Assembly (NCBI GenBank): GCA_017651645.1 | Contig: JAGCCO010000004.1 | Coordinates: 58,782-122,781, forward strand | Source: Bacteroidales bacterium | GTDB taxonomy: Bacteria; Bacteroidota; Bacteroidia; Bacteroidales; F082 | Direction: 5' to 3' | Length of the DNA stretch: 64,000 nt | In this document: positions 1 through 64,000 of the stretch, piece after piece | Layout of the letters: each line of letters starts with the position of its first letter | Numbering within the stretch: position 1 is the stretch's first letter | The notes under the pieces: generated by a model | Seen by the model: the letters and a program-made list of their open reading frames with translations, nothing else | What the model was told of the DNA's origin: nothing | Database searches by the model: none | Position numbers and translations under genes: made by a program

Positions 1-2577
1 AAAGTCCAGATTATGGTTACCGTATGTCAGTCTTGATGTAGTAAACATGGCAATCATGCCACCGTAGGGGTTAAGGAAGGCATATTCGCCCAACGCTGTG
101 CGGACATGATCGTCAAAGCGGCTGAACTCACAGGTGCCAGTAATCATCAACGGATACATTGGAGCGTTACGCCACGAGTCGACATCCTTCCTTTGCATGA
201 TCTTTTCCGTCGAAAGCTGCACCTCACCGCCATGGCCGATGTAATGGAGTACCGCTGTGCCCTTCTCCATGCGGCTGTTGATGGCGGCATTCACCTCGGG
301 GGCTATCTCACCGCCCGGCGCACTGATTTGGGGATAAGCATCCAGATAAATCTTGTCAACCACAGCGCCATCGCCGCCAACCTGTTTCAGCATCGCCGCC
401 AAAGTCTCCGCATTCTCAAGAAAACCTCCCTCGTCATCAGTGAAGAAGGTGACTGTGTTACGCCAAGGTTGCATGGTGGTGGCGTCTTTCACGACATAAC
501 GTTCAATCTTGTCAACCACCTGCGAGGCCTGCTCAAGCGTGGTCAACGGGAAACGACCTATGCCGATGTCGGCCAAGGAAGAACCGATGTTGCCCTCGGT
601 CACATCCATGAAACCATAATAGTCATCTGTGACGAAAGTAGTCCTCATGTTAAGCGAGGCTACTGTCTCGTAGGAAGGCACAAAGTCCACAATTCCTTCA
701 CGGTTCTTGTAGTCGTAGGTGCAATCGCCCAAAAGCAACAGATACTTGATTTTTCGGCCTGGGCTACTGTCGAGATAAAGCATACGGCAGAAGTCACGGA
801 TGGCTGTAACATCCTTTGCGCCACAACTGAACTCGTTGTAAACCAGTTCTGGCGTAGTGATGAAGATATTCAAGTCAGGGTCAATGCGGTTGTGAAGAGC
901 CATCAGGCGCTCGGCCTCCGACATGAAACCAGCGTAAGTGAGAATAACGAAATCCACATTGCGGACACCATGAAGGTTCTGGTTATCGACTTTACCGAAA
1001 GCCTTGGCCGAGCAATAGGAATTGCCATTGAAAGCGAAAAACTCGTTTTCGGAACCGCCTACCGCCTTGAAACTGAATACCGATCCGTTAAGATTACCTT
1101 TCATCTTAATTGGCGTAGTCGGGTCGGTAACATTCCAGACCTGCAATTGTTGCGAAGCACCCGACAATTGGAATTCGCACACCTTATTATTAATAGCAGC
1201 ATCCGGATTGCGAAAACCCATCTGGCTGCCCGTCATCTTCAGGCTTCGCCAGGCATTGACAAGAATGTAATCCACATAACCTTCCGAAGTGGAATTGGCA
1301 TCTGATGCATTATGTTTCAACATAACACGTACCGTCTCACTCGATGGTTGAGCAGAGACCCATCCACCTACTTCGTGACCATACGGGTCTTGAGTAGAAC
1401 TTGTCGTTGATTCAATCGTATAGGTAGCCTTCTTCACATCGTCAATATAAACCTCATAGTTGGCCGACTTGAAATTACGTCCCGCCAAGGCCGTCTTGAC
1501 CCAGCAAGGTTTGGTAGTGATGATATTCGAGAAGTTGAAATCGTAGTTTTTGGTCGAAGTATGATCCATCCTGTCGCAGTAATAGGTGCGACCCGTCCGG
1601 TTCAGGTTGTAATCATCCTTTTCATACACCTGATAATCAAGAAATTGGTTGACGGTAATCTCCGTAGCAGAAGATATCGTCTCAGACTCATTGATGCGTT
1701 TGCCTGTGCCCAGACCCGTAGCGACAAAGGCGTAAGCATAATCATCATAGGGATTTTGATCATGGGTATAAGCCATTCTTACAGTGTCGCGTTTCCAGCA
1801 AACCGGGCCTCGACCATAGAAAAGGATGTAGTCACCATTGTCGAACCTGCCATCAGACTCTCCATTCACAAAGATAGGAATCTCAACCAAGTCATCAAAT
1901 CGATCTGAAGCATTCGATTCAGGCAACACGCCGCCGCCATTGTGATAGATGCGAATCTGGCGCGGGTCAACCGATGAGACATCAAGGCCCAGTTCAGTCA
2001 GGTCAGAAGCCGTTAGTTTATAGACACCCATCTCAGGAAGGCCGATTTTATACCAGTTGCCGCTCGCCATGACCGATCGTGTCGCATAAGTCGGATTGGC
2101 TTTTTGCGCAGAGAAATCCGGTGTCAAGGTCACTGAAAGCGTGGCCGAAAGCAGTTTCTCATATTGGTTTCCATGCTGTCGGAACGGCACAATGCGCACC
2201 GAAAGGAAAGACGCATCACGCGAACGAAGTGGCAATGCATCTACTTTAAAATCAGAACTATAAGAATACTTCCGAGCGATTTTCAGCTCTTCATTGGAAA
2301 GTGCCACCGTCTTCACATTTGAGCAAATCACTTCCGCCTTCACCGCATCGTCATAAATGGGGAACGACTGGCAAAACGCGGGCATGGCACTCTCATATTC
2401 CCCCGACTCCAAACCGATGTAAAAAAGCGTGTCGTCAGCATAACGTTCTTCAACCACTCCATTCCATTGCAACTGAATCGGATAGCTCGTTTTCACCTGT
2501 CCGAAAAGCGTAAAAGGAGCCAAAAAAGCAAATAATAGCAGGAAAAACTGGGGTACAATATGTTTTTTATTCCGCAT
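1..2577 (-). CDS. porU: PorU, T9SS C-terminal signal peptidase/sortase (partial, 3' end outside window)
   Basis: The reading frame is open for 859 codons from ATG at 2577 to the window edge. The protein starts with a signal peptide (MRNKKHIVPQ, a hydrophobic run, then a likely cut near LFGQ). The gingipain-like C25 catalytic motifs are visible: HYIGHGGE around residues 778-785 and TGTCEFSRFDD with the nucleophile Cys at about 816, followed by PYGGMIAM. These are PorU signatures. In known T9SS, PorU sits on the cell surface with PorV, removes the C-terminal sorting domain of cargo and attaches cargo to anionic LPS. PorU proteins usually run to about 1100-1200 residues, so roughly a quarter is missing. 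It is divergent from gldJ, an arrangement compatible with joint T9SS function. The main alternative, a C25 cargo protease, is less likely given the CEFSRFDD motif and gldJ next door. Confidence 0.9.
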   Translation of the reverse strand, partial: MRNKKHIVPQFFLLLFAFLAPFTLFGQVKTSYPIQLQWNGVVEERYADDTLFYIGLESGEYESAMPAFCQSFPIYDDAVKAEVICSNVKTVALSNEELKIARKYSYSSDFKVDALPLRSRDASFLSVRIVPFRQHGNQYEKLLSATLSVTLTPDFSAQKANPTYATRSVMASGNWYKIGLPEMGVYKLTASDLTELGLDVSSVDPRQIRIYHNGGGVLPESNASDRFDDLVEIPIFVNGESDGRFDNGDYILFYGRGPVCWKRDTVRMAYTHDQNPYDDYAYAFVATGLGTGKRINESETISSATEITVNQFLDYQVYEKDDYNLNRTGRTYYCDRMDHTSTKNYDFNFSNIITTKPCWVKTALAGRNFKSANYEVYIDDVKKATYTIESTTSSTQDPYGHEVGGWVSAQPSSETVRVMLKHNASDANSTSEGYVDYILVNAWRSLKMTGSQMGFRNPDAAINNKVCEFQLSGASQQLQVWNVTDPTTPIKMKGNLNGSVFSFKAVGGSENEFFAFNGNSYCSAKAFGKVDNQNLHGVRNVDFVILTYAGFMSEAERLMALHNRIDPDLNIFITTPELVYNEFSCGAKDVTAIRDFCRMLYLDSSPGRKIKYLLLLGDCTYDYKNREGIVDFVPSYETVASLNMRTTFVTDDYYGFMDVTEGNIGSSLADIGIGRFPLTTLEQASQVVDKIERYVVKDATTMQPWRNTVTFFTDDEGGFLENAETLAAMLKQVGGDGAVVDKIYLDAYPQISAPGGEIAPEVNAAINSRMEKGTAVLHYIGHGGEVQLSTEKIMQRKDVDSWRNAPMYPLMITGTCEFSRFDDHVRTALGEYAFLNPYGGMIAMFTTSRLTYGNHNLDF

Positions 2578-2697
2578 AGTATTACGATTCCAACTACTAA
2601 TTATTTATAAATCAATTTCTTATAAAGATAGTACTCGTACAAGCATCACCTTATTATAAAAGAACGAAAATACAACTTTTTTATTGCGACTCGGCAA

Positions 2698-2711
2698 TTT
2701 TCCCGGGAAAA
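2698..2711. promoter_or_regulatory. 14-bp perfect palindrome in the porU/gldJ divergent region
   Basis: TTTTCCCGGGAAAA is a perfect inverted repeat with no spacer, midway between the two divergent starts (2577 and 2843). It lacks the U tract and loop of a terminator, so a dimeric regulator site is one reading. That function is inference; an AT-rich intergenic region can produce palindromes by chance. Confidence 0.35.
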
Positions 2712-2754
2712 AAGTTTTTTTTCCAAAAATTATGAGCAATTCAAAAAAAGTCCA

Positions 2755-2763
2755 TAAATTTGC
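2755..2763 (+). promoter_or_regulatory. Bacteroidota -7 box for gldJ
   Basis: TAAATTTGC fits the TAnnTTTGC box of the Bacteroidota primary sigma factor. No clear TTTG box was found upstream. It predicts a gldJ leader of about 70 nt. Confidence 0.45.
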
Positions 2764-2842
2764 CTGATTTTTTTGAAAAATTTCGAGACACATACAATAA
2801 ATGCATCTCAAACGAGTTTAAAGATAACAAATTTGAACAAAA

Positions 2843-4333
2843 ATGTATAGAAAACAAGGATTCAAAACACTCGCCATCATCGTTTTGGCAGGATTGTTGA
2901 CCGTTTCTTGCTCCAAGAAATCCTCACGTACGACAGGTTGGGCTTACAACGATGCCAACAACGGCGGCTTTGAAGTCACAGAAATTAATGACCAGGAAAT
3001 CGGTCCCGGTCTGATTGCCATCGAAGGCGGCACTTTCGTCATGGGTGCTACTACCGACAATCTGACCTATTCATGGGACAATTCCCCCCGTAAGGTGACC
3101 GTGCCTTCCTTCCTCATGGATCGCACCGAGGTCAGTAACGTGGACTACCGCGAGTACATCTATTGGCTGAACCGCGTCTATGGCCAGAACTATCCTCAAG
3201 TGGTGCGCAATGCCGCGCCCGACACTTTGGTCTGGCGTGACCGTTTGTCGTACAACGAACCCATGGTTGAGATTTACTTCCGCCATCCTTCCTACAATGA
3301 CTATCCGGTGGTAGGTGTGACTTGGGTTCAGGCCACCGACTATTGTGCTTGGCGTACCGACCGTGTCAACGAATTGATGCTTGTCGAGGCCGGCATCCTT
3401 GACTGGGACCCCACCCAGCAGGATGAAGAGAACTTCAACACCGACGCTTATTTGGCTGGACAATACACAGGTAAGGTAAAGCACGGCAAGAAAGACCTCT
3501 CGAAAGGCGGCGATGGTGTGCGTAACGTCAGAATGGATGACGGCATTCTGCTGCCTTCCTATCGTCTGCCCACGGAAGCCGAATGGGAATATGCCGCTGT
3601 CGGTTTGATCGGCAACACGTCCAATGAACTTGTCGCCGAACGCAAGGTATATCCTTGGAACGGTGATGGCCTCCGCACCGATAACAAGAGATACATGGGT
3701 AGTTTCATGGCCAACTTCAAGAGAGGCCCTGGTGACTACATGGGTGTTGCCGGCAACTTGAACGACGGTGCTGCCCTCCCTGCCCCTGTCGGTTCCTATT
3801 GGCCTAACGACTACGGCCTCTATAACATGGCTGGCAATGTCGCCGAATGGTGCCAAGACGTCTATCGTCCCCTGTCACATGAAGACGTGGCTGACTACAG
3901 CCCCTTCCGTGGTAACGTGTTTACCCGTAAGGCCGTTGACGATGAAGGCTTCCTGCTTCAGAAAGACTCCCTCGGTCGTATCCGCAGAGAGCCCATCCCT
4001 CAAGAAGAGGCTGCCAAGCGTCAGAACTACCGCACAAGCTTTAACTCCAACTACGACGACGGTGACTACATGTCAGCCATTCGCAGCCGCTGGAGCGATC
4101 CTCAAGACGACCAGAGTGTTTTCACCAAGGAGATGTATGATTTCGCCACCAACGACAGCCCTGGTACTACCCTCATCAGCGACGAATCGAGAGTGTACAA
4201 AGGCGGTTCCTGGGCTGACGGTCCATACTACCTGAGCCCCGGCACACGTCGTTACCTCAACCAGAACCAGTCCGCTTCAACCATCGGCTTCCGCTGCGCG
4301 ATGAACAAGGTGGGCAGTTCCTTCGCTAAGTAA
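2843..4333 (+). CDS. gldJ: GldJ-type T9SS/gliding lipoprotein (FGE-sulfatase fold)
   Basis: A 496-residue lipoprotein with a type II signal peptide and lipobox LTVSC (lipidated Cys about 23). The mature start SRTTGWAYNDANNGGFEV is typical of GldJ rather than GldK. It then has a formylglycine-generating-enzyme (FGE-sulfatase) fold: IEGGTFVMG, RLPTEAEWEYAA, YNMAGNVAEWCQD, and YKGGSWADG with IGFRCAMN near the end. In Flavobacterium, GldJ is an outer-membrane lipoprotein needed for T9SS assembly and stability of GldK; no sulfatase-activating chemistry is expected. The porU neighbour supports this. Many flavobacterial GldJ proteins are somewhat longer. Paralogous GldK is the main alternative. Confidence 0.85.
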   Translation: MYRKQGFKTLAIIVLAGLLTVSCSKKSSRTTGWAYNDANNGGFEVTEINDQEIGPGLIAIEGGTFVMGATTDNLTYSWDNSPRKVTVPSFLMDRTEVSNVDYREYIYWLNRVYGQNYPQVVRNAAPDTLVWRDRLSYNEPMVEIYFRHPSYNDYPVVGVTWVQATDYCAWRTDRVNELMLVEAGILDWDPTQQDEENFNTDAYLAGQYTGKVKHGKKDLSKGGDGVRNVRMDDGILLPSYRLPTEAEWEYAAVGLIGNTSNELVAERKVYPWNGDGLRTDNKRYMGSFMANFKRGPGDYMGVAGNLNDGAALPAPVGSYWPNDYGLYNMAGNVAEWCQDVYRPLSHEDVADYSPFRGNVFTRKAVDDEGFLLQKDSLGRIRREPIPQEEAAKRQNYRTSFNSNYDDGDYMSAIRSRWSDPQDDQSVFTKEMYDFATNDSPGTTLISDESRVYKGGSWADGPYYLSPGTRRYLNQNQSASTIGFRCAMNKVGSSFAK

Positions 4334-4361
4334 GTAATAGATTCTTTTTCATGATAGCATT

Positions 4362-4389
4362 GAAGCCGTTTGATCCGTCAGGCGGCTTC
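4362..4389 (+). terminator. Hairpin after gldJ
   Basis: GAAGCCG and CGGCTTC form a 7-bp stem with a 14-nt loop, followed by a weak T run (TTTC). It lies between gldJ and murF and may only partly terminate transcription. Confidence 0.5.
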
Positions 4390-4409
4390 TTTCATTAAAA
4401 ACATGCCCC

Positions 4410-5693
4410 ATGAATCCTATCGAAACCATATACCAACACTATATCAAGGCCTATAAGATATCCACCGACAGTCGCAAGATTGAGAAAGATGCCGTCTTCT
4501 TTGCCCTGAAAGGCGAGAACTTTGACGCCAACGACTTCGCCCTGCAGGTGGCTGAGGAAGGTGTGGCTAGTCTCGTCGTAGCTGACCGTAAAGCCCTGCC
4601 CAAACACGAGCGCATCCTCATCGTGGACGATTCGCTGAAGACCTTGCAGGACTTAGCCGCCTACCACCGCCAACAAAGCAAAGCCATCGTGCTTAGCATT
4701 ACCGGTACCAACGGCAAGACGACCACCAAGGAGCTCGTCTCGGCAGTGTTGGCCAAGAGATACAACATCATCCACACGATGGGCAACCTTAACAACCACA
4801 TTGGCGTGCCGCTCACTCTGCTGAGCATCCTGCCTGATACTGAGATTGCCGTCGTGGAGATGGGTGCCAACCACCCCGGCGAGATTGACTTCCTTTGCCA
4901 CATAGCCGACCCCGATTATGGCCTTATTACTAACATTGGCAAGGCCCATTTGGAAGGTTTCGGCAGCTTTGAGGGCGTCATCAAGACCAAGACAGAGTTG
5001 TATCGGCACATCAAGGCACATGGCAAGGCAGTATTCGTCAACCAAGGCAATCCCTTGCTTTGGGAGCAGTCGGAAGGACAAAACCGCATCACATACGGTC
5101 GCCATTGTGCCGCCGATGCGCCTGTGGCTCCTGGGGCTTGTAACCCATACTTGAGTGTTGTGTGGAAGAAGCATCTCATCCAGACCCATCTCGTGGGCAG
5201 CTACAACTTCGAGAACGTGGCCGCCGCCATCGGTGTGGGACAGTATTTCGGTGTGGACGAGAAGGCCATCATCGAAGCTTTGGAAGCCTACACGCCCACC
5301 AACAGCCGCTCGCAGGTGATTGAGACACAGAAAAACCGCGTCATCATGGACGCCTACAACGCCAACCCGACCTCCATGCGTGCCGCGTTGATTAACTTCG
5401 CCAGCATCTGTGGCGAGAACAGCCTGCTGATCTTGGGCGACATGCGCGAGTTGGGTACAGCCTCCGAGGTGGAGCACCGCAACATCCTTGGTTTGATGAA
5501 GGAATTAGGCTTCAAAGAAGCCTTACTTGTTGGACAGAACTTCTGCGCTTACAACGAGAATCCCGATTGGAAGACCTTCGAAAAAGTCGGAGACTTATGC
5601 CAATACCTTGAGAGCCATCCCGTCAGCGAGAAGACGATACTCGTCAAAGGGTCTAATAGCATACAACTTGGGAAGGTGTTACCTCTTTTATGA
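4410..5693 (+). CDS. murF: UDP-MurNAc-tripeptide--D-Ala-D-Ala ligase
   Basis: MurF (427 residues) joins D-Ala-D-Ala to UDP-MurNAc-tripeptide in the cytoplasm, the last step of the peptidoglycan nucleotide precursor. Three Mur ligase domains are visible: an N-terminal substrate domain with STDSRKIEKDAVFFALKGE, a central ATPase domain with the P-loop GTNGKTTTKE (about 99-108) plus GNLNNHIGVPLT and EMGANHPGEI, and a C-terminal domain with DAYNANPTSM and LGDMRELG. The length is normal. The stop overlaps the anmK start by 4 bp (ATGA), so the two are probably cotranscribed and translationally coupled. Confidence 0.95.
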   Translation: MNPIETIYQHYIKAYKISTDSRKIEKDAVFFALKGENFDANDFALQVAEEGVASLVVADRKALPKHERILIVDDSLKTLQDLAAYHRQQSKAIVLSITGTNGKTTTKELVSAVLAKRYNIIHTMGNLNNHIGVPLTLLSILPDTEIAVVEMGANHPGEIDFLCHIADPDYGLITNIGKAHLEGFGSFEGVIKTKTELYRHIKAHGKAVFVNQGNPLLWEQSEGQNRITYGRHCAADAPVAPGACNPYLSVVWKKHLIQTHLVGSYNFENVAAAIGVGQYFGVDEKAIIEALEAYTPTNSRSQVIETQKNRVIMDAYNANPTSMRAALINFASICGENSLLILGDMRELGTASEVEHRNILGLMKELGFKEALLVGQNFCAYNENPDWKTFEKVGDLCQYLESHPVSEKTILVKGSNSIQLGKVLPLL

Positions 5694-6745
5694 GAACCAC
5701 GGCAGCCATAGGTCTCATGTCAGGCAGCTCGTTGGACGGGCTGGATATAGCCCTTGTACGCTTTCAGGAAGAAAACGACAACTACCTTTTCCAAATCCTT
5801 AAAGCAGAAACCCTACCCTATCCTGACCATTGGAAAACATTGCTCTCCGAGGCCTTCCACAAACGGCCTGAAGACCTCATGCAGTTGGACAAGGACTATG
5901 GCAAATACCTTGGCGAACAAGTATTAGCCTTCACCAAGAAGCACAATGCCACTCCCGATTTCGTGGCCTCACACGGGCACACCATCTTCCATCGTCCCGA
6001 GGAACACTACACCTTGCAAATCGGTGATGGGCAGGAATTGGCCAAAGCCTGCGACTTTACCGTCGTTAACGACTTCCGTAGCGAGGATGTCAGCAAGGGC
6101 GGACAAGGCGCACCGCTCGTACCCATCGGCGACAAACTGCTTTTCAGTGACTATGAAATCTGCCTCAACATCGGCGGTATTGCCAACCTTTCTTATGATG
6201 AAAACGACAAGCGCATCGCCTACGACCTTTGCATCGCCAACCAAGCCCTGAACTATTTGGCCAATATGAACGGCCTCGACTACGACCGAGATGGCGAACT
6301 GGCCCGCAGCGGCGAGGTGGACATTACCTTATTGAAGCAGCTGAACAGACATCCTTTCTACGGGCAGTTCCCACCTAAGTCTCTAGGCCGCGAGTTCTTC
6401 GAGGCCAACCAGAAAGCGCTTTTGCAAGGCCTTTCCGTACCTGATATGCTGGCCACCTTTGTGGAACATATTGCGCTGCAAATCGCTTTGCCCATCAGTT
6501 TCCTGCCCAAAGGCAAGATCCTCTGCACGGGTGGCGGCGCGAGGAACAATTTCCTCATCGAACGTCTGCAAGCCCGCACAAAGCATGAGGTGGTCGTCCC
6601 AGAAAAGCAAATCATTGATTATAAGGAAGCTTTAGTTTTTGCTTTCCTCGGCCTGCTTCGCATGGAGGGAAAGATTAATGTATTGGCTTCGGTGACTGGG
6701 GCAGAGAGTGACAGCTGCAGCGGGAGGATTTGGAAAAATAATTGA
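5690..6745 (+). CDS. anmK: Anhydro-N-acetylmuramic acid kinase
   Basis: AnmK (351 residues) phosphorylates and opens 1,6-anhydro-MurNAc released during cell-wall turnover, giving MurNAc-6-phosphate. The ASKHA-fold nucleotide motifs are visible: GLMSGSSLDGLDIALV near the N terminus, NIGGIANLSY and GGGARNNFL. The 4-bp overlap with murF links precursor synthesis and wall recycling in one transcript. The final residues (ESDSCSGRIWKNN) follow a normal-length domain. There is no sign of truncation. Confidence 0.93.
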   Translation: MRTTAAIGLMSGSSLDGLDIALVRFQEENDNYLFQILKAETLPYPDHWKTLLSEAFHKRPEDLMQLDKDYGKYLGEQVLAFTKKHNATPDFVASHGHTIFHRPEEHYTLQIGDGQELAKACDFTVVNDFRSEDVSKGGQGAPLVPIGDKLLFSDYEICLNIGGIANLSYDENDKRIAYDLCIANQALNYLANMNGLDYDRDGELARSGEVDITLLKQLNRHPFYGQFPPKSLGREFFEANQKALLQGLSVPDMLATFVEHIALQIALPISFLPKGKILCTGGGARNNFLIERLQARTKHEVVVPEKQIIDYKEALVFAFLGLLRMEGKINVLASVTGAESDSCSGRIWKNN

Positions 6746-6761
6746 TTGTTACTATTTTTGC
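6729..6761 (+). promoter_or_regulatory. Bacteroidota promoter for the flippase gene
   Basis: TTTG at 6729-6732 and TATTTTTGC at 6753-6761 are 20 nt apart, a near-consensus Bacteroidota promoter. It suggests that the glycan group is transcribed separately from murF-anmK. Confidence 0.7.
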
Positions 6762-6783
6762 AGTCAGTAATAGGTAAAAACCC

Positions 6784-8079
6784 GTGTTCAAGAAAATCCT
6801 AAATACCTTTGGAACGAAGATGTTGGCCGCTGCGCTCAACTTCGTCATCGCCATTATCATCTCCCAGACCCTGGGCGACACGGGCAAAGGTACGCAGGCC
6901 CTGCTCTTGACCACCATCTCTTTCATCCTCATCTTCTCCGACATTGTCTGCGGAGCGAGCATCATCTACCTCGCCCCTCGACATTCGTTCAAGAAGATTC
7001 TGGTGGCTTCGACGATATGGGCGGCCCTCATCGCGGTGGTGATGGGCTTCGCCATCTGGCTATTTTATCCGAAGTTGGCTCCCGATTTGGTCGCACATGT
7101 GGCCATCTTGTCGTTCATCTCCTCACTCAGCAACATCAACTTCCGTTTCCTGGTCGGCAAGGAGGAAATCAAGAAGGCCAACTACAACACGTTGCTCCAG
7201 CCTGTATTGTTGAGTTTGACACTAGTCATCTATTACATTTTGCTGAAGAGAACTGACATCTACGGCTATGCCATCGGACTCTATGCCGCCTATGGAGGCA
7301 CATTCCTGCTGGGCGTATGGATGCTTCGAAAGGAATATGCCAACCTGCGCAACGACAAGGATAAGGACTACGGGCCTGTCTTAAAAGACCTCTTCAAATA
7401 CGGTTTCCTCAACCAAACCGGCCATTTCGTGCAGTTCTTCAATCTGCGATTGAGTTATTATCTTTTGGACAGGTTCATCAACGTGGGACGCGTGGGTGTG
7501 TTTTCCAACGCACTCTCGCTTGCTGAAGCCATCTGGATTATCAGCAACAGCATCGCCTTGGTGCAGTATGCCCGCATCGCTAACGCTGATGACCGCACCT
7601 ACGCGCAAAAGCTCACTTTAGACTTGAGCAAAATCTGCCTACTGGTCTCAGCTGTTGCCATTATGGTGCTTTGTCTACTGCCTTCAACGATTTATACCTT
7701 CGTGTTTGGCCCCGAGTTCGGCGAAATGGCCAGTCTCATCCGCATCCTCGCGCCTGGCATCCTGCTCTACTGCGTTTTCCTTATCTTTGGACACTATTAT
7801 TCGGGCACCGGGCGTTATCAGATGAACACCTTCGCGGCACTCTGCGGATTGGTCGCCACTTTCGTTTGCGGATTCACGCTGATACCCAAATTAGACGTCA
7901 CTGGCGCTGCTATCACCTCAGCGGTGTCGTATACAGTCAATGCCATTTTCCTGTTCGTGTTCTTCATCAAGGAGTCGCATTTCAAAGGCCGCGATTTCAT
8001 ATTAACCAGGAGCGAGATACAGAACTACATCGCCGAACTGAAACAACAATTCTTGAAACAACCTACTGAAAATGAATAA
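6784..8079 (+). CDS. Polysaccharide flippase-like membrane protein (MATE/Wzx superfamily)
   Basis: A 431-residue polytopic membrane protein with about 12 hydrophobic segments, resembling O-antigen/polysaccharide transporters that flip undecaprenyl-linked glycans across the inner membrane. The N-terminal motif NTFGTKMLAAALNFVIAIIIS with GDTGKGTQ is typical of this superfamily. The start is GTG at 6784, just after a near-consensus promoter; there is no earlier in-frame ATG. It overlaps the next gene by 8 bp. Its neighbours are a methyltransferase and a GT4 glycosyltransferase, so a role in a surface glycan is likely, but the substrate is unknown. Confidence 0.8.
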   Translation: MFKKILNTFGTKMLAAALNFVIAIIISQTLGDTGKGTQALLLTTISFILIFSDIVCGASIIYLAPRHSFKKILVASTIWAALIAVVMGFAIWLFYPKLAPDLVAHVAILSFISSLSNINFRFLVGKEEIKKANYNTLLQPVLLSLTLVIYYILLKRTDIYGYAIGLYAAYGGTFLLGVWMLRKEYANLRNDKDKDYGPVLKDLFKYGFLNQTGHFVQFFNLRLSYYLLDRFINVGRVGVFSNALSLAEAIWIISNSIALVQYARIANADDRTYAQKLTLDLSKICLLVSAVAIMVLCLLPSTIYTFVFGPEFGEMASLIRILAPGILLYCVFLIFGHYYSGTGRYQMNTFAALCGLVATFVCGFTLIPKLDVTGAAITSAVSYTVNAIFLFVFFIKESHFKGRDFILTRSEIQNYIAELKQQFLKQPTENE

Positions 8080-8881
8080 ACTTCATAAACTCACCAAAGC
8101 CCTCGGGCGCATCATTAAGCATCCCTATCTGCTTAATCTCGTCCTCCAAGACGAAGACAGCAACAAGGAAGAGGTCATCCGCAAATACGGCCTCGCCGAT
8201 GGTCTGCCCGTCATCGAAATCAACACATTGTTCCCCGATTTCGAAGAAATCGCCAAACCCTACGCCTACCTCTCGGGTGCCACTATGCCTATTGACATTG
8301 CCCTACTGAGAGCATTAGCCAAGCGCTATGAGGTTAAGGACTACTTTGAAATCGGCACTTGGCGCGGTGAGAGTGTGGCCAACTTGGCTGAGGTGGCCAA
8401 GCATTGCGTCACCTTCAACTTGCCCAAGGAAGACATCATCAAGCTAACCAACAACCAGCTCTATGCTGATTTGCATAGCTTCTTCAGTAAGGATTTAGGC
8501 AATGTGGAGCAACTCTATGGTGACTCACAGACCTCCGACTTTGGGCCGCATTTCGGGAAATACGACATGGTCTTTGTCGATGGCGACCACCATTATGAGA
8601 GTGTGAAGAAAGATACTGAGACCGCCTTTAAGCTATTGAAAGGCGAACGTAGCATTATCGTCTGGCACGACTACGGCCTCGACCCCGAGACCATCCGCTG
8701 GGATGTGCTGGGAGCCATCTTAGATGGTGCACCCGCCGAGAAGCGCAAACATATCTATCACATTTCCAACACCCTTTGCGCCGTTTATCTGCCCGAAGAC
8801 TTCCCCACCCATAAGCTCGTACCCTATGAAACACCTCACAAATACTTTGAAATCAACATCAAGACCCATAGAATAGTATGA
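8072..8881 (+). CDS. Class I SAM-dependent methyltransferase (Methyltransf_24-like)
   Basis: A 269-residue protein with a Rossmann-type SAM-binding region: YFEIGTWRGESVANLAE (motif I), then DMVFVDGDHHYESVKKD and IIVWHDYGLDP. This pattern is common in methyltransferases associated with surface polysaccharides. The N-terminal 70 residues are not recognisable. It overlaps the flippase gene by 8 bp, indicating coupling. The acceptor (sugar, lipid or peptide) cannot be told. Its stop codon directly abuts a REP element. Confidence 0.75.
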   Translation: MNKLHKLTKALGRIIKHPYLLNLVLQDEDSNKEEVIRKYGLADGLPVIEINTLFPDFEEIAKPYAYLSGATMPIDIALLRALAKRYEVKDYFEIGTWRGESVANLAEVAKHCVTFNLPKEDIIKLTNNQLYADLHSFFSKDLGNVEQLYGDSQTSDFGPHFGKYDMVFVDGDHHYESVKKDTETAFKLLKGERSIIVWHDYGLDPETIRWDVLGAILDGAPAEKRKHIYHISNTLCAVYLPEDFPTHKLVPYETPHKYFEINIKTHRIV

Positions 8882-8926
8882 CTAGATTGCTTCGTCGTTC
8901 CTCCTCGCAATGACGCAAAGCGACAA
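8882..8926. repeat. Solo REP-like element, copy 1
   Basis: A 45-bp sequence beginning CTAGATTGCTTCGTCG and containing CTCGCAATGACG; 44 of 45 positions match the copy at 20327-20371. It resembles the widespread intergenic CGTCATTGCGAGG...GCAATC family of palindromic repeats. It begins at the base after the methyltransferase stop codon. Confidence 0.8.
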
Positions 8927-8960
8927 CTGAACAACTGACAACTATACAACTGAACAACTG
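8927..8960. repeat. Low-complexity tandem tract before the GT4 gene
   Basis: Degenerate tandem units of about 7 nt (ACAACTG, CAACTGA) continue from the REP to the base before the GT4 ATG at 8961. A similar arrangement precedes miaB. Confidence 0.75.
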
Positions 8961-10142
8961 ATGAACATCCTGCACTTATTGAGTTGGTTCCCTACCCCCG
9001 ACGACCCCACCCTAGGCAATTTCTGTGTCCGCATGATCGATGCATTGCCCAAGGAGTGCCATTCCGTCATCCTCTCCGTCTGCAATGGCAAGGATATGAC
9101 GGAATCCTTTGAGGTCAAGGAGATCGAAGGAGCGCATCATACCCATGTGCAGATATACATCCGTCCTCCGAAGATCAATGCGATCCGCAAGCTGAAGATG
9201 CTGCAGATGTACCAATATGGCTTGGAATACATCAAAAAACGTTTCTTCAAGCCTGATTTGATTCATTTGCATGTCACTTACCCACTCGGGCAGGTGGCCT
9301 TGCTGTGGAAAAAACTTTTAGGCTACAAATATGTCCTTACTGAGCATTGGACGATTTATCAACCGCAGAACAAGGATGTGTTGGTCGGAAGGTTGAAAAA
9401 GAAAATCATTAAAATTGCCAATAATGCTTCGGTCATTATGCCTGTCAGTCTAGATTTGCAGCGCTGCATGGAGGGATATGGGGTGAAGAATCGTTTTAAG
9501 GTGATTTACAATTTGGTGAATACGGACATGTTTAAGCCGAGAGAGCCGTTCATAGATTCCAGCCCGCGCACGAGCCTGCGTGGGAATGACATGCACGGCA
9601 GGAAGAAGCAAATGCTCCACATCTCCACTTTGCGTGACGAGGCCAAAAACTTCAGCGGCATCTTACGCACTATTGAAAGATTAAGACTACAACGTAACGA
9701 CTTCGAGCTGCACGTCATCCATGATTACGATGCACCAGAATTTAAGGCTTTTGTAAAAGAGCATCATTTGGATGATTGCGTCTTTTTCCACGGCAAGAAG
9801 ACCTCCGCAGAAGTCGCGCAAGCCTATCAGAATGCCAATTTCTTCGTGCTGTTCTCCAACTTCGAGAACCTGCCCTGTGTCATCGTGGAAGCTTTTGCGA
9901 GTGGCGTTCCCGTGTTGAGCACAGCCGTGGGCGGTATTGCCGAGATCCTCTCACCCGAGCGTGGCATCCTTATCCCTTCGGGTGACGAAGACGCCTTACT
10001 GAATGGCATGAACACCTTGCTTGACCATTGCCAGGAATACGACCGCGAGGCTATTCGCGACTATGCCATAAAAACATTTGCCGCTCAAAACATTGGACAG
10101 CAGATTTTTGAGGAATACAAAAAGATAATAGAAAAAGCTTAA
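8961..10142 (+). CDS. Glycosyltransferase family 4
   Basis: A 393-residue GT-B fold enzyme. The N-terminal domain opens with MNILHLLSWFPTPDDPTLGNF and contains DLIHLHVTYPLGQVA and LTEHW. The C-terminal domain has the retaining GT4 signature SNFENLPCVIVEAFASG followed by PVLSTAVGGIAEIL, the E-x7-E nucleotide-sugar site. It probably transfers a sugar to a lipid-linked glycan on the inner face of the inner membrane. The donor is unknown. It is separated from the methyltransferase gene only by a REP plus tandem tract, so it may still be part of that transcript. Its stop overlaps the convergent lpxA stop by 2 bases. Confidence 0.88.
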   Translation: MNILHLLSWFPTPDDPTLGNFCVRMIDALPKECHSVILSVCNGKDMTESFEVKEIEGAHHTHVQIYIRPPKINAIRKLKMLQMYQYGLEYIKKRFFKPDLIHLHVTYPLGQVALLWKKLLGYKYVLTEHWTIYQPQNKDVLVGRLKKKIIKIANNASVIMPVSLDLQRCMEGYGVKNRFKVIYNLVNTDMFKPREPFIDSSPRTSLRGNDMHGRKKQMLHISTLRDEAKNFSGILRTIERLRLQRNDFELHVIHDYDAPEFKAFVKEHHLDDCVFFHGKKTSAEVAQAYQNANFFVLFSNFENLPCVIVEAFASGVPVLSTAVGGIAEILSPERGILIPSGDEDALLNGMNTLLDHCQEYDREAIRDYAIKTFAAQNIGQQIFEEYKKIIEKA

Positions 10143-10930
10143 TCTTCGTTCCCGACGGCATTCTTCATGATGCCAATCTTGGAACTCTCAATGAAATCGA
10201 GTATGAAATCGCGGTCTTCCGAGACGGGAAGATTCTCGCGGATGTATTGCACCGACTGGGTGACATTCATGCCCACGCTGTAAACCACGCGATAGACATC
10301 CTGAATGGCGTTGATGCGCTCACGCGAGAAGCCGCGACGCATCAGTCCGATGGAATTGACGCCAGCGTAACAAACAGGATGTCCAGTACCCGTCTTCACG
10401 AACGGGGGGATGTCTTTGTTCACCATAGCGCCACCGCAAATCATCACGTGCGCCCCGATGCGGCAAAACTGGCTTACCGCCGCCAAACCGCCAAAAATAG
10501 CCCAGTCATCAACGGTGATGTGTCCCGCAAGTGTGGCCGCATTCGCCATTATTACATGGTCGCCGAGGTAGCAGTCGTGAGCAACGTGGGTGAATGCCAT
10601 CAGAAGGCAATCCTTGCCCACCACCGTCTTGCCCGAAGCAGCCGTGCCTTTGTTGACCGTAGCCGACTCGCGCACCGTGGTACCATCGCCAATATAGCAA
10701 TACGTGGTCTCACCTTTGTATTTCAAGTCTTGCGGAATAGCCGAGATGACCGCGCCAGGGAAAATCTTACAGTTCTTTCCGATACGGGCACCATCCATAA
10801 TGGTCACATTGGGGCCGATCCAAGTGCCTGAGCCAATCTCTACGTCTTCGCCTATCCATGCAAAAGCCTCAATCTTCACGTCATCAGCGATACAGGCATT
10901 GGGATGGATATAGGCTAAGGGCTGGTTCAT
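10139..10930 (-). CDS. lpxA: UDP-GlcNAc acyltransferase
   Basis: LpxA (263 residues) transfers an acyl chain from acyl-ACP to the 3-OH of UDP-GlcNAc, the first step of lipid A synthesis. The left-handed beta-helix hexapeptide repeats fill the first two thirds (YIHPNACIADDVKIEAF, WIGPNVTIMDGARIG). The catalytic His lies in AFTHVAHDC (about 118). The frame is open further upstream into lpxC, but the ATG at 10930 (MNQPLAYIHP) gives the standard N terminus and length. Only 2 bp separate it from lpxC, so they form one operon. Confidence 0.95.
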   Translation of the reverse strand: MNQPLAYIHPNACIADDVKIEAFAWIGEDVEIGSGTWIGPNVTIMDGARIGKNCKIFPGAVISAIPQDLKYKGETTYCYIGDGTTVRESATVNKGTAASGKTVVGKDCLLMAFTHVAHDCYLGDHVIMANAATLAGHITVDDWAIFGGLAAVSQFCRIGAHVMICGGAMVNKDIPPFVKTGTGHPVCYAGVNSIGLMRRGFSRERINAIQDVYRVVYSVGMNVTQSVQYIRENLPVSEDRDFILDFIESSKIGIMKNAVGNED

Positions 10931-10932
10931 GT

Positions 10933-11844
10933 TTAATATAATAAGGTGTGCTTGATTTTTCTTGCAAAAGCCGTATTGGAGAAATGTCCAGGCTTCACGG
11001 CAGTCACTTTGCCCTTGATGGGACGGCCAACAAGCGTAAGGTCGCCGATGACATCCAGCAACTTGTGACGGGCAGGTTCGTTGTCGAAATAAAGTTCCAC
11101 ATTGTTCAAGATACCGCATTCCTTCACCGTGACTTTCGGCTTCTTGAAGAAAGCGGCAATGTGATCCAGTTCCTCGGAGGAGACATTGCGGTTCACGAAC
11201 ACGATGGCATTGGTCAAATCGCCGCCCTTAATAAGGTTACGGCTGATGAGGGTCTCCAACTCATGCAGGAAAACAAATGTTCGGCAAGGAGCAATCTCGT
11301 TTTCGAAATCCTTCAAGTCATGCAATGAAGCATGTTGTTCGTCAAGGACTCGGGTATTATATTTCACCTTTACGTCGATCTGGAAAGAATCGGCAGGCTC
11401 CATCTTCAATTCAATACCCAAGACTTCGTTCTTATAGGAAATAGGTTCTTCAATAACGAGATAGTTGCGAGGTGCATTCTGTTCAACGATACCTGCCTTA
11501 TGGATGGCTTCGACAAAAAACTTACCACTACCATCCATGATGGGCGTCTCTTCCACATCAATGTCAATCAATACGTTATCGATGCCCATACCACGCAAGG
11601 AAGCCAAGACATGCTCGACAGTATAAATCTTCACGCCACCTTTGCCGAGGGTGGTACCACGGGCAGTATCGATGACATTGTCAACATCGGCTTCAATGAT
11701 AGGTTGGTTCTCTAAGTCAATTCTACGAAAACGAATTCCAGAATTAATGGGAGCCGGGTTGAAAGTGAGCGTACCGCACTGACGCGTGTGGAGGCCTGCA
11801 CCTCTGACACTGACTCTATTTTTGAGCGTACATTGTTTCTCCAT
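10933..11844 (-). CDS. lpxC: UDP-3-O-acyl-GlcNAc deacetylase (stand-alone LpxC)
   Basis: LpxC (303 residues from ATG at 11844) is the zinc deacetylase that commits the cell to lipid A synthesis. Zinc and catalytic motifs are present: YTVEHVLASL (His about 78), ARHKLLDVIGDL (His and Asp ligands) and KPGHFSNTAFA. Most Bacteroidota have LpxC fused to the dehydratase FabZ (about 460 residues). Here the protein ends 13 residues after KPGHFSN and lpxA starts 2 bp later, so the FabZ half is absent. A TTG nine bases upstream is a less likely start. Confidence 0.95.
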   Translation of the reverse strand: MEKQCTLKNRVSVRGAGLHTRQCGTLTFNPAPINSGIRFRRIDLENQPIIEADVDNVIDTARGTTLGKGGVKIYTVEHVLASLRGMGIDNVLIDIDVEETPIMDGSGKFFVEAIHKAGIVEQNAPRNYLVIEEPISYKNEVLGIELKMEPADSFQIDVKVKYNTRVLDEQHASLHDLKDFENEIAPCRTFVFLHELETLISRNLIKGGDLTNAIVFVNRNVSSEELDHIAAFFKKPKVTVKECGILNNVELYFDNEPARHKLLDVIGDLTLVGRPIKGKVTAVKPGHFSNTAFARKIKHTLLY

Positions 11845-11883
11845 AAAAATCAATTACCGTGGATACTTTTCCACAAAAAACGT

Positions 11884-11915
11884 GCAAAGATAGGAATTAT
11901 TCTATCACCTGCAAA
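11884..11915 (-). promoter_or_regulatory. Consensus Bacteroidota promoter for lpxC-lpxA
   Basis: On the minus strand, TTTG (11912-11915) and TATCTTTGC (11884-11892) are 19 nt apart, a full consensus match. It gives lpxC-lpxA their own promoter downstream of lpxD. The predicted 33-nt leader contains a small hairpin (GTGGA/TCCAC). Confidence 0.75.
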
Positions 11916-11934
11916 AAAAAACCGCTAAGGGAGC

Positions 11935-12981
11935 TCATTTTCCCTCTTTTTTACCCTTTAAATCGGCTAATTCTTTTTTCAAAGTGTCTATGGTTTTAGA
12001 CATTTCATCGAGACGGCGAATGTAAGCCATTGACTTTAGATACTCACGCAGGGGCTGAGTCGGACTGCCCATCAGTGCCTCAGCCTTACGGATATTGCCC
12101 AAAATACCAGATTGCGCACCGATTTGGGTGCCATCGGCCACTTTGATATGCCCCACAAAGCCACACTGACCTGCGATGACACAATTCTTGCCGATATGTG
12201 TTGAACCGCTCACACCCGTCTGGGCCGCCATGGCGGTATTCTCCCCCACTTCGGTGTTGTGAGCCAGCATGATGAGATTGTCAAGTTTCACCCCTTTGTG
12301 GATACGTGTCGAGCCCATGGTGGCACGGTCGATGGTGGTGTTAGCCCCAATTTCCACATTGTCCTCAATAACCACATTCCCCACCTGCGGAATTTTCTCG
12401 TAATGTCCGTCGGGCTGTGGAGCAAAGCCGAAGCCATCTGCACCTATGACCACTCCAGCATGAAGAATGCAATTGTTCCCCACCACTGTATTACGGTAGA
12501 GCTTCACACCAGGATAAAGCACCGTGTTGTCGCCAACCACGCAGCCATCGCCAACATACACTTGAGGATAAAGCTTCACGTTGTTGCCAATCTTGGCGTT
12601 TCCGCCAACAAAAGCGAACTCGCCGAGATACAAATTCTCACCACACTGCGCCGTTGAGGAAACAAAAGCCAATGAAGAAATCCCTTGCTTGTTATGCATC
12701 ATTTGGTCGTAGAAAGCCAGTAATTTGGCGAAACAAGCGTAAGCATCGGGCACACGGATCAATGTAGCCTGGATGGGTGCCGTCGCCTCGAAATCATCGT
12801 TCACGATGACAATGCTTGACTGGGTTTCGTAGATATAGTGGGTGTATTTGGGATTTGCCAGAAAGCTGATCATGCCTGGTGCGCCTTCTTCGATTTTGGC
12901 CACATTCCAGACCTCAGCATTGGGGTTGCCTTCCACCTTACCTTCAAGGATTTCGGCGATTTGGGTAGCGGTAAACTTCAT
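11935..12981 (-). CDS. lpxD: UDP-3-O-acylglucosamine N-acyltransferase
   Basis: LpxD (348 residues) adds the N-linked acyl chain after LpxC deacetylation. The N-terminal UDP-binding domain ([25 protein letters not shown]) precedes a long hexapeptide-repeat beta-helix ([19 protein letters not shown] and [10 protein letters not shown]). A catalytic His is expected in [12 protein letters not shown] short coiled-coil C terminus ([19 protein letters not shown]) is typical of Bacteroidota LpxD. It lies upstream of lpxC-lpxA on the same strand with a promoter in between. Confidence 0.95.
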
Positions 12982-13023
12982 GTATTCCAGTGTTTATAAT
13001 TGAACGCCAAAAAATGCATTTTA

Positions 13024-13542
13024 TTACAGCAAGCGTTCAAAATCACGTTTCAAAACGGCGATGGCCTGCTCCACCATAGGATTGGGCAAAGCCACGAGAC
13101 TCTGCGCCAAAATGGAGACATCTTCTTCGTCTTTCAGTTGCTCGAAAGTCGTATTGATTTGGTTGACAAGTTCTTCCTTGGCATTTACCACTGCGTTCCA
13201 TGTGGAGTTGGAGACATAGAGCTGCTGGGCGAGGTTGTGTTCAAACTCCTCACGAACATTTTGCAAAAGCAGGAGATGCAGGGTACCTTTCTCCATGCCG
13301 GGCGAATAGATGCGTTTTACTAATTGAGGCAATTGCACTCGTTCCAGATAGAGTAGGAAACGCTCGTACGCCTGAACCTTGAGCGGCATGATGATTTTAA
13401 GCGCTTGAACCTTCAGCTCAATTTTGCCTCTATTGCGCAGTTCAGCGTCTTTCATCTTTGACAGACGAAGCAAAATAATCAGTGCAGCGACCATTAGCAA
13501 AAGGCCGGCAGACATGAGTGCAATGATAATCCAGTTGTTCAT
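13024..13542 (-). CDS. Membrane-anchored hypothetical protein (DUF7935-like)
   Basis: A 172-residue protein with one N-terminal transmembrane segment (about residues 4-26, IIIALMSAGLLLMVAALIIL), then a mostly helical cytoplasmic-type domain with QALKIIMPLKVQAYERFLLYLERV and EEFEHNLAQQLYVS. It resembles a family of small Bacteroidota proteins of unknown function. It precedes lpxD by 42 bp on the same strand. The family name is from memory and tentative; no function is assigned. Confidence 0.65.
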   Translation of the reverse strand: MNNWIIIALMSAGLLLMVAALIILLRLSKMKDAELRNRGKIELKVQALKIIMPLKVQAYERFLLYLERVQLPQLVKRIYSPGMEKGTLHLLLLQNVREEFEHNLAQQLYVSNSTWNAVVNAKEELVNQINTTFEQLKDEEDVSILAQSLVALPNPMVEQAIAVLKRDFERLL

Positions 13543-13583
13543 TTATTCTGAGTTTTAACCATGTCGCAATCTTCAATTTGGCT

Positions 13584-13614
13584 GCAAAAATACGGCTTTT
13601 CTTTCAAAAACAAA
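13584..13614 (-). promoter_or_regulatory. Bacteroidota promoter for the DUF7935-like gene and lpxD
   Basis: On the minus strand, TATTTTTGC (13584-13592) is preceded by TTTG (13611-13614) at 18-nt spacing. Predicted leader about 35 nt. Confidence 0.6.
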
Positions 13615-13647
13615 TGCCTCTGCACGAGGTTATGTGCAGAGGCATTT
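13612..13647. terminator. Strong intrinsic terminator below the DUF1566-like gene
   Basis: A 14-bp perfect stem (AAATGCCTCTGCAC / GTGCAGAGGCATTT) with an 8-nt loop. On the minus strand it is followed by a T-rich run (GTTTTTG), so it ends the transcript of the gene at 13665-14297. It touches the next promoter. Confidence 0.8.
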
Positions 13648-13664
13648 TGACAGATGACTTATAC

Positions 13665-14297
13665 TCAGAAGTTTCTCACCGCACGAACGAATCTTCTATC
13701 GTCCTTATTGCCATTATAACTGTAGTCTTTGTTATTCAACTTTCCAAATGAATCCAAGAACCAGGCATCGCAGATGTAGCTTTCAGTCGACGACCAATAC
13801 TCCCATTCTCCATTGTCTGAAAAAGGCGTGCCTCCAACTGCAGAAAGGCTTTCATCCACCTTGTCCAATTTGGAATAGAGGCGTCTCAGCTGACCTATGG
13901 CAGGCAAATACCAACCGTTTTTGAAGTCAAGGGAGTCAAAAGCCGGAAACTCAATGTCGTATCCTCCCTCAATAATGGTCTTGGTGTTGGAATAGCCATC
14001 AAGATCGTTCATAGCTTGTTGTCTGTTCGAGCAGTTACGCAAAGGCGTGTCTTTGCTGTTGGGCCCCCAAGCGTACTCGCCCAGGTCTTTCAAGCCCACT
14101 GCCCAGCCATGCTGTCTTGAGGCATCCACATAGAACACCACGCCTATGGCGTTATGTTCCGAAAACACGAAACTGGCAGGGCTGATGATGGCACCATCTT
14201 CACAAAGAATGTCGCCCACATGCACTTGAGCCTTTACAAATGGCGCTACAACTAAAATCAGGAGCGCCGTCATCAAATGTTTCATTGCTTTACACAT
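13665..14297 (-). CDS. Secreted DUF1566 (Lcl)-like protein
   Basis: A 210-residue protein with a signal peptide (MKHLMTALLILVVAPFVKAQ from an internal ATG at 14285; the listed start adds four residues). The rest resembles the Lcl/DUF1566 fold, a C-type-lectin-like domain: GWAVGLKDLGEYAWG, NGWYLPAIGQLRRLYSK, EYWSSTES and DDRRFVRAVRNF. Such domains occur in exported proteins of gut Bacteroidales, with unclear function. No T9SS tail is present, so it is probably periplasmic or otherwise exported. It is a single-gene unit with its own terminator. Confidence 0.65.
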   Translation of the reverse strand: MCKAMKHLMTALLILVVAPFVKAQVHVGDILCEDGAIISPASFVFSEHNAIGVVFYVDASRQHGWAVGLKDLGEYAWGPNSKDTPLRNCSNRQQAMNDLDGYSNTKTIIEGGYDIEFPAFDSLDFKNGWYLPAIGQLRRLYSKLDKVDESLSAVGGTPFSDNGEWEYWSSTESYICDAWFLDSFGKLNNKDYSYNGNKDDRRFVRAVRNF

Positions 14298-14418
14298 AAC
14301 TTCAATTTTTAACCCTTTGGTATATGCAAATATTGCACCAAATTCATTTCAATTTGGCGACAAAAATAGAAAAAAACAAAACACAAAGCCAATAAACAAC
14401 AAAAAAAATCGAAAACCG

Positions 14419-14450
14419 TTGCCATGGAAGCAAAAAAGGCCTACTTTTGC
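14419..14450 (+). promoter_or_regulatory. Bacteroidota promoter for the aminotransferase gene
   Basis: TTG at 14419-14421 and TACTTTTGC at 14442-14450, 20 nt apart. Predicts a leader of about 30 nt and supports the ATG at 14488 as the true start. Confidence 0.7.
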
Positions 14451-14487
14451 CCTCCCAATTAAACAACAAACAATCAACCATAATATC

Positions 14488-15696
14488 ATGAGCGAAATCA
14501 TTCTTTCGAACAGAGTTTTGAACATGGCTGAGTCAGCCACTCTGGCCATGACCAACAAGAGCCGTGAACTGAAAGCCCAAGGCATCGACGTCATTAGCCT
14601 GAGCATCGGCGAACCCGACTTCAACACGCCCGAATCGGCTAAGCAAGCCGGCATCGACGCCATCAATAACAACGACACGCACTACCCACCCGTGCCTGGT
14701 ACGCCCGCACTGCGCAAGGCCATCGCTAACAAGCTGAAACGCGACAACAGCCTCGACTATAAGGACGCCGACATCCTGGTCTCCAACGGTGCCAAGCAAG
14801 CCATCAACAACGTGCTTTTGGCCATCATCAACGACGGTGACGAAGTCATCATCCCTGCTCCGTTCTGGGTGTCGTACCCCGAAATGGTGAAGTTGAGCGG
14901 TGGTGTTCCCGTCATCGTTAAGAGCGACATGGCCCACGACTTCAAGATTACTGCCGAGCAACTTGAAAAGGCCATCACGCCCAAGACCAAGGCTTTGCTC
15001 ATTAACACGCCTTGCAACCCCAGCGGCTCCGTCTTCACCAAGGCCGAACTGACCGCCATCGCCGAGGTGCTGAGAAGATATCCCAACATCATCATCATTT
15101 CCGATGAAATCTACGAGTTCATCCAGTACGAACACAAGCACGAGAGCATGGGGCAATTCGAGTTCCTCAAGGACCGTCTCGTCATCGTCAACGGTGTGGC
15201 CAAAGGCTATGCTATGACGGGCTGGCGCATCGGCTACATTGCCGCCCCGCAAGCCATCGTGAAAGCCACCAACAAGATCCAAGGCCAAATCACCTCCGGT
15301 ATCTGCACTATCGCACAAGCCGCCACCGTGAAGGCCCTTGAGCTATGCCCCGAGAACTCGCCTGAGATCCAGAACATGCTGAAGAACTTCCGTGAGCGTC
15401 GCGACACTCTCGTGAAGCTTTTGAACGAGATCCCTGGCGTGAAGTGCAACACCCCTGCTGGTGCCTTCTACGTGTTCCCCGAAGTGAAGTCGTACTACGG
15501 CAAGACTGATGGCGAGACCGTCATCAAGGGCAGCGACGACCTCTGCATGTGGTTGCTCTACAACGCCCACGTGGCATGCGTCGCCGGCAAGTCGTTCGGC
15601 AACGACGACTGCATCCGCCTCTCCTACGCCACCTCGTTGGATAAATTAATTGAGGCCGCGAGAAGGATCAAGACCGCGTTAGCCAAGCTGCACTAA
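14488..15696 (+). CDS. aspC: Aspartate aminotransferase (class I, PLP-dependent)
   Basis: A 402-residue fold-type I aminotransferase, probably converting aspartate and 2-oxoglutarate to oxaloacetate and glutamate. Visible motifs are ISLSIGEPDFNTP, the PLP-contact region LVSNGAKQAINN, NTPCNPSGSVF, ISDEIYEFIQYE, and the Schiff-base Lys in NGVAKGYAMTGWRIGY. The frame is open 57 codons upstream, but ATG at 14488 gives the normal N terminus and lies just downstream of a promoter. It is followed by a strong terminator. A related class I specificity (tyrosine or aromatic) cannot be excluded. Confidence 0.9.
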   Translation: MSEIILSNRVLNMAESATLAMTNKSRELKAQGIDVISLSIGEPDFNTPESAKQAGIDAINNNDTHYPPVPGTPALRKAIANKLKRDNSLDYKDADILVSNGAKQAINNVLLAIINDGDEVIIPAPFWVSYPEMVKLSGGVPVIVKSDMAHDFKITAEQLEKAITPKTKALLINTPCNPSGSVFTKAELTAIAEVLRRYPNIIIISDEIYEFIQYEHKHESMGQFEFLKDRLVIVNGVAKGYAMTGWRIGYIAAPQAIVKATNKIQGQITSGICTIAQAATVKALELCPENSPEIQNMLKNFRERRDTLVKLLNEIPGVKCNTPAGAFYVFPEVKSYYGKTDGETVIKGSDDLCMWLLYNAHVACVAGKSFGNDDCIRLSYATSLDKLIEAARRIKTALAKLH

Positions 15697-15706
15697 TTCA
15701 ACCTCT

Positions 15707-15749
15707 AAAACGCTCCGTTGGCAATAAAACGCGCCAGCGGAGCGTTTTT
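15707..15749 (+). terminator. Intrinsic terminator after aspC
   Basis: A 16-bp stem (AAAACGCTCCGTTGGC paired with GCCAGCGGAGCGTTTT) with a 10-nt loop and T run. It ends the aspC transcript. Confidence 0.85.
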
Positions 15750-15770
15750 CCTTTATCAAAATCATCCGCT

Positions 15771-16382
15771 ATGACCATTCTATCCACCGCACCCATCCTC
15801 CCCATTTTCAACCAGGCCATCGAAGACTACCATAAGTTTGACGATGTGGACCATCCTTGCAACAATCCCTATGATAAAAAGACCATCGAATGGTACCTTT
15901 ATAATAAGGTGTGGATCGACACGGTGCAGTGGCATTTGGAAGACCTCATCCGTGACCCTAACATCGACCCTGTGGAAGCTTTGGCTTTGAAACGCCGCAT
16001 TGATAAGTCGAACCAGGACCGCACCGACCTCGTAGAAATGATTGACGGCTACTATGTACTATTGTTCCAGCGTGTTGAGCCATTGCCTAATGCCACGCTC
16101 AACACAGAGAGCCCTGCTTGGGCTATCGACCGGCTGTCCATCCTGCAACTGAAGATTTACCACATGAAAGCGGAAGTGGAACGCACCCATGTCAGCGAAG
16201 AACACAAGGCTAGATGCCAAGCCAAGCTGGATGTTTTGAGGGAACAGAACACCGACCTTTGTACCGCCATTGACCAACTGATGGAGTGCTACAAAAAAGG
16301 TGAGAAGGTGATGAAGGTCTATAAGCAGATGAAGATGTACAATGACCCCGCATTGAATCCAGTGCTTTACGGGCAAAAATGA
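15771..16382 (+). CDS. DUF4254 family protein
   Basis: A 203-residue, highly charged and helical protein without signal peptide or membrane segment. It contains NNPYDKKTIEWYLYNKVWIDTVQWHLEDLIRDPNIDP-type sequence (positions about 42-78) and a central ALKRRIDKSNQDRTDLVE, typical of DUF4254. This family is found in Bacteroidota, often beside heptosyltransferase-like GT9 genes, as here: its last 4 bases overlap the GT9 start. A role in LPS core assembly is inference from context only. Confidence 0.85.
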   Translation: MTILSTAPILPIFNQAIEDYHKFDDVDHPCNNPYDKKTIEWYLYNKVWIDTVQWHLEDLIRDPNIDPVEALALKRRIDKSNQDRTDLVEMIDGYYVLLFQRVEPLPNATLNTESPAWAIDRLSILQLKIYHMKAEVERTHVSEEHKARCQAKLDVLREQNTDLCTAIDQLMECYKKGEKVMKVYKQMKMYNDPALNPVLYGQK

Positions 16383-17389
16383 AAAAGCTCCTCATCATAC
16401 GTTTCTCTGCCTTGGGCGACATCGCCATGAGCGTGCCTGTCGTCCACGATTTGGCTATACAACACCCAGATTTGGACATTACTATGCTCAGTCGTGAAAT
16501 GGCAAGACCGTTGTTTGAGCAATTACCCAAGAATGTGCATTTTATCGCCGCCGACCTACAAGGTCGCCACAAGGGCTTGTTCGGACTCTGCCGGCTCTGG
16601 AAAGATGCCCATTTGAGTGACTTTGACTACATCGCTGATTTCCATGACGTGTTGCGCACTTGGGGGTTGCGTACCGAAGGTTGTCTGCACCGAAAGGAAA
16701 TCGCCAAAATCGACAAAGGCCGCAAGAGCAAGAAAGCGTTGACCCGACAGGAAAATAAGATTTTCATCCAGCAAGCCACTTCTTTTGAGCGTTATTCCAA
16801 AGTATTGGAGCAGTTGGGGTTTCCAGTGAAACCTCAATTCGCCAAACTCGATTTTTCTGCTTTCTGCGAAACACAAAAGACGCCCAGTGAAACATGGATT
16901 GGCATCGCGCCCTTTGCCAAACACGAGGCCAAAGTCTATCCGATGGAGAAAATGGAGTATGTCATAAAAGCTTTAGACGAGAGAGAGAACACGAGCATTT
17001 TTCTTTTTGGCGGCGACAAGGAAGAAAACGAGCAAATTGAAAGGCTTTGCGCCAAATACAGCCATGTTCAACCTTCCAAAAGCCAACAAGGCTTAAAAGG
17101 CGAACTCGGTCTGATGGGCCAGTTGGACGTAATGCTCAGCATGGATTCAGCGAACATGCATTTGGCTTCTCTGGTCGGCACTCCTGTCGTATCCATTTGG
17201 GGTGGTACCCATCCCTACGCTGGTTTCTTGGGCTGGAACCAAAAACCGTATGACTGCGTGCAATTAGAGATGTCGTGCCGTCCTTGCTCAGTATACGGCA
17301 ACAAACGCTGTTTGCGCGGCGATTATATGTGCATGAATGGCATCACACCTGAGCGCGTTCTCCAAAAGCTAAGCCCATACCTAAAATGA
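16379..17389 (+). CDS. Glycosyltransferase family 9 (heptosyltransferase-like)
   Basis: A 336-residue GT-B enzyme of the ADP-heptose:LPS heptosyltransferase family, acting on the inner leaflet during LPS core assembly. The N-terminal motif is LLIIRFSALGDIAMSVPVV. The C-terminal donor site reads MLSMDSANMHLASLVGTP and WGGTHPYAGFLGW, and a C-terminal Cys-rich segment has MSCRPCSVYGNKRC. It overlaps DUF4254 upstream and menG downstream by 4 bp each, giving a tight operon. The exact sugar donor is not determinable. Confidence 0.88.
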   Translation: MKKLLIIRFSALGDIAMSVPVVHDLAIQHPDLDITMLSREMARPLFEQLPKNVHFIAADLQGRHKGLFGLCRLWKDAHLSDFDYIADFHDVLRTWGLRTEGCLHRKEIAKIDKGRKSKKALTRQENKIFIQQATSFERYSKVLEQLGFPVKPQFAKLDFSAFCETQKTPSETWIGIAPFAKHEAKVYPMEKMEYVIKALDERENTSIFLFGGDKEENEQIERLCAKYSHVQPSKSQQGLKGELGLMGQLDVMLSMDSANMHLASLVGTPVVSIWGGTHPYAGFLGWNQKPYDCVQLEMSCRPCSVYGNKRCLRGDYMCMNGITPERVLQKLSPYLK

Positions 17390-18081
17390 GCGTCTCCCCC
17401 ATCGCCGACATGTTTGACCGCATCTCGCCCAAGTATGATGTGCTCAACCATCTGCTTTCCCTTAATATAGATAAGGTGTGGCGGCGCAAGACCGCTAAAG
17501 TCGTCACAAAAAGCCATCCTGAAACCATCTTAGACCTTGCCACGGGTACGGCTGATTTGGCTATTGCCTTGGCGAAATACAATCCCCAGACACACATCAT
17601 CGGCATGGATATATCGGAGAAGATGCTGGGCATCGGAAAAGAGAAAGTGAAGCGCCAAGACCTTGAAAACCAAATCGAACTGCACCTAGGCGACGCGGCT
17701 ATCTTGCCTTTTGAGGACCGCTCTTTCGATGCCATCACAGTGGCGTTCGGTGTACGGAACTTTGAGGCTTTGGAGCAAGGACTATCAGAAATCCAGCGCG
17801 TATTGAAGCCACAAGGACATGTCTTCATCTTGGAATTCTCCATGCCTGACAAATTCCCAGTCAGACAGTTATACAGACTATATTTCAAGCACATCCTGCC
17901 AAAAATCGGAAAGATGGTATCCAAGGACCACAACGCATATTCCTATCTTCCCGAGTCAGTGGAGCATTTCCCAAAACCGATTGTGTTTCTTGAGATGATG
18001 AAACAACATGGGCTAGGAAATGGTCAAGCAAAGCCGCTTACATTCGGGATTGCCACATTATACACTGCTTTAAAAGCCTGA
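17386..18081 (+). CDS. ubiE: Demethylmenaquinone methyltransferase
   Basis: A 231-residue SAM methyltransferase of the UbiE/MenG family, catalysing the last step of menaquinone synthesis. Signature regions are present: MFDRISPKYDVLNHLLSL at the N terminus, ILDLATGTADLAIALA (SAM motif I), DAITVAFGVRNFE and FILEFSMPD. Menaquinone is the expected quinone in this phylum, so menG is the functional name. It overlaps the GT9 gene by 4 bp. porT follows with its own promoter, a neighbour pairing I recall from other Bacteroidota. Confidence 0.93.
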   Translation: MSVSPIADMFDRISPKYDVLNHLLSLNIDKVWRRKTAKVVTKSHPETILDLATGTADLAIALAKYNPQTHIIGMDISEKMLGIGKEKVKRQDLENQIELHLGDAAILPFEDRSFDAITVAFGVRNFEALEQGLSEIQRVLKPQGHVFILEFSMPDKFPVRQLYRLYFKHILPKIGKMVSKDHNAYSYLPESVEHFPKPIVFLEMMKQHGLGNGQAKPLTFGIATLYTALKA

Positions 18082-18098
18082 AATAATTGTTTTTTTAC

Positions 18099-18107
18099 TA
18101 ATTTTGC
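18099..18107 (+). promoter_or_regulatory. Bacteroidota -7 box for porT
   Basis: TAATTTTGC; no convincing TTTG at the expected distance. Predicts a leader of about 55 nt for porT. Confidence 0.5.
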
Positions 18108-18168
18108 CGCCAGTTTTCCGCAATAAAAACGAACAACCATCGTTAAACTCTCATAAAATCACTGCATT

Positions 18169-18966
18169 TTGAAAAAAGTACTGAGAATATTGGCCGTCAC
18201 GTTGTTGCTTGCCGCAACGGTCATGCCCATTCAAGCCCAAAGGAGAGTCATCCATTATCTGCCCAAATACGAGCAGGAACCATATCATTTCGGCTTTTTG
18301 CTGGCGTTCAACCAGATGTGTTACACCGTCAAAACCGTTGAAAACTACCAGAACATCGCCCAGCCCGCCGATTCATGGCCCAATGGAAACTACAGTCTTC
18401 CTAACACGCAATGCCTATATGTTTACAACATAGAGACTCTACAGACACCAGGCTTCACCGTGGGCATCATTGGCAGCAAACGCCTCGGCCGTTATTTTGA
18501 CCTGCGTTTTATACCCTCTCTTAGTTTCAGCGAACGCCGAATGCGCTACAACATTGGCATCAAAGACAAAAGCGGCAACATGGAAATGCGGGCATTCACC
18601 AAGTCCATTGGCACCACCTTTGTGGAATTCCCACTCAATATCAAATACCGTTCGAAGCGTTACAACAACATCGGTGCCTATGTCATGGGCGGTATCAATC
18701 CGAAACTCGACTTGGCTTCACAGAAAGACAACAAGGAAAGTATCAATGGACATGAATTCATCAACAACCTCGTCACGAAGCGCTTCGATTTCGCTGCCGA
18801 GCTTGGTGCGGGATTCGACATCTATAACCAATGGTTCAAGATGGGCATTGAAGTCAAAATGAGCTATGGATTGCTCGACATTGTAAAGAACCCAGCCTTC
18901 ATTTACACAGCTCCTATCGACCAACTCCGAAACAAATTGTTCCAAGTCTCGATGCTATTCGAATAG
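18169..18966 (+). CDS. porT: PorT, T9SS outer-membrane beta-barrel protein
   Basis: A 265-residue protein with a signal peptide (MKKVLRILAVTLLLAATVMP, cut near IQAQ) and an alternating beta-strand pattern of a small outer-membrane barrel. LGRYFDLRFIPSLSFSERRM, EFPLNIKYRSKRYNN and GAYVMGG match the PorT family. PorT is required for T9SS function in Porphyromonas; its biochemical role is not settled. The start is TTG at 18169; no in-frame ATG gives a signal peptide. Position directly after ubiE agrees with other Bacteroidota. A generic PorT-like barrel is the alternative. Confidence 0.85.
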   Translation: MKKVLRILAVTLLLAATVMPIQAQRRVIHYLPKYEQEPYHFGFLLAFNQMCYTVKTVENYQNIAQPADSWPNGNYSLPNTQCLYVYNIETLQTPGFTVGIIGSKRLGRYFDLRFIPSLSFSERRMRYNIGIKDKSGNMEMRAFTKSIGTTFVEFPLNIKYRSKRYNNIGAYVMGGINPKLDLASQKDNKESINGHEFINNLVTKRFDFAAELGAGFDIYNQWFKMGIEVKMSYGLLDIVKNPAFIYTAPIDQLRNKLFQVSMLFE

Positions 18967-18992
18967 TCTAATCTTGTTTGATTAAAAATCAA

Positions 18993-19020
18993 CAACTTAC
19001 AAAAAAGTTGAGTTTTTTTT
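18993..19020 (+). terminator. Intrinsic terminator after porT
   Basis: CAACTT/AAGTTG 6-bp stem with a 6-nt loop, followed by a run of eight T. Confidence 0.7.
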
Positions 19021-19031
19021 CATCGAAAAAC

Positions 19032-19062
19032 TTGTTGGTAACGAAATTTTATCTACTTTTGC
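19032..19062 (+). promoter_or_regulatory. Bacteroidota promoter for tRNA-Glu
   Basis: TTG at 19032-19034 and TACTTTTGC at 19054-19062, 19 nt apart. Transcription would start about 15-20 nt before the mature tRNA. Confidence 0.7.
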
Positions 19063-19084
19063 AGCGTCAAAAAAGACACGAAGT

Positions 19085-19158
19085 GGTCTCTTCGTCTAGT
19101 CTGGTCAGGACGTCAGGTTTTCATCCTGGTAACTCGGGTTCAAATCCCGGAGAGACTA
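19085..19158 (+). tRNA. tRNA-Glu (anticodon TTC)
   Basis: A full cloverleaf can be drawn. The acceptor stem pairs GGTCTCT with AGAGACT (first pair G-T wobble), the D arm starts GTCTAG, the anticodon stem is TCAGG/CCTGG around the loop TTTTCAT (anticodon TTC), and the T arm is TCGGG-TTCAAAT-CCCGG. The discriminator is A at 19158. CCA is not encoded (CAA follows). Flanked by its own promoter and terminator. Confidence 0.95.
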
Positions 19159-19167
19159 CAAATAATT

Positions 19168-19209
19168 AACCCTAACCCGTTGAAAATCAGAGTTAGGGTT
19201 TTCTTTTTG
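19168..19209 (+). terminator. Intrinsic terminator after tRNA-Glu
   Basis: AACCCTAAC/GTTAGGGTT, a 9-bp stem with a 15-nt loop, followed by TTCTTTTT. Confidence 0.8.
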
Positions 19210-19237
19210 CACTATTTTGCCCTACATTTACCCCACT

Positions 19238-19259
19238 CGTGTCAACCGCGTGTCAACCG
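19238..19259. repeat. Perfect 11-bp tandem duplication
   Basis: CGTGTCAACCG occurs twice back to back between the tRNA-Glu terminator and the lplA start. It might be a scar next to a tRNA gene or simple slippage; there is no integrase in the window. Confidence 0.6.
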
Positions 19260-19275
19260 AAACAAAAAAAACTCC

Positions 19276-20241
19276 ATGCATCACCTTCAAATTCTTGTCA
19301 GTAACCAATACGATCCTTTCCTCAACCGCGCCGTGGAGCAATACCTCACCGAGCATCAGGAGGAAGACACCGTCACCATGTACCTTTGGAAAAACCAAAG
19401 GACCGTCGTCATCGGCTACAACCAAAACCCCTACGCCGAATGTAACGTGCAGTTGCTCCTTGACGAAGGCGGGCATCTCATGCGCCGTGGCACGGGCGGA
19501 GGCGCCGTCTACCACGACTTGGGTAACATCAACTTCTCCTTCATTGCTGACAAGTCGTTGTATGATGTGAAAAAGCAACTCTCCGTCATCCAAGATGCAC
19601 TCCTCTCCTACGGCTTGCAGACCGAAATCTCAGGCCGCAATGACCTCACCTGTGAAGGACGCAAGTTCAGCGGCAACGCCTTCGCGAAAGGGCAAAGGAA
19701 CAACCTGCACCACGGCACTATCCTCATCAAAACCGATGGAGCGATGATGCAGCGCTACCTCATCGTCGACAAGGCCAAGCTGATGAAAAACGGCGTGAAG
19801 AGCGTGGCCAGCCGCGTCATCAACCTCAGTGAACTCGTCCCCGAACTCACATCAGAGAACATCAAGCAGCCGTTAATTGCATCGTTTGAGAAGGTTTATG
19901 GCGGCAAGGCCACCATACTCGATTTCGACACCTTTATTAATAACAAGGAAGTGCAAGCCATCCGAGAACATATCGCATCAGACGAGTTCCTCTTCGGCCG
20001 CTGGAGACAGTTCAAGACCACCAAGAAAGCCCGATTTTCTTGGGGCGGAGTGGAGATTGCCTTGCATGTCGACGAGGCCAATGCCCGCATCAAGGATGTG
20101 CAAATCGCAACAGATTGCCTTGAACCAGAGGCCATCCAACACGCAGAACAACTGCTGAAAGGCGCCAGCACCAAGGCCGCGCCCGAACATGATATCAAAA
20201 ATGAAATCATCCGCGACATCATCAACTTGATTTACGGCTGA
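19276..20241 (+). CDS. lplA: Lipoate--protein ligase
   Basis: A 321-residue cytoplasmic ligase that activates lipoate with ATP and attaches it to lipoyl domains of 2-oxoacid dehydrogenases or GcvH. Motifs are LMRRGTGGGAVYHDLGNINFS (lipoate/nucleotide pocket, about residues 75-95) and the Lys-containing GRKFSGNAFAKG, HHGTILI. The C-terminal accessory domain (about 240-321) is present. The frame is open upstream to 19180, but the ATG at 19276 (MHHLQILVSN) matches family N termini. There is no clear promoter box directly upstream, so it may depend on read-through past the tRNA terminator. Confidence 0.9.
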   Translation: MHHLQILVSNQYDPFLNRAVEQYLTEHQEEDTVTMYLWKNQRTVVIGYNQNPYAECNVQLLLDEGGHLMRRGTGGGAVYHDLGNINFSFIADKSLYDVKKQLSVIQDALLSYGLQTEISGRNDLTCEGRKFSGNAFAKGQRNNLHHGTILIKTDGAMMQRYLIVDKAKLMKNGVKSVASRVINLSELVPELTSENIKQPLIASFEKVYGGKATILDFDTFINNKEVQAIREHIASDEFLFGRWRQFKTTKKARFSWGGVEIALHVDEANARIKDVQIATDCLEPEAIQHAEQLLKGASTKAAPEHDIKNEIIRDIINLIYG

Positions 20242-20252
20242 ATAAAAAAGCG

Positions 20253-20261
20253 TATTTTTGC
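20253..20261 (+). promoter_or_regulatory. Bacteroidota -7 box upstream of miaB
   Basis: TATTTTTGC, with TTG at 20227 at a rather long 23-nt spacing. If used, the whole REP pair and tandem tract lie in the miaB 5' leader. Confidence 0.5.
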
Positions 20262-20278
20262 AGGCCGATTCAGACATG

Positions 20279-20365
20279 CTTCGCATCACTGCGAAGAACG
20301 AAGCAGTCTAGGCATGAAGTTTTTCTCTAGATTGCTTCGTCGTTCCTCCTCGCAATGACGCGAAG
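20279..20365. repeat. REPIN-like inverted REP pair, copy 2
   Basis: The right arm (20327-20365) is the same REP as at 8882. The left arm (20279-20311; GCATCACTGCGA, AAGCAGTCTAG) is a diverged copy in the opposite orientation. A 15-nt spacer separates them, so the RNA could fold into a long imperfect hairpin. Paired inverted REPs are the mobile form known as REPINs. Confidence 0.75.
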
Positions 20366-20403
20366 CGACAATTATCAATTATCAATTGTCAATTATCAAT
20401 TAA
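20366..20403. repeat. Low-complexity tandem tract before miaB
   Basis: Repeated units of about 7-8 nt (TCAATTA, CAATTATC) run from the REP edge to the miaB ATG at 20404. Confidence 0.75.
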
Positions 20404-21789
20404 ATGAAATACTATCTTCTCCCTTTGGGCTGCCAAATGAACTTGAGCGACACGGAGCGTGTCCGCACGGTACTCAACGGCATGGGCTTTGTCGAGACCG
20501 ACAAGGAAGACGAGGCCGTCATCCTCGGTATCATCGCCTGTTCGGTGCGCCAGAAAGGCATCGACAAGGTGTATGGCCGCATCGAGAAATGGAACGCCAT
20601 GAAGAACCGTCAGAGCGTCATCACTTTCGTTTCGGGTTGTATCCTGCCTGCCGACCGTCTGCGTTTCCTCAAGCTCTTCGACCTCGTCTTTCCCATGAAC
20701 GAGTTGCCCAACTTCCCCGACATGATTCGCCAGTACGGCATCGTCACGCCAGCCTCTTTGAGATATGGAGAAGAGATAGAGTTTCAGCCCGTTGTCAGGC
20801 CGTTGGCGCCGCTGTTCCATAAGGACGACAAAATCAACCCGTCGGCCAACATGGACAAGTTCTGGGCCATCACGCCTACGCAGACCTCCAACTTTGAGGC
20901 CTTCATCCCTATTCAGAACGGTTGCAACAAGTTCTGTACTTATTGTGCCGTGCCTTACACCCGTGGCCGCGAGGTTTCACGTCCCTCGGAAGAGATTCTT
21001 GCAGAGTTGAAAGAACTCGTTGAGAAAGGCTACAAGAGCATCACCCTGCTTGGACAGAACGTCAACTCATACGGCCTCGACAAAAAGGGCGAAGAAATCA
21101 ACTTTGCAGAATTGCTGCGCCGCGTGGGCGAGTTTGGCAAAGCCAGCGGCAAGGAGTTTTGGGTGTACTACACTGCTCCGCACCCTCGTGACATGAAAGA
21201 CGACGTCATTGAGGTGATGGCGCAGTACGACTGCCTCGGCAAACAGATCCACATCCCCATCCAATCGGGCGACGACAACATGCTGCAACGCATGAACCGC
21301 CATCACAACCTGGAGACCTACCGTCACATCATCCAGACCATCCGCGAGAAACTCCCCACTGCCACCATTTTCACTGACATCATCGTGGGCTTCACGCACG
21401 AGACCGAAGAGGAGTTCGAAAACACGCGTAAGGCCATGGAGGAGTTCAAATACAACATGGCGTTCATCGCACAGTACAGCGTGCGACCCGGTGCCGTGGC
21501 TTCGGAATGGGACGACGATGTGCCGAAGGAAGTGAAACGCGAACGTTACCACCGCCTCACCGAGGAGCTGATGAAGCACAGCCTCGTTTACAACCAAGGC
21601 CTCATTGGGCAGACCGTCAAGATGCTCGTTGAGAGCCAGGACCGCAAGAACGGTTATCTCACCGGCCACACCGAAGGCAAGATCGTTATCCGTTTCGCCT
21701 CACGCGACAAAAGCCTCATTGGGCAGATTGTGAATGTCAAGGTTACGTCTGCCTCACCTTTATCCATCGAAGGAGAACTCATCGGATGA
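20404..21789 (+). CDS. miaB: MiaB-family tRNA methylthiotransferase
   Basis: A 461-residue radical-SAM methylthiotransferase, likely adding the 2-methylthio group to i6A37 of tRNAs. The N-terminal UPF0004 domain has its three cluster Cys at about 10 (LGCQMN), 46 (ACSVR) and 79 (SGCIL). The radical-SAM site is CNKFCTYC (about 174, 178, 181), and a TRAM domain ends the protein. It resembles MiaB rather than RimO or MtaB, but the second Cys region (GIIACSVRQKG) departs from the usual NTCSIR. It overlaps mtaB by 4 bp. The preceding leader holds a REPIN-like element. Confidence 0.85.
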   Translation: MKYYLLPLGCQMNLSDTERVRTVLNGMGFVETDKEDEAVILGIIACSVRQKGIDKVYGRIEKWNAMKNRQSVITFVSGCILPADRLRFLKLFDLVFPMNELPNFPDMIRQYGIVTPASLRYGEEIEFQPVVRPLAPLFHKDDKINPSANMDKFWAITPTQTSNFEAFIPIQNGCNKFCTYCAVPYTRGREVSRPSEEILAELKELVEKGYKSITLLGQNVNSYGLDKKGEEINFAELLRRVGEFGKASGKEFWVYYTAPHPRDMKDDVIEVMAQYDCLGKQIHIPIQSGDDNMLQRMNRHHNLETYRHIIQTIREKLPTATIFTDIIVGFTHETEEEFENTRKAMEEFKYNMAFIAQYSVRPGAVASEWDDDVPKEVKRERYHRLTEELMKHSLVYNQGLIGQTVKMLVESQDRKNGYLTGHTEGKIVIRFASRDKSLIGQIVNVKVTSASPLSIEGELIG

Positions 21790-23072
21790 AGAAAATCGCC
21801 TTCAAAACCTTAGGTTGCCGAGTAAACCTGTATGAAACCGATGCCTTGGCGTCGCGTTTCAAGGCGGCAGGCTATGAGATTGCCGACGGCGACAGTGCCG
21901 CCGACATCTTCGTCGTGAACACCTGTACCGTCACCAACACCAGCGACCAGAAATGCCGTCAGGCCATCCGTCAGATTCGACGCAAGCATCCCAAGGCTTT
22001 GATTGCCGTCACCGGTTGCATGGTCAACCATCGAAAAGCAGAACTTTTGCAATCGGGCATCGCCGACTATGTCATCGACAATGAAAGGAAGGCCGCCTTG
22101 TTCGACATCATTGACGAGCATTTCCGCACGGGTCACAGCGACCCCGAGGGCTACGACCGCGACCTCTTCAGCTATCAACCTGCCTTCGACACCTTCCACA
22201 CCCGTAGCCTCATCAAGATCCATGACGGCTGCAACAACTTCTGTTCCTATTGCATTATCCCCATGGTCAGAGGCAGAGCCACCAGCCGTCCAGCTGAAGA
22301 CATTTATAACAATGTGCGCGAGGTCGTCGCCCGTGGCTTCAAGGAAATCGTGCTGACAGGTGTCAACATGGGACGTTACCAATATGAAGACACCAACTTC
22401 GAGCAACTCGTCGAAAACATCCTTGAGATTAATGGAGACTTCCGCGTGCGCGTCTCTTCCATCGAGCCCGACCAGTTCAGCGACCGTTTTCTGAGCCTGT
22501 TCCAGCACGAGAAACTTGCCCCACATATGCACATCTGCCTACAAAGCGGCTCCGATGATACCTTGAAACGTATGCACCGATTCTACACCGTGGCGCAGTT
22601 CCGCGACATGTGCCAACGCATCAAAGACTATCGCCCCGACTTCAACCTCACGACCGACATCATCGTGGGCTTCCCAGGGGAGACCGAGCAGACCTTCAAG
22701 GAGAGCTGTGACTTTGCAAAAGAAATCGGTTTCAGCCACATCCACACCTTCAAATACTCGGTACGCACCGGCACCAAAGCTGCCACGATGCCCGACCAAT
22801 TGCCTGAGCCCATCAAGACCGAACGCAGCGAGATCATGCGACAGATTTCCTTAGACAACAAGATCAAGTATTTTGAAATGATGCAAGGACGCAACCAGAG
22901 GATGCTCATTGAACGCATCGACAGCAAAGGCATTGCTCTAGGTTATGGAGAAAACTACATCCCCATCATAGCCAGTGGAAAAGATCTAGAAAAGAACACC
23001 TTTATTAATATAAGAATTGGCGAAATCGTCCATCGTGAGAATGAAGACAAAATGGCTTTCAACATATTATAA
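21786..23072 (+). CDS. mtaB: tRNA t6A37 methylthiotransferase
   Basis: A 428-residue radical-SAM methylthiotransferase that converts t6A37 to ms2t6A37. Cluster Cys are at about 11 (LGCRVN), 47 (NTCTVTN) and 78 (TGCMVN); the radical-SAM motif is CNNFCSYC (149, 153, 156), followed by IIPMVRGRATSR, typical of MtaB. The C-terminal TRAM-like part is short. It starts 4 bp before the miaB stop, so the two paralogous enzymes modifying position 37 are made from one transcript. Confidence 0.9.
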   Translation: MKKIAFKTLGCRVNLYETDALASRFKAAGYEIADGDSAADIFVVNTCTVTNTSDQKCRQAIRQIRRKHPKALIAVTGCMVNHRKAELLQSGIADYVIDNERKAALFDIIDEHFRTGHSDPEGYDRDLFSYQPAFDTFHTRSLIKIHDGCNNFCSYCIIPMVRGRATSRPAEDIYNNVREVVARGFKEIVLTGVNMGRYQYEDTNFEQLVENILEINGDFRVRVSSIEPDQFSDRFLSLFQHEKLAPHMHICLQSGSDDTLKRMHRFYTVAQFRDMCQRIKDYRPDFNLTTDIIVGFPGETEQTFKESCDFAKEIGFSHIHTFKYSVRTGTKAATMPDQLPEPIKTERSEIMRQISLDNKIKYFEMMQGRNQRMLIERIDSKGIALGYGENYIPIIASGKDLEKNTFINIRIGEIVHRENEDKMAFNIL

Positions 23073-23138
23073 ATCAAACCATTGCATCCAAATAAGAAAA
23101 AATTTCAAGTTTTTGAGTGTCAATTCAGAGAAAAGTTG

Positions 23139-23147
23139 TAATTTTGC
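23139..23147 (+). promoter_or_regulatory. Bacteroidota -7 box for rpsT
   Basis: TAATTTTGC, with TTTG at 23112-23115 (23-nt spacing, longer than ideal). Predicts a leader of about 38 nt. Confidence 0.55.
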
Positions 23148-23190
23148 AGCCCGAATTAAAAAGAAATAAAGCAAAAAAGGAAGTAAAGAT

Positions 23191-23445
23191 ATGGCAAACC
23201 ACAAAGATGCATTAAAGAGAATTCGTCAGACAGAAAAAAGACGTTTGCACAACCGTTACTATGCAAAGAACATGCGTAACGAGGTCAAGAAATTCAGGGC
23301 TTTAACCAGCAAGTCGGAGGCCGAGGGTCAACTTTCGAAGTTGTACTCCATCATCGACAAGGTCGCAAAGCGCGGTATCATCCACAAGAACAAAGCCGCC
23401 AACCTGAAGTCGAAGCTGTCGAAGTTCACGGCAAAATTGGCATAA
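23191..23445 (+). CDS. rpsT: 30S ribosomal protein S20
   Basis: An 84-residue basic helical protein that binds 16S rRNA during early 30S assembly. MANHKDALKRIRQTEKRRLH and RGIIHKNKAANLKSKLSKF are diagnostic. Monocistronic: it has its own promoter and is followed by a clear terminator. Confidence 0.97.
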   Translation: MANHKDALKRIRQTEKRRLHNRYYAKNMRNEVKKFRALTSKSEAEGQLSKLYSIIDKVAKRGIIHKNKAANLKSKLSKFTAKLA

Positions 23446-23472
23446 TTGGAAGTTTTATTCATACATGTTGGT

Positions 23473-23503
23473 GCCTCTTCTACTTTGTGGAAGAGGCTTT
23501 TTT
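23473..23503 (+). terminator. Intrinsic terminator after rpsT
   Basis: GCCTCTTC/GAAGAGGC, 8-bp stem, 9-nt loop, then six T. Confidence 0.85.
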
Positions 23504-23556
23504 GCTTGTAGTAAGTCAAAAATCCCTATCTTTACCGCCCAAAACCACCCTTCAAC

Positions 23557-24252
23557 ATGACTGAGAAGAAATCCATAAAAGAATGGGCTCCCGACGACCA
23601 GCCACGTGAGAAGATGATGGCCAAAGGCAAAACGGCACTCAGTAACGCCGAATTGATGGCCATACTATTGCGCATTGGAAGTGAAGGGCGATCGGCCGTA
23701 GATGTGGCCCGTTCCCTCCTCGACAGTGTCGACAACGATCTCATCGCGCTCTCCAACCTGACCCTGGACGACCTGATACAGCACAAAGGCATTGGCGAAG
23801 CCAAAGCTATCACCATTATGGCGGCTTTAGAGCTCGGTAAACGCCGTCGCGCCGCCGAAGCCGCCGTGCCCGCCGAAGTGAAAGACTCCAAAGACGCGTA
23901 TGAGCGGTTCTTGCCCCATATTGACGATATAAGGCAAGAACATTTCCTGGTCCTTTTCCTCGACCAAAGCAACCACGCGCTGGATGTGAAATGCGTCAGC
24001 AATGGCGGCACCACCCATGTCATCGCCGACCCGAAAATCATCTTCAAGAACGCATTGAAACTCAACGCCACATGCATCATAGTGGGGCACAACCACCCGT
24101 CGGGCAACCCGAGGCCCAGCGCCGACGACCGCAAGCTGACACAAAAACTGGTAGCGGCCGGAAAGCTACTTGACATCACAGTGAAAGACCATATCATCAT
24201 AGGCAACGAACGCTACTACAGTTTCCTCGACCATGGGGACATGACCTTCTGA
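23557..24252 (+). CDS. radC: RadC family protein (JAB-domain)
   Basis: A 231-residue protein of the RadC/DUF2466 family. It has an N-terminal UPF0758 region with a helix-hairpin-helix (HKGIGEAKAITIMAALELG, about 76-94) and a C-terminal JAB/MPN metallo-domain with HNHPSGNPRPSADD (about 178-191), the zinc-site motif of JAMM proteases. The historic DNA-repair assignment is doubtful and its function is unknown. A -7-like TATCTTTAC lies at 23527-23535. wecB follows after 15 bp. Confidence 0.9.
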   Translation: MTEKKSIKEWAPDDQPREKMMAKGKTALSNAELMAILLRIGSEGRSAVDVARSLLDSVDNDLIALSNLTLDDLIQHKGIGEAKAITIMAALELGKRRRAAEAAVPAEVKDSKDAYERFLPHIDDIRQEHFLVLFLDQSNHALDVKCVSNGGTTHVIADPKIIFKNALKLNATCIIVGHNHPSGNPRPSADDRKLTQKLVAAGKLLDITVKDHIIIGNERYYSFLDHGDMTF

Positions 24253-24267
24253 AAAACCAAATCGCCC

Positions 24268-25407
24268 ATGAAACTCCTCACCATCATCGGGGCACGTCCC
24301 CAGATCATCAAAGCTGCTGCACTGAGCCGCGCCATCCGCAACCATTATGCAGACCAAATCCAGGAAGTCATCGTCCACACCGGACAGCACTATGACGACA
24401 ACATGTCTCAAGTCTTCTTCGACGAACTGCATATCCCGCGTCCCGACTACAACCTCCACGTCGGCTCGGCCTCACATGGCGTGCAGACCGCCCGCATGAC
24501 CGAGGGCATCGAGGCCCTATTAATAAAGGAACAACCCGACTTCATCGTGCTTTATGGCGACACCAACTCGACCCTCGCTGGTGCCGTGGCCGCCGCCAAG
24601 ATCCATGTGCCCATCGTGCATATCGAGGCTGGACTGCGCTCATTCAACAAGAGCATGCCCGAAGAGATCAACCGCATCGTGTGCGACCACTGCTCCACCC
24701 TGCTCTTCACGCCCACCAAGGCTGGATTGGAGAACCTGAAACGCGAAGGCTTCCCGATGGACAATGACGGACCTTTCACCATCGACAACCCAAAAGTCTA
24801 TCACTGCGGCGACATCATGTACGACAACAGCTTGCATTTTGCCGACATCGCCGAGAAGAAGACCGACTTCATACAACGCTTGGGACTGACTGGCAAACCC
24901 TTCATCCTATCCACCATCCACCGCGACAACAACACCGACCAAACTGAAAGGCTGAGTACGATTTTCAAGGCACTCATTCAACTTTCAAAAGAGTGCCAGG
25001 TCGTGTTGCCGCTACACCCCAGAACAGCCAAACTCCTGAAGACCAATCTCGACGAAGGCATACAGAAACAAATTTTCAACAGCCAGAGCATCAACCTCAT
25101 CCCGCCCGTATCCTTCTTAGAGATCATTGCCTTGGAACGTCATGCCCAACTGGTGATGACCGACTCGGGCGGCGTGCAAAGGGAGGCCTATTTCTTCCAG
25201 AAGCCCTGCATCATCTTGAGACATGAAACCGAATGGGTGGAGATCGTGGAAACAGGTAACGCCATCCTCGCCGATGCCGACAAAGACCGTATCTTGCAGG
25301 CCTGGCACCATTTCAAGGACAACCCGCCGACCGTCTTCCCCGAGATCTTCGGCGACGGCCATGCGGCAGAGTTCATGCTTGATAGGATTCTGGAAGCGAA
25401 AAAATAA
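24268..25407 (+). CDS. wecB: UDP-GlcNAc 2-epimerase (non-hydrolysing)
   Basis: A 379-residue GT-B-like epimerase interconverting UDP-GlcNAc and UDP-ManNAc, which feeds surface glycan synthesis. MKLLTIIGARPQIIKAAALS, VHTGQHYDDNMS, YGDTNSTLAGA, HIEAGLRSFNKSMPEEINR and TDSGGVQREAYF match the family. It is isolated from other glycan genes here, next to radC, and the nearest glycan group is 14 kb away. It could supply ManNAc for enterobacterial-common-antigen-like or capsule polymers. Confidence 0.92.
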   Translation: MKLLTIIGARPQIIKAAALSRAIRNHYADQIQEVIVHTGQHYDDNMSQVFFDELHIPRPDYNLHVGSASHGVQTARMTEGIEALLIKEQPDFIVLYGDTNSTLAGAVAAAKIHVPIVHIEAGLRSFNKSMPEEINRIVCDHCSTLLFTPTKAGLENLKREGFPMDNDGPFTIDNPKVYHCGDIMYDNSLHFADIAEKKTDFIQRLGLTGKPFILSTIHRDNNTDQTERLSTIFKALIQLSKECQVVLPLHPRTAKLLKTNLDEGIQKQIFNSQSINLIPPVSFLEIIALERHAQLVMTDSGGVQREAYFFQKPCIILRHETEWVEIVETGNAILADADKDRILQAWHHFKDNPPTVFPEIFGDGHAAEFMLDRILEAKK

Positions 25408-25422
25408 ATTTCGTGTAAAGTA

Positions 25423-25453
25423 TTGTAGATTAAGAAAAAATCCGTACTTTTGC
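25423..25453 (+). promoter_or_regulatory. Bacteroidota promoter for rpsF-rpsR-rplI
   Basis: TTG at 25423-25425 and TACTTTTGC at 25445-25453, spacing 19 nt. Predicts a leader of about 50 nt that is AT-rich; I see no obvious S6:S18-type RNA motif in it. Confidence 0.75.
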
Positions 25454-25509
25454 ACCCGCTAATAAAGCAAACCCTATTAACAATTTAATCATTTAACAAT
25501 CAAACAGTT

Positions 25510-25863
25510 ATGAATCAGTACGAAACCGTTTTCATTTTAACTCCCGTTTTGTCTGACGAACAGATGAAGGAAGCGGTAAAGAAGTATGAAGATCAGCTGA
25601 CCAAGAATGGTGCAGAGATCGTTCATGAAGAGAACTGGGGCATGCGCAAGCTTGCCTATCCTATCCAAAAGAAGTCCACGGGCTTTTACCAACTCATTGA
25701 GTACAAGGCCGAGGGTACTGTGATCGCCGATGTCGAAACCGAACTGAAGCGTGACGAGCGCATCCTGCGCTTCCTCACCGTGAAGCTCGACAAGCACGCT
25801 ATTGCCTACAACGAGAAGAAACGCAAGAAGGCCGAAGCCGCTGCTGAAGAAGCACAAGCCTAA
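25510..25863 (+). CDS. rpsF: 30S ribosomal protein S6
   Basis: A 117-residue S6 with [26 protein letters not shown] and [18 protein letters not shown]. An Ala/Glu-rich tail ([12 protein letters not shown]) is usual. S6 pairs with S18 on the 30S platform; the genes are adjacent here. Confidence 0.97.
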
Positions 25864-25889
25864 TGTTGAACAATTAAAAATGAAGAAAA

Positions 25890-26165
25890 ATGGCACAAGT
25901 GAACAACAATAACGACATCAAATATCTGACTCCCATCGCAGTCGATACCAAGAGAAAAAAATACTGCCGCTTCAAGAAGAACCGCATCAAGTACATCGAC
26001 TACAAAGATGCCGACTTCTTGCTGAAGTTTGTCAACGAGCAAGGCAAGATCCTGCCTCGCCGCATCACCGGCACTTCAACGAAATACCAGCGCAAGGTTG
26101 CCCAGGCCGTCAAGCGTGCCCGTCACCTCGCCCTGATGCCATTCGTAGCAGATTGTTTGAAATAA
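25890..26165 (+). CDS. rpsR: 30S ribosomal protein S18
   Basis: A 91-residue basic protein. [52 protein letters not shown] sequence and the C terminus VADCLK are diagnostic of S18. Second gene of the rpsF operon, 26 bp after rpsF. Confidence 0.97.
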
Positions 26166-26183
26166 TTTGAAGGAGGACACATC

Positions 26184-26633
26184 ATGGATATCATTCTGAA
26201 ACAAGACGTAACTAACTTAGGATATAAGAACGACATCGTCACCGTGAAGCCTGGCTATGGCCGCAACTACCTCATCCCGCAGGGCATGGCCATCCTCGCC
26301 ACCGAGCGCAACCGCAAGATCTTGGCTGAAGAGATGCGCCAGCAGGCTCACAAGGAACAAAAAATCAAGGACGAAGCTACCGAGAAAGCCAAGGCTTTGG
26401 AAGGCCTGAAGCTGCAAATCCCCGCCAAGGCTGCTGCCACGGGTAAGATTTTCGGCTCGGTCAACACCATCATGATTGCCAACGCCATCAAGGAAGCCAC
26501 CGGCATCGAAGTGGACCGCAAGCACATCGTCCTCAACGAAGACGCCATCAAGGAAGTGGGCGACTACACCGCCAAGATCAAACTTCACAAGGAAGTGGCT
26601 GTCGACATCGATTTCAACGTTTTCGCTGAATAA
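26184..26633 (+). CDS. rplI: 50S ribosomal protein L9
   Basis: A 149-residue L9 with N-terminal MDIILKQDVTNLGYKNDIV and GYGRNYLIPQGMA, a connecting helix (EEMRQQAHKEQKIKDE) and a C-terminal RNA-binding domain (GKIFGSVNT, IKEATGIEVDRKHI). Last gene of the operon, followed by a terminator that overlaps the next promoter. Confidence 0.97.
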   Translation: MDIILKQDVTNLGYKNDIVTVKPGYGRNYLIPQGMAILATERNRKILAEEMRQQAHKEQKIKDEATEKAKALEGLKLQIPAKAAATGKIFGSVNTIMIANAIKEATGIEVDRKHIVLNEDAIKEVGDYTAKIKLHKEVAVDIDFNVFAE

Positions 26634-26661
26634 TAGATTGAACTTTTTCATAATTTTGTGG

Positions 26662-26693
26662 GGCTGCCTCAATATTGGGGCAGTCTTTTTTTG
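26662..26693 (+). terminator. Intrinsic terminator after rplI
   Basis: A 9-bp stem (GGCTGCCTC paired with GGGGCAGTC, two wobble pairs) with loop AATATT, then a run of T. The T run leads straight into the -7 box of the next gene. Confidence 0.75.
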
Positions 26694-26702
26694 TATTTTT
26701 GC
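26694..26702 (+). promoter_or_regulatory. Bacteroidota -7 box, probably giving a leaderless mRNA
   Basis: TATTTTTGC ends 5 nt before the ATG at 26708. With the usual distance from this box to +1, transcription would begin at or next to the start codon. Confidence 0.6.
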
Positions 26703-26707
26703 GCGAA

Positions 26708-27442
26708 ATGCTCACAAAAAACACCATAAAACAAATCGCATCCCTCCGCCAACAGAAGTTCCGTAAGGAATTAGGGCTCTTCGTTGTGGAAGGCCGTAAG
26801 ATGACGGAGGAGCTGCTCCACTCTGATTTTGAGACCGTTGGACTCTATGCCACCGAGGCTTTCCATGCAGAATACCCCTCTCTCTTTAATGCGGAAATCG
26901 TCAGTGAAATGCAGATGGAGCAGATGAGCGGACTAGACACACCACCTGGAATACTTGCAGTAGTCAAGATCCCACAGCAAGGTGAAATCAAGACTCGGTC
27001 ACGCCTTATCCTTGCTTTGGACGGTATCGCCAACCCAGGCAACATGGGTACGCTCCTCCGCACGGCGGAATGGTTTGGCATCCGCGATGTGGTATGCAGT
27101 TCCGATTGCGTAGAGTTATGGAATCCCAAGGTGGTGCAGGCCACGATGGGCTCATTGTTTCGGGTCAAAGTGTGGACCACTGACTTGGTTGCCTTTCTTA
27201 GCAAAGCCAAAAATGAGGGCAAAGCCGTTTATGGTGCCCTTCTCGAAGGAGAAAATCTGTTTCAACTAAAGGAAAAGCCTGAAGGCATCATCGTCATCGG
27301 GAGCGAGTCGCATGGCATCAGAGCTGAAGTTTTGCCTTGTATCACGCATCCGATTACCATTCCACGTGTAGGCGGCAGCGAAACGGAATCATTGAATGCT
27401 GCCGTAGCTGGTGCCATTATCATGGCAGAGATGACAAGGTAA
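26708..27442 (+). CDS. SpoU/TrmH-family RNA 2'-O-methyltransferase
   Basis: A 244-residue SPOUT methyltransferase. An N-terminal L30e-like substrate-binding domain (NTIKQIASLRQQKFRKELG, FVVEGRKM) precedes the knotted SAM domain with NPGNMGTLLRTAEWFGI, IVIGSESHGIRAEVL and PRVGGSETESLNAAVAGAI. It probably methylates a ribose in rRNA or tRNA (RlmB-like); the exact site is unknown. The frame opens upstream at 26675, but ATG at 26708 gives the family-like start MLTKNTIKQIAS and sits at the predicted transcription start. Confidence 0.88.
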   Translation: MLTKNTIKQIASLRQQKFRKELGLFVVEGRKMTEELLHSDFETVGLYATEAFHAEYPSLFNAEIVSEMQMEQMSGLDTPPGILAVVKIPQQGEIKTRSRLILALDGIANPGNMGTLLRTAEWFGIRDVVCSSDCVELWNPKVVQATMGSLFRVKVWTTDLVAFLSKAKNEGKAVYGALLEGENLFQLKEKPEGIIVIGSESHGIRAEVLPCITHPITIPRVGGSETESLNAAVAGAIIMAEMTR

Positions 27443-27446
27443 GAGT

Positions 27447-27884
27447 CTACCGGCCAATCAATTCACACTTGATATTCCGTTCATCGTCTGTTTCGCCATG
27501 CTGAATCTCCACACGGATGTACTTTTCAGGCAGTAAAGGTTCAATCATTTCGGGCCATTCGATAAGGCAGAGGTTGCCACTGTAGAAATAATTCTCATAG
27601 CCGATGTCGTAAGCCTCCTCTAACTTCTTAATGCGATAGAAATCAAAATGATATACCGACTCGCCTTCCTCAGTAACATACTCATTGACGATGGCAAACG
27701 TCGGGCTGTTCACCTCGTCGGTGACACCCATGCGGTGGCATAAGTCTTTGATGAGCGTAGTCTTGCCCGCACCCATTGAACCGTAAAAGGCTATAACATC
27801 GGCCTCTTCACGCAGGGAAATCAAATAATCGGAGACCTCGGATAAGGCTTCCACACTGTCTATTTTGAATTGCTTATCATCCAT
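27447..27884 (-). CDS. tsaE: TsaE, tRNA t6A synthesis ATPase
   Basis: A 145-residue P-loop ATPase that works with TsaB and TsaD in making t6A37 on tRNA. The Walker A motif FYGSMGAGKTTLIKDLC lies at about residues 33-49, followed by SPTFAIVNEY, HFDFYRI and CLIEWPEMIEPLLP, all typical. ATG at 27884 is preferred over a TTG at 27905, because a -7 box begins at 27902. It lies downstream of porX, separated by a structured element. The substrate links functionally to mtaB, which modifies t6A37. Confidence 0.93.
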   Translation of the reverse strand: MDDKQFKIDSVEALSEVSDYLISLREEADVIAFYGSMGAGKTTLIKDLCHRMGVTDEVNSPTFAIVNEYVTEEGESVYHFDFYRIKKLEEAYDIGYENYFYSGNLCLIEWPEMIEPLLPEKYIRVEIQHGETDDERNIKCELIGR

Positions 27885-27901
27885 TTCAAACAAATTTCGA
27901 C

Positions 27902-27910
27902 GCAAAGATA
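27902..27910 (-). promoter_or_regulatory. Bacteroidota -7 box for tsaE
   Basis: TATCTTTGC on the minus strand, 17 nt upstream of the tsaE ATG. The -33 region lies just outside the structured element. Confidence 0.6.
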
Positions 27911-27923
27911 GCCTTTATTTCAT

Positions 27924-28061
27924 CACAAAACTCGCAAAACTCGCAAAACCTTGCTTTTGTTGGACATGGCGGCTTGCAACCGCTTGCCGCCGGAAAGCCA
28001 GCCGGTTGGCATGGCTTTCCAACTTCTATCTCTGAGTTTTGAAAGTTTTGTATGTTTTGTG
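27924..28061. repeat. Structured 138-bp intergenic element with 9-bp-periodic inverted arms
   Basis: The left arm (27924-27949) has three CAAAAC at 9-bp spacing. The right arm (28036-28061) has three GTTTTG at 9-bp spacing. The arms match in inverted orientation at 21 of 26 positions. Between them are two GC-rich hairpins: GGCGGC/GCCGCC (27968-27991) and GGAAAGCCA/TGGCTTTCC (27992-28020). It fills nearly the whole gap between porX and the tsaE promoter, and on the minus strand could also end porX transcription. Confidence 0.7.
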
Positions 28062-28069
28062 ACAAAAAA

Positions 28070-29626
28070 TCACCGTTTCGCTGTGAGATGCGTCACAGGA
28101 ATCAGCATTTCGCTCATCGAGATACCGCCGTGCTGGAAAGTGTTGCGGTAATAACTGACGTAATAGTTGTAGTTATTCGGGTAGGCGAAGAAGTCGCTCT
28201 CACCAGCGAAGACGTAGGTCGTGCTCAGGTTGACTTTCGGCAGGAAAATCTTCTCAGGGTCTTTTACCTCGAAGACCTCTTTTGGGTTGTATTTCAGGTT
28301 CTTGCCATACTTATAGCGTAAGTTGGTATTCACTTCGCGGTCGCCCAAGATCCTCACAGGCTTTTCCACGTAAGTGGAGCCGTGATCGGTGGTGATAATC
28401 ATGTCGCAGCCCTTCTCGGCGATAAAGCGCATCATGTCGAAGAGGCTGGAATGCTCAAACCACGAGTACATCAGGGAGCGGTAGGCTTCCTCGTCGTCGG
28501 CCAGCTCTCGGATGATTTCCATCTCGGTACGTGCGTGCGAGAGCATATCCACGAAGTTGTAAACGATGACATTCAACTTGTTAGGCATCAGGTTGGCCAT
28601 CTGCTCGTAGAGTTTCTTGCCCGCCTGCAAGTTCAACACCTTATTATACGAGTACTTGATGTTCTTGCCGAAGCGCTTCAGTTGCTCGCCGAGAAGTTCG
28701 CCCTCAAACTGGTTCTTGGTGCCTTCGTCCTCCTCATCGACCCACCATTTGGGGTAGCGGCGACGGATTTCCAATGGCATCAACCCTGCAAAGAGCGAGT
28801 TTCGGGCATATTGTGTAGTAGTAGGCAGGATGCTGTAATACACATCATCAGCCTCCACGCGGAAGTAGGTTTCTATCAACGGTTGGATGGCCTTCCACTG
28901 GTCGTAGCGCAAGTTGTCGATGACGATGAGGAAGAGTGGTTTGTCGCTGCCATCAAGTCGAGGAATCACCTTGTCGCGCACCACGGTATGCGACATGACA
29001 GGCTTCTCGGATTTGCCTTGAATCCAATCGACATAGTTCCGCTCGATATAGCGCGTAAATTGCGCGTTGGCCTCCTGCTTTTGGTCAGCAAGGATGCCTT
29101 TGATACCCTCATCGGTGGATTTTTGTAGTTCCAACTCCCAGCGTACCAGCTTCTTATATAGCTCAACCCATTCATCGTAATTCAGATTGTTATTGAGATC
29201 CATGCTGATTTGACGGAACTCTTGTTGATAACTCATCGAGGATTTTTCATCGCGGAGTTTTTTGTTTTCCAGGTTGCGTTTCAGCGAAAGCAGAATCTGG
29301 TTCGGGTTGACAGGTTTGATAAGGTAATCCGCTATGTTAGAGCCTATTGCGTCCTCCATGATACGCTCCTCCTCACTCTTGGTGATCATTACCACTGGCA
29401 GGTTGGGGTATTCGCGCTTGATAACCTCCAAAGCCTCAATGCCAGAGATGCCTGGCATCTGCTCGTCTAAAAAAACAATGTCAAAATGGCGTTGGCGCAC
29501 AAGGTCGATGGCGTCGGAGCCATTATTAGCCGTAACTACTTCATAGCCTTTCTGTTCCAAAAACATGATATGGGGCTTCAGGAGATCTATCTCGTCGTCG
29601 GCCCAAAGGATTGTCGTTTTGTCCAT
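28070..29626 (-). CDS. porX: PorX, T9SS response regulator with PglZ-type phosphatase domain
   Basis: A 518-residue protein from ATG at 29626 (MDKTTILWADDE). The N-terminal receiver domain has acidic residues at 10-11, phospho-acceptor Asp about 54 (VFLDEQMPG), Thr about 82 and Lys about 104 (YLIKPVN). A helical linker follows, then a PglZ/alkaline-phosphatase-superfamily effector domain (LFLIVIDNLRYDQW, PTTTQYARNSLFAG, MIITTDHGSTYVEKP). In Porphyromonas, PorX pairs with the sensor PorY and controls T9SS gene expression; it has phosphodiesterase-type activity on nucleotide substrates. The length matches known PorX. porY is not in the window. The HD gene diverges 95 bp away. Confidence 0.93.
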   Translation of the reverse strand: MDKTTILWADDEIDLLKPHIMFLEQKGYEVVTANNGSDAIDLVRQRHFDIVFLDEQMPGISGIEALEVIKREYPNLPVVMITKSEEERIMEDAIGSNIADYLIKPVNPNQILLSLKRNLENKKLRDEKSSMSYQQEFRQISMDLNNNLNYDEWVELYKKLVRWELELQKSTDEGIKGILADQKQEANAQFTRYIERNYVDWIQGKSEKPVMSHTVVRDKVIPRLDGSDKPLFLIVIDNLRYDQWKAIQPLIETYFRVEADDVYYSILPTTTQYARNSLFAGLMPLEIRRRYPKWWVDEEDEGTKNQFEGELLGEQLKRFGKNIKYSYNKVLNLQAGKKLYEQMANLMPNKLNVIVYNFVDMLSHARTEMEIIRELADDEEAYRSLMYSWFEHSSLFDMMRFIAEKGCDMIITTDHGSTYVEKPVRILGDREVNTNLRYKYGKNLKYNPKEVFEVKDPEKIFLPKVNLSTTYVFAGESDFFAYPNNYNYYVSYYRNTFQHGGISMSEMLIPVTHLTAKR

Positions 29627-29695
29627 AGATTGTGTGTTTATGGATATGGAACGTGAAAATAAGGTTTTTGTTTTATAGGCTTGAAAAAATTGCAT

Positions 29696-29704
29696 TACCT
29701 TTGC
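29696..29704 (+). promoter_or_regulatory. Bacteroidota -7 box for the HD-domain gene
   Basis: TACCTTTGC, 17 nt upstream of ATG 29722; no well-spaced TTTG box. Confidence 0.5.
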
Positions 29705-29721
29705 AGCAAATTTAGTGATAC

Positions 29722-30960
29722 ATGGCCAGTGCATCCAATAAAAAGAAAATCTTCAACGACCCAATTTATGGCTTTGTCAGCATTCCTGATGAGCTGCATT
29801 TTGATATTATAGAACATCCTTATTTCCAGCGACTTAGACGCATCAAGCAAGTCAGCATGACCAATTTGGTGTATCCCAGCGCCAACCATACGCGCTTTGC
29901 CCACAGCCTTGGTACCATGCACCTCATGCGACGAGCCATACAATTGTTGCGCGGCAAGGGCTATGAGATTACAGATGAGGAACTTGAAGCCGCTTCGTTG
30001 GCCATTTTGCTCCACGACAGCGGTCACGGGCCCTTCTCTCATACTTTGGAAAACAGCATTGTACAGGGTGTTTCGCATGAGGAACTCTCACTGATGGTCA
30101 TGCAAAAGTTCAACGAAATCCACAATAGACGTTTGGATATGGCCATCCAGATGTTCAAGGGAGAATACGAAAAAGGGTTCCTTACCAAACTCATTTCCAG
30201 CCAGTTAGATGTCGACCGCATCGATTACCTGAAACGTGACAGTTTCTTCACTGGCGTGGCCGAAGGCAGTGTGAACGCAGAGCGTTTGCTGGAGATGATG
30301 GAAGTCGTTGGAAATGAACTCGCCATCGAAGCGAAAGGCATCTATTCAGTAGAGAGTTTCTTGGTGGCGCGCCGCATCATGTATTGGCAGGTATATATGC
30401 ACAAGGCCGTATTGAGTGCGGAATACACGCTGATGAAGGTGCTGAAACGCGCCAAGATGCTCAGCCAAGAGCGCGATTTGTTCGCCACCCCCGCCCTATC
30501 GTTCTTCCTGAAAAACCAAAACGCCTTTGAGGGCAGCCACGACCGTGATTTCGTCTTGGACCAGTTCTGCCAACTTGATGATTACGACGTGATGACCGCC
30601 GTAAAGGCTTGGCGTAACGACTCAGACCGCGTGCTTTTGGAACTATGCAGAAGGCTGACAGACAGACATCTTTTCAAAATCGAGATGCGCGATGGTGAGT
30701 TCGACCCGAACTATATTGAGGACATTCGGAAGAAGATTGCGAAATATTACGGCTGGTCGTTAGAGGAGGCGGATTTTGCACTGTTGCAGGGTGTTTCGTC
30801 GAACCATGCCTACCATCCCAAGAAGCCAGCTATTAACATCTTATACAAGGACGGCACACTGAAGGACATTAGCGAGGCCTCTGACCAACTGAATATTTCG
30901 GTGCTCAAGCAGCCTGTAGTGAAGCATTTTATTTGCTATCCAAAGGAATTAGAGGTTTAA
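29722..30960 (+). CDS. HD-superfamily phosphohydrolase (dNTPase/SAMHD1-like)
   Basis: A 412-residue cytoplasmic protein with N-terminal KIFNDPIYGFVSIP and the HD metal-site residues: H56 with R58 (HTRFAHSLG), the HD pair at 98-99 (LLHDSGHGPFSH) and a later Asp (LDVDRIDYLKRD). The family includes dNTP triphosphohydrolase-like proteins; the substrate here is unknown. In Bacteroides, as I recall, this gene family lies between porX and the lpx genes; here it keeps the porX neighbour but lpxD-lpxC-lpxA are 17 kb away. It converges with the thioesterase gene, overlapping by 4 bp. Confidence 0.88.
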   Translation: MASASNKKKIFNDPIYGFVSIPDELHFDIIEHPYFQRLRRIKQVSMTNLVYPSANHTRFAHSLGTMHLMRRAIQLLRGKGYEITDEELEAASLAILLHDSGHGPFSHTLENSIVQGVSHEELSLMVMQKFNEIHNRRLDMAIQMFKGEYEKGFLTKLISSQLDVDRIDYLKRDSFFTGVAEGSVNAERLLEMMEVVGNELAIEAKGIYSVESFLVARRIMYWQVYMHKAVLSAEYTLMKVLKRAKMLSQERDLFATPALSFFLKNQNAFEGSHDRDFVLDQFCQLDDYDVMTAVKAWRNDSDRVLLELCRRLTDRHLFKIEMRDGEFDPNYIEDIRKKIAKYYGWSLEEADFALLQGVSSNHAYHPKKPAINILYKDGTLKDISEASDQLNISVLKQPVVKHFICYPKELEV

Positions 30961-31415
30961 AGCCTCTGATTCATCGCCTTAGCCCGCTTCTTAGAATCTT
31001 CCATCACCTCCAAAGCCTGCTGTTGCAGGAACTTTTCCTCTTCCGTTTCCGGTTCAATCACGATGCCATGTGGTCTGGAATGGTGGTTCTCGTCCAAATA
31101 GGAGAAAGTGGCGAAGCCATCAGCAGCGACTTTTTCGGGCTCGCGGCTGCGGTACATTTTTGTGTAAACGGTCAAGGTACTGCGACCCACGGAGATGACT
31201 TTGCTCTCGAAAGTGACGATATCACCTGCGAAGATCGGGAACTTAAAATCAATGCCATGAAGCACTAAAAGCACGGTATCTTTCGTGTCAACATACTGCG
31301 CCACAGCGAAATAAGAACTCTCCAAAAACCACTCCGAGCAACGACCTGCAAAAAAGGTCTGGTGGTGGTTGAGGTCGGCGAGTTTGATTAATCTTTGGGA
31401 ATAAGTAGCTTTCAT
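30957..31415 (-). CDS. Acyl-CoA thioesterase (hotdog fold)
   Basis: A 152-residue single hotdog-domain protein similar to YciA/BFIT-type acyl-CoA thioesterases. It includes LNHHQTFFAGRCSEWFLESSYFAV, GIDFKFPIFAGDIVTFESKV and DGFATFSYLDENHHSRPH. The Asn/His-rich first motif is the likely CoA/active-site helix. It probably hydrolyses acyl-CoA in the cytoplasm; chain specificity is unknown. It is 3 bp downstream of the MBL gene, so they are likely cotranscribed. Confidence 0.8.
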   Translation of the reverse strand: MKATYSQRLIKLADLNHHQTFFAGRCSEWFLESSYFAVAQYVDTKDTVLLVLHGIDFKFPIFAGDIVTFESKVISVGRSTLTVYTKMYRSREPEKVAADGFATFSYLDENHHSRPHGIVIEPETEEEKFLQQQALEVMEDSKKRAKAMNQRL

Positions 31416-31418
31416 ATT

Positions 31419-32201
31419 TTAAATTTTTATTTTCAATCCATCGTAAGCAAGCATCATGCCTTCGGGGAGTTCACGGTTGACTTCGGCGGCGAGCCCCATG
31501 CTGTGGCTGCAATGCGTAAACCAAGTCTTCTTTGCCCCTACCCTTCGTGAAATCTCTATCGCCTCATCCAAAGTCAGATGTGAATAATGCTTTTTCTTTT
31601 GCAAAGCCTCAATAATCAGATATTCAACGCCTTGCAGTTTTTCAATTGCCTCTTCAGAGATTTCGCTCAGGTCGGTGACATAGGCGAAGTTGTCAATGCG
31701 GAAGGCATAGCAAGTCAAGGTGAAATGCTTCAGTTTGATAGGGATAATATGCAAATCACCAAGCTCGAAAGGCGTTTCGTCGAGGCGGTGGATGTCGTAT
31801 GTTGGCGCACCTGGATAGGGATGCGATTCGAATGCGTACGAATACTCGCGTTTAATTTCGGGCAGTGCCGAATCAGCAACATAAAGCGTCATGGGCTTTT
31901 GCTGCTTGAAAATATAAGGTCGTAAATCGTCAAGGCCGCCGATATGGTCTTTATGCTCATGTGAGATAACCACCGCATCCAGTTTGGTGACGTTTTCACG
32001 TAGCATCTGTTGGCGGAAGTCGGGACCGGCATCCACGGCCACCGTCACCGCATCGGTCTGAATCAAAATGGAGGTGCGAAGCCGTTTGTCGCGCGGGTCG
32101 TTTGACTGGCACACGGGGCAGGTGCAGCCGATGACAGGAACACCTTGCGATGTTCCACTTCCTAAAACAGTGACAATCATATTCTTAGCATTCACTTGCA
32201 T
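31419..32201 (-). CDS. MBL-fold metallo-hydrolase (PhnP-like)
   Basis: A 260-residue metallo-beta-lactamase-fold hydrolase. It has VLGSGTSQGVPVIGCTCPVCQS, the metal motif SHEHKDHIGGLDDL, YVTDLSEI and a C-terminal THCSHSM. The Cys-rich GCTCPVCQ is shared with PhnP-type phosphodiesterases, which act on cyclic phosphates. A later in-frame ATG at 32180 (MIVTVLGSG) may be the true start. The substrate is unknown. Confidence 0.82.
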   Translation of the reverse strand: MQVNAKNMIVTVLGSGTSQGVPVIGCTCPVCQSNDPRDKRLRTSILIQTDAVTVAVDAGPDFRQQMLRENVTKLDAVVISHEHKDHIGGLDDLRPYIFKQQKPMTLYVADSALPEIKREYSYAFESHPYPGAPTYDIHRLDETPFELGDLHIIPIKLKHFTLTCYAFRIDNFAYVTDLSEISEEAIEKLQGVEYLIIEALQKKKHYSHLTLDEAIEISRRVGAKKTWFTHCSHSMGLAAEVNRELPEGMMLAYDGLKIKI

Positions 32202-32228
32202 TCCAAAAGCAATTGCAATAATAAAAGC

Positions 32229-32237
32229 GCAAAATTA
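32229..32237 (-). promoter_or_regulatory. Bacteroidota -7 box for the MBL gene
   Basis: TAATTTTGC on the minus strand, upstream of both candidate starts (32201, 32180). Confidence 0.5.
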
Positions 32238-32280
32238 GCGTTTTTTGGGCAAAAAAACCTGCTATCTCATAGAATTTCCC

Positions 32281-32289
32281 TACATTTGC
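32281..32289 (+). promoter_or_regulatory. Bacteroidota -7 box, probably giving a leaderless mRNA
   Basis: TACATTTGC ends 3 nt before the ATG at 32293, so +1 should fall on or at the start codon. Confidence 0.55.
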
Positions 32290-32292
32290 GGC

Positions 32293-32838
32293 ATGAAAAT
32301 TTCTTCTTATCTCAGAAACAGAGCCTTAAATCGTGCTTTTGAGCAATTTCTCGCTGAAAAGAATGCAGCGAAAATGCCCAATCTTCAACGGATTAACTCG
32401 GTTTTGATCATCCTGGACGAGCACGACAAGAGCATACATAAAAACATCGAAAGCAGTGTGAAAGGCTTATTTGGCACGGGTCGCTGCGGATTCATCATTC
32501 TTTGCAGCCAGATGTCGGATACCATCCTGCAAAGTGACCTCTACTGCGAAATCACCCCAAAGGACTTCGGCTTCATGAGCGTTTTGAAACCCGACAAGCA
32601 CGAATTCATCAAAAAACTGCCTTTCAGTTCAATGATCATCAACATGGCTGGGAAAAACCCCGAAATCAGCGACTATCTCTGCACCTTGCCGAAATCGGAT
32701 TTCAGAATCAGCTTCCAACAAAGCAAGAATGTGGCGATGTATGATTTGGTCATCGAGAACCCCAGAGGCACCGACCCTGTCTCCAACATCCATGTCCTGC
32801 ACAACTATTTGAAGGCTTTGTCGGGACCGCAACAATAA
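32293..32838 (+). CDS. DUF6913-like protein
   Basis: A 181-residue cytoplasmic protein with MKISSYLRNRALNRAFEQFL at the start, then INSVLIILDEHD, CEITPKDFGFMSVLKPDK and FQQSKNVAMYDLVIENPR. It resembles a small Bacteroidota-specific family of unknown function that often lies upstream of dapA; here dapA begins 9 bp after its stop. No catalytic motif is visible. The frame continues upstream to 32245, but ATG at 32293 begins the conserved part. The family name is from memory. Confidence 0.7.
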   Translation: MKISSYLRNRALNRAFEQFLAEKNAAKMPNLQRINSVLIILDEHDKSIHKNIESSVKGLFGTGRCGFIILCSQMSDTILQSDLYCEITPKDFGFMSVLKPDKHEFIKKLPFSSMIINMAGKNPEISDYLCTLPKSDFRISFQQSKNVAMYDLVIENPRGTDPVSNIHVLHNYLKALSGPQQ

Positions 32839-32847
32839 TACAATACA

Positions 32848-33735
32848 ATGAAACACAATCCATTCAAAGGTACTGGCATTGCCCTTGTCACTCCTTTCAA
32901 GAAAGACCAATCCGTTGACACCGAATCCCTAACCAGAATCGTCAACCATGTCATTGACAACGGAGCCGATTTCTTGGTCGTCTTAGGCACCACTTCTGAA
33001 GCCCCCACTCTAACAGCACAAGAGAAACAACTGGTAATCAACACGATATTGAAGACCAACAATGGTCGCTTGCCCGTCATGCTCGGCATTGGCGGCAACA
33101 ATACGCAAGCCGTAATAGCATCCATCAATGCGCAAGACTTCACTGGCATTCAAGGCATTTTGAGCGTTGTCCCTTATTACAACAAACCCAACCAGCGCGG
33201 CATGAGAGCCCATTTTGAGGCCATCGCTGATGCCAGTCCCGTGCCTGTCGTGGTCTACAATGTGCCAGGTCGCGTGGGTGTTAACCTTCAAGCCGCGACT
33301 TGCGTGGAATTGGCCAAGCATCCCAACATCATTGCCGTGAAGGAAGCCTCGGGCAACCTTCAGCAAATCATGGAGATCTTGCGCGACAAACCCGCTGACT
33401 TCGATGTTCTTTCGGGCGACGATGGCATCACCCAACCCCTGATGGCCCTTGGCGCACAAGGTGTTATCTCGGTGGCTGCCAATGCCTACACAAATCCTTT
33501 CAGCCGAATGATGAAGGCCATGAGGGACGGTCGCACAGACGAAGCGTTGCGTTTGCATTATGGCATGCTACGCATGAACCAGCTCATTTTCGCTGACGGC
33601 AATCCTGCCGGTATCAAGTGCCTGATGAGCCACATGGGCTTGTGTGAAAACGTCTTGCGTCTGCCCTTGGTGACTGTGAACGACAAGGTGGAGGCGGACA
33701 TTATTGAAGAATGGAAACAATTAATAGACAAATAA
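32848..33735 (+). CDS. dapA: 4-hydroxy-tetrahydrodipicolinate synthase
   Basis: A 295-residue TIM-barrel enzyme joining pyruvate and aspartate semialdehyde in lysine and diaminopimelate synthesis. The catalytic residues are visible: the Schiff-base Lys about 165 (IIAVKEASGN), Tyr about 137 (VVYNVPGRVG) and the TTSE motif (LGTTSEAP, 47-54). Full length. Its product also supplies peptidoglycan. A T9SS cargo gene follows 8 bp later. Confidence 0.96.
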   Translation: MKHNPFKGTGIALVTPFKKDQSVDTESLTRIVNHVIDNGADFLVVLGTTSEAPTLTAQEKQLVINTILKTNNGRLPVMLGIGGNNTQAVIASINAQDFTGIQGILSVVPYYNKPNQRGMRAHFEAIADASPVPVVVYNVPGRVGVNLQAATCVELAKHPNIIAVKEASGNLQQIMEILRDKPADFDVLSGDDGITQPLMALGAQGVISVAANAYTNPFSRMMKAMRDGRTDEALRLHYGMLRMNQLIFADGNPAGIKCLMSHMGLCENVLRLPLVTVNDKVEADIIEEWKQLIDK

Positions 33736-33743
33736 TTATAAAA

Positions 33744-36275
33744 ATGAAGGTTTTACGCTATTTTACCATCCTGCTTGCCATTATGATTTGTGGCAACCTC
33801 TTTGCCCAGAAAAACCAGCAGGAGCTAAACCAACTCATGCAAGAACGCAACGAGTACTATTTTACCTTTAACCTGACAGGCAATGACGACCGTAACGCCA
33901 TCGCCCGCGCCATTTCGGTTGACCGCGTTGACGGCAATGTGGTCACGGCATACGCTAACAGCAATGATTTTGCCAAATTCCAAAAACTCGGATACGAGGT
34001 AACGCTACAAACCCCGCCTTCGATGCTTGAGAAGGTCGCCATGTGGGATGGCAGCAACCGTGCCGAATACGACTGGGACAGCTATCCGACCTATAGCGCC
34101 TACGAAGACATGATGTTTGAATTCCAGGCCAACCATCCCGACAAATGCGAAATCATCACCCTCGGTACATTGCCTAGTGGACGCAAAATCATGATCGCCC
34201 ACCTCAACAATGGCAGCGGCGAAGGCAAGCCGAAATTCCTATACACCAGTACCATACACGGCGACGAAACCACTGGCTGGATCATGATGCTCCGTCTTAT
34301 CGACTACCTGCTTGAGAATCCAGACGAACCCGAGGTACAGACTGTCATGGACAACATCGATCTTTACATCGGACCCAACACCAATCCCGACGGAACCTAC
34401 CATGGTGGCAACAATACTGTTAACGGTGCAACAAGAGAAAATGCCAACGGTGTCGACATGAACCGCAACTATGCCGACCCACACGGCAGCCCACACCCTG
34501 ACGGTCACGAATACCAAACCGAAACCCAATGGTTTATGCAGCTTGCAGAAGATATCCCGTTTGTGATGGGAGCCAACTTCCATGGCGGTGCCGAGGTGAT
34601 GAACTACCCTTGGGACAACACCTATACACTCCACGCCGATGATGCCTGGTTGCAGTTGGTTTGCCATGAATATGCCGACCTCACCCATCAGGTGAATCCC
34701 AACTACATGAACCAATACAACAACGGCATCACCAACGGTGCTCAGTGGTATATGATTGGCGGCGGCCGTCAGGACTACATGAACGGCTATGCCCAATGCC
34801 GTGAAGTGACCATCGAATGCTCAAATTCAAAGCTTCCTGCCGGCAATCAACTCCCCAATTTTTGGAATTACAACAAAAACTCTCTCTTTGCCTATTTGAA
34901 CCAATGTCTCTACGGCATTCATGGCATCGTGACCGACAAAGCCAATGGTCAGCCACTCAATGCCACCGTCACCATCACCAACCATGATGACACGTTCTCC
35001 GTCGTGGAGAGCCATCTGCCTGCGGGCGACTACCACCGTCCCATCAAAGGCGGTACTTACGATGTGACCTACGCTTGCAACGGCTATTACCCTCAGACTT
35101 TCACCATTACTGTATCTGATTACGAGACGGTCATCCAAGATGTCCAACTTGAAGCCGGCGAAGGCCTCATCCCTGAGTTCAATGCCAGCACGACCGACGT
35201 CGCCCTCGGCAGCAGCGTCAACTTCACTGACAACACATGGGGCGCCAACCTCGTCAGTTGGGCATGGACTTTCGAAGGCGGCGAACCCGCCACTTCCAAC
35301 ATGCAGAATCCCACTGGAATCACCTATAACACCATCGGCCACTATGATGTCACCCTGACCGTGACCAATGGCGACAACCAGACCGAGACCATCGTCAAGC
35401 ACAACTACATCCATGTCAGTGAATCCTACAACATGCAAAACGACACCATCGAGACCTGCAATGCCATGTTCTATGACGATGGTGGTCCACTCGGCAACTA
35501 CAACGACCGGAAAAACTACACCTTAACCTTCCTGCCTGCCACATCCGACGGAATGCTAGAAGCTATCTTCGAGGAGTTTTCGCTCGAGAGCGGCTATGAC
35601 TACCTCTATATCTATGATGGTACTTCCACCAATGCCCCTCAAATTGGCGAATACACAGGCTTTGACTCACCTGAAACAGTGACTGCCACCAACGAGGAAG
35701 GTGCTTTGACATTTCAATTCATCTCCGACTACGGCGTCAATGCTCCCGGTTGGAAGGCCTTGGTGCGTTGCATTGGAAACGACAATCTTGAAATCGAGGT
35801 TTTCGCTGACCCACAGACCATCTACGAAGGCGAAAGCACACAACTCAGCGCGTATGCCTTTGGCGGTGCCGGCAACTACACCTACCGTTGGGAACCTGCC
35901 GACATGGTCGATAATCCTGATGCTCAAATCACCAATACCGTCACATTATTGGGCAACCAGCTCTACACCGTGACCGTCACCGATGGCGATGGCAACAGCG
36001 AAAGTGCTTCTATCGAGGTTATAGTTACCCCAGGAGCCAATGTAGCCGAAAACCAGATGGACATTATTCATGTCTATCCCAACCCGGCAAAAGACAGCTT
36101 CACCATTGAAGGCGAAGGCAGCTACCAACTCTTCAACAGCCTTGGACAAATCGTGCTTTATGGTGTATGCGAAGGCAAGACCCAAATCAACGCCACCAGC
36201 CTGCCGCAAGGCATCTATTTCCTGCGCTTGAGCAGTGAAAACGGATGCAGAACCGAAAAGCTTATCATTGAATAA
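33744..36275 (+). CDS. T9SS-exported M14 zinc carboxypeptidase, paralogue 1
   Basis: An 843-residue secreted protein. It has a signal peptide (about 1-22), a short propeptide-like region, and an M14 carboxypeptidase domain (about 110-380) with zinc ligands H172 and E175 (STIHGDETTG) and H280 (GANFHGGAE), and probable catalytic Glu about 358 (CREVTIECS). It then has a carboxypeptidase-regulatory-like domain (about 385-470), a PKD domain (SWAWTFEGGEPATS), a CUB-like domain (YDYLYIYDGTS), a second PKD/Ig-like domain, and a C-terminal type A sorting domain starting IHVYPNPAKDSF. Expected on the cell surface or released. The start is taken as ATG 33744 since an earlier one overlaps dapA. It is 8 bp after dapA and 8 bp before its paralogue. 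Confidence 0.92.
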   Translation: MKVLRYFTILLAIMICGNLFAQKNQQELNQLMQERNEYYFTFNLTGNDDRNAIARAISVDRVDGNVVTAYANSNDFAKFQKLGYEVTLQTPPSMLEKVAMWDGSNRAEYDWDSYPTYSAYEDMMFEFQANHPDKCEIITLGTLPSGRKIMIAHLNNGSGEGKPKFLYTSTIHGDETTGWIMMLRLIDYLLENPDEPEVQTVMDNIDLYIGPNTNPDGTYHGGNNTVNGATRENANGVDMNRNYADPHGSPHPDGHEYQTETQWFMQLAEDIPFVMGANFHGGAEVMNYPWDNTYTLHADDAWLQLVCHEYADLTHQVNPNYMNQYNNGITNGAQWYMIGGGRQDYMNGYAQCREVTIECSNSKLPAGNQLPNFWNYNKNSLFAYLNQCLYGIHGIVTDKANGQPLNATVTITNHDDTFSVVESHLPAGDYHRPIKGGTYDVTYACNGYYPQTFTITVSDYETVIQDVQLEAGEGLIPEFNASTTDVALGSSVNFTDNTWGANLVSWAWTFEGGEPATSNMQNPTGITYNTIGHYDVTLTVTNGDNQTETIVKHNYIHVSESYNMQNDTIETCNAMFYDDGGPLGNYNDRKNYTLTFLPATSDGMLEAIFEEFSLESGYDYLYIYDGTSTNAPQIGEYTGFDSPETVTATNEEGALTFQFISDYGVNAPGWKALVRCIGNDNLEIEVFADPQTIYEGESTQLSAYAFGGAGNYTYRWEPADMVDNPDAQITNTVTLLGNQLYTVTVTDGDGNSESASIEVIVTPGANVAENQMDIIHVYPNPAKDSFTIEGEGSYQLFNSLGQIVLYGVCEGKTQINATSLPQGIYFLRLSSENGCRTEKLIIE

Positions 36276-36283
36276 TACTCAAG

Positions 36284-38590
36284 ATGAGATACTTGCGGCA
36301 TTTCCTGCTCTTCCTTGCTGTGACGATTTGCGGCAACCTTTTGGCACAAAACGGCCAAAAGGATCTTGAACAACTCATGCGGAGCCGTGGAGAGTATTTC
36401 TTCACGCTTACCGTTCAGCAACCCACTGAAATCCAAGCTATCAGCGACCTCTGTTCAGTAGCCAGCACCGATGGGAGGACTGTAGAATGTTTCGCCAACC
36501 AAAATGAGTATGACCTTCTGATCGCTCACGGCTATCAACCCAAGTTGCAAACCCCGCCCTCGATGCTCGAAACGCCTATCATGTGGGACGGCAGCCACCG
36601 CGAGACTTACGACTGGGATGCTTATCCGACCTATCAAGCTTACGAAAACATGATGCAGGCGTTTGCGGCCGAGCATCCTGAACGCTGTACCTATTTTGAA
36701 CTTGGTACTTTGGACAGCGGGCGCAAGCTCATGTTCTGCCGCATCAACAACGGGCATCCAGAAGGCAAGCCTCGTTTCCTCTACACGTCCACCATTCACG
36801 GCAACGAAACGACTGGATTCATGCTGATGCTCCGCCTCATCGACGAACTCTGCACCAGCAATGAGGGCCGCATCTTGAACTTGGTCAACAATTTGGACAT
36901 CTTCATCTGCCCAAACACCAACCCTGACGGAACGTATTATGGTGGCAACAACACCGTTTACGGCGCTCGCCGAAACAACGCCAATGACGTGGATCTCAAC
37001 CGTCACTATCCCGACTTCGACGACGGCCCGCATCCCGATGGCAACTGGTGCTATCAAGACGAGACCCGGTGGCTTATGAATCTTGCCCAAGACTATCTCT
37101 TCACCATGGCCGCTAACTTTCACACGGGTTCGGAGATAGTGAACTACCCTTGGGACACCCATCCTTCGCTCCATGCCGACGACGAGTGGTGGAAGCTGGT
37201 CTGCCACGAATATGCCGACCAATGCCACGAATGGGACACCAACTACATGAACATGGCACATCAAAATGCCGACAACGGCATCATCAATGGTTACCAGTGG
37301 TACACCATCTCCGGAGGCCGTCAGGATTATATGAACTACTTTGCCCAATGCCGCGAAGTGACCATCGAGACTTCGTTTACCTACATGCCCAATGCCACGT
37401 TGATGCCCATGTATTGGAACTACAACCACAACAGCATGTTGAGTTACATGGAGCAGTGCCTCAACGGCATTCACGGCACCGTCACCGATGCCGAGACGGG
37501 CGAACCCATTGTGGCCACAGTGAGCATCGAAGGTCATGACCATCATGGCTCGGAGGTCAGTTCGCATTTACCTGCGGGCGACTACCACCGTCCCATCAAA
37601 GGCAGCACCTACGAGGTTACCTATTCCGCCTACGGTTATGAATCCCAGACCTTTGCTGTTAGCGTTGACGACAACGAAGCCGTCACGCAAGACGTTCAGC
37701 TGATGCCCATACACAACACGCCTTTGCTTGCCGACTTCAGCACCGAGAGAGAATTGGTCACGGTCGGGGCGCCCATCAGGTTCAGGGACCACAGCCAAGG
37801 GCTGCGAATCGTCAGTTGGGCATGGCAGTTTGAAGGAGGAACACCAGCCACCTCCACCGAGCGTAATCCCGTTGTGGTTTACGACGCACCAGGCTCGTTC
37901 GATGTAGCGCTGACGGTCACTGATGCCGACGGTCAAACCAACACCCTTACCAAAAGCGAGCTCATGGATGTCTACCATTCCTTCCCCATCCACAACGGCG
38001 ACATGACGCTTACCGACTGTCGAGGTCTGTTCCTTCCCTCGGGAGGCGATTGTGGACATTACGGAGGCAACGAAAGCTACAAGATGACCGTCCGTCCCGA
38101 AAGCAGCAACCAAAGAATCAGCGTCAATTTCCTGCACTTCAAGACCCAACCCAATGCAGATGTGCTTTCCATTTATGACGGTGCCACTATCAACTGCCCG
38201 CTCATCGGCAGCTATTCTGGTATGGAACTGCCTGACAGCATCACAGCGACCAATCCCTTAGGAGCCTTGACTTTCACCTTCAATTCCGACACCTACATCA
38301 ACTTCTACGGCTGGGTGGCCACGATGACCTGCATTGGCGGCGAGTCGGTTGAAGAAGACCTCTCAGGATATACTCAAGTCTATCCTAACCCTTGCAACGA
38401 CAGCTTCACAGTTGAAGCCGAAAGCCCGTTCAGCTTCAAACTATACAACAGTCTCGGACAAGCTGTTCTCACGGGCTTTGGCGAAGGCAAAACCGAAGTC
38501 GACATCCAATGCTTGCCGCAAGGCATTTATTTCCTGATACTCAACAGTGAAATCGGGAACCAAGTCGAAAAGCTCGTCATCGAAAAATAA
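36284..38590 (+). CDS. T9SS-exported M14 zinc carboxypeptidase, paralogue 2
   Basis: A 768-residue paralogue of the preceding protein with the same order: signal peptide, M14 domain (H172/E175 in STIHGNETTG, H280 in AANFHTGSE, CREVTIETS), regulatory-like domain with HLPAGDYHRPIKG shared with paralogue 1, PKD (SWAWQFEGGTPATS), CUB-like (ADVLSIYDGAT) and type A sorting tail (VYPNPCNDSFTVEAE). It lacks the second PKD/Ig domain of paralogue 1, which explains its shorter length. A recent-to-moderate tandem duplication is likely. Both active sites look intact. Confidence 0.92.
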   Translation: MRYLRHFLLFLAVTICGNLLAQNGQKDLEQLMRSRGEYFFTLTVQQPTEIQAISDLCSVASTDGRTVECFANQNEYDLLIAHGYQPKLQTPPSMLETPIMWDGSHRETYDWDAYPTYQAYENMMQAFAAEHPERCTYFELGTLDSGRKLMFCRINNGHPEGKPRFLYTSTIHGNETTGFMLMLRLIDELCTSNEGRILNLVNNLDIFICPNTNPDGTYYGGNNTVYGARRNNANDVDLNRHYPDFDDGPHPDGNWCYQDETRWLMNLAQDYLFTMAANFHTGSEIVNYPWDTHPSLHADDEWWKLVCHEYADQCHEWDTNYMNMAHQNADNGIINGYQWYTISGGRQDYMNYFAQCREVTIETSFTYMPNATLMPMYWNYNHNSMLSYMEQCLNGIHGTVTDAETGEPIVATVSIEGHDHHGSEVSSHLPAGDYHRPIKGSTYEVTYSAYGYESQTFAVSVDDNEAVTQDVQLMPIHNTPLLADFSTERELVTVGAPIRFRDHSQGLRIVSWAWQFEGGTPATSTERNPVVVYDAPGSFDVALTVTDADGQTNTLTKSELMDVYHSFPIHNGDMTLTDCRGLFLPSGGDCGHYGGNESYKMTVRPESSNQRISVNFLHFKTQPNADVLSIYDGATINCPLIGSYSGMELPDSITATNPLGALTFTFNSDTYINFYGWVATMTCIGGESVEEDLSGYTQVYPNPCNDSFTVEAESPFSFKLYNSLGQAVLTGFGEGKTEVDIQCLPQGIYFLILNSEIGNQVEKLVIEK

Positions 38591-38625
38591 TAGAGAAAAA
38601 CCCTCGTTAATAACACAAAAATGAG

Positions 38626-38634
38626 TAATTTTGC
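38626..38634 (+). promoter_or_regulatory. Bacteroidota -7 box for bamD, probably leaderless
   Basis: TAATTTTGC ends 6 nt before the bamD ATG at 38641. The -33 region is weak. Confidence 0.6.
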
Positions 38635-38640
38635 AGCCCG

Positions 38641-39438
38641 ATGAAAAACAGACTTTTGATATTGGCGTTATTGGCTCTCGCGGTCCTGACTTCGTGCAAC
38701 GACTTCAACCGCTTGGTGAAAAGCACCGACAACGAGATGAAATATGAGGTCGCAGTGGACTACTATGAACGCGGCGACTACAACCACGCCCTTCAACTGT
38801 TTGACCTGCTGCAAGCCTCGTTCCGCAATACGCCCAAAGGCGAGTCCATCACCTACAAGACTGCGTTGTGCTACTATTACCAAGGCGACTATGACATCGC
38901 GGGCTATTACTTCAACCGTTTTGTGCAGACCTATCCCTTCTCGAGAGACGCCGAGAAAGCCGCATTCATGCAGGCCTATTGCAGCTATATGCTCTCGCCT
39001 GAGTCGGGTTTGGACCAAACCAACACCCACAACGCCATCAAGCAGCTGAACAACTTCATCGAACGCTATCCCAACAGCGACAGCCTGGATCGGGCCAACA
39101 AGCTGCTGACCGACCTCAACGACAAGCTGGAGGAAAAAGACTACAACGTCTGCAGGCTGTTTTACCGCATGGAAAACTACAGCGCGGCCATCACCTCGTT
39201 TGAGAACATGCTGAAGAAATATCCCAACACCACGCACCGCGAGGAGATCATCTTCGACATGGCCAAGACCTATTACGACTATGCCGAGAACAGCGTGGCC
39301 GAGAAACAGCGCGAGCGTTATGAGTCGTGCGTCGAGCAATGCAACGCCCTCACCTACCTCTATCCCGAGAGCAAGTATCTGAACGACGTGCAAAGCATCG
39401 CCGCCAAAGCAAGAAAGAAATTAGAAAACATCAAATAA
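38641..39438 (+). CDS. bamD: BamD, outer-membrane protein assembly lipoprotein
   Basis: A 265-residue lipoprotein (lipobox LAVLTSC, Cys about 19) with TPR-like helical repeats: DYYERGDYNHALQLFDLL, YYYQGDYDIAGYYFNRFV, NVCRLFYRMENYSAAITSFENML. BamD docks on BamA and passes outer-membrane proteins to the BAM machine. The motif RDAEKAAFMQAYCSY is typical of Bacteroidota BamD. It heads an operon with the omega-like subunit (2 bp gap), DUF4835 and recN. Confidence 0.93.
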   Translation: MKNRLLILALLALAVLTSCNDFNRLVKSTDNEMKYEVAVDYYERGDYNHALQLFDLLQASFRNTPKGESITYKTALCYYYQGDYDIAGYYFNRFVQTYPFSRDAEKAAFMQAYCSYMLSPESGLDQTNTHNAIKQLNNFIERYPNSDSLDRANKLLTDLNDKLEEKDYNVCRLFYRMENYSAAITSFENMLKKYPNTTHREEIIFDMAKTYYDYAENSVAEKQRERYESCVEQCNALTYLYPESKYLNDVQSIAAKARKKLENIK

Positions 39439-39440
39439 CC

Positions 39441-39779
39441 ATGGATTTCAAGAAAGTCAAAACCGAAACGACGGTCGTCACCCGTCAGAAAGACCAGTTT
39501 TACAAAGGCACGGGAAACATTTACGAGACCGTGGCCATCCTCTCCATCAGGGCCAACCAGATCGCCTCTGAGATGAAGGCTGAACTCAACGAAAAAATCG
39601 AGTCGTTCGCCTCGGCCACCAACGACAGCCTGGAAGAAGTGTTCGAGAACAAGGAACAGATCGAAATCGCCAAGTTCTACGAGCGTCTGCCCAAGCCCAC
39701 GCTGATCGCCATCCACGAATTCCTCCACGACCAGATCTACTTCCGCAATCCCGCCAAGGAGAGCCAGGAAGCTTTCTGA
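39441..39779 (+). CDS. Omega-like RNA polymerase subunit (Rpb6-type)
   Basis: A 112-residue protein, MDFKKVKTETTVVTRQKDQF at the start, then GNIYETVAILSIRANQIASEMKAEL, which resembles the omega/Rpb6 core helix, and FYERLPKPTLIAIHEFLHDQIYFR. It is annotated in many Bacteroidota as an RNA polymerase Rpb6/omega protein and lies next to bamD, as here. Omega helps assemble the beta' subunit. The similarity to classical omega is limited. Confidence 0.75.
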   Translation: MDFKKVKTETTVVTRQKDQFYKGTGNIYETVAILSIRANQIASEMKAELNEKIESFASATNDSLEEVFENKEQIEIAKFYERLPKPTLIAIHEFLHDQIYFRNPAKESQEAF

Positions 39780-39805
39780 TCCGTGACCATAAAAAGGGAG
39801 AAGCC

Positions 39806-40723
39806 ATGAAAAGACACTTTGCGACACTACTCACCGTTCTCGGCTGTCTGCTGGGCATCCACGCCCTGCAAGCCCAGGAGCTGCAATGCGACGTGCGCGT
39901 CAGCTCCGCCAAAGTGCAAGGCAGCGACAAGACCATCTACCAGAACCTGCAGACCTCCCTGTATGAATTCATCAACAACACGAAATTCACGGAAATCAAC
40001 TTCAGGCAGGCAGAGAAGATAGAGTGTTCGATCCTCGTGGATGTGACGAGCAGAGATAATAGCGACTTCTCCGCTGAAATCAGTGTGGCCTTGCGCCGTC
40101 CTGTCTACAAGTCGAACTACACCACGCCTTTGTTCAACTACATCGACCGCAAGTTCTACTTCGAATACACCGACGGACAAGCCCTCGACTTCAACCCCAA
40201 CACCTACCTCTCCAACATCACGAGCACGGTCGGGTTTTATGTATATCTCATGCTTGGCCTCGATTTCGACAGTTTCTCGCCCAACGGCGGCGACCCTTTC
40301 TTTGCCATCGCCGAGACCATCGCCAACGCCGCGCCGCAGGAAGTGGGTGGAGAAAACGGATGGAGCTCGACTGGCCGTCAGAACCGTCACGCCATCATCA
40401 GCGACGTCAACAACGCGACATATCAGCCTTTACGTCAGTTTATCTATGACTACCACAGGAACGGCTTGGACGTGATGGCCGAGAAGCCCGAGCAAGGCCG
40501 CGAAGCCATCCTCGGCGCCCTTGCCAACCTTCAGGCGATATACGACCGCAACCCCATGTGCTACTTCTTGCAGCTCATCATCGAGAGCAAGCGCGACGAA
40601 ATCATCCAGGTTTTCTCGCAAGGCGAAATGAAAATCAGGACCGAAGCCGCCAACATCATGAAAGCCGTCGACCCCTCGCAATCGTCGAGATATGACGAGA
40701 TGCTGCAAAACAAAGGCTTTTAA
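39806..40723 (+). CDS. DUF4835 family protein (PorD-like T9SS protein)
   Basis: A 305-residue exported protein with a signal peptide (MKRHFATLLTVLGCLLGIHA, cut near LQAQ). QELQCDVRVSSAKVQGSDKTI, INNTKFTEINFRQAEKIECS and RRPVYKSNYTTPLFNYIDRKF are typical of DUF4835, a Bacteroidota family annotated as a T9SS PorD-type component. Probably periplasmic or outer-membrane associated. Position upstream of recN agrees with related genomes. The T9SS link is from family knowledge and not visible in sequence. Confidence 0.8.
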   Translation: MKRHFATLLTVLGCLLGIHALQAQELQCDVRVSSAKVQGSDKTIYQNLQTSLYEFINNTKFTEINFRQAEKIECSILVDVTSRDNSDFSAEISVALRRPVYKSNYTTPLFNYIDRKFYFEYTDGQALDFNPNTYLSNITSTVGFYVYLMLGLDFDSFSPNGGDPFFAIAETIANAAPQEVGGENGWSSTGRQNRHAIISDVNNATYQPLRQFIYDYHRNGLDVMAEKPEQGREAILGALANLQAIYDRNPMCYFLQLIIESKRDEIIQVFSQGEMKIRTEAANIMKAVDPSQSSRYDEMLQNKGF

Positions 40724-40737
40724 CCCGTCTTTCTTTT

Positions 40738-42393
40738 ATGCTCAAGCAACTGCACATCAGTAACTACGCCTTGATTGACGAGCTGAGTGTCAGTTTTGAG
40801 ACAGGTTTCAACGTCATCACGGGTGAGACCGGTGCTGGCAAGTCCATCTTGCTCGGCGCCTTGGGCTTTGCCTTGGGCGACCGCGCCGACACCAATGTGC
40901 TCTACGACAAGGACAAAAAATGCGTGGTGGAAGCCCAGTTTGCATTGGATGACGAGACGCTGAAGCCGCTTTTCGAGGCCAACGACCTCGATTTCGAGAA
41001 CGAATGTATCTTCCGCCGCGAGCTCAACCCGCAGAAGAAAAGCCGCGCCTTCATCAACGACACACCCGTGGCCCTGCAGACCATGAAAGAGATAGGCGAC
41101 CAACTGGTCGACATCCATTCGCAACACGACTCCCTCCTGCTCACCGATGCCAATTTCCAGCTCAGGCTCTTGGACGAAATCGCGCAAAACGGCAGCGTAT
41201 TGGCTGATTATCAAGCCGAATACGGCCACTACAACACCCTCAAGCGAAAGCTGAACGAGCTGAGAGACATCGCCACGAAAAACACCGCCGAGAACGACTA
41301 CCTGAAATTCCAGCTGGACGAACTCGACAAGGCCGACTTGAAGGAAGGTGAATATGCCGACATCGAGCAGACCCTCAGCGTGATGGAAAACGCGGAGGAA
41401 ATCAAGACCTTATTGGTCACTGCCAACGGGTTGCTGGACGACTCGGAGACGGCCATTCTGGGACAAATCAATGCGCTGGCATCCACCCTCTCGCGGCTGA
41501 AGCAACTCATGCCCGACACCGAAGGCTTGGACGAGCGCATCGGTAGCCTGAAGGTGGAGCTGAAAGACATCGCCTACGACCTGCGCCGCAAGGAAAACGA
41601 CACCCAATTCGATGAAGGCCAGCTGCAAAGCCTTCAGGAACGCTACGACCTGCTCAGCCGCCTGATGATGAAACACCGCGTCGGCAACTTCGATGAGCTC
41701 ATCTCGTTGAGAGACAGCCTCAAGGAAAAAGTGAACGCCTTCGAAAACATCGACGAAGCCATCGCACAAGCCGAGAAGCAGCTGAAAGCGAGCGAAAAAC
41801 AGCTTTCCTGTTTGGCCAAAGCCTTGCACGACAAGCGTTGTCAAGCAGCAGTGGCCTTCGGCGAGAAAGTGGGGGCACTGGTGCGGCAGTTGGCCATGCC
41901 CTTTGCCCAGTTCACCGTCGACGTGGAGAGCCAAGAGAGCTTTGGGAGCAAAGGCACTGACGAAATCCGATTCCTCTTCTCGGCCAACAAAGGCATGGCG
42001 CCCGACGACCTGAGGCGTGTGGCCTCGGGTGGCGAGCTCTCGCGCCTGATGCTCTCCATCAAGAGTGCCGTGTCGGACTACAACTACATCCCCACCCTCA
42101 TCTTCGACGAAATCGACACGGGTGTCTCGGGTGAGGTGGCGGCCAAGATTGGCGGCATCATGCGGCAGATGGGCAGCGCGTTGCAGCTCATCTCCATCAC
42201 CCACCTGCCCCAGGTGGCGAGCCAAGCCGAGCACCATTACTTTATCTACAAAGACAACGAGGGCGAACGTACGCAATCGCACATTCGCCTGTTGGATTCC
42301 AATGAACGCATTGGAGAAATCGCCAAGATGCTCAGCAACGACCAGGTGACACCGGAGGCCTTGCGGGCCGCCGAGGTGTTGCTGAAAAAGTGA
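40738..42393 (+). CDS. recN: DNA repair ATPase RecN
   Basis: A 551-residue SMC-like ATPase for double-strand break repair. Walker A is GETGAGKSILLGAL (about 29-42). The middle is a long coiled coil (for example YLKFQLDELDKADLKEGEY, EKQLKASEKQLSCLAKAL). The C terminus has the ABC signature VASGGELSRLMLSI and Walker B LIFDEIDTGVSGEVA, with ITHLPQVAS. It ends the bamD cluster, with its stop directly adjacent to the convergent C10 protease stop. Confidence 0.95.
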   Translation: MLKQLHISNYALIDELSVSFETGFNVITGETGAGKSILLGALGFALGDRADTNVLYDKDKKCVVEAQFALDDETLKPLFEANDLDFENECIFRRELNPQKKSRAFINDTPVALQTMKEIGDQLVDIHSQHDSLLLTDANFQLRLLDEIAQNGSVLADYQAEYGHYNTLKRKLNELRDIATKNTAENDYLKFQLDELDKADLKEGEYADIEQTLSVMENAEEIKTLLVTANGLLDDSETAILGQINALASTLSRLKQLMPDTEGLDERIGSLKVELKDIAYDLRRKENDTQFDEGQLQSLQERYDLLSRLMMKHRVGNFDELISLRDSLKEKVNAFENIDEAIAQAEKQLKASEKQLSCLAKALHDKRCQAAVAFGEKVGALVRQLAMPFAQFTVDVESQESFGSKGTDEIRFLFSANKGMAPDDLRRVASGGELSRLMLSIKSAVSDYNYIPTLIFDEIDTGVSGEVAAKIGGIMRQMGSALQLISITHLPQVASQAEHHYFIYKDNEGERTQSHIRLLDSNERIGEIAKMLSNDQVTPEALRAAEVLLKK

Positions 42394-44667
42394 TTAATTC
42401 TGTTTCAACAGCTTCACCGTCGAAACAGCGTCATTCCCATCCACAATACGGACGAAATACACACCCTCAGGCCAGGCTTTTACATCAACGACATTGTCAG
42501 AACCCTGATACACCAACTGTCCCAAAGCGTCAAACACCTTGATTTCCTTTACCTTGCCTTCCACCGTGAAGCTATCGGAGGCAGGATTGGGATATAGCGA
42601 AGAACGCAGCCCATTTTCGGGAACCGAGGTCACCTCAACCGTCGCCGTAACGATCTCCGACTCACAAAACTCGTTGAGGCGTTCATAGATTGCCCTGACC
42701 GCATATTCAGCCACACCCACCTCATTGGATGCATCAAAATAGGTTCTGGTTTGCGTATCCTCAATGGTAGCCACTTCGAAACCGTTGCGATAGATCTCAT
42801 ACCGTAAAAAGTCTTTGGTATTACCGTCCCAGTCCCAGCTCAGCTCCACGCCAAACTCGTCGGCATTATGCCAAACATAGGAGGCTTCCAAATTGGAGAC
42901 AGGCTCACAGCCCATACTGCAGTCTATATCGTAATCAGTAATCACACCTACCTCGGGATAGCCGTCGGAGGCCACGATCAGGTTGTCGTCCCAGTCATAG
43001 ATCTCGTAGGAGACCTCAGAGAGGCTGCCGTGGGAATAGCAGGTGTTATCGTACGTCCAGAAGAACGTGGCTTTCTGGTATTTTGGCACTGGCACAATCA
43101 GTGAGGCCGATCCGCCGTCCCATAAGCCCACACGCTGCGACACCTTACTATCCTCATCGAGCACGGCGATGAATGACATGTCCCAGCCGTTACCACCCGT
43201 GTCGAACAATTCAAAGCGTAAGTCACAATTGGTGCCGACCATCACGGTATCGCGCGCCACCTTGCTCATGCCCGCCTCGTTAACCGAATACACCGCATAA
43301 TAATAGGTGGCATACTTCTCCAACTCGTCATAGAAGACAACCTCGTCCTGGGTCACATCTGTCATGACCTCAATCACCGCGCCGTCACGCATGATAACGA
43401 CAGAGTCGAGCACCGAAAGGGCGGCTCCGTTTCGGGTTTCATACACAGGATTGAAATGCAATTCCACCTCGGCGTGGTCGAACACGGCCATAGCCTCCAG
43501 ATTCTCGACCGCCTTGGGCGCATCATAATACTCATCATCGGGATGCAGGTTAAAGATAGCATTATGATTCCAAGGGAAGGAATAGAAAGTGAGATAGAAG
43601 CCATCGATGGCATAATAGCCGTTGTCGAAGCCCGCCCAGCCCCAATTGAGGTGGAAAAGATAGCTGTCGTCGTAGCCGTCAACCACGTAGGCATGGCCGC
43701 CATCGGGTCCGGAAGAGGCGTAATACAAAGGCATCCCAGCATCAAGATTCTCCACCAGATCCTCTTCCCATTGGGAGTAACTATTCATATAACGATGCTG
43801 CAGATCAGGGCTATACCTGAAATAGGTCTGCATCGCCGGGCCTACATCCTCCGAATAGGCGCCGCTGGCATTGGCACCATAGCTCATATCCACACTCACG
43901 CCGGCATGATACTCCAGCAAGGCTGTGGCAGTCACCTCGCTTTGCGGGCTGGCATAGTCGAGGAAGTCGGGCATCAACTCGAAGTGGTAAGTCGCCTCAC
44001 CGAAATTGGCTTCCTGCCAGCCATAATTGCCGTAATAGCTGTTGGCATAATAACCATGCGAGCCCACTCCCGTGCGCGGCCACTCCCAATAACGCATGAT
44101 CTGACTCATGGTGTTGGCCACACAGCCCGACTTGCAATGGCCGTTGTAAAGCGAATTGGGTGCTTCAGGCGCCATATCGTTATACAGGTCGGTCTGGTTC
44201 CAGATGGAAGCCAGCAATGGGCCCACGCTACGGTCGATTCGTCGGCTGCTCAGCTTACCTGTTTCGGCGAGGCTGGTCCAATCGGCAACAGCCTCTGCGG
44301 TACGTTCGTCGTTGTTGGCATACATCTGGCTGAAGCCAGCCTTGTAGTTGTCAAAGAAAGTCATCAGGCCATCAGGAAGCTGAGGCGTGAAGTTGCTCTC
44401 CGTGGAATAACCCAAGATGGGTTTGGCGCGGTCGTCGGCACTGACGATAACAAAGCCCTTAGGCTGAACCGCGAAGACATAGAACGCCGCCTGTCCATTG
44501 TCGGCAAAGGCTGTGTAGGTCAACTCAGCCGAGGCCGACTTCATCTCGGTATTAACCTTCATAAACTTGACGCCCAACGACTTGGCCATCTGGACATCCA
44601 CTGGTTTGGCTTGCAGTCCGCTCATCAACAGAGCGGCACACAAAAGAGTAAAAAGAGTTTTTTTCAT
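42394..44667 (-). CDS. T9SS-exported C10 (streptopain-like) cysteine protease, paralogue A
   Basis: A 757-residue secreted protein: signal peptide (1-20, cut after LQA), a Spi-like propeptide (about 25-110, including FVIVSADDRAKPILGYS), then a C10 peptidase domain with catalytic Cys about 182 (KSGCVANTMSQIMRYW) and His about 325 (PDGGHAYVVDGYD), plus NWGW (341-344). Fibronectin-like or Ig-like segments follow, and a type A sorting tail (LYPNPASDSFTVEG, YFVRIVDG). The family includes interpain and periodontain. Both catalytic residues are intact. Tandem with paralogue B, 8 bp apart. Confidence 0.92.
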   Translation of the reverse strand: MKKTLFTLLCAALLMSGLQAKPVDVQMAKSLGVKFMKVNTEMKSASAELTYTAFADNGQAAFYVFAVQPKGFVIVSADDRAKPILGYSTESNFTPQLPDGLMTFFDNYKAGFSQMYANNDERTAEAVADWTSLAETGKLSSRRIDRSVGPLLASIWNQTDLYNDMAPEAPNSLYNGHCKSGCVANTMSQIMRYWEWPRTGVGSHGYYANSYYGNYGWQEANFGEATYHFELMPDFLDYASPQSEVTATALLEYHAGVSVDMSYGANASGAYSEDVGPAMQTYFRYSPDLQHRYMNSYSQWEEDLVENLDAGMPLYYASSGPDGGHAYVVDGYDDSYLFHLNWGWAGFDNGYYAIDGFYLTFYSFPWNHNAIFNLHPDDEYYDAPKAVENLEAMAVFDHAEVELHFNPVYETRNGAALSVLDSVVIMRDGAVIEVMTDVTQDEVVFYDELEKYATYYYAVYSVNEAGMSKVARDTVMVGTNCDLRFELFDTGGNGWDMSFIAVLDEDSKVSQRVGLWDGGSASLIVPVPKYQKATFFWTYDNTCYSHGSLSEVSYEIYDWDDNLIVASDGYPEVGVITDYDIDCSMGCEPVSNLEASYVWHNADEFGVELSWDWDGNTKDFLRYEIYRNGFEVATIEDTQTRTYFDASNEVGVAEYAVRAIYERLNEFCESEIVTATVEVTSVPENGLRSSLYPNPASDSFTVEGKVKEIKVFDALGQLVYQGSDNVVDVKAWPEGVYFVRIVDGNDAVSTVKLLKQN

Positions 44668-44675
44668 AGTTACAA

Positions 44676-47021
44676 TTACTTTTTAATGATTTTTTGCGTT
44701 ATAGTATTCCCTGTTTCCGTTGTTATTCTCATAAAGTAAATCCCAATTTCCCAATGGCTTACATCAACAGATGTAGTTAAGCCTTGATACACTTTCTGTC
44801 CCAAGGCATCGTACACTTCGACTTGCGCCTCAGCATTCAGATATAGCCTATCGCTGACAGGATTGGGATAAGCAGTGGCTGCATCAGGATGTTCCTCAAC
44901 GGAAGTAACATATATCTCGGCGTAATCCAACTCAGGATTATAGAGATTCGGAGCAAATGCAGACTGCTGGTAAACGCCTCCGCCAACCGCATACTCCGCC
45001 AACACACGATAATAATAGTTGCCAGGCTCAACTTGATCGAAATAAGAAAGCTCAGTAGTTCTTATCATCACATGATCACTGCTATTCGGGTCGGTAAACC
45101 GCATGAGGACAAAATCGCGGAACCACTGGTTCTGATCCAGATCCCAAGAAACTTGCGCCCCGTATGTGCCGTCATCGTTATAAACATACTCAGCCGTAAT
45201 ATAATATGGCGCTATGATGGGATTCCATTCAACATTGAAAATACACAATTCGCCCACCTCGGGTCTCGCTGTTTGGGCATACTTCAAATTCCCTTGAAAG
45301 TCATATACTTCAAACGAGCACTCAGCATCATCGTCCTCATAGCCGACATTGCAATAGTTCCAGAAAAGTGTCCATTCGCCATCGATGGGTAAATCCACGC
45401 TTATCGTATCATCGTAACCTTCGTCCAAACCAATGCGATATTGAACAACGCCTCGCTCATCCAAGATTGACAAAGCGGGCGAGAGCCAGCCGTCGCCAGC
45501 CGCATCGTGGAGACAGAAAGTCACGGGGAAGTTCATCACGCCATAGGAAGTCCAGGCAGGTACGCTATCCGTCACTGCATGGCCTCGTCCTTCTGAAGTC
45601 ACAGGATAAAGAGTGAAATAATTCATTCGGCCACAAGCAAGATTATCGGTGAAGTAATAGCCGAATTCAATGTTTTGACCAGGCTGCGGCGACATAAAGG
45701 TATGTAACGGTTCTCCATTCAGCAGCAAGACAATTGAATCAATAGTTGTTAGCGACTCGCCTCCGATGGTCTCTGTAGGTGCAGTATAGTTCATCAAAAC
45801 AGCCTGGCCATAAAACTCTGGCACAATCTCCAGATTCCGCACAGGTTTGGGTTGGTTGTAATACTCCTCATCAGGCTCAATGTTGACCAGCGCATAGTGG
45901 TTGTAGTTGTAGCCATGATGCGTGAGGTTCATCGCGTTGATGCTGTAGAAGCCGTTGTCGAAACCCTGCCAGCCCCAGTTGAAATGCATGAAGTCGTTCG
46001 CATCATAGCCATCGCAGATGAAGGCATGACCGCCACGGGTGCCGCCCTTGGTCGGGCTATAGGCCGAATAATACACTGGACGGCCGTTGTCGAACTCGTT
46101 CTTCAACATGGCAATCCATTGGGAATCGGAATAGTTGTCACGGTTGTTGTATGACAACGTGTTGGCATAGCGGAAATAGTCCACCAAGGCATACTGAACG
46201 TCAGCGGAATAGGCACCCGAGGCATTGGGGCCATAGCTCATATCCACGCTCACGCCCGTGTGGTACTCCAGCAACGCCACCGCGTCGATTTCGTCGGGAC
46301 GGCTGTTGTAGTCCAGGAAGTCAGGCATCAACTCATAACGGTAGTCCGCCTCTCCGAAATTGGCCGACAAGGTGCCGTAGGAGGTGCTGCCATAGCCGGA
46401 GCAATAATAGCTATGCGAGCCTGTACCCGTCTTGGGCCACTCCCAATAACGCATCAGCTGGCTCATGGTGCTAGCCACACAACCCACCTTCACATGGCCG
46501 TCATAGCCTTCGGGGTCTTCGGGACAATGGTAGTTATAAAGCTGCGTCTGATGCCAAGTGGAAGTCAGCAAAGGGCCGACAGAGCGGTCGCCGCGGTGAG
46601 ACAAATGGCCTGTTTCGGACAACATTTGCCATTGTTCAGCAACCTCAGGTGACTGCTTCAAATCCATCGCAACGGCTTGGCTCAAATCACTGTTGTAGGC
46701 GTCAAAAAGAACCTGCAAACCATTCTCCTCGTCAGGGATGCCAAAGCTGCCATCCGACGAATACCCCAAGATGGGGCGCATCCTATCGTCGGCTGCAACG
46801 ATGACAAAGCCTTTAGGCTGCAGCGCGAAGACATAGAAGCAAGCCTGTCCATTGTCGGCATAAGACGTGTATGTCAATTCCGCCGAAGCTGATTTGACTT
46901 CGGTATTGGCATTCATAAACTTCGCACCAAGTCCTTTGGCTGTCTCGACACCAACAGGCTTAGCCTGAAGGCCACCCGCCAGCAAAAAGGCAAACAAGAG
47001 CAAAAAGAGTGTCTTTTTCAT
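44676..47021 (-). CDS. T9SS-exported C10 (streptopain-like) cysteine protease, paralogue B
   Basis: A 781-residue paralogue of the neighbouring protease: signal peptide, Spi-like propeptide (FVIVAADDRMRPILGYS), C10 domain with catalytic Cys about 181 (KVGCVASTMSQLMRYW), His about 332 (RGGHAFICDGYD) and a matching NWGW, then Ig-like segments and the sorting tail (AYPNPVSDRLYLNAE, YFMRITTE). It precedes paralogue A and lies 20 bp after the zinc-ribbon gene, so it probably shares that transcript. Likely substrates are extracellular host or dietary proteins, as inference from the family. Confidence 0.92.
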   Translation of the reverse strand: MKKTLFLLLFAFLLAGGLQAKPVGVETAKGLGAKFMNANTEVKSASAELTYTSYADNGQACFYVFALQPKGFVIVAADDRMRPILGYSSDGSFGIPDEENGLQVLFDAYNSDLSQAVAMDLKQSPEVAEQWQMLSETGHLSHRGDRSVGPLLTSTWHQTQLYNYHCPEDPEGYDGHVKVGCVASTMSQLMRYWEWPKTGTGSHSYYCSGYGSTSYGTLSANFGEADYRYELMPDFLDYNSRPDEIDAVALLEYHTGVSVDMSYGPNASGAYSADVQYALVDYFRYANTLSYNNRDNYSDSQWIAMLKNEFDNGRPVYYSAYSPTKGGTRGGHAFICDGYDANDFMHFNWGWQGFDNGFYSINAMNLTHHGYNYNHYALVNIEPDEEYYNQPKPVRNLEIVPEFYGQAVLMNYTAPTETIGGESLTTIDSIVLLLNGEPLHTFMSPQPGQNIEFGYYFTDNLACGRMNYFTLYPVTSEGRGHAVTDSVPAWTSYGVMNFPVTFCLHDAAGDGWLSPALSILDERGVVQYRIGLDEGYDDTISVDLPIDGEWTLFWNYCNVGYEDDDAECSFEVYDFQGNLKYAQTARPEVGELCIFNVEWNPIIAPYYITAEYVYNDDGTYGAQVSWDLDQNQWFRDFVLMRFTDPNSSDHVMIRTTELSYFDQVEPGNYYYRVLAEYAVGGGVYQQSAFAPNLYNPELDYAEIYVTSVEEHPDAATAYPNPVSDRLYLNAEAQVEVYDALGQKVYQGLTTSVDVSHWEIGIYFMRITTETGNTITQKIIKK

Positions 47022-47041
47022 GGTCTATGATTTTAATGTTA

Positions 47042-47407
47042 TCAATCCATGTTCTTTACCAAAACGAAAGCGTCTTTATCGGTTTCCTTTGGCACATAGC
47101 CTTGGTCGTAGACGAAATGGTAGACGGCTCCTGCCTTAGTGGTATATGTACTCGTAAAATACTTGAAATCAAAGCCTTTCTCCGTCAGCTGCTGGCGGCT
47201 GGCAAAGCCTTTCCCCGTGGGATTCAGCTCCAACAGGATATTGTGATTGCGGGCCAAGATGCCGTTGATTTTCCTGACCACATTGATTTGCTTGTGGGTC
47301 TTTTCGTAGTTATAGCTGTTGCGGCACGAGTCGCAGCAAAACTTCTTGTCGACACGCCCGATGATGGGTTCACCGCAGTAGAGGCATTTTCTTTTTTCGT
47401 CTTCCAT
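47042..47407 (-). CDS. Small zinc-ribbon protein of unknown function
   Basis: A 121-residue protein with an N-terminal treble-clef-like zinc site: KCLYCGEPIIGRVDKKFCCDSCRNSYNYEK (Cys at about 8, 11, 24, 28), followed by a helical and strand segment (ILARNHNILLELNPTGKGF, DFKYFTSTYTTKAGAVYHFVYDQGY at about 74-98). Similar proteins are conserved in Bacteroidota beside DUF4159 or argS-like housekeeping genes. No function assigned; nucleic-acid binding is possible. Confidence 0.65.
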   Translation of the reverse strand: MEDEKRKCLYCGEPIIGRVDKKFCCDSCRNSYNYEKTHKQINVVRKINGILARNHNILLELNPTGKGFASRQQLTEKGFDFKYFTSTYTTKAGAVYHFVYDQGYVPKETDKDAFVLVKNMD

Positions 47408-47429
47408 ATAGTAAATTCTTTGTTATCCG

Positions 47430-48077
47430 TTATTTAGTAAACACATAGCGTAATATATTCGCGCCCATTTTCAGGGCTTTTTCTCTTGTTTCTTGCGAGT
47501 CATGATGCACGCGTTGGTCTTCCCAGCCATCGCCGAGGTCGCATTCGTAGGTAAAGATACACACCACCCTACCCTCGTAAATCAAGGCGAAGAGTTGCGG
47601 TGGCTTGTTGTCGTGTTCATGAATCTTCGGCAAACCGTTCGGAAACGCGTAGGGCGCCTTGAAAATCTCATGCGTATAAGGCAACTCCACAAAATCCAGT
47701 TCAGGGAACACCTTTTTCATCTGTGGCTCGATGTATTGCCGGATGCCGTAGTTGTCGTCGATGTGCAGGAAACCGCCAGCCAGCATGTAATTGCGCAGGT
47801 TTTGCGCCTCGGCCGCATCGAAGACCACATTACCGTGTCCCGTCATATAGACGTAGGGATAGTTGAACAAATCTGGGCTCGACGGCTCCACGGTGGGCAC
47901 ATTCGGATTGATGTCCGTACCAATCTCCTGATTGCAGAACCGCACCAAGTTGGGCAAGGATGTCGGGTTGCCGTACCAGTCTCCTCCCCCACGGTATTTC
48001 AGCAAGGCGATATTGAGTTGCTGGGCAGAGGCAACGAAAGAGAACGACAACAATATGACTACCAACAGCTTTTTCAT
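47430..48077 (-). CDS. DUF4159 domain protein (exported)
   Basis: A 215-residue protein with a signal peptide (MKKLLVVILLSFSFVASAQQ) and DUF4159 features: LNIALLKYRGGGDWYGNPTSL, PYVYMTGHGNVVF, GGFLHIDDNYGIRQYIEPQMKKVFP. DUF4159 has a glutamine-amidotransferase-like fold without clear catalytic residues. Probably periplasmic, function unknown. The start is ATG 48077, overlapping rsmE by 4 bp; an earlier ATG at 48110 would lose the signal peptide. Confidence 0.8.
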   Translation of the reverse strand: MKKLLVVILLSFSFVASAQQLNIALLKYRGGGDWYGNPTSLPNLVRFCNQEIGTDINPNVPTVEPSSPDLFNYPYVYMTGHGNVVFDAAEAQNLRNYMLAGGFLHIDDNYGIRQYIEPQMKKVFPELDFVELPYTHEIFKAPYAFPNGLPKIHEHDNKPPQLFALIYEGRVVCIFTYECDLGDGWEDQRVHHDSQETREKALKMGANILRYVFTK

Positions 48078-48781
48078 TTCATCTGGTTGATAAGTTGAAT
48101 CGTATGACATGCCACGATGGCCGCCGTCTCAGTACGCAGTCTCGCCTCACCCAAACTGCACGGCACGAAACCGTTCTCCTTGGCCAAGGCCACTTCCTCG
48201 GGGCTGAAATCGCCCTCGGGGCCGATAAGTACCATGACATTTTCGCCTTTATGATACAAGTCGCATAAGCAGTCTTTCACGTCGTCGTCAATCCAGGCGA
48301 TGAACTTCTGTCCCTCGAAGGGTTGCTTCACCAGTTTGTCGAAGGACATCAAGTCCTCCACCTTCGGCAGACGCGACTTGATGCTCTGCTTCATCGCCGC
48401 CACCATCACCTTTTGGAAACGCTCCACATTGGCGGCGCGGCGTTCGGAATGATAGGAGGTGAACAACCTTACCTTGTCAATGCCGATTTCCGTGGCTTTC
48501 TCAAGAAACCACTCCATACGCTCGTTGAGTTTGGTCGGGGCGATGGCGATTTCGAGGTTGAAGTCCCAATGGTCATACCCTTTGCGCTGGTTCGTCAAGT
48601 TGACGGTAGCCCGCTTGGGCAAGGCCTCCACCAACTCGGCATCGAAGAGAAAGCCCTCTCCATTGGTGACGCAGAAACGCTCACCCTCGGTCATACGCAG
48701 CACCTTGACGCAGTGCTTTGACTCGTCCTCGGGCAAGGTCGTCAGGCCTTCTTTCGCTCCGGGTATGTAAAAGACGTTCAA
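48074..48781 (-). CDS. rsmE: 16S rRNA m3U1498 methyltransferase
   Basis: A 235-residue SPOUT methyltransferase that methylates U1498 of 16S rRNA. A PUA-like N terminus (NVFYIPGAKEGL, HCVKVLRMTEGERF) precedes the knot with VMVLIGPEGDFSPEEVALA and GEARLRTETAAIVA. The start is TTG at 48781, lying at the edge of a tandem-repeat tract; no upstream ATG keeps the normal N terminus. It overlaps the DUF4159 gene by 4 bp. Confidence 0.93.
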   Translation of the reverse strand: MNVFYIPGAKEGLTTLPEDESKHCVKVLRMTEGERFCVTNGEGFLFDAELVEALPKRATVNLTNQRKGYDHWDFNLEIAIAPTKLNERMEWFLEKATEIGIDKVRLFTSYHSERRAANVERFQKVMVAAMKQSIKSRLPKVEDLMSFDKLVKQPFEGQKFIAWIDDDVKDCLCDLYHKGENVMVLIGPEGDFSPEEVALAKENGFVPCSLGEARLRTETAAIVACHTIQLINQMK

Positions 48782-48868
48782 GGATTTAAGATTTAAAGAT
48801 TCAAAGATTTAAAGATTTAAGATTCGCGGACTTTGCTCAATTTTGAATTTTGAATTCTGAATTTTGAA
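48782..48868. repeat. Low-complexity tandem tract between argS and rsmE
   Basis: Two blocks: GATTTAAAGATT-type units at 48782-48823 and GAATTTTGAATTC-type units at about 48839-48866. On the minus strand it ends exactly at the TTG start of rsmE. It is a third example of a tandem tract before a start codon. Confidence 0.75.
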
Positions 48869-50680
48869 TCACATTCGATTCGGCATACCAATACCCAGCA
48901 GTTCAGATGCATTGCGCAACAAGGCTGCCACCATGTCGCAGACCTGCAAGCGGAACATACGACGGTCGGCATCGGGTTCCTTCAAGATGCTACATTCTTG
49001 GTAGAACTGGTTGAATTCCTTGGCAAGGTCGAAGATGAAGTTGGCAATCATTGCGGGGCTGCGGTTCTCAGCGGCTTGATTCAAGACCATCGGCCAGCCG
49101 TACATCATCACGATGATTTCCTTCTCCTTGGGTTGCAGGTCATTGACCTTCACCTCGCTTTCGAGCTTGATACCTTGTTCCTCGGCCTTACGCAGCACTG
49201 AGCAGATACGGGCGTGGGTGTATTGTACAAAGGGGCCCGTGTTGCCGTTGAAGTCGATGGACTCCTCGGGGTTGAAGAGCATAGTCTTCTTCGGGTCGAC
49301 CTTGAGGATGAAATACTTCAAGGCGCCCAAACCGATGGTGTGGTACAGCCTGTCGGCCTCCTCGGGCGACAAGTCCTTGGCCTTGCCGAGTTCATCGGAG
49401 ACAGCCTTGGCGGTGGCCACCATCTCGTCCATGAGGTCGTCGGCGTCGACCACCGTGCCCTCACGCGACTTCATCTTGCCATTGGGTAGTTCGACCATGC
49501 CATAGGACAGGTGTTCAATATCATTTCCCCACTCGCGGCCCAAGCGCACCAACACGCGCTTCAGCACATCGAAGTGGTAGATTTGCTCATTGCCCACGAC
49601 ATAGATCAGTTTCTCAGGGTCGTATTCATTGACACGCAGTTGGGCGGTGCCGAGGTCTTGGGTCATATACACCGAGGTGCCATCGCGGCGGAGCAGAAGT
49701 TTCTCATCCAAACCCTCGTCGCGGAGGTCGCACCACACGGAGTTGTCATCGCGGCGGTAAAGGACGCCTTTTTCAAGGCCTTCCTGTACCAATGCCTTAC
49801 CCAGCAGATAGGTCTGCGATTCGTAGTAGATCTTCTCGAAGGCCACACCCATACGCTTGTAGGTCACGTCGAAGCCGTCATACACCCATTGGTTCATCGT
49901 TTCCCACAGATGGCGCACCTCGGGGTCGTTAGCCTCCCATTTCACCAGCATCTCACGGGCTTCCTGCATCAGCGTGGACTCGGCTTCGGCCTTGGCCTTG
50001 GCTTCTTCCTTGGCTTTCTCGTTGAGGGTGTCGAAATCGGCAGGAAGCAAGGATTTCACTTCTTCCTTGAACTTCTTGTCGAAAAGCACATAGAAGTCAC
50101 CAATAAGGTGGTCGCCCTTCTTGCCTGTCGACTCGGGTGTGCAGCCGTTGCCCCACTTCAACCATGCCAACATGCTCTTGCAGATGTGGATGCCACGGTC
50201 GTTGACCAGGTTGACACGCACCACCTTCTTGCCGTTAGCCTTCATGATTTCGGAGACGCTCCAGCCAAGCAGGTTGTTACGGATATGGCCCAGGTGCAAA
50301 GGTTTGTTCGTGTTGGGTGAGGAATACTCGATGACCACGTTCTTTCCCGAGACAGGTTTACGGCCAAACTCACGGTTCTCGTGGTTCGACTTGAAGAAAT
50401 CCATCCAAAACTTGTCGGAAATCAAGAGGTTCAGGAAGCCTTTCACCACATTGAACTTGGCAATCATATCCGACTCCTTGATCATCTCGGCGCCCATCTC
50501 GTTAGCCAACTGCTCGGGATTGCGACCAGCCAGCTTCACGAAGGGAAACACCACGATGGTCATGTCGCCCTCAAACTCAGGGCGCGTCTTCTGGAAATTC
50601 ACCTGCTGCACAGGCGGTTCCTGTCCGTATAAAGTTTTGAATGACTTTATGAATAAATCTCTTAGTACTTGTTCTAACAT
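48869..50680 (-). CDS. argS: Arginyl-tRNA synthetase
   Basis: A 603-residue class I aminoacyl-tRNA synthetase. It has a HIGH-type motif HLGHIRNNLLG within SSPNTNKPLHLG, and a KMSK-like loop GKMKSREGTVV, a known ArgRS variation. The C-terminal anticodon-binding domain (YTHARICSVLRKAEEQ, QVCDMVAALLRNASELLG) is complete. ATG at 50680 (MLEQVLRDLF) follows a -7 box at 50701-50709; the frame opens further upstream but that extension lies beyond the promoter. Confidence 0.96.
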   Translation of the reverse strand: MLEQVLRDLFIKSFKTLYGQEPPVQQVNFQKTRPEFEGDMTIVVFPFVKLAGRNPEQLANEMGAEMIKESDMIAKFNVVKGFLNLLISDKFWMDFFKSNHENREFGRKPVSGKNVVIEYSSPNTNKPLHLGHIRNNLLGWSVSEIMKANGKKVVRVNLVNDRGIHICKSMLAWLKWGNGCTPESTGKKGDHLIGDFYVLFDKKFKEEVKSLLPADFDTLNEKAKEEAKAKAEAESTLMQEAREMLVKWEANDPEVRHLWETMNQWVYDGFDVTYKRMGVAFEKIYYESQTYLLGKALVQEGLEKGVLYRRDDNSVWCDLRDEGLDEKLLLRRDGTSVYMTQDLGTAQLRVNEYDPEKLIYVVGNEQIYHFDVLKRVLVRLGREWGNDIEHLSYGMVELPNGKMKSREGTVVDADDLMDEMVATAKAVSDELGKAKDLSPEEADRLYHTIGLGALKYFILKVDPKKTMLFNPEESIDFNGNTGPFVQYTHARICSVLRKAEEQGIKLESEVKVNDLQPKEKEIIVMMYGWPMVLNQAAENRSPAMIANFIFDLAKEFNQFYQECSILKEPDADRRMFRLQVCDMVAALLRNASELLGIGMPNRM

Positions 50681-50700
50681 AGCCAAATATTTACATTGGT

Positions 50701-50709
50701 GCAAAAGTA
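50701..50709 (-). promoter_or_regulatory. Bacteroidota -7 box for argS
   Basis: TACTTTTGC on the minus strand, about 20 nt before the argS ATG at 50680. Confidence 0.65.
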
Positions 50710-50793
50710 GTAAATAAGCCCCAAATGTGTGACAAAAAACTAAGGAAAAATTACGACTTAAAACGCATTCTCTTTCCATAAGCAAATATTTTG

Positions 50794-50802
50794 TAATTTT
50801 GT
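50794..50802 (+). promoter_or_regulatory. Bacteroidota -7 box for the cytidylate kinase-like gene
   Basis: TAATTTTGT, 18 nt before ATG 50821. One mismatch (final C to T) from TAnnTTTGC. Confidence 0.5.
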
Positions 50803-50820
50803 CACCTCAATAGAAACATT

Positions 50821-51471
50821 ATGGAAAATCCGAAATTCGTTATCGCCATCAACCGTGAGTTCGGCTCGGGTGGCAGAGAGATCGCCTACAAGCTCGGCGA
50901 GCTGCTTGGTGTCAATGTTTACGACAAGGCCATTCTAGACACCTTAACCTCCAAATTCAACCTGACCGTTGAGGAAATGCAGCGCATCAAAGCCACCAAA
51001 CCCAACTGGTGGAATGACTTCTGCCGGTTCTATCAACAGTTCGGTGCTGCCGGACAGGGTGGATATACACCGCAAGAAGACCGTGAGGTGACCTCGCAAC
51101 AGATCTATCTTGCCGAGGCGCAAATTCTCCGCGACCTGGCCTCGCAGGAGTCGTGCGTCATCATCGGGCGTTCCGGCTTCCATGTCTTCAGAGACCATCC
51201 TTATGCCATGAGAATCTTCTTCATCGCCGACAGGAAAGCCCGTGTGAAACGCGTCATGGAAAAGTTTGCCTTGGACGAGGACGCTGCCAGCATGCGCATC
51301 GATAAAATCGACGAAGCTCGCGATACCTACACACAGGCTGTCGCTGGCGTGTCGCGTTATGATGCCCGCAACTACGACTTCGTGTTCAACGTCACACAAT
51401 TCCCCACCGACCTCGTGGCACAGTTTCTCGCCGACAACATCAGAAAGAAGTATCCGTTCATAGTGAAATAA
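50821..51471 (+). CDS. Cytidylate kinase-like family protein
   Basis: A 216-residue P-loop kinase-like protein. FVIAINREFGSGGREIAYKLGE (P-loop-like glycines about 16-19) and CVIIGRSGFHVFRDHP, FFIADRKARVKRVMEK match the cytidylate kinase-like family, distinct from canonical Cmk. The substrate is unproven. Many Bacteroidota carry this family in addition to true cmk. It lies upstream of pyrB but with its own promoter, and pyrB has another; a pyrimidine link is suggested only by position. Confidence 0.78.
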   Translation: MENPKFVIAINREFGSGGREIAYKLGELLGVNVYDKAILDTLTSKFNLTVEEMQRIKATKPNWWNDFCRFYQQFGAAGQGGYTPQEDREVTSQQIYLAEAQILRDLASQESCVIIGRSGFHVFRDHPYAMRIFFIADRKARVKRVMEKFALDEDAASMRIDKIDEARDTYTQAVAGVSRYDARNYDFVFNVTQFPTDLVAQFLADNIRKKYPFIVK

Positions 51472-51520
51472 TCATATTCATTTTTTTTTCATAAACTCAC
51501 CATCAAACCGAAATCTTTCC

Positions 51521-51529
51521 TATCTTTGC
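51521..51529 (+). promoter_or_regulatory. Bacteroidota -7 box for the pyrB leader
   Basis: TATCTTTGC. Predicted +1 is about 51534-51536, at the start of the leader ORF. Confidence 0.6.
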
Positions 51530-51532
51530 AGT

Positions 51533-51652
51533 CCGATGAGATACCAAAACAAGCCATCGGAAAAGATTATCACCACGGAATCAATTGGTTCCATCAAAAC
51601 GAATTTCCTACTTTTTCATAATGACGGTCACTTTGTCGACCGTCTTTTTTTT
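51533..51652 (+). promoter_or_regulatory. Putative pyrBI transcription attenuator leader
   Basis: Between the promoter and pyrB are three hairpins: CCGATG/CATCGG (51533-51560), GGAATC/GGTTCC (51579-51594), and an intrinsic terminator at 51623-51652. A U-rich stretch (TTTCCTACTTTTTCAT) sits just before the terminator. The layout resembles the enteric pyrBI attenuator, in which RNA polymerase pauses at U runs when UTP is low and coupled translation blocks the terminator. Regulation by UTP is inference. Confidence 0.6.
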
Positions 51653-51679
51653 GCCAAGTTCAACAAATCAAATCGATAA
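51536..51679 (+). CDS. Putative 47-residue pyrBI leader peptide ORF
   Basis: An ORF from ATG 51536 to TAA 51677-51679, in a different frame from pyrB. It starts at the predicted transcription start, spans the U-rich run and the whole terminator hairpin, and stops 4 nt before the pyrB ATG. Enteric pyrL encodes a 44-residue leader peptide with the same topology. The encoded peptide ([10 protein letters not shown] at the start, [12 protein letters not shown] near the end) resembles nothing I know. Whether it is translated is unknown. Confidence 0.4.
51623..51652 (+). terminator. Intrinsic terminator inside the pyrB leader
   Basis: GACGGTC/GACCGTC, a perfect 7-bp stem with an 8-nt loop, followed by eight T. 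It lies upstream of pyrB, in a place where it would reduce pyrB expression unless overcome. Confidence 0.8.
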
Positions 51680-51683
51680 GCCT

Positions 51684-52604
51684 ATGTCAATTTCACTGAA
51701 AAACCGCAGCCTGATTTCCATCAGCGACTATACTCCTGAAGAAATCTGCCATGTTCTCGACATTGCCGAAGACTTCGAGAAAAACCCGCACCAGAACCTG
51801 CTGAACGGGCGCATCATCGCCTCGCTGTTCTTCGAGCCCTCCACCCGCACGCGCCTAAGCTTCGAGACCGCCATCCAACTCCTGGGCGGCAACGTCATCG
51901 GCTTCAGCAGCACCGCCGGAACGAGCATCCAGAAAGGCGAATCCCTCGCCGACACCATCACCATGGTGGCCAGCTATGCCGACCTCATCGTCATGCGCAA
52001 CCCTATCGAAGGCTCGGCCCGCTTTGCCTCCGAGGTGTCGAAAGTGCCCGTCATCAACGCGGGCGACGGTGCCAACCAGCACCCCACCCAATGCATGCTC
52101 GACCTCTACAGCATCCGCAAGACACAGGGTACGCTTGAGAACCTTGAAATCACTCTCGTCGGCGACCTGAAATACGGCCGCACCGTCCACAGCCTCGTGG
52201 AGGCCATGTGCCACTTCAACGCCAAGTTCAACCTCGTCTCGCCCGTAGAGTTGAAACTGCCGAGTGTGGTGAAGCAACACATCAAGGATCGTAACCTTGA
52301 ATACCATCAGTACACCGAGTTGGAGGATGCCATCCCCCACTCCGATATCATTTACATGACCCGTATCCAACGCGAGCGCTTCCCCGACCCCGAGGAATAC
52401 GAGAAGGTAAAGAACTCCTACGTGCTGCGCAATTACATGTTGGACGCCTCCAAGCCCAACTGCCGCGTGTTGCACCCGCTGCCGCGCGTCAACGAGATCC
52501 ACGTCGACGTCGACGCCAACCCGAAGGCGTATTACTTCCAGCAGGCACAAAACGGCGTTTACGCTCGTCAAGCCTTAATCGCATCAATCTTAGGACTTAA
52601 ATAA
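51684..52604 (+). CDS. pyrB: Aspartate carbamoyltransferase catalytic subunit
   Basis: A 306-residue catalytic chain that makes carbamoyl-aspartate, the first committed pyrimidine step. The carbamoyl-phosphate motif [13 protein letters not shown] is at about 49-61; [24 protein letters not shown] and HPLPRVNEI are present. ATG 51684 ([10 protein letters not shown]) gives the normal N terminus. The same frame is open upstream, including an ATG at 51621 inside the terminator, but that extension is not family-like. pyrI follows after 8 bp. Confidence 0.96.
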
Positions 52605-52612
52605 TCAGAACC

Positions 52613-53080
52613 ATGGAAAAAAAGAAAGAACTGACCGTTTCCGCCATTGAGAATGGCACTGTCATCGACCATATCCCCGCCGACAAAGTGTTCCAAGTCG
52701 TCAAGATTCTGGGCTTGGAGAAAGTCAGCAACCCCGTGTATTTCGGCACCAACGTGGAGAGCAAGAAATACGGCACCAAGGGCTTCATCAAAGTCTCCGA
52801 CAAGTACTTTGAGCCCGAAGACGTGAACAAGATTGCCCTCGTCGCCCCCACTGCCTCCATCATCGAAATCAAGGACTTCGAGGTCATCAAGAAGCAGACC
52901 GTGACCATCCCAGAGCGCATCGAGCATATCGTGAAGTGCTTCAACCCCAACTGTGTCACCAACAAGGAACACGACGTGCCGACCAAGTTCACTGTCGTCA
53001 AAGACGCGCAAGGCAACATCAAGCTGCACTGCCACTATTGCGAAAAGAACACCACACAAGACAAACTTGAATTCATCTGA
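52613..53080 (+). CDS. pyrI: Aspartate carbamoyltransferase regulatory subunit
   Basis: A 155-residue regulatory chain that binds nucleotides (CTP/UTP inhibition, ATP activation) and holds catalytic trimers together. The N-terminal allosteric domain (SAIENGTVIDHIPADKVFQV) is followed by a zinc domain with Cys about 110 (VKCFNPNC) and the pair in CHYCEKN. The four zinc Cys are present, so a regulated holoenzyme is expected, as in enterics. Confidence 0.95.
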   Translation: MEKKKELTVSAIENGTVIDHIPADKVFQVVKILGLEKVSNPVYFGTNVESKKYGTKGFIKVSDKYFEPEDVNKIALVAPTASIIEIKDFEVIKKQTVTIPERIEHIVKCFNPNCVTNKEHDVPTKFTVVKDAQGNIKLHCHYCEKNTTQDKLEFI

Positions 53081-53082
53081 TC

Positions 53083-53661
53083 ATGAAGAAGACAGGAATT
53101 ATCATCGCCATTATTGTGGGTATCATCCTCATTTGGGGCATTGGCACCTACAACAAGTTGGTCAAATCGCAAGAGGCCATGACCAAAGCCTGGGGCCAGG
53201 TGGAGAATGTCTACCAACGCCGTGCTGACTTGGTGCCCAACCTCGTCGCCTTAGTGAAAAACTACGCGGAATACGAGCAAGGCACAATCCTCGCCGTGAC
53301 GGAAGCCCGCACCAAGGCAGCCAACGCCACCGTCAACACGGAAAACTTCGATGAAAACGAGCTAGCCGAGTACGAAACCGCGCAGGACGAATTGGGCAAC
53401 TCGTTGAACCGTCTCATTGTGGAGGTGGAGAACTACCCCGACCTGAAAGCCAATGAGGAGTACCTCACCTTACAGGCACAATTAGCCGGTTGCGAGAACC
53501 GCATCCTGACCGAGCGCGAACGCTTCAACGAGGCCGCCAAGGTCTATAACCAAAGTGTCCGCAAGTTTCCGAGCAGCCTGATTGCCAAGATGTTTGGATT
53601 CGAGAAACGAGCTTATTTTGAGGCTGATGAAGGGGCTGACAGGGTGCCGGAGACGTTTTAA
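53083..53661 (+). CDS. lemA: LemA family protein
   Basis: A 192-residue protein with an N-terminal signal-anchor (GIIIAIIVGIILIWGIGTYN), then the LemA helical domain with TKAWGQVENVYQRRADLVPNLV, a strongly conserved block, and LTLQAQLAGCENRILTERERFNEAAKVYN at about 126-154. LemA proteins lie on the periplasmic or extracellular face of the membrane; the function is unclear. It starts 2 bp after pyrI and probably shares its transcript, an unusual partner for pyrBI. The usual LemA neighbour (a TPM-domain protein) is not present. Confidence 0.9.
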   Translation: MKKTGIIIAIIVGIILIWGIGTYNKLVKSQEAMTKAWGQVENVYQRRADLVPNLVALVKNYAEYEQGTILAVTEARTKAANATVNTENFDENELAEYETAQDELGNSLNRLIVEVENYPDLKANEEYLTLQAQLAGCENRILTERERFNEAAKVYNQSVRKFPSSLIAKMFGFEKRAYFEADEGADRVPETF

Positions 53662-53681
53662 ATGATACTCATATAAAACAG

Positions 53682-53715
53682 AATCGGGCGAGATCCTCAT
53701 GGATTTCGCCCGATT
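53682..53715. terminator. Bidirectional terminator between lemA and the esterase gene
   Basis: A 15-bp stem (AATCGGGCGAGATCC paired with GGATTTCGCCCGATT, one G-T) with loop TCAT. T-rich flanks on both sides fit terminators for both convergent genes. Confidence 0.85.
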
Positions 53716-53718
53716 TTA

Positions 53719-54495
53719 TTATTTCCTCTTCCCAAACAACCATCTAAACAACCCCGGCGTGGCAAAAGCCTCATCCCAACACCCATGGTACAATTCGGGA
53801 TAGGTGACAAGAATAGCCTCTTCGTTGCCAACATCCTTCAACGCATTGTACATCTGTATGCTCCGCGAGGGCATGATTATCCCATCAAGAAGGCCGTGAA
53901 AGATATAAACAGGAATGCCCTTCATGACATCAGCGTAAGCCGGGTCTCCCCCACCACAAATGGGAATGGCCGCCGCAAACTTCTCAGGCCAACGCTGCAG
54001 CGCATCCCAAGTGCCAAAGCCGCCCATTGATATGCCGCAAATGTAAACCCGAGTTGAATCAACGGCACCAACACCAACAAGGCTATCAAGCACTGCCATC
54101 ACGCCAAGCAGCTCTGCCGTAGGCATACTATCCATCGTGTGCTCAGGTAGACTCCAATCGGTATTCACCCAACGCTTTTCTGGTGGACATTGCGGTACCA
54201 TCAAAAGGAAAGGATAACGAGTTGTCACGGTGTCGTCAAGGAAATATTTGATGCAATGCTTCAATTGTGTACAATTGTCGTTGCCGCGTTCTCCAGCACC
54301 ATGCAGGAAAATGACCAAAGGCAAGGGCTCTGGCATTGTATCAGCTGCCATAGAGCGATAGAGCCGATAATGAAGCGTATCATTCCCTATAATATGACGA
54401 TGCGCCTCGAACAGGCTTGTATCTGAGAATTGTTCCTGGGCCTGTAGATAAGTGCCAGCCATCAATGCCAGAAATAATAAGAGGAAGTGTTTCAT
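53719..54495 (-). CDS. Exported alpha/beta hydrolase (dienelactone hydrolase/esterase-like)
   Basis: A 258-residue protein with a signal peptide (MKHFLLLFLALMAGTYLQAQ). The alpha/beta-hydrolase core has the oxyanion motif FLHGAGERGND (63-73), nucleophile elbow CGISMGGFG with Ser about 156, an acidic residue in GLLDGII, and His in YHGCWDE. It resembles carboxylesterases and prolyl-oligopeptidase-like hydrolases often found with carbohydrate-degrading genes. No T9SS tail, so probably periplasmic. Substrate unknown. Confidence 0.8.
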   Translation of the reverse strand: MKHFLLLFLALMAGTYLQAQEQFSDTSLFEAHRHIIGNDTLHYRLYRSMAADTMPEPLPLVIFLHGAGERGNDNCTQLKHCIKYFLDDTVTTRYPFLLMVPQCPPEKRWVNTDWSLPEHTMDSMPTAELLGVMAVLDSLVGVGAVDSTRVYICGISMGGFGTWDALQRWPEKFAAAIPICGGGDPAYADVMKGIPVYIFHGLLDGIIMPSRSIQMYNALKDVGNEEAILVTYPELYHGCWDEAFATPGLFRWLFGKRK

Positions 54496-54574
54496 CGCAT
54501 TTCAAATGCTTATATTCAAGAATGGGCGGATTCGGAAAACCGCTCAAACTGAGGTTTTGATTTCACTTGTATAT

Positions 54575-55339
54575 TCATTTTCTTCGGCTACATCCAAAAC
54601 CTCCTGATTTCGGTTGAGCCGTTGTTGTTGTTTGCACCTTTTTGAAAACCCGACCTCCAGTGTCATCACCTATCAGTACCTTGCTTATCACACTATCCTT
54701 TTCTCCAACCAAAAGATATGAATCGCAATCCAAAGAAGAGTCATGAAGGGTCAAAACATTTCCTTTTCTCTCCCAAGTGCCTTTTGATATTTGGCACTCT
54801 CTAAACTCGTACACATACGTATGATTCTCATTTATTGCCAGATCACAATCCCAATCTATCCCCTTGTACTTCCCAAATGCCAATTCATGCAATTCTTTAT
54901 GTTGAACTTCATATAGTTCCCGTTCTTGTCGTAGGTTATCTTTATTGAGAGCTTTTATATATACATCATCCTGAGATGTCTTTCCCCAGCAATGCAACTT
55001 TTTGTCCCTCATAAAACCAAAACCTTTTTGCACATACAAGGTATCTCCTTCAATAAGAAGCTGCATCTGGAAATCATGCAAAACGTCTGTCATGATAATC
55101 AAACCATCATCCAACCGAAATTGGCCAAATGACACCACCATAATATATACTATATCATCAGTTTCTTGACTGGAAAACTCAGCACAATACTCGCCATTCT
55201 CGAGGAAATGAATATCGAAACTCAAATCCTTTTGTTCCATATCCATAGTGAACAAATTACCAATTATCGATTGTTGAGTACGCCCAACTAGTGGCATTAA
55301 AAGCATTAAAAGAAATACCACCTTTGTAAAGCTTTTCAT
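54575..55339 (-). CDS. Exported hypothetical protein, not recognised
   Basis: A 254-residue protein from ATG 55339 with a signal peptide (MKSFTKVVFLLMLLMPLVGR, cut near RTQQ). The mature part appears beta-rich, with FLENGEYCAEFSSQETD, GDTLYVQKGFGF and GTWERKGNVLTLHDSSLDC, suggesting a lipocalin-like or META-like sheet. I do not recognise a family. Its DNA is visibly more AT-rich than its neighbours, hinting at acquired or fast-changing sequence. An earlier ATG (55360) is possible. Confidence 0.6.
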   Translation of the reverse strand: MKSFTKVVFLLMLLMPLVGRTQQSIIGNLFTMDMEQKDLSFDIHFLENGEYCAEFSSQETDDIVYIMVVSFGQFRLDDGLIIMTDVLHDFQMQLLIEGDTLYVQKGFGFMRDKKLHCWGKTSQDDVYIKALNKDNLRQERELYEVQHKELHELAFGKYKGIDWDCDLAINENHTYVYEFRECQISKGTWERKGNVLTLHDSSLDCDSYLLVGEKDSVISKVLIGDDTGGRVFKKVQTTTTAQPKSGGFGCSRRK

Positions 55340-55380
55340 ATCTATCTTATTGATTATCATTTACACGCTTCAAAAATAAT

Positions 55381-55407
55381 AAAAATGCACCAAGTTGGTG
55401 CATTTTT
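55381..55407 (-). terminator. Terminator below rpoBC-DUF3467
   Basis: AAAAATGCACCAA paired with TTGGTGCATTTTT, a very stable palindrome with T runs on both strands. A second smaller GCACC/GGTGC hairpin lies at 55419-55433. Confidence 0.75.
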
Positions 55408-55464
55408 ATCAAAATCCTGCACCTTTTTGGTGCTTTTTCTATCAAAACAGGATTATCCTGTAAA

Positions 55465-55770
55465 TCAAGCCTGTGCTGTAGGTGCACCCAGCGAGAACGG
55501 AGCAATGCCGCCGCCGTCCTTAATGGTGCCGAACTGCTGCTCATATTTGGCGATGTTGTCGGCCAAAGCCTTGTATAGGCGCTTGGCGTTCAAAGGGTTC
55601 ATGATCACTCTTGAACGGACTTTTGCCTTAGGTGTGCCTGGCATCATCTGGGCGAAGTCGACTATAAATTCATTGGGTGAGTGTGTGATGATAGCCAGAT
55701 TGGAGTACTTGCCCTCGGCCACTTCGTCGCTGATTTCGATATTCAGTTGGTTTTTCTGATTGTTTTCCAT
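55465..55770 (-). CDS. DUF3467 family protein
   Basis: A 101-residue protein with NIEISDEVAEGKYSNLAIITHSPNEFIVDFAQMMPG and SRVIMNPLNAKRLYKALADNI, typical of DUF3467. It follows rpoC on the same strand, a pairing seen in many Bacteroidota. No function known. A terminator lies between rpoC and this gene, so expression may be partly uncoupled. The Ala-rich tail (APTAQA) is unremarkable. Confidence 0.85.
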   Translation of the reverse strand: MENNQKNQLNIEISDEVAEGKYSNLAIITHSPNEFIVDFAQMMPGTPKAKVRSRVIMNPLNAKRLYKALADNIAKYEQQFGTIKDGGGIAPFSLGAPTAQA

Positions 55771-55788
55771 AATACCATTTTATTAAAA

Positions 55789-55817
55789 AGCGGGGACAAC
55801 CATTGGCCGTCCCCGCT
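55789..55817 (-). terminator. Hairpin terminator after rpoC
   Basis: AGCGGGGAC/GTCCCCGCT, 9-bp GC-rich stem with an 11-nt loop, followed on the minus strand by TTTTTAAT. It sits between rpoC and DUF3467. Confidence 0.75.
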
Positions 55818-55831
55818 CAGTTCAACACTTG

Positions 55832-60136
<4,305 letters not shown>

Positions 60137-60170
60137 ATTTCTGTTTGTTTTATCCTAGCATTATTTAAAC

Positions 60171-63100
60171 TCAATTCAAGACTTTACCATCTTTGTCCTT
60201 GAAGGTAATCTCCAAGCCCAAGCCACGAAGCTCGTGGATCAACACGTTGAAGGACTCGGGAATACCCGGAATAGGCATGTTGTCGCCCTTGACGATGGAT
60301 TCGTAGGCCTTGGCGCGGCCGTTCACATCATCTGACTTCACAGTCAGAATCTCTTGCAGCACATTGCTGGCTCCGAAAGCTTCGAGAGCCCAGACCTCCA
60401 TTTCACCGAAACGCTGGCCACCGAACTGAGCCTTACCGCCCAGAGGCTGCTGCGTAATCAATGAGTATGGTCCAATGGAACGGGCATGCATCTTGTCGTC
60501 GACCATGTGGTGCAACTTCAGCATGTAGATGTAACCCACAGTAGCGGGTTGGTCGAAAGGCTCACCGGTCTCACCGTCATAAAGCTGCATACGTCCGTTG
60601 TCGGGCAAACCAGCCTTACGCATGTAACCGTTGATCTCTTCCAAGGTAGCACCGTCGAAGATAGGCGTGGCGAACTTCAGTCCAAGTTCGTGACCGGCCC
60701 AACCGAGCACGGTCTCGTATATCTGACCGAGGTTCATACGTGAAGGCACGCCCAACGGGTTCAACACGATATCGACAGGCGTACCATCGGCCAAGAACGG
60801 CATGTCCTCAGCACGAACGATCTTCGAGACGATACCCTTGTTGCCGTGACGACCGGCCATCTTGTCACCAATCATCAGCTTGCGCTTCTTGGCCACATAG
60901 ACCTTAGCCATCTGGACGATGCCATTGGGCAACTCGTCGCCTACGCTGGCCACATACTTCTCGCGGTTGTAACGACCTTCGATTTCCTTGTGCTTCACCG
61001 TGTAGTTGTCGATGATGGCACCGATCATCTTGTTGATCTTCTCGTCAGACGTCCACTTGTTCGGGTTGACCGACAAGTAGTCGATGTCGTAGAGTGCCTT
61101 GGCCGTGAACTTGGCCTTCTTGGGAATTAGGTTCTCCTTAAAGTTGTTCTGCACGCCAGAAGAGACACGACCGTTCAGCAAGGTCATGAGTTTCTCCACT
61201 AGCACGTCCTTCAGGGCGGCCAGCTCCTTGTTGCAGGCGGCATCGATCTTAGCGATGTCTTCCTTATCCTTGGCGCGGGCCTTGCGATCCTTCTGCAGAC
61301 GTGAGAAGAGACGCTTGCCGATGACCACACCCTTCATGGAAGGACCAGCCTTCAATGAAGCATTCTTCACATCGCCTGCCTTGTCGCCGAAGATGGCGCG
61401 GAGCAGTTTCTCCTCAGGAGTCGGGTCAGATTCGCCCTTGGGCGTGATCTTACCCACCAGGATGTCGCCTTCCTTGACTTCGGCACCCACGCGGATGATA
61501 CCGTGCTCGTCCAAGTCCTTGGTGGCGTCGGTGCTCACGTTCGGGATGTCGTTGGTCAGCTCTTCCAAGCCACGCTTCGTGTCGCGCACCTCAAGGGTGA
61601 ACTCCTCGATATGGATGGAGGTGAACAAGTCTTCCTTCACGATGCGTTCCGAAATCACGATGGCGTCCTCGTAGTTGTAACCCTTCCAAGGCATGAAGGC
61701 CACTTTCAGGTTACGACCCAAAGCCAAGTCACCGTTTTGCGTGGCGTAGCCTTCCGTTAGGATCTGACCAAAGGTCACGTGGTCGCCGCGGCGCACGATA
61801 GGCTTGATGTTGATGCTCGTGTTCTGGTTGGTACGGGCATACTTCGTGAGGTAATAGGTCTTCACGTCGCCATCGAAGCTGACCAAACGTTGTTCATCCG
61901 TGCGGTCATACTTAATCGTGATCTTCTTGGAGTCAACGAAGATGACCTCACCCTCGCCTTCGGCAGTGATAAGAACGCGTGAATCCTTGGCAACAGAGCG
62001 TTCAATACCAGTGCCCACGATGGGACTTTCGGGATTCATCAAAGGTACAGCCTGACGCATCATGTTCGAACCCATCAAGGCACGGTTGGCGTCATCGTGC
62101 TCCAGGAACGGAATCAAAGAAGCGGCGATGGAGGCAATCTGGTTAGGACCGACATCCATCAGGTTGATCTCTTCAGGCGAAACGATAGGATAGTCGGCGA
62201 TATAACGCGCCTTGATATCCTTATCGGTAAATCTGCCTTCATCGTCAACAGGCGTGGTAGCCTGGGCGATGATCTTGTCTTCCTCAAGCTCGGCGGTAAG
62301 ATAAACCGGCTCCTTCTTGAAGTCGACCTTGCCGTCGACCACTTCGCGGTATGGCGTCTCGATGAAGCCCAAGTTGTTGATCTTAGCGAACACGCAGAGC
62401 GAGGAAATCAAACCGATGTTAGGACCTTCAGGGGTCTCAATCGTACACAGACGACCGTAGTGCGTGTAGTGTACGTCACGGACTTCGAAACCGGCACGGT
62501 CGCGCGACAGACCGCCAGGACCCAAAGCGGAGATACGACGCTTATGCGTGATTTCCGACAGCGGGTTGGTCTGGTCCATAAACTGCGACAGTTGGTTGGT
62601 GCCGAAGAACGAGTTGATGACCGACGAAAGGGTCTTGGCATTGATCAGGTCGATAGGCGTAAACACCTCGTTGTCGCGCACGTTCATACGCTCACGGATG
62701 GTGCGGGCCATACGGGCCAAGCCGACACCGAACTGGGCTTGCAGCTGCTCGCCCACGGTGCGGATACGACGGTTGCTCAAGTGGTCGATATCGTCGATCT
62801 CGGCCTTGCTGCTCAGCAGCTCGACCAAGTATTTGATGATGGCGATGATGTCTTCCTTGGTCAGGACTTTGACGTCATCGGGAATATCGAGGTTCAATTT
62901 ACGGTTGATACGGTAACGACCTACCAAACCCAAATCATATCTCTTGTCGGAGAAGAACAGCTTGTCGATGATGCCACGTGCCGTTTCCTCATCGGGCGGC
63001 TCGGCGTTACGCAGTTGGCGGTAGATATACTCGACAGCTTCTTTTTCCGAGTTACAGGTATCTTTTTCCAAGGTCTTGAAAATAACAGAATAGTCAGAGA

Positions 63101-64000
63101 CTCTGTCGTTTTCGTCACGCTCGGCCTCGCAGTGCAGCAGGATGGTCTTCACACCGCTGTCCAAGATGGGCTGGATATGTTCCTCTTCAAGGACCACGTC
63201 ACGGTCGATGATCACCACGTTACGCTCGATGGAGACGCACTCGCCGGTATCCTCGTTGACGAAGTCTTCGGTGTAAGAATGCAACACACGGGCGGCAAGT
63301 TTACGACCCAAAACGCGCTTCAGGCCTGCCTTGGAGACCTTCACTTCCTCGGCCAGGTTGAAGATGTCGAGGATGTCCTTGTCGCTTTCGTAGCCGATGG
63401 CACGCAACAGCGTGGTGATGGGCAATTTCTTCTTACGGTCGATGTAGGCATACATGACGTTGTTGATGTCGGTCGAGAACTCCATCCAAGAACCCTTGAA
63501 CGGAATGATACGGGCCGAATACAACATGGTGCCGTTAGCATGTTGGCTCTGACCGAAGAACACACCGGGTGAACGGTGCAATTGTGAGACCACGACGCGC
63601 TCGGCTCCGTTGATAACAAAAGTACCACGAGGTGTCATGTAGGGGATCATGCCGAGATACACGTCTTGGACGACGGTCTCAAAGTCTTCATGTTCCTCGT
63701 CGTTGCAGGAAAGCTTCAGCTTAGCCTTGAGAGGAACGCTATAGGTTAGTCCACGCTCGATGCACTCCGCAATGCTGTAGCGCGGGGCATCGATGAAATA
63801 ATCAAGAAATTCGAGAGTAAAATTGCCTCTTGCGTCGGTGATGGGGAAATTCTCGGCGAAGACCTTGTAGAGGCCTTCATTTTTCCTGTTGTCGGGATTG
63901 GTCTCCAGTTGGAAGAATTCCTGGAAAGACTGCAGTTGGATGTCAAGGAAATCAGGGTAATCGAAAGGATTCCTGATGGACGCGATGCTAATTCTTTCAG
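60171..64000 (-). CDS. rpoB: RNA polymerase beta subunit (5' end just outside window)
   Basis: The reading frame is open from the stop at 60171 to the window edge, about 1276 codons. The visible N-terminal part reads [20 protein letters not shown], so only about ten residues are missing. The rifampicin region reads [20 protein letters not shown] followed by [13 protein letters not shown], the normal sequence at the main drug-contact positions; no resistance substitution is evident. The C terminus is intact. It is cotranscribed with rpoC; an upstream rplJL promoter would be outside the window. Confidence 0.98.

Follow-up and report, generated by a model that had tools for sequence, protein, structure and literature searches.

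The question raised by this locus is what governs the transcription terminator that stands directly before pyrB, inside a short open reading frame that runs through it. The window (the whole 64,000-nt stretch of Bacteroidales DNA analysed here) carries pyrB and pyrI behind a leader that an earlier note had likened to that of Escherichia coli pyrL-pyrBI. The element is best understood, on sequence evidence, as a translation-coupled transcription attenuator of pyrBI that works much as the E. coli one does, a reading to which we give a probability of roughly 0.82. We take it to be functionally analogous to pyrBI attenuation, with a hairpin added at the 5' end.

The leader and its neighbours

The features of the locus are collected in Table 1. 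Promoter box, 47-residue ORF, U-rich stretch and terminator are all present, as the earlier note had stated, and the sequence agrees with its further statement that the ORF overlaps the terminator and stops 4 nt short of the pyrB ATG. The leader ATG follows the promoter box by 7 nt; by eye, a -33 TTTG cannot clearly be made out where its spacing from the -7 box would place it.

Table 1. Features of the pyrBI locus, in window coordinates
Feature	Coordinates	Strand	Basis
Cytidylate-kinase-like protein (PF13189)	50821-51471	same strand as leader, directly upstream	profile match
-7 promoter box TATCTTTG (TAnnTTTG)	51521..51528	+	direct reading
Predicted start region TCCGA	51532..51536	+	inferred from TAnnTTTG spacing and 108 background promoters
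P1 hairpin at predicted 5' end	51533..51560 (51533-51538 with 51555-51560)	+	folding; same register in relatives
Leader ORF, pyrL-like, 47 codons	51536..51679	+	ORF list; ATG 51536, TAA 51677-51679
P2 hairpin, candidate pause hairpin	51577..51592 (51577-51582 with 51587-51592)	+	folding, alignment A1
U-rich stretch before terminator, candidate UTP-sensitive pause region	51604..51619	+	direct reading
Intrinsic terminator (putative attenuator), inside leader ORF	51623..51652	+	pattern scan, folding
pyrB, aspartate carbamoyltransferase catalytic chain	51684..52604	+	TIGR00670 368.2 bits, cut-off 236.95
pyrI, aspartate carbamoyltransferase regulatory chain	52613..53080	+	TIGR00240 151.7 bits, cut-off 148.55; Pfam PyrI and PyrI_C

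The terminator has a GACGGTC/GACCGTC stem (51623-51629 with 51638-51644), an 8-nt loop and a run of eight T (51645-51652); it folds at -12.1 kcal/mol (z -4.21), a stability equalled in 1 of 200 shuffles. The pattern scan that includes it found 8 sites against 8.3 in shuffled sequence, so the scan by itself is no proof of a terminator. Two other hairpins fold at -6.9 kcal/mol each: P1, with z -1.86 and 10 of 200 shuffles equally stable, and P2, with z -2.20 and 7 of 200. Neither P1, which takes the leader ATG of the window into its 5' arm, nor P2 figures in the earlier description of the leader. At gathering score no Rfam family matched within the leader; the sole match in the 64-kb window was a tRNA at 19085-19158.

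Downstream of pyrBI lies a LemA protein, identified by profile, and 3' of its gene the pattern scan marks a 17-bp terminator-like hairpin (53680-53717), likely the end of a pyrBI-lemA transcript. Relatives differ from the window in the sequence found at the position of its cytidylate-kinase-like gene.

The open frame in close relatives

The sample of relatives comprises 81 loci, the window and L001-L080. The window shares its PyrB, at 100% identity, with a red-deer Bacteroidales MAG (L001), and 'bacterium F082' (L062) is among the close relatives; 'F082 clade' serves below as a working label for L001-L062 and L073. Promoter and leader start (TAnnTTTG, then YYG[AG]T) are found together in 62 of the 81 loci; of the remaining 19, L024 and L031 are truncated, L026 and L044 lack the promoter or have it altered, and 15 carry a more distant PyrB. 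Sequence 5' of the promoter differs between relatives, and the leader itself is kept.

Among the 62, the first ATG lies exactly 7 nt after TTTG in 58 (the exceptions are L015, L061, L063 and L077) and a T-run is present in 59. The earlier note had named absence of the leader ORF or terminator from close relatives as the outcome that would speak against it; the outcome is the opposite, the ORF reaching the T-run (to within 7 nt) in 53 of these 59. It stops inside the terminator hairpin in five (L035, L036, L040, L043, L045) and early in one (L037). Under the same rule the +1 frame is open in 1/59 and the +2 frame in 15/59.

Without the duplicates L036 and L055, and without L063, in which the script found no stem, 56 unique leaders are left. 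From the ATG to the first base of the terminator, stop codons number 1/1475 in frame 0, 127/1456 in frame +1 (many of them the TGA built into ATGA) and 64/1440 in frame +2. Fifty-five of the 56 are open to the terminator where dinucleotide shuffles predict 16.0, with the provisos that related sequences are not independent trials, that counts across taxa are likewise not independent, and that the thresholds for ORF reach, openness, promoter-terminator and 5'-end counts, here and below, are of our choosing. The excess argues that selection keeps the ORF open up to and into the terminator.

The peptide itself appears to be free to change. In a 22-sequence alignment from the window's clade, single-base codon differences in frame comprise 323 synonymous and 1223 non-synonymous changes (604 and 1284, and 356 and 1188, in the other two frames): no synonymous bias in frame, nor any codon-position signature, was found in these 22 sequences. 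The last codons vary among relatives, even the frame near the end, and ORF lengths range from 12 to 70 codons. A frame kept open around an unconstrained peptide is what coupling predicts if only the position of the ribosome matters.

In the 22 sequences of alignment A1 the terminator helix is 100% paired, with five of its seven pairs never varying, and P2 is paired in 99.2% of cells, with one pair changed on both sides. Covariation within this close clade is weak: the one two-sided pair change in A1 is reached by 23 of 500 shuffles and the two in alignment A2 by 363 of 500, and the covariation scores are reached by 13 (A1) and 27 (A2) of 500.

Other Bacteroidales

A PyrB search matched 197 of 198 genomes of the order. 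Upstream regions were taken from 110 places in these genomes (30 loci and 80 of 120 further listed places) and from 54 more in three families, 164 in all. Forty-four distinct leaders have a strict TAnnTTTG box and, 40-300 nt further on, a terminator near pyrB. With an ATG required within 60 nt and an ORF end at most 12 nt short of the terminator, the ORF reaches the terminator in 41 of the 44, where dinucleotide shuffles predict 11.7. Counted among the 41 are two closely related loci of the F082 clade, L111 and L112, and also L323, which looks by eye like the last part of an upstream gene. L148, L156 and L296 (13 nt short) fail the rule. With an earlier filter the count was 35 of 36.

Nine leaders of one family (L273-L276, L278, L281, L283, L284, L287) are not among the 44, since the script's rule yielded no terminator or no promoter for them; on manual inspection every one of their ORFs continues beyond the T-run and ends no more than 10 nt from the pyrB start used. 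Of five others inspected by hand, L294, L298 and L300 have ORFs that by eye enter or pass the hairpin, and L297 and L299 gave no clear reading. Leader peptides of different families are unrelated in sequence, again by eye. Leader and predicted attenuator, as an arrangement, recur in several families of the order with unrelated sequences.

Diagnosis by motif failed: the pattern TTTGCANNYYGATG matched in 20 of 20 genomes, and the motif alone is therefore not diagnostic. In a phylum sample of 148 genomes, the PyrB matches listed, save G005's own, are at most 44% identical to the PyrB of the window, which suggests two types of aspartate carbamoyltransferase in Bacteroidota.

Other pyrimidine genes were searched for the same order of P1, ORF and terminator. 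None was seen in the printed regions of 15 pyrE loci from 16 genomes (L221-L235, with the gene start misplaced in at least L225, L227 and L229), nor in those of 12 pyrD loci (L253-L264), most of which lie, by eye, behind a pyrK-like frame. At L253 a terminator stands directly before the frame next to pyrD; it may be the end of an upstream gene or another attenuator. The carA model TIGR01368 scored above cut-off in 1 of 16 genomes (loci L237-L252), against 15 of 16 for the pyrE model; weaker carA matches fall in frames of about 540 aa, which from their size may be CTP synthase.

U-rich stretches and classes of leader

The U-rich stretch of the earlier note is present in the window and enriched in long leaders; it is not universal. 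In 46 long leaders U makes up 0.48 of the last 30 nt ahead of the terminator and 0.24 of the sequence further upstream. Ten short leaders (L033, L035, L037-L043 and L045) are without the stretch; this type is shorter by about 39 nt (13 codons) and also has no P2 partner.

Two classes of leader can be told apart. Class I has a pyrimidine-tract start (YYYR), with the ATG mostly at offset 7 or 9 and often a P1; class II has no YYYR, the ATG is often further in, and P1 is at most as frequent as background. Runs of at least five U within 40 nt before the terminator occur in 12/21 class II leaders, 23/46 long F082 leaders, 9/27 other class I leaders and 0/10 short F082 leaders. In another family (L313, L314, L316, L303-L305) runs of 7-9 U lie shortly before the terminator and, by eye, after a hairpin; they resemble the pause region of E. 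coli pyrBI.

The predicted start site and the P1 hairpin

The F. psychrophilum start-site mapping places TAnnTTTG at -12 to -5 (PMC9723704). In 108 background promoters a pyrimidine stands at offset 3 in 74% and a purine at offset 4 in 62%; this step, with the spacing of the box, puts the predicted modal +1 at offset 4. By that rule the modal start in the window would be C51533, the base at which the 5' arm of P1 begins; it would lie within a pyrimidine tract (51532-51534), with G51535 and A51536 as candidate purine starts.

YYYG is present in 23 of 23 unique 12-nt starts and in 3 of 108 background promoters, YYG being part of the selection pattern. A larger comparison took 104 unique leaders, of which 55 belong to the F082 set and 49 do not, and 276 background promoters. 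YYYR at offsets 3-6 is found in 81 of these leaders: 55/55 of the F082 set, partly by selection, and 26/49 of the others, which were not selected for it, against 21/276 in the background. Pairing of the 5' arm exceeds 95% of mononucleotide shuffles in 34/55 F082 leaders, 15/26 other YYYR leaders and 1/23 non-YYYR leaders (background 9.1%). YYYR, hairpin and an ATG at offset 4-13 come together in 49 of 104 leaders and in none of the 276.

Often the predicted first bases of the RNA pair with an arm further on, and the hairpin then covers the leader AUG or encloses it. The position of P1 is more constant than its sequence. Its register is the same in relatives, with exchanges of CC/GG for TT/AA. 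Other arms at the same place are CTGATAT/ATATCAG (L307), CCGATAT/GTATCGG (L312), CTAGAAT/ATTCTAG (L270), TTAGAAT/ATTCTAA (L322), TCTAGA/TCTAGA (L273 and kin) and CCGGT/ACCGG (L319). An ungapped stem of at least 5 bp that includes offset 5 is present in 22 of 25 YYYR leaders from beyond the clade and absent from L277, L280 and L286; its outer end lies at offset 3-4 in 17 of the 22 and at 0-2 in five (L177, L183, L197, L282, L288). When the initial 48 nt of 39 leaders that do not belong to the clade are folded, the mean z is only -0.31, because many of these leaders are without P1. In 50 unique starts of the F082 clade, pairing falls off outward from offset 5 to offset 0 (50, 46, 39, 23, 10 and 4 of 50); inward, it extends to offset 7, the A of AUG, in 35 and to offset 10 in 29, so that this A is unpaired in 15.

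Stability depends on where the RNA begins. Moving the start from offset 4 to offset 6 changes the mean folding energy of 58 loci from -5.8 to -1.7 kcal/mol, and in the window P1 goes from -6.9 kcal/mol (start 51533) to -2.2 (start 51535). As far as sequence and folding go, then, the leader has what a pyrC-type switch would call for: a pyrimidine start, a purine 2 nt on, and a hairpin that is weaker from the purine.

How the proposed attenuator would work

Transcription would begin just before or at the leader ATG. A ribosome translating the leader close behind RNA polymerase would cover an arm of the terminator and allow read-through into pyrBI; where no ribosome follows closely, the terminator would form. 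This coupling step, in which the ribosome on the leader controls the terminator, is well supported by the comparison of leaders. That pyrimidines are what is sensed is likely. Start sites, translation, termination, response and sensor are all deduced here from the DNA.

Sensing may depend on pausing at U-rich sequence, as it does in E. coli, on the choice of start site acting through P1, or on both. Pyrimidine shortage would slow the polymerase at the U-rich stretch after P2 and so favour read-through; and/or it would let a ribosome load before P1 closes, or shift the start so as to avoid P1. The place of P1 at the 5' end suggests that pyrimidine sensing may differ from that in E. coli. Weakening of P1 by a start 2 nt later suggests a pyrC-like switch of start site that feeds a pyrBI-like attenuator. 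With ample CTP and UTP, the RNA would start in the pyrimidine tract, its 5' end (UCCG or CCG) would fold P1 over the AUG, the leader would go untranslated and the terminator would form. When pyrimidines are scarce, initiation would move 2-3 nt downstream to G or A, and the RNA would begin (G)AUG and lose P1; a ribosome would load on the leaderless AUG, follow the polymerase and prevent termination. A start-site-switched, leaderless attenuator of this kind is possible but less likely than not. Against the attenuator reading as a whole stands the rarity of short 5' UTRs: in B. thetaiotaomicron those below 10 nt amount to about 3.7% (PMC7366714), and in F. psychrophilum leaderless transcripts make up 5.5% of mRNAs (PMC9723704). 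On the same side are the ten short leaders with no U-rich stretch, L032 and L034 with P1 but no terminator, the want of a synonymous bias in frame, the weak covariation, and the fact that promoter and terminator together were seen in only 44 of the 164 upstream regions from other Bacteroidales.

Alternative explanations

A real attenuator might sense general translation capacity or an amino acid, not pyrimidines. Attenuation by leader peptides has been proposed for amino-acid operons of F. psychrophilum (PMC9723704), and the short leaders do without the U-rich pause stretch. The possibility is nonetheless an unlikely one: the gene controlled is pyrBI, no common run of one codon is visible across leaders by eye, and pyrimidine-tract starts and U-rich stretches point to NTP sensing.

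If the terminator were controlled by a riboswitch or by an RNA-binding protein, whether of the PyrR type or another, the ORF would be incidental. Protein-controlled pyr attenuators do occur in Gram-positive bacteria, and a 5' hairpin that is conserved ahead of a likewise conserved terminator might be bound in this way. Such control would not require the strongly kept open frame, however, and P1 varies in sequence by lineage while its position stays constant; with no Rfam match at gathering score, we regard it as quite unlikely.

The arms of P1 might instead be a DNA operator, bound by a repressor that overlaps the start site. An inverted repeat at a promoter invites this view, and in 5 of the 22 stem-bearing leaders outside the F082 clade the stem extends 5' of the predicted RNA start. 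It is very unlikely, given that arm spacing and sequence vary between lineages, that the stem ends at offset 3-4 in the other 17, and that pairing in the F082 clade falls off where the RNA should begin.

That the terminator simply ends the upstream cytidylate-kinase-like gene and leaves pyrB unregulated is highly improbable. That gene does end only about 150 nt before the terminator, and several other Bacteroidales upstream regions look, by eye, like an upstream gene with its own terminator; here a promoter box intervenes, the leader is constant where the sequence 5' of the promoter is not, and the ORF is held open into the terminator. A functional small protein is scarcely credible as the product of the leader ORF, even though the 85-aa leader found in one other family has 11 similar proteins in the database, when the 22 sequences of the window's clade have no coding signature, lengths and ends vary as described, and families share no sequence by eye.

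Relation to known systems

A translation-coupled attenuator of pyrBI has its closest parallel in E. coli K-12, where pyrL (44 codons against 47 here), ending 3 nt (4 nt here) before pyrB, runs through an intrinsic terminator that follows a U-rich stretch, in a pyrB-pyrI operon like that of the window; the topology proposed earlier is thus borne out in anatomy. Unlike E. coli, the present leader would have its AUG in the first bases of the RNA, with the P1 hairpin upon it, and it has a TAnnTTTG promoter, a pyrimidine-tract start and short versions without the U-rich stretch; by eye, its sequence does not resemble pyrL beyond the Phe codons that come from U-runs. The arrangement apparently arose independently of the E. 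coli switch; PMC7818426 describes both the UTP-dependent pausing and the attenuation of the latter.

A second parallel lies with pyrC and pyrD. Here, as there, a pyrimidine start would allow a 5' hairpin and a purine start 2 nt later would weaken it; the difference lies in what the hairpin would block, here a terminator-controlling leader ORF and in pyrC and pyrD the enzyme gene itself. L032 and L034 are perhaps a pyrC-like exception: they have no terminator and retain P1 directly before pyrB (last 44 nt), where it may act on pyrB translation itself. The alternative starts of pyrC in E. coli and Salmonella are 2 nt apart. In pyrC and pyrD of these bacteria CTP shifts the start, and RNA begun at C forms a 5' hairpin that blocks ribosome loading (PMC7818426); effects of NTPs on start choice are also treated in PMC5730371.

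With the leaders here, the PyrR-controlled pyr attenuators of Bacillus share a terminator in a pyr leader; in the present case there is no Rfam match, and the feature kept is an open ORF. Within Bacteroidota, sORFs in 5' leaders have been proposed to mediate attenuation (PMC7366714, PMC9723704), and leader-peptide-like sORFs are reported in B. thetaiotaomicron (PMC7366714); in the parts of these papers available, they precede amino-acid operons or a hypothetical gene, not pyrB. Judged from listings of open-access literature, there is no report of a pyrB attenuator in Bacteroidota, which is not proof of absence.

Implications

The pyrBI attenuator proposed here would extend repressor-free attenuation of pyrimidine genes to a phylum whose main sigma factor differs and in which very short 5' UTRs are few, and it would imply tight coupling of transcription and translation in Bacteroidales. 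If the start-switch reading is true, the principles of pyrC and of pyrBI are joined in one element, and leaderless translation gains a regulatory role. As the leaders are short, divergent and present in several families, start-site choice, leaderless initiation and coupling become testable in anaerobic gut bacteria.
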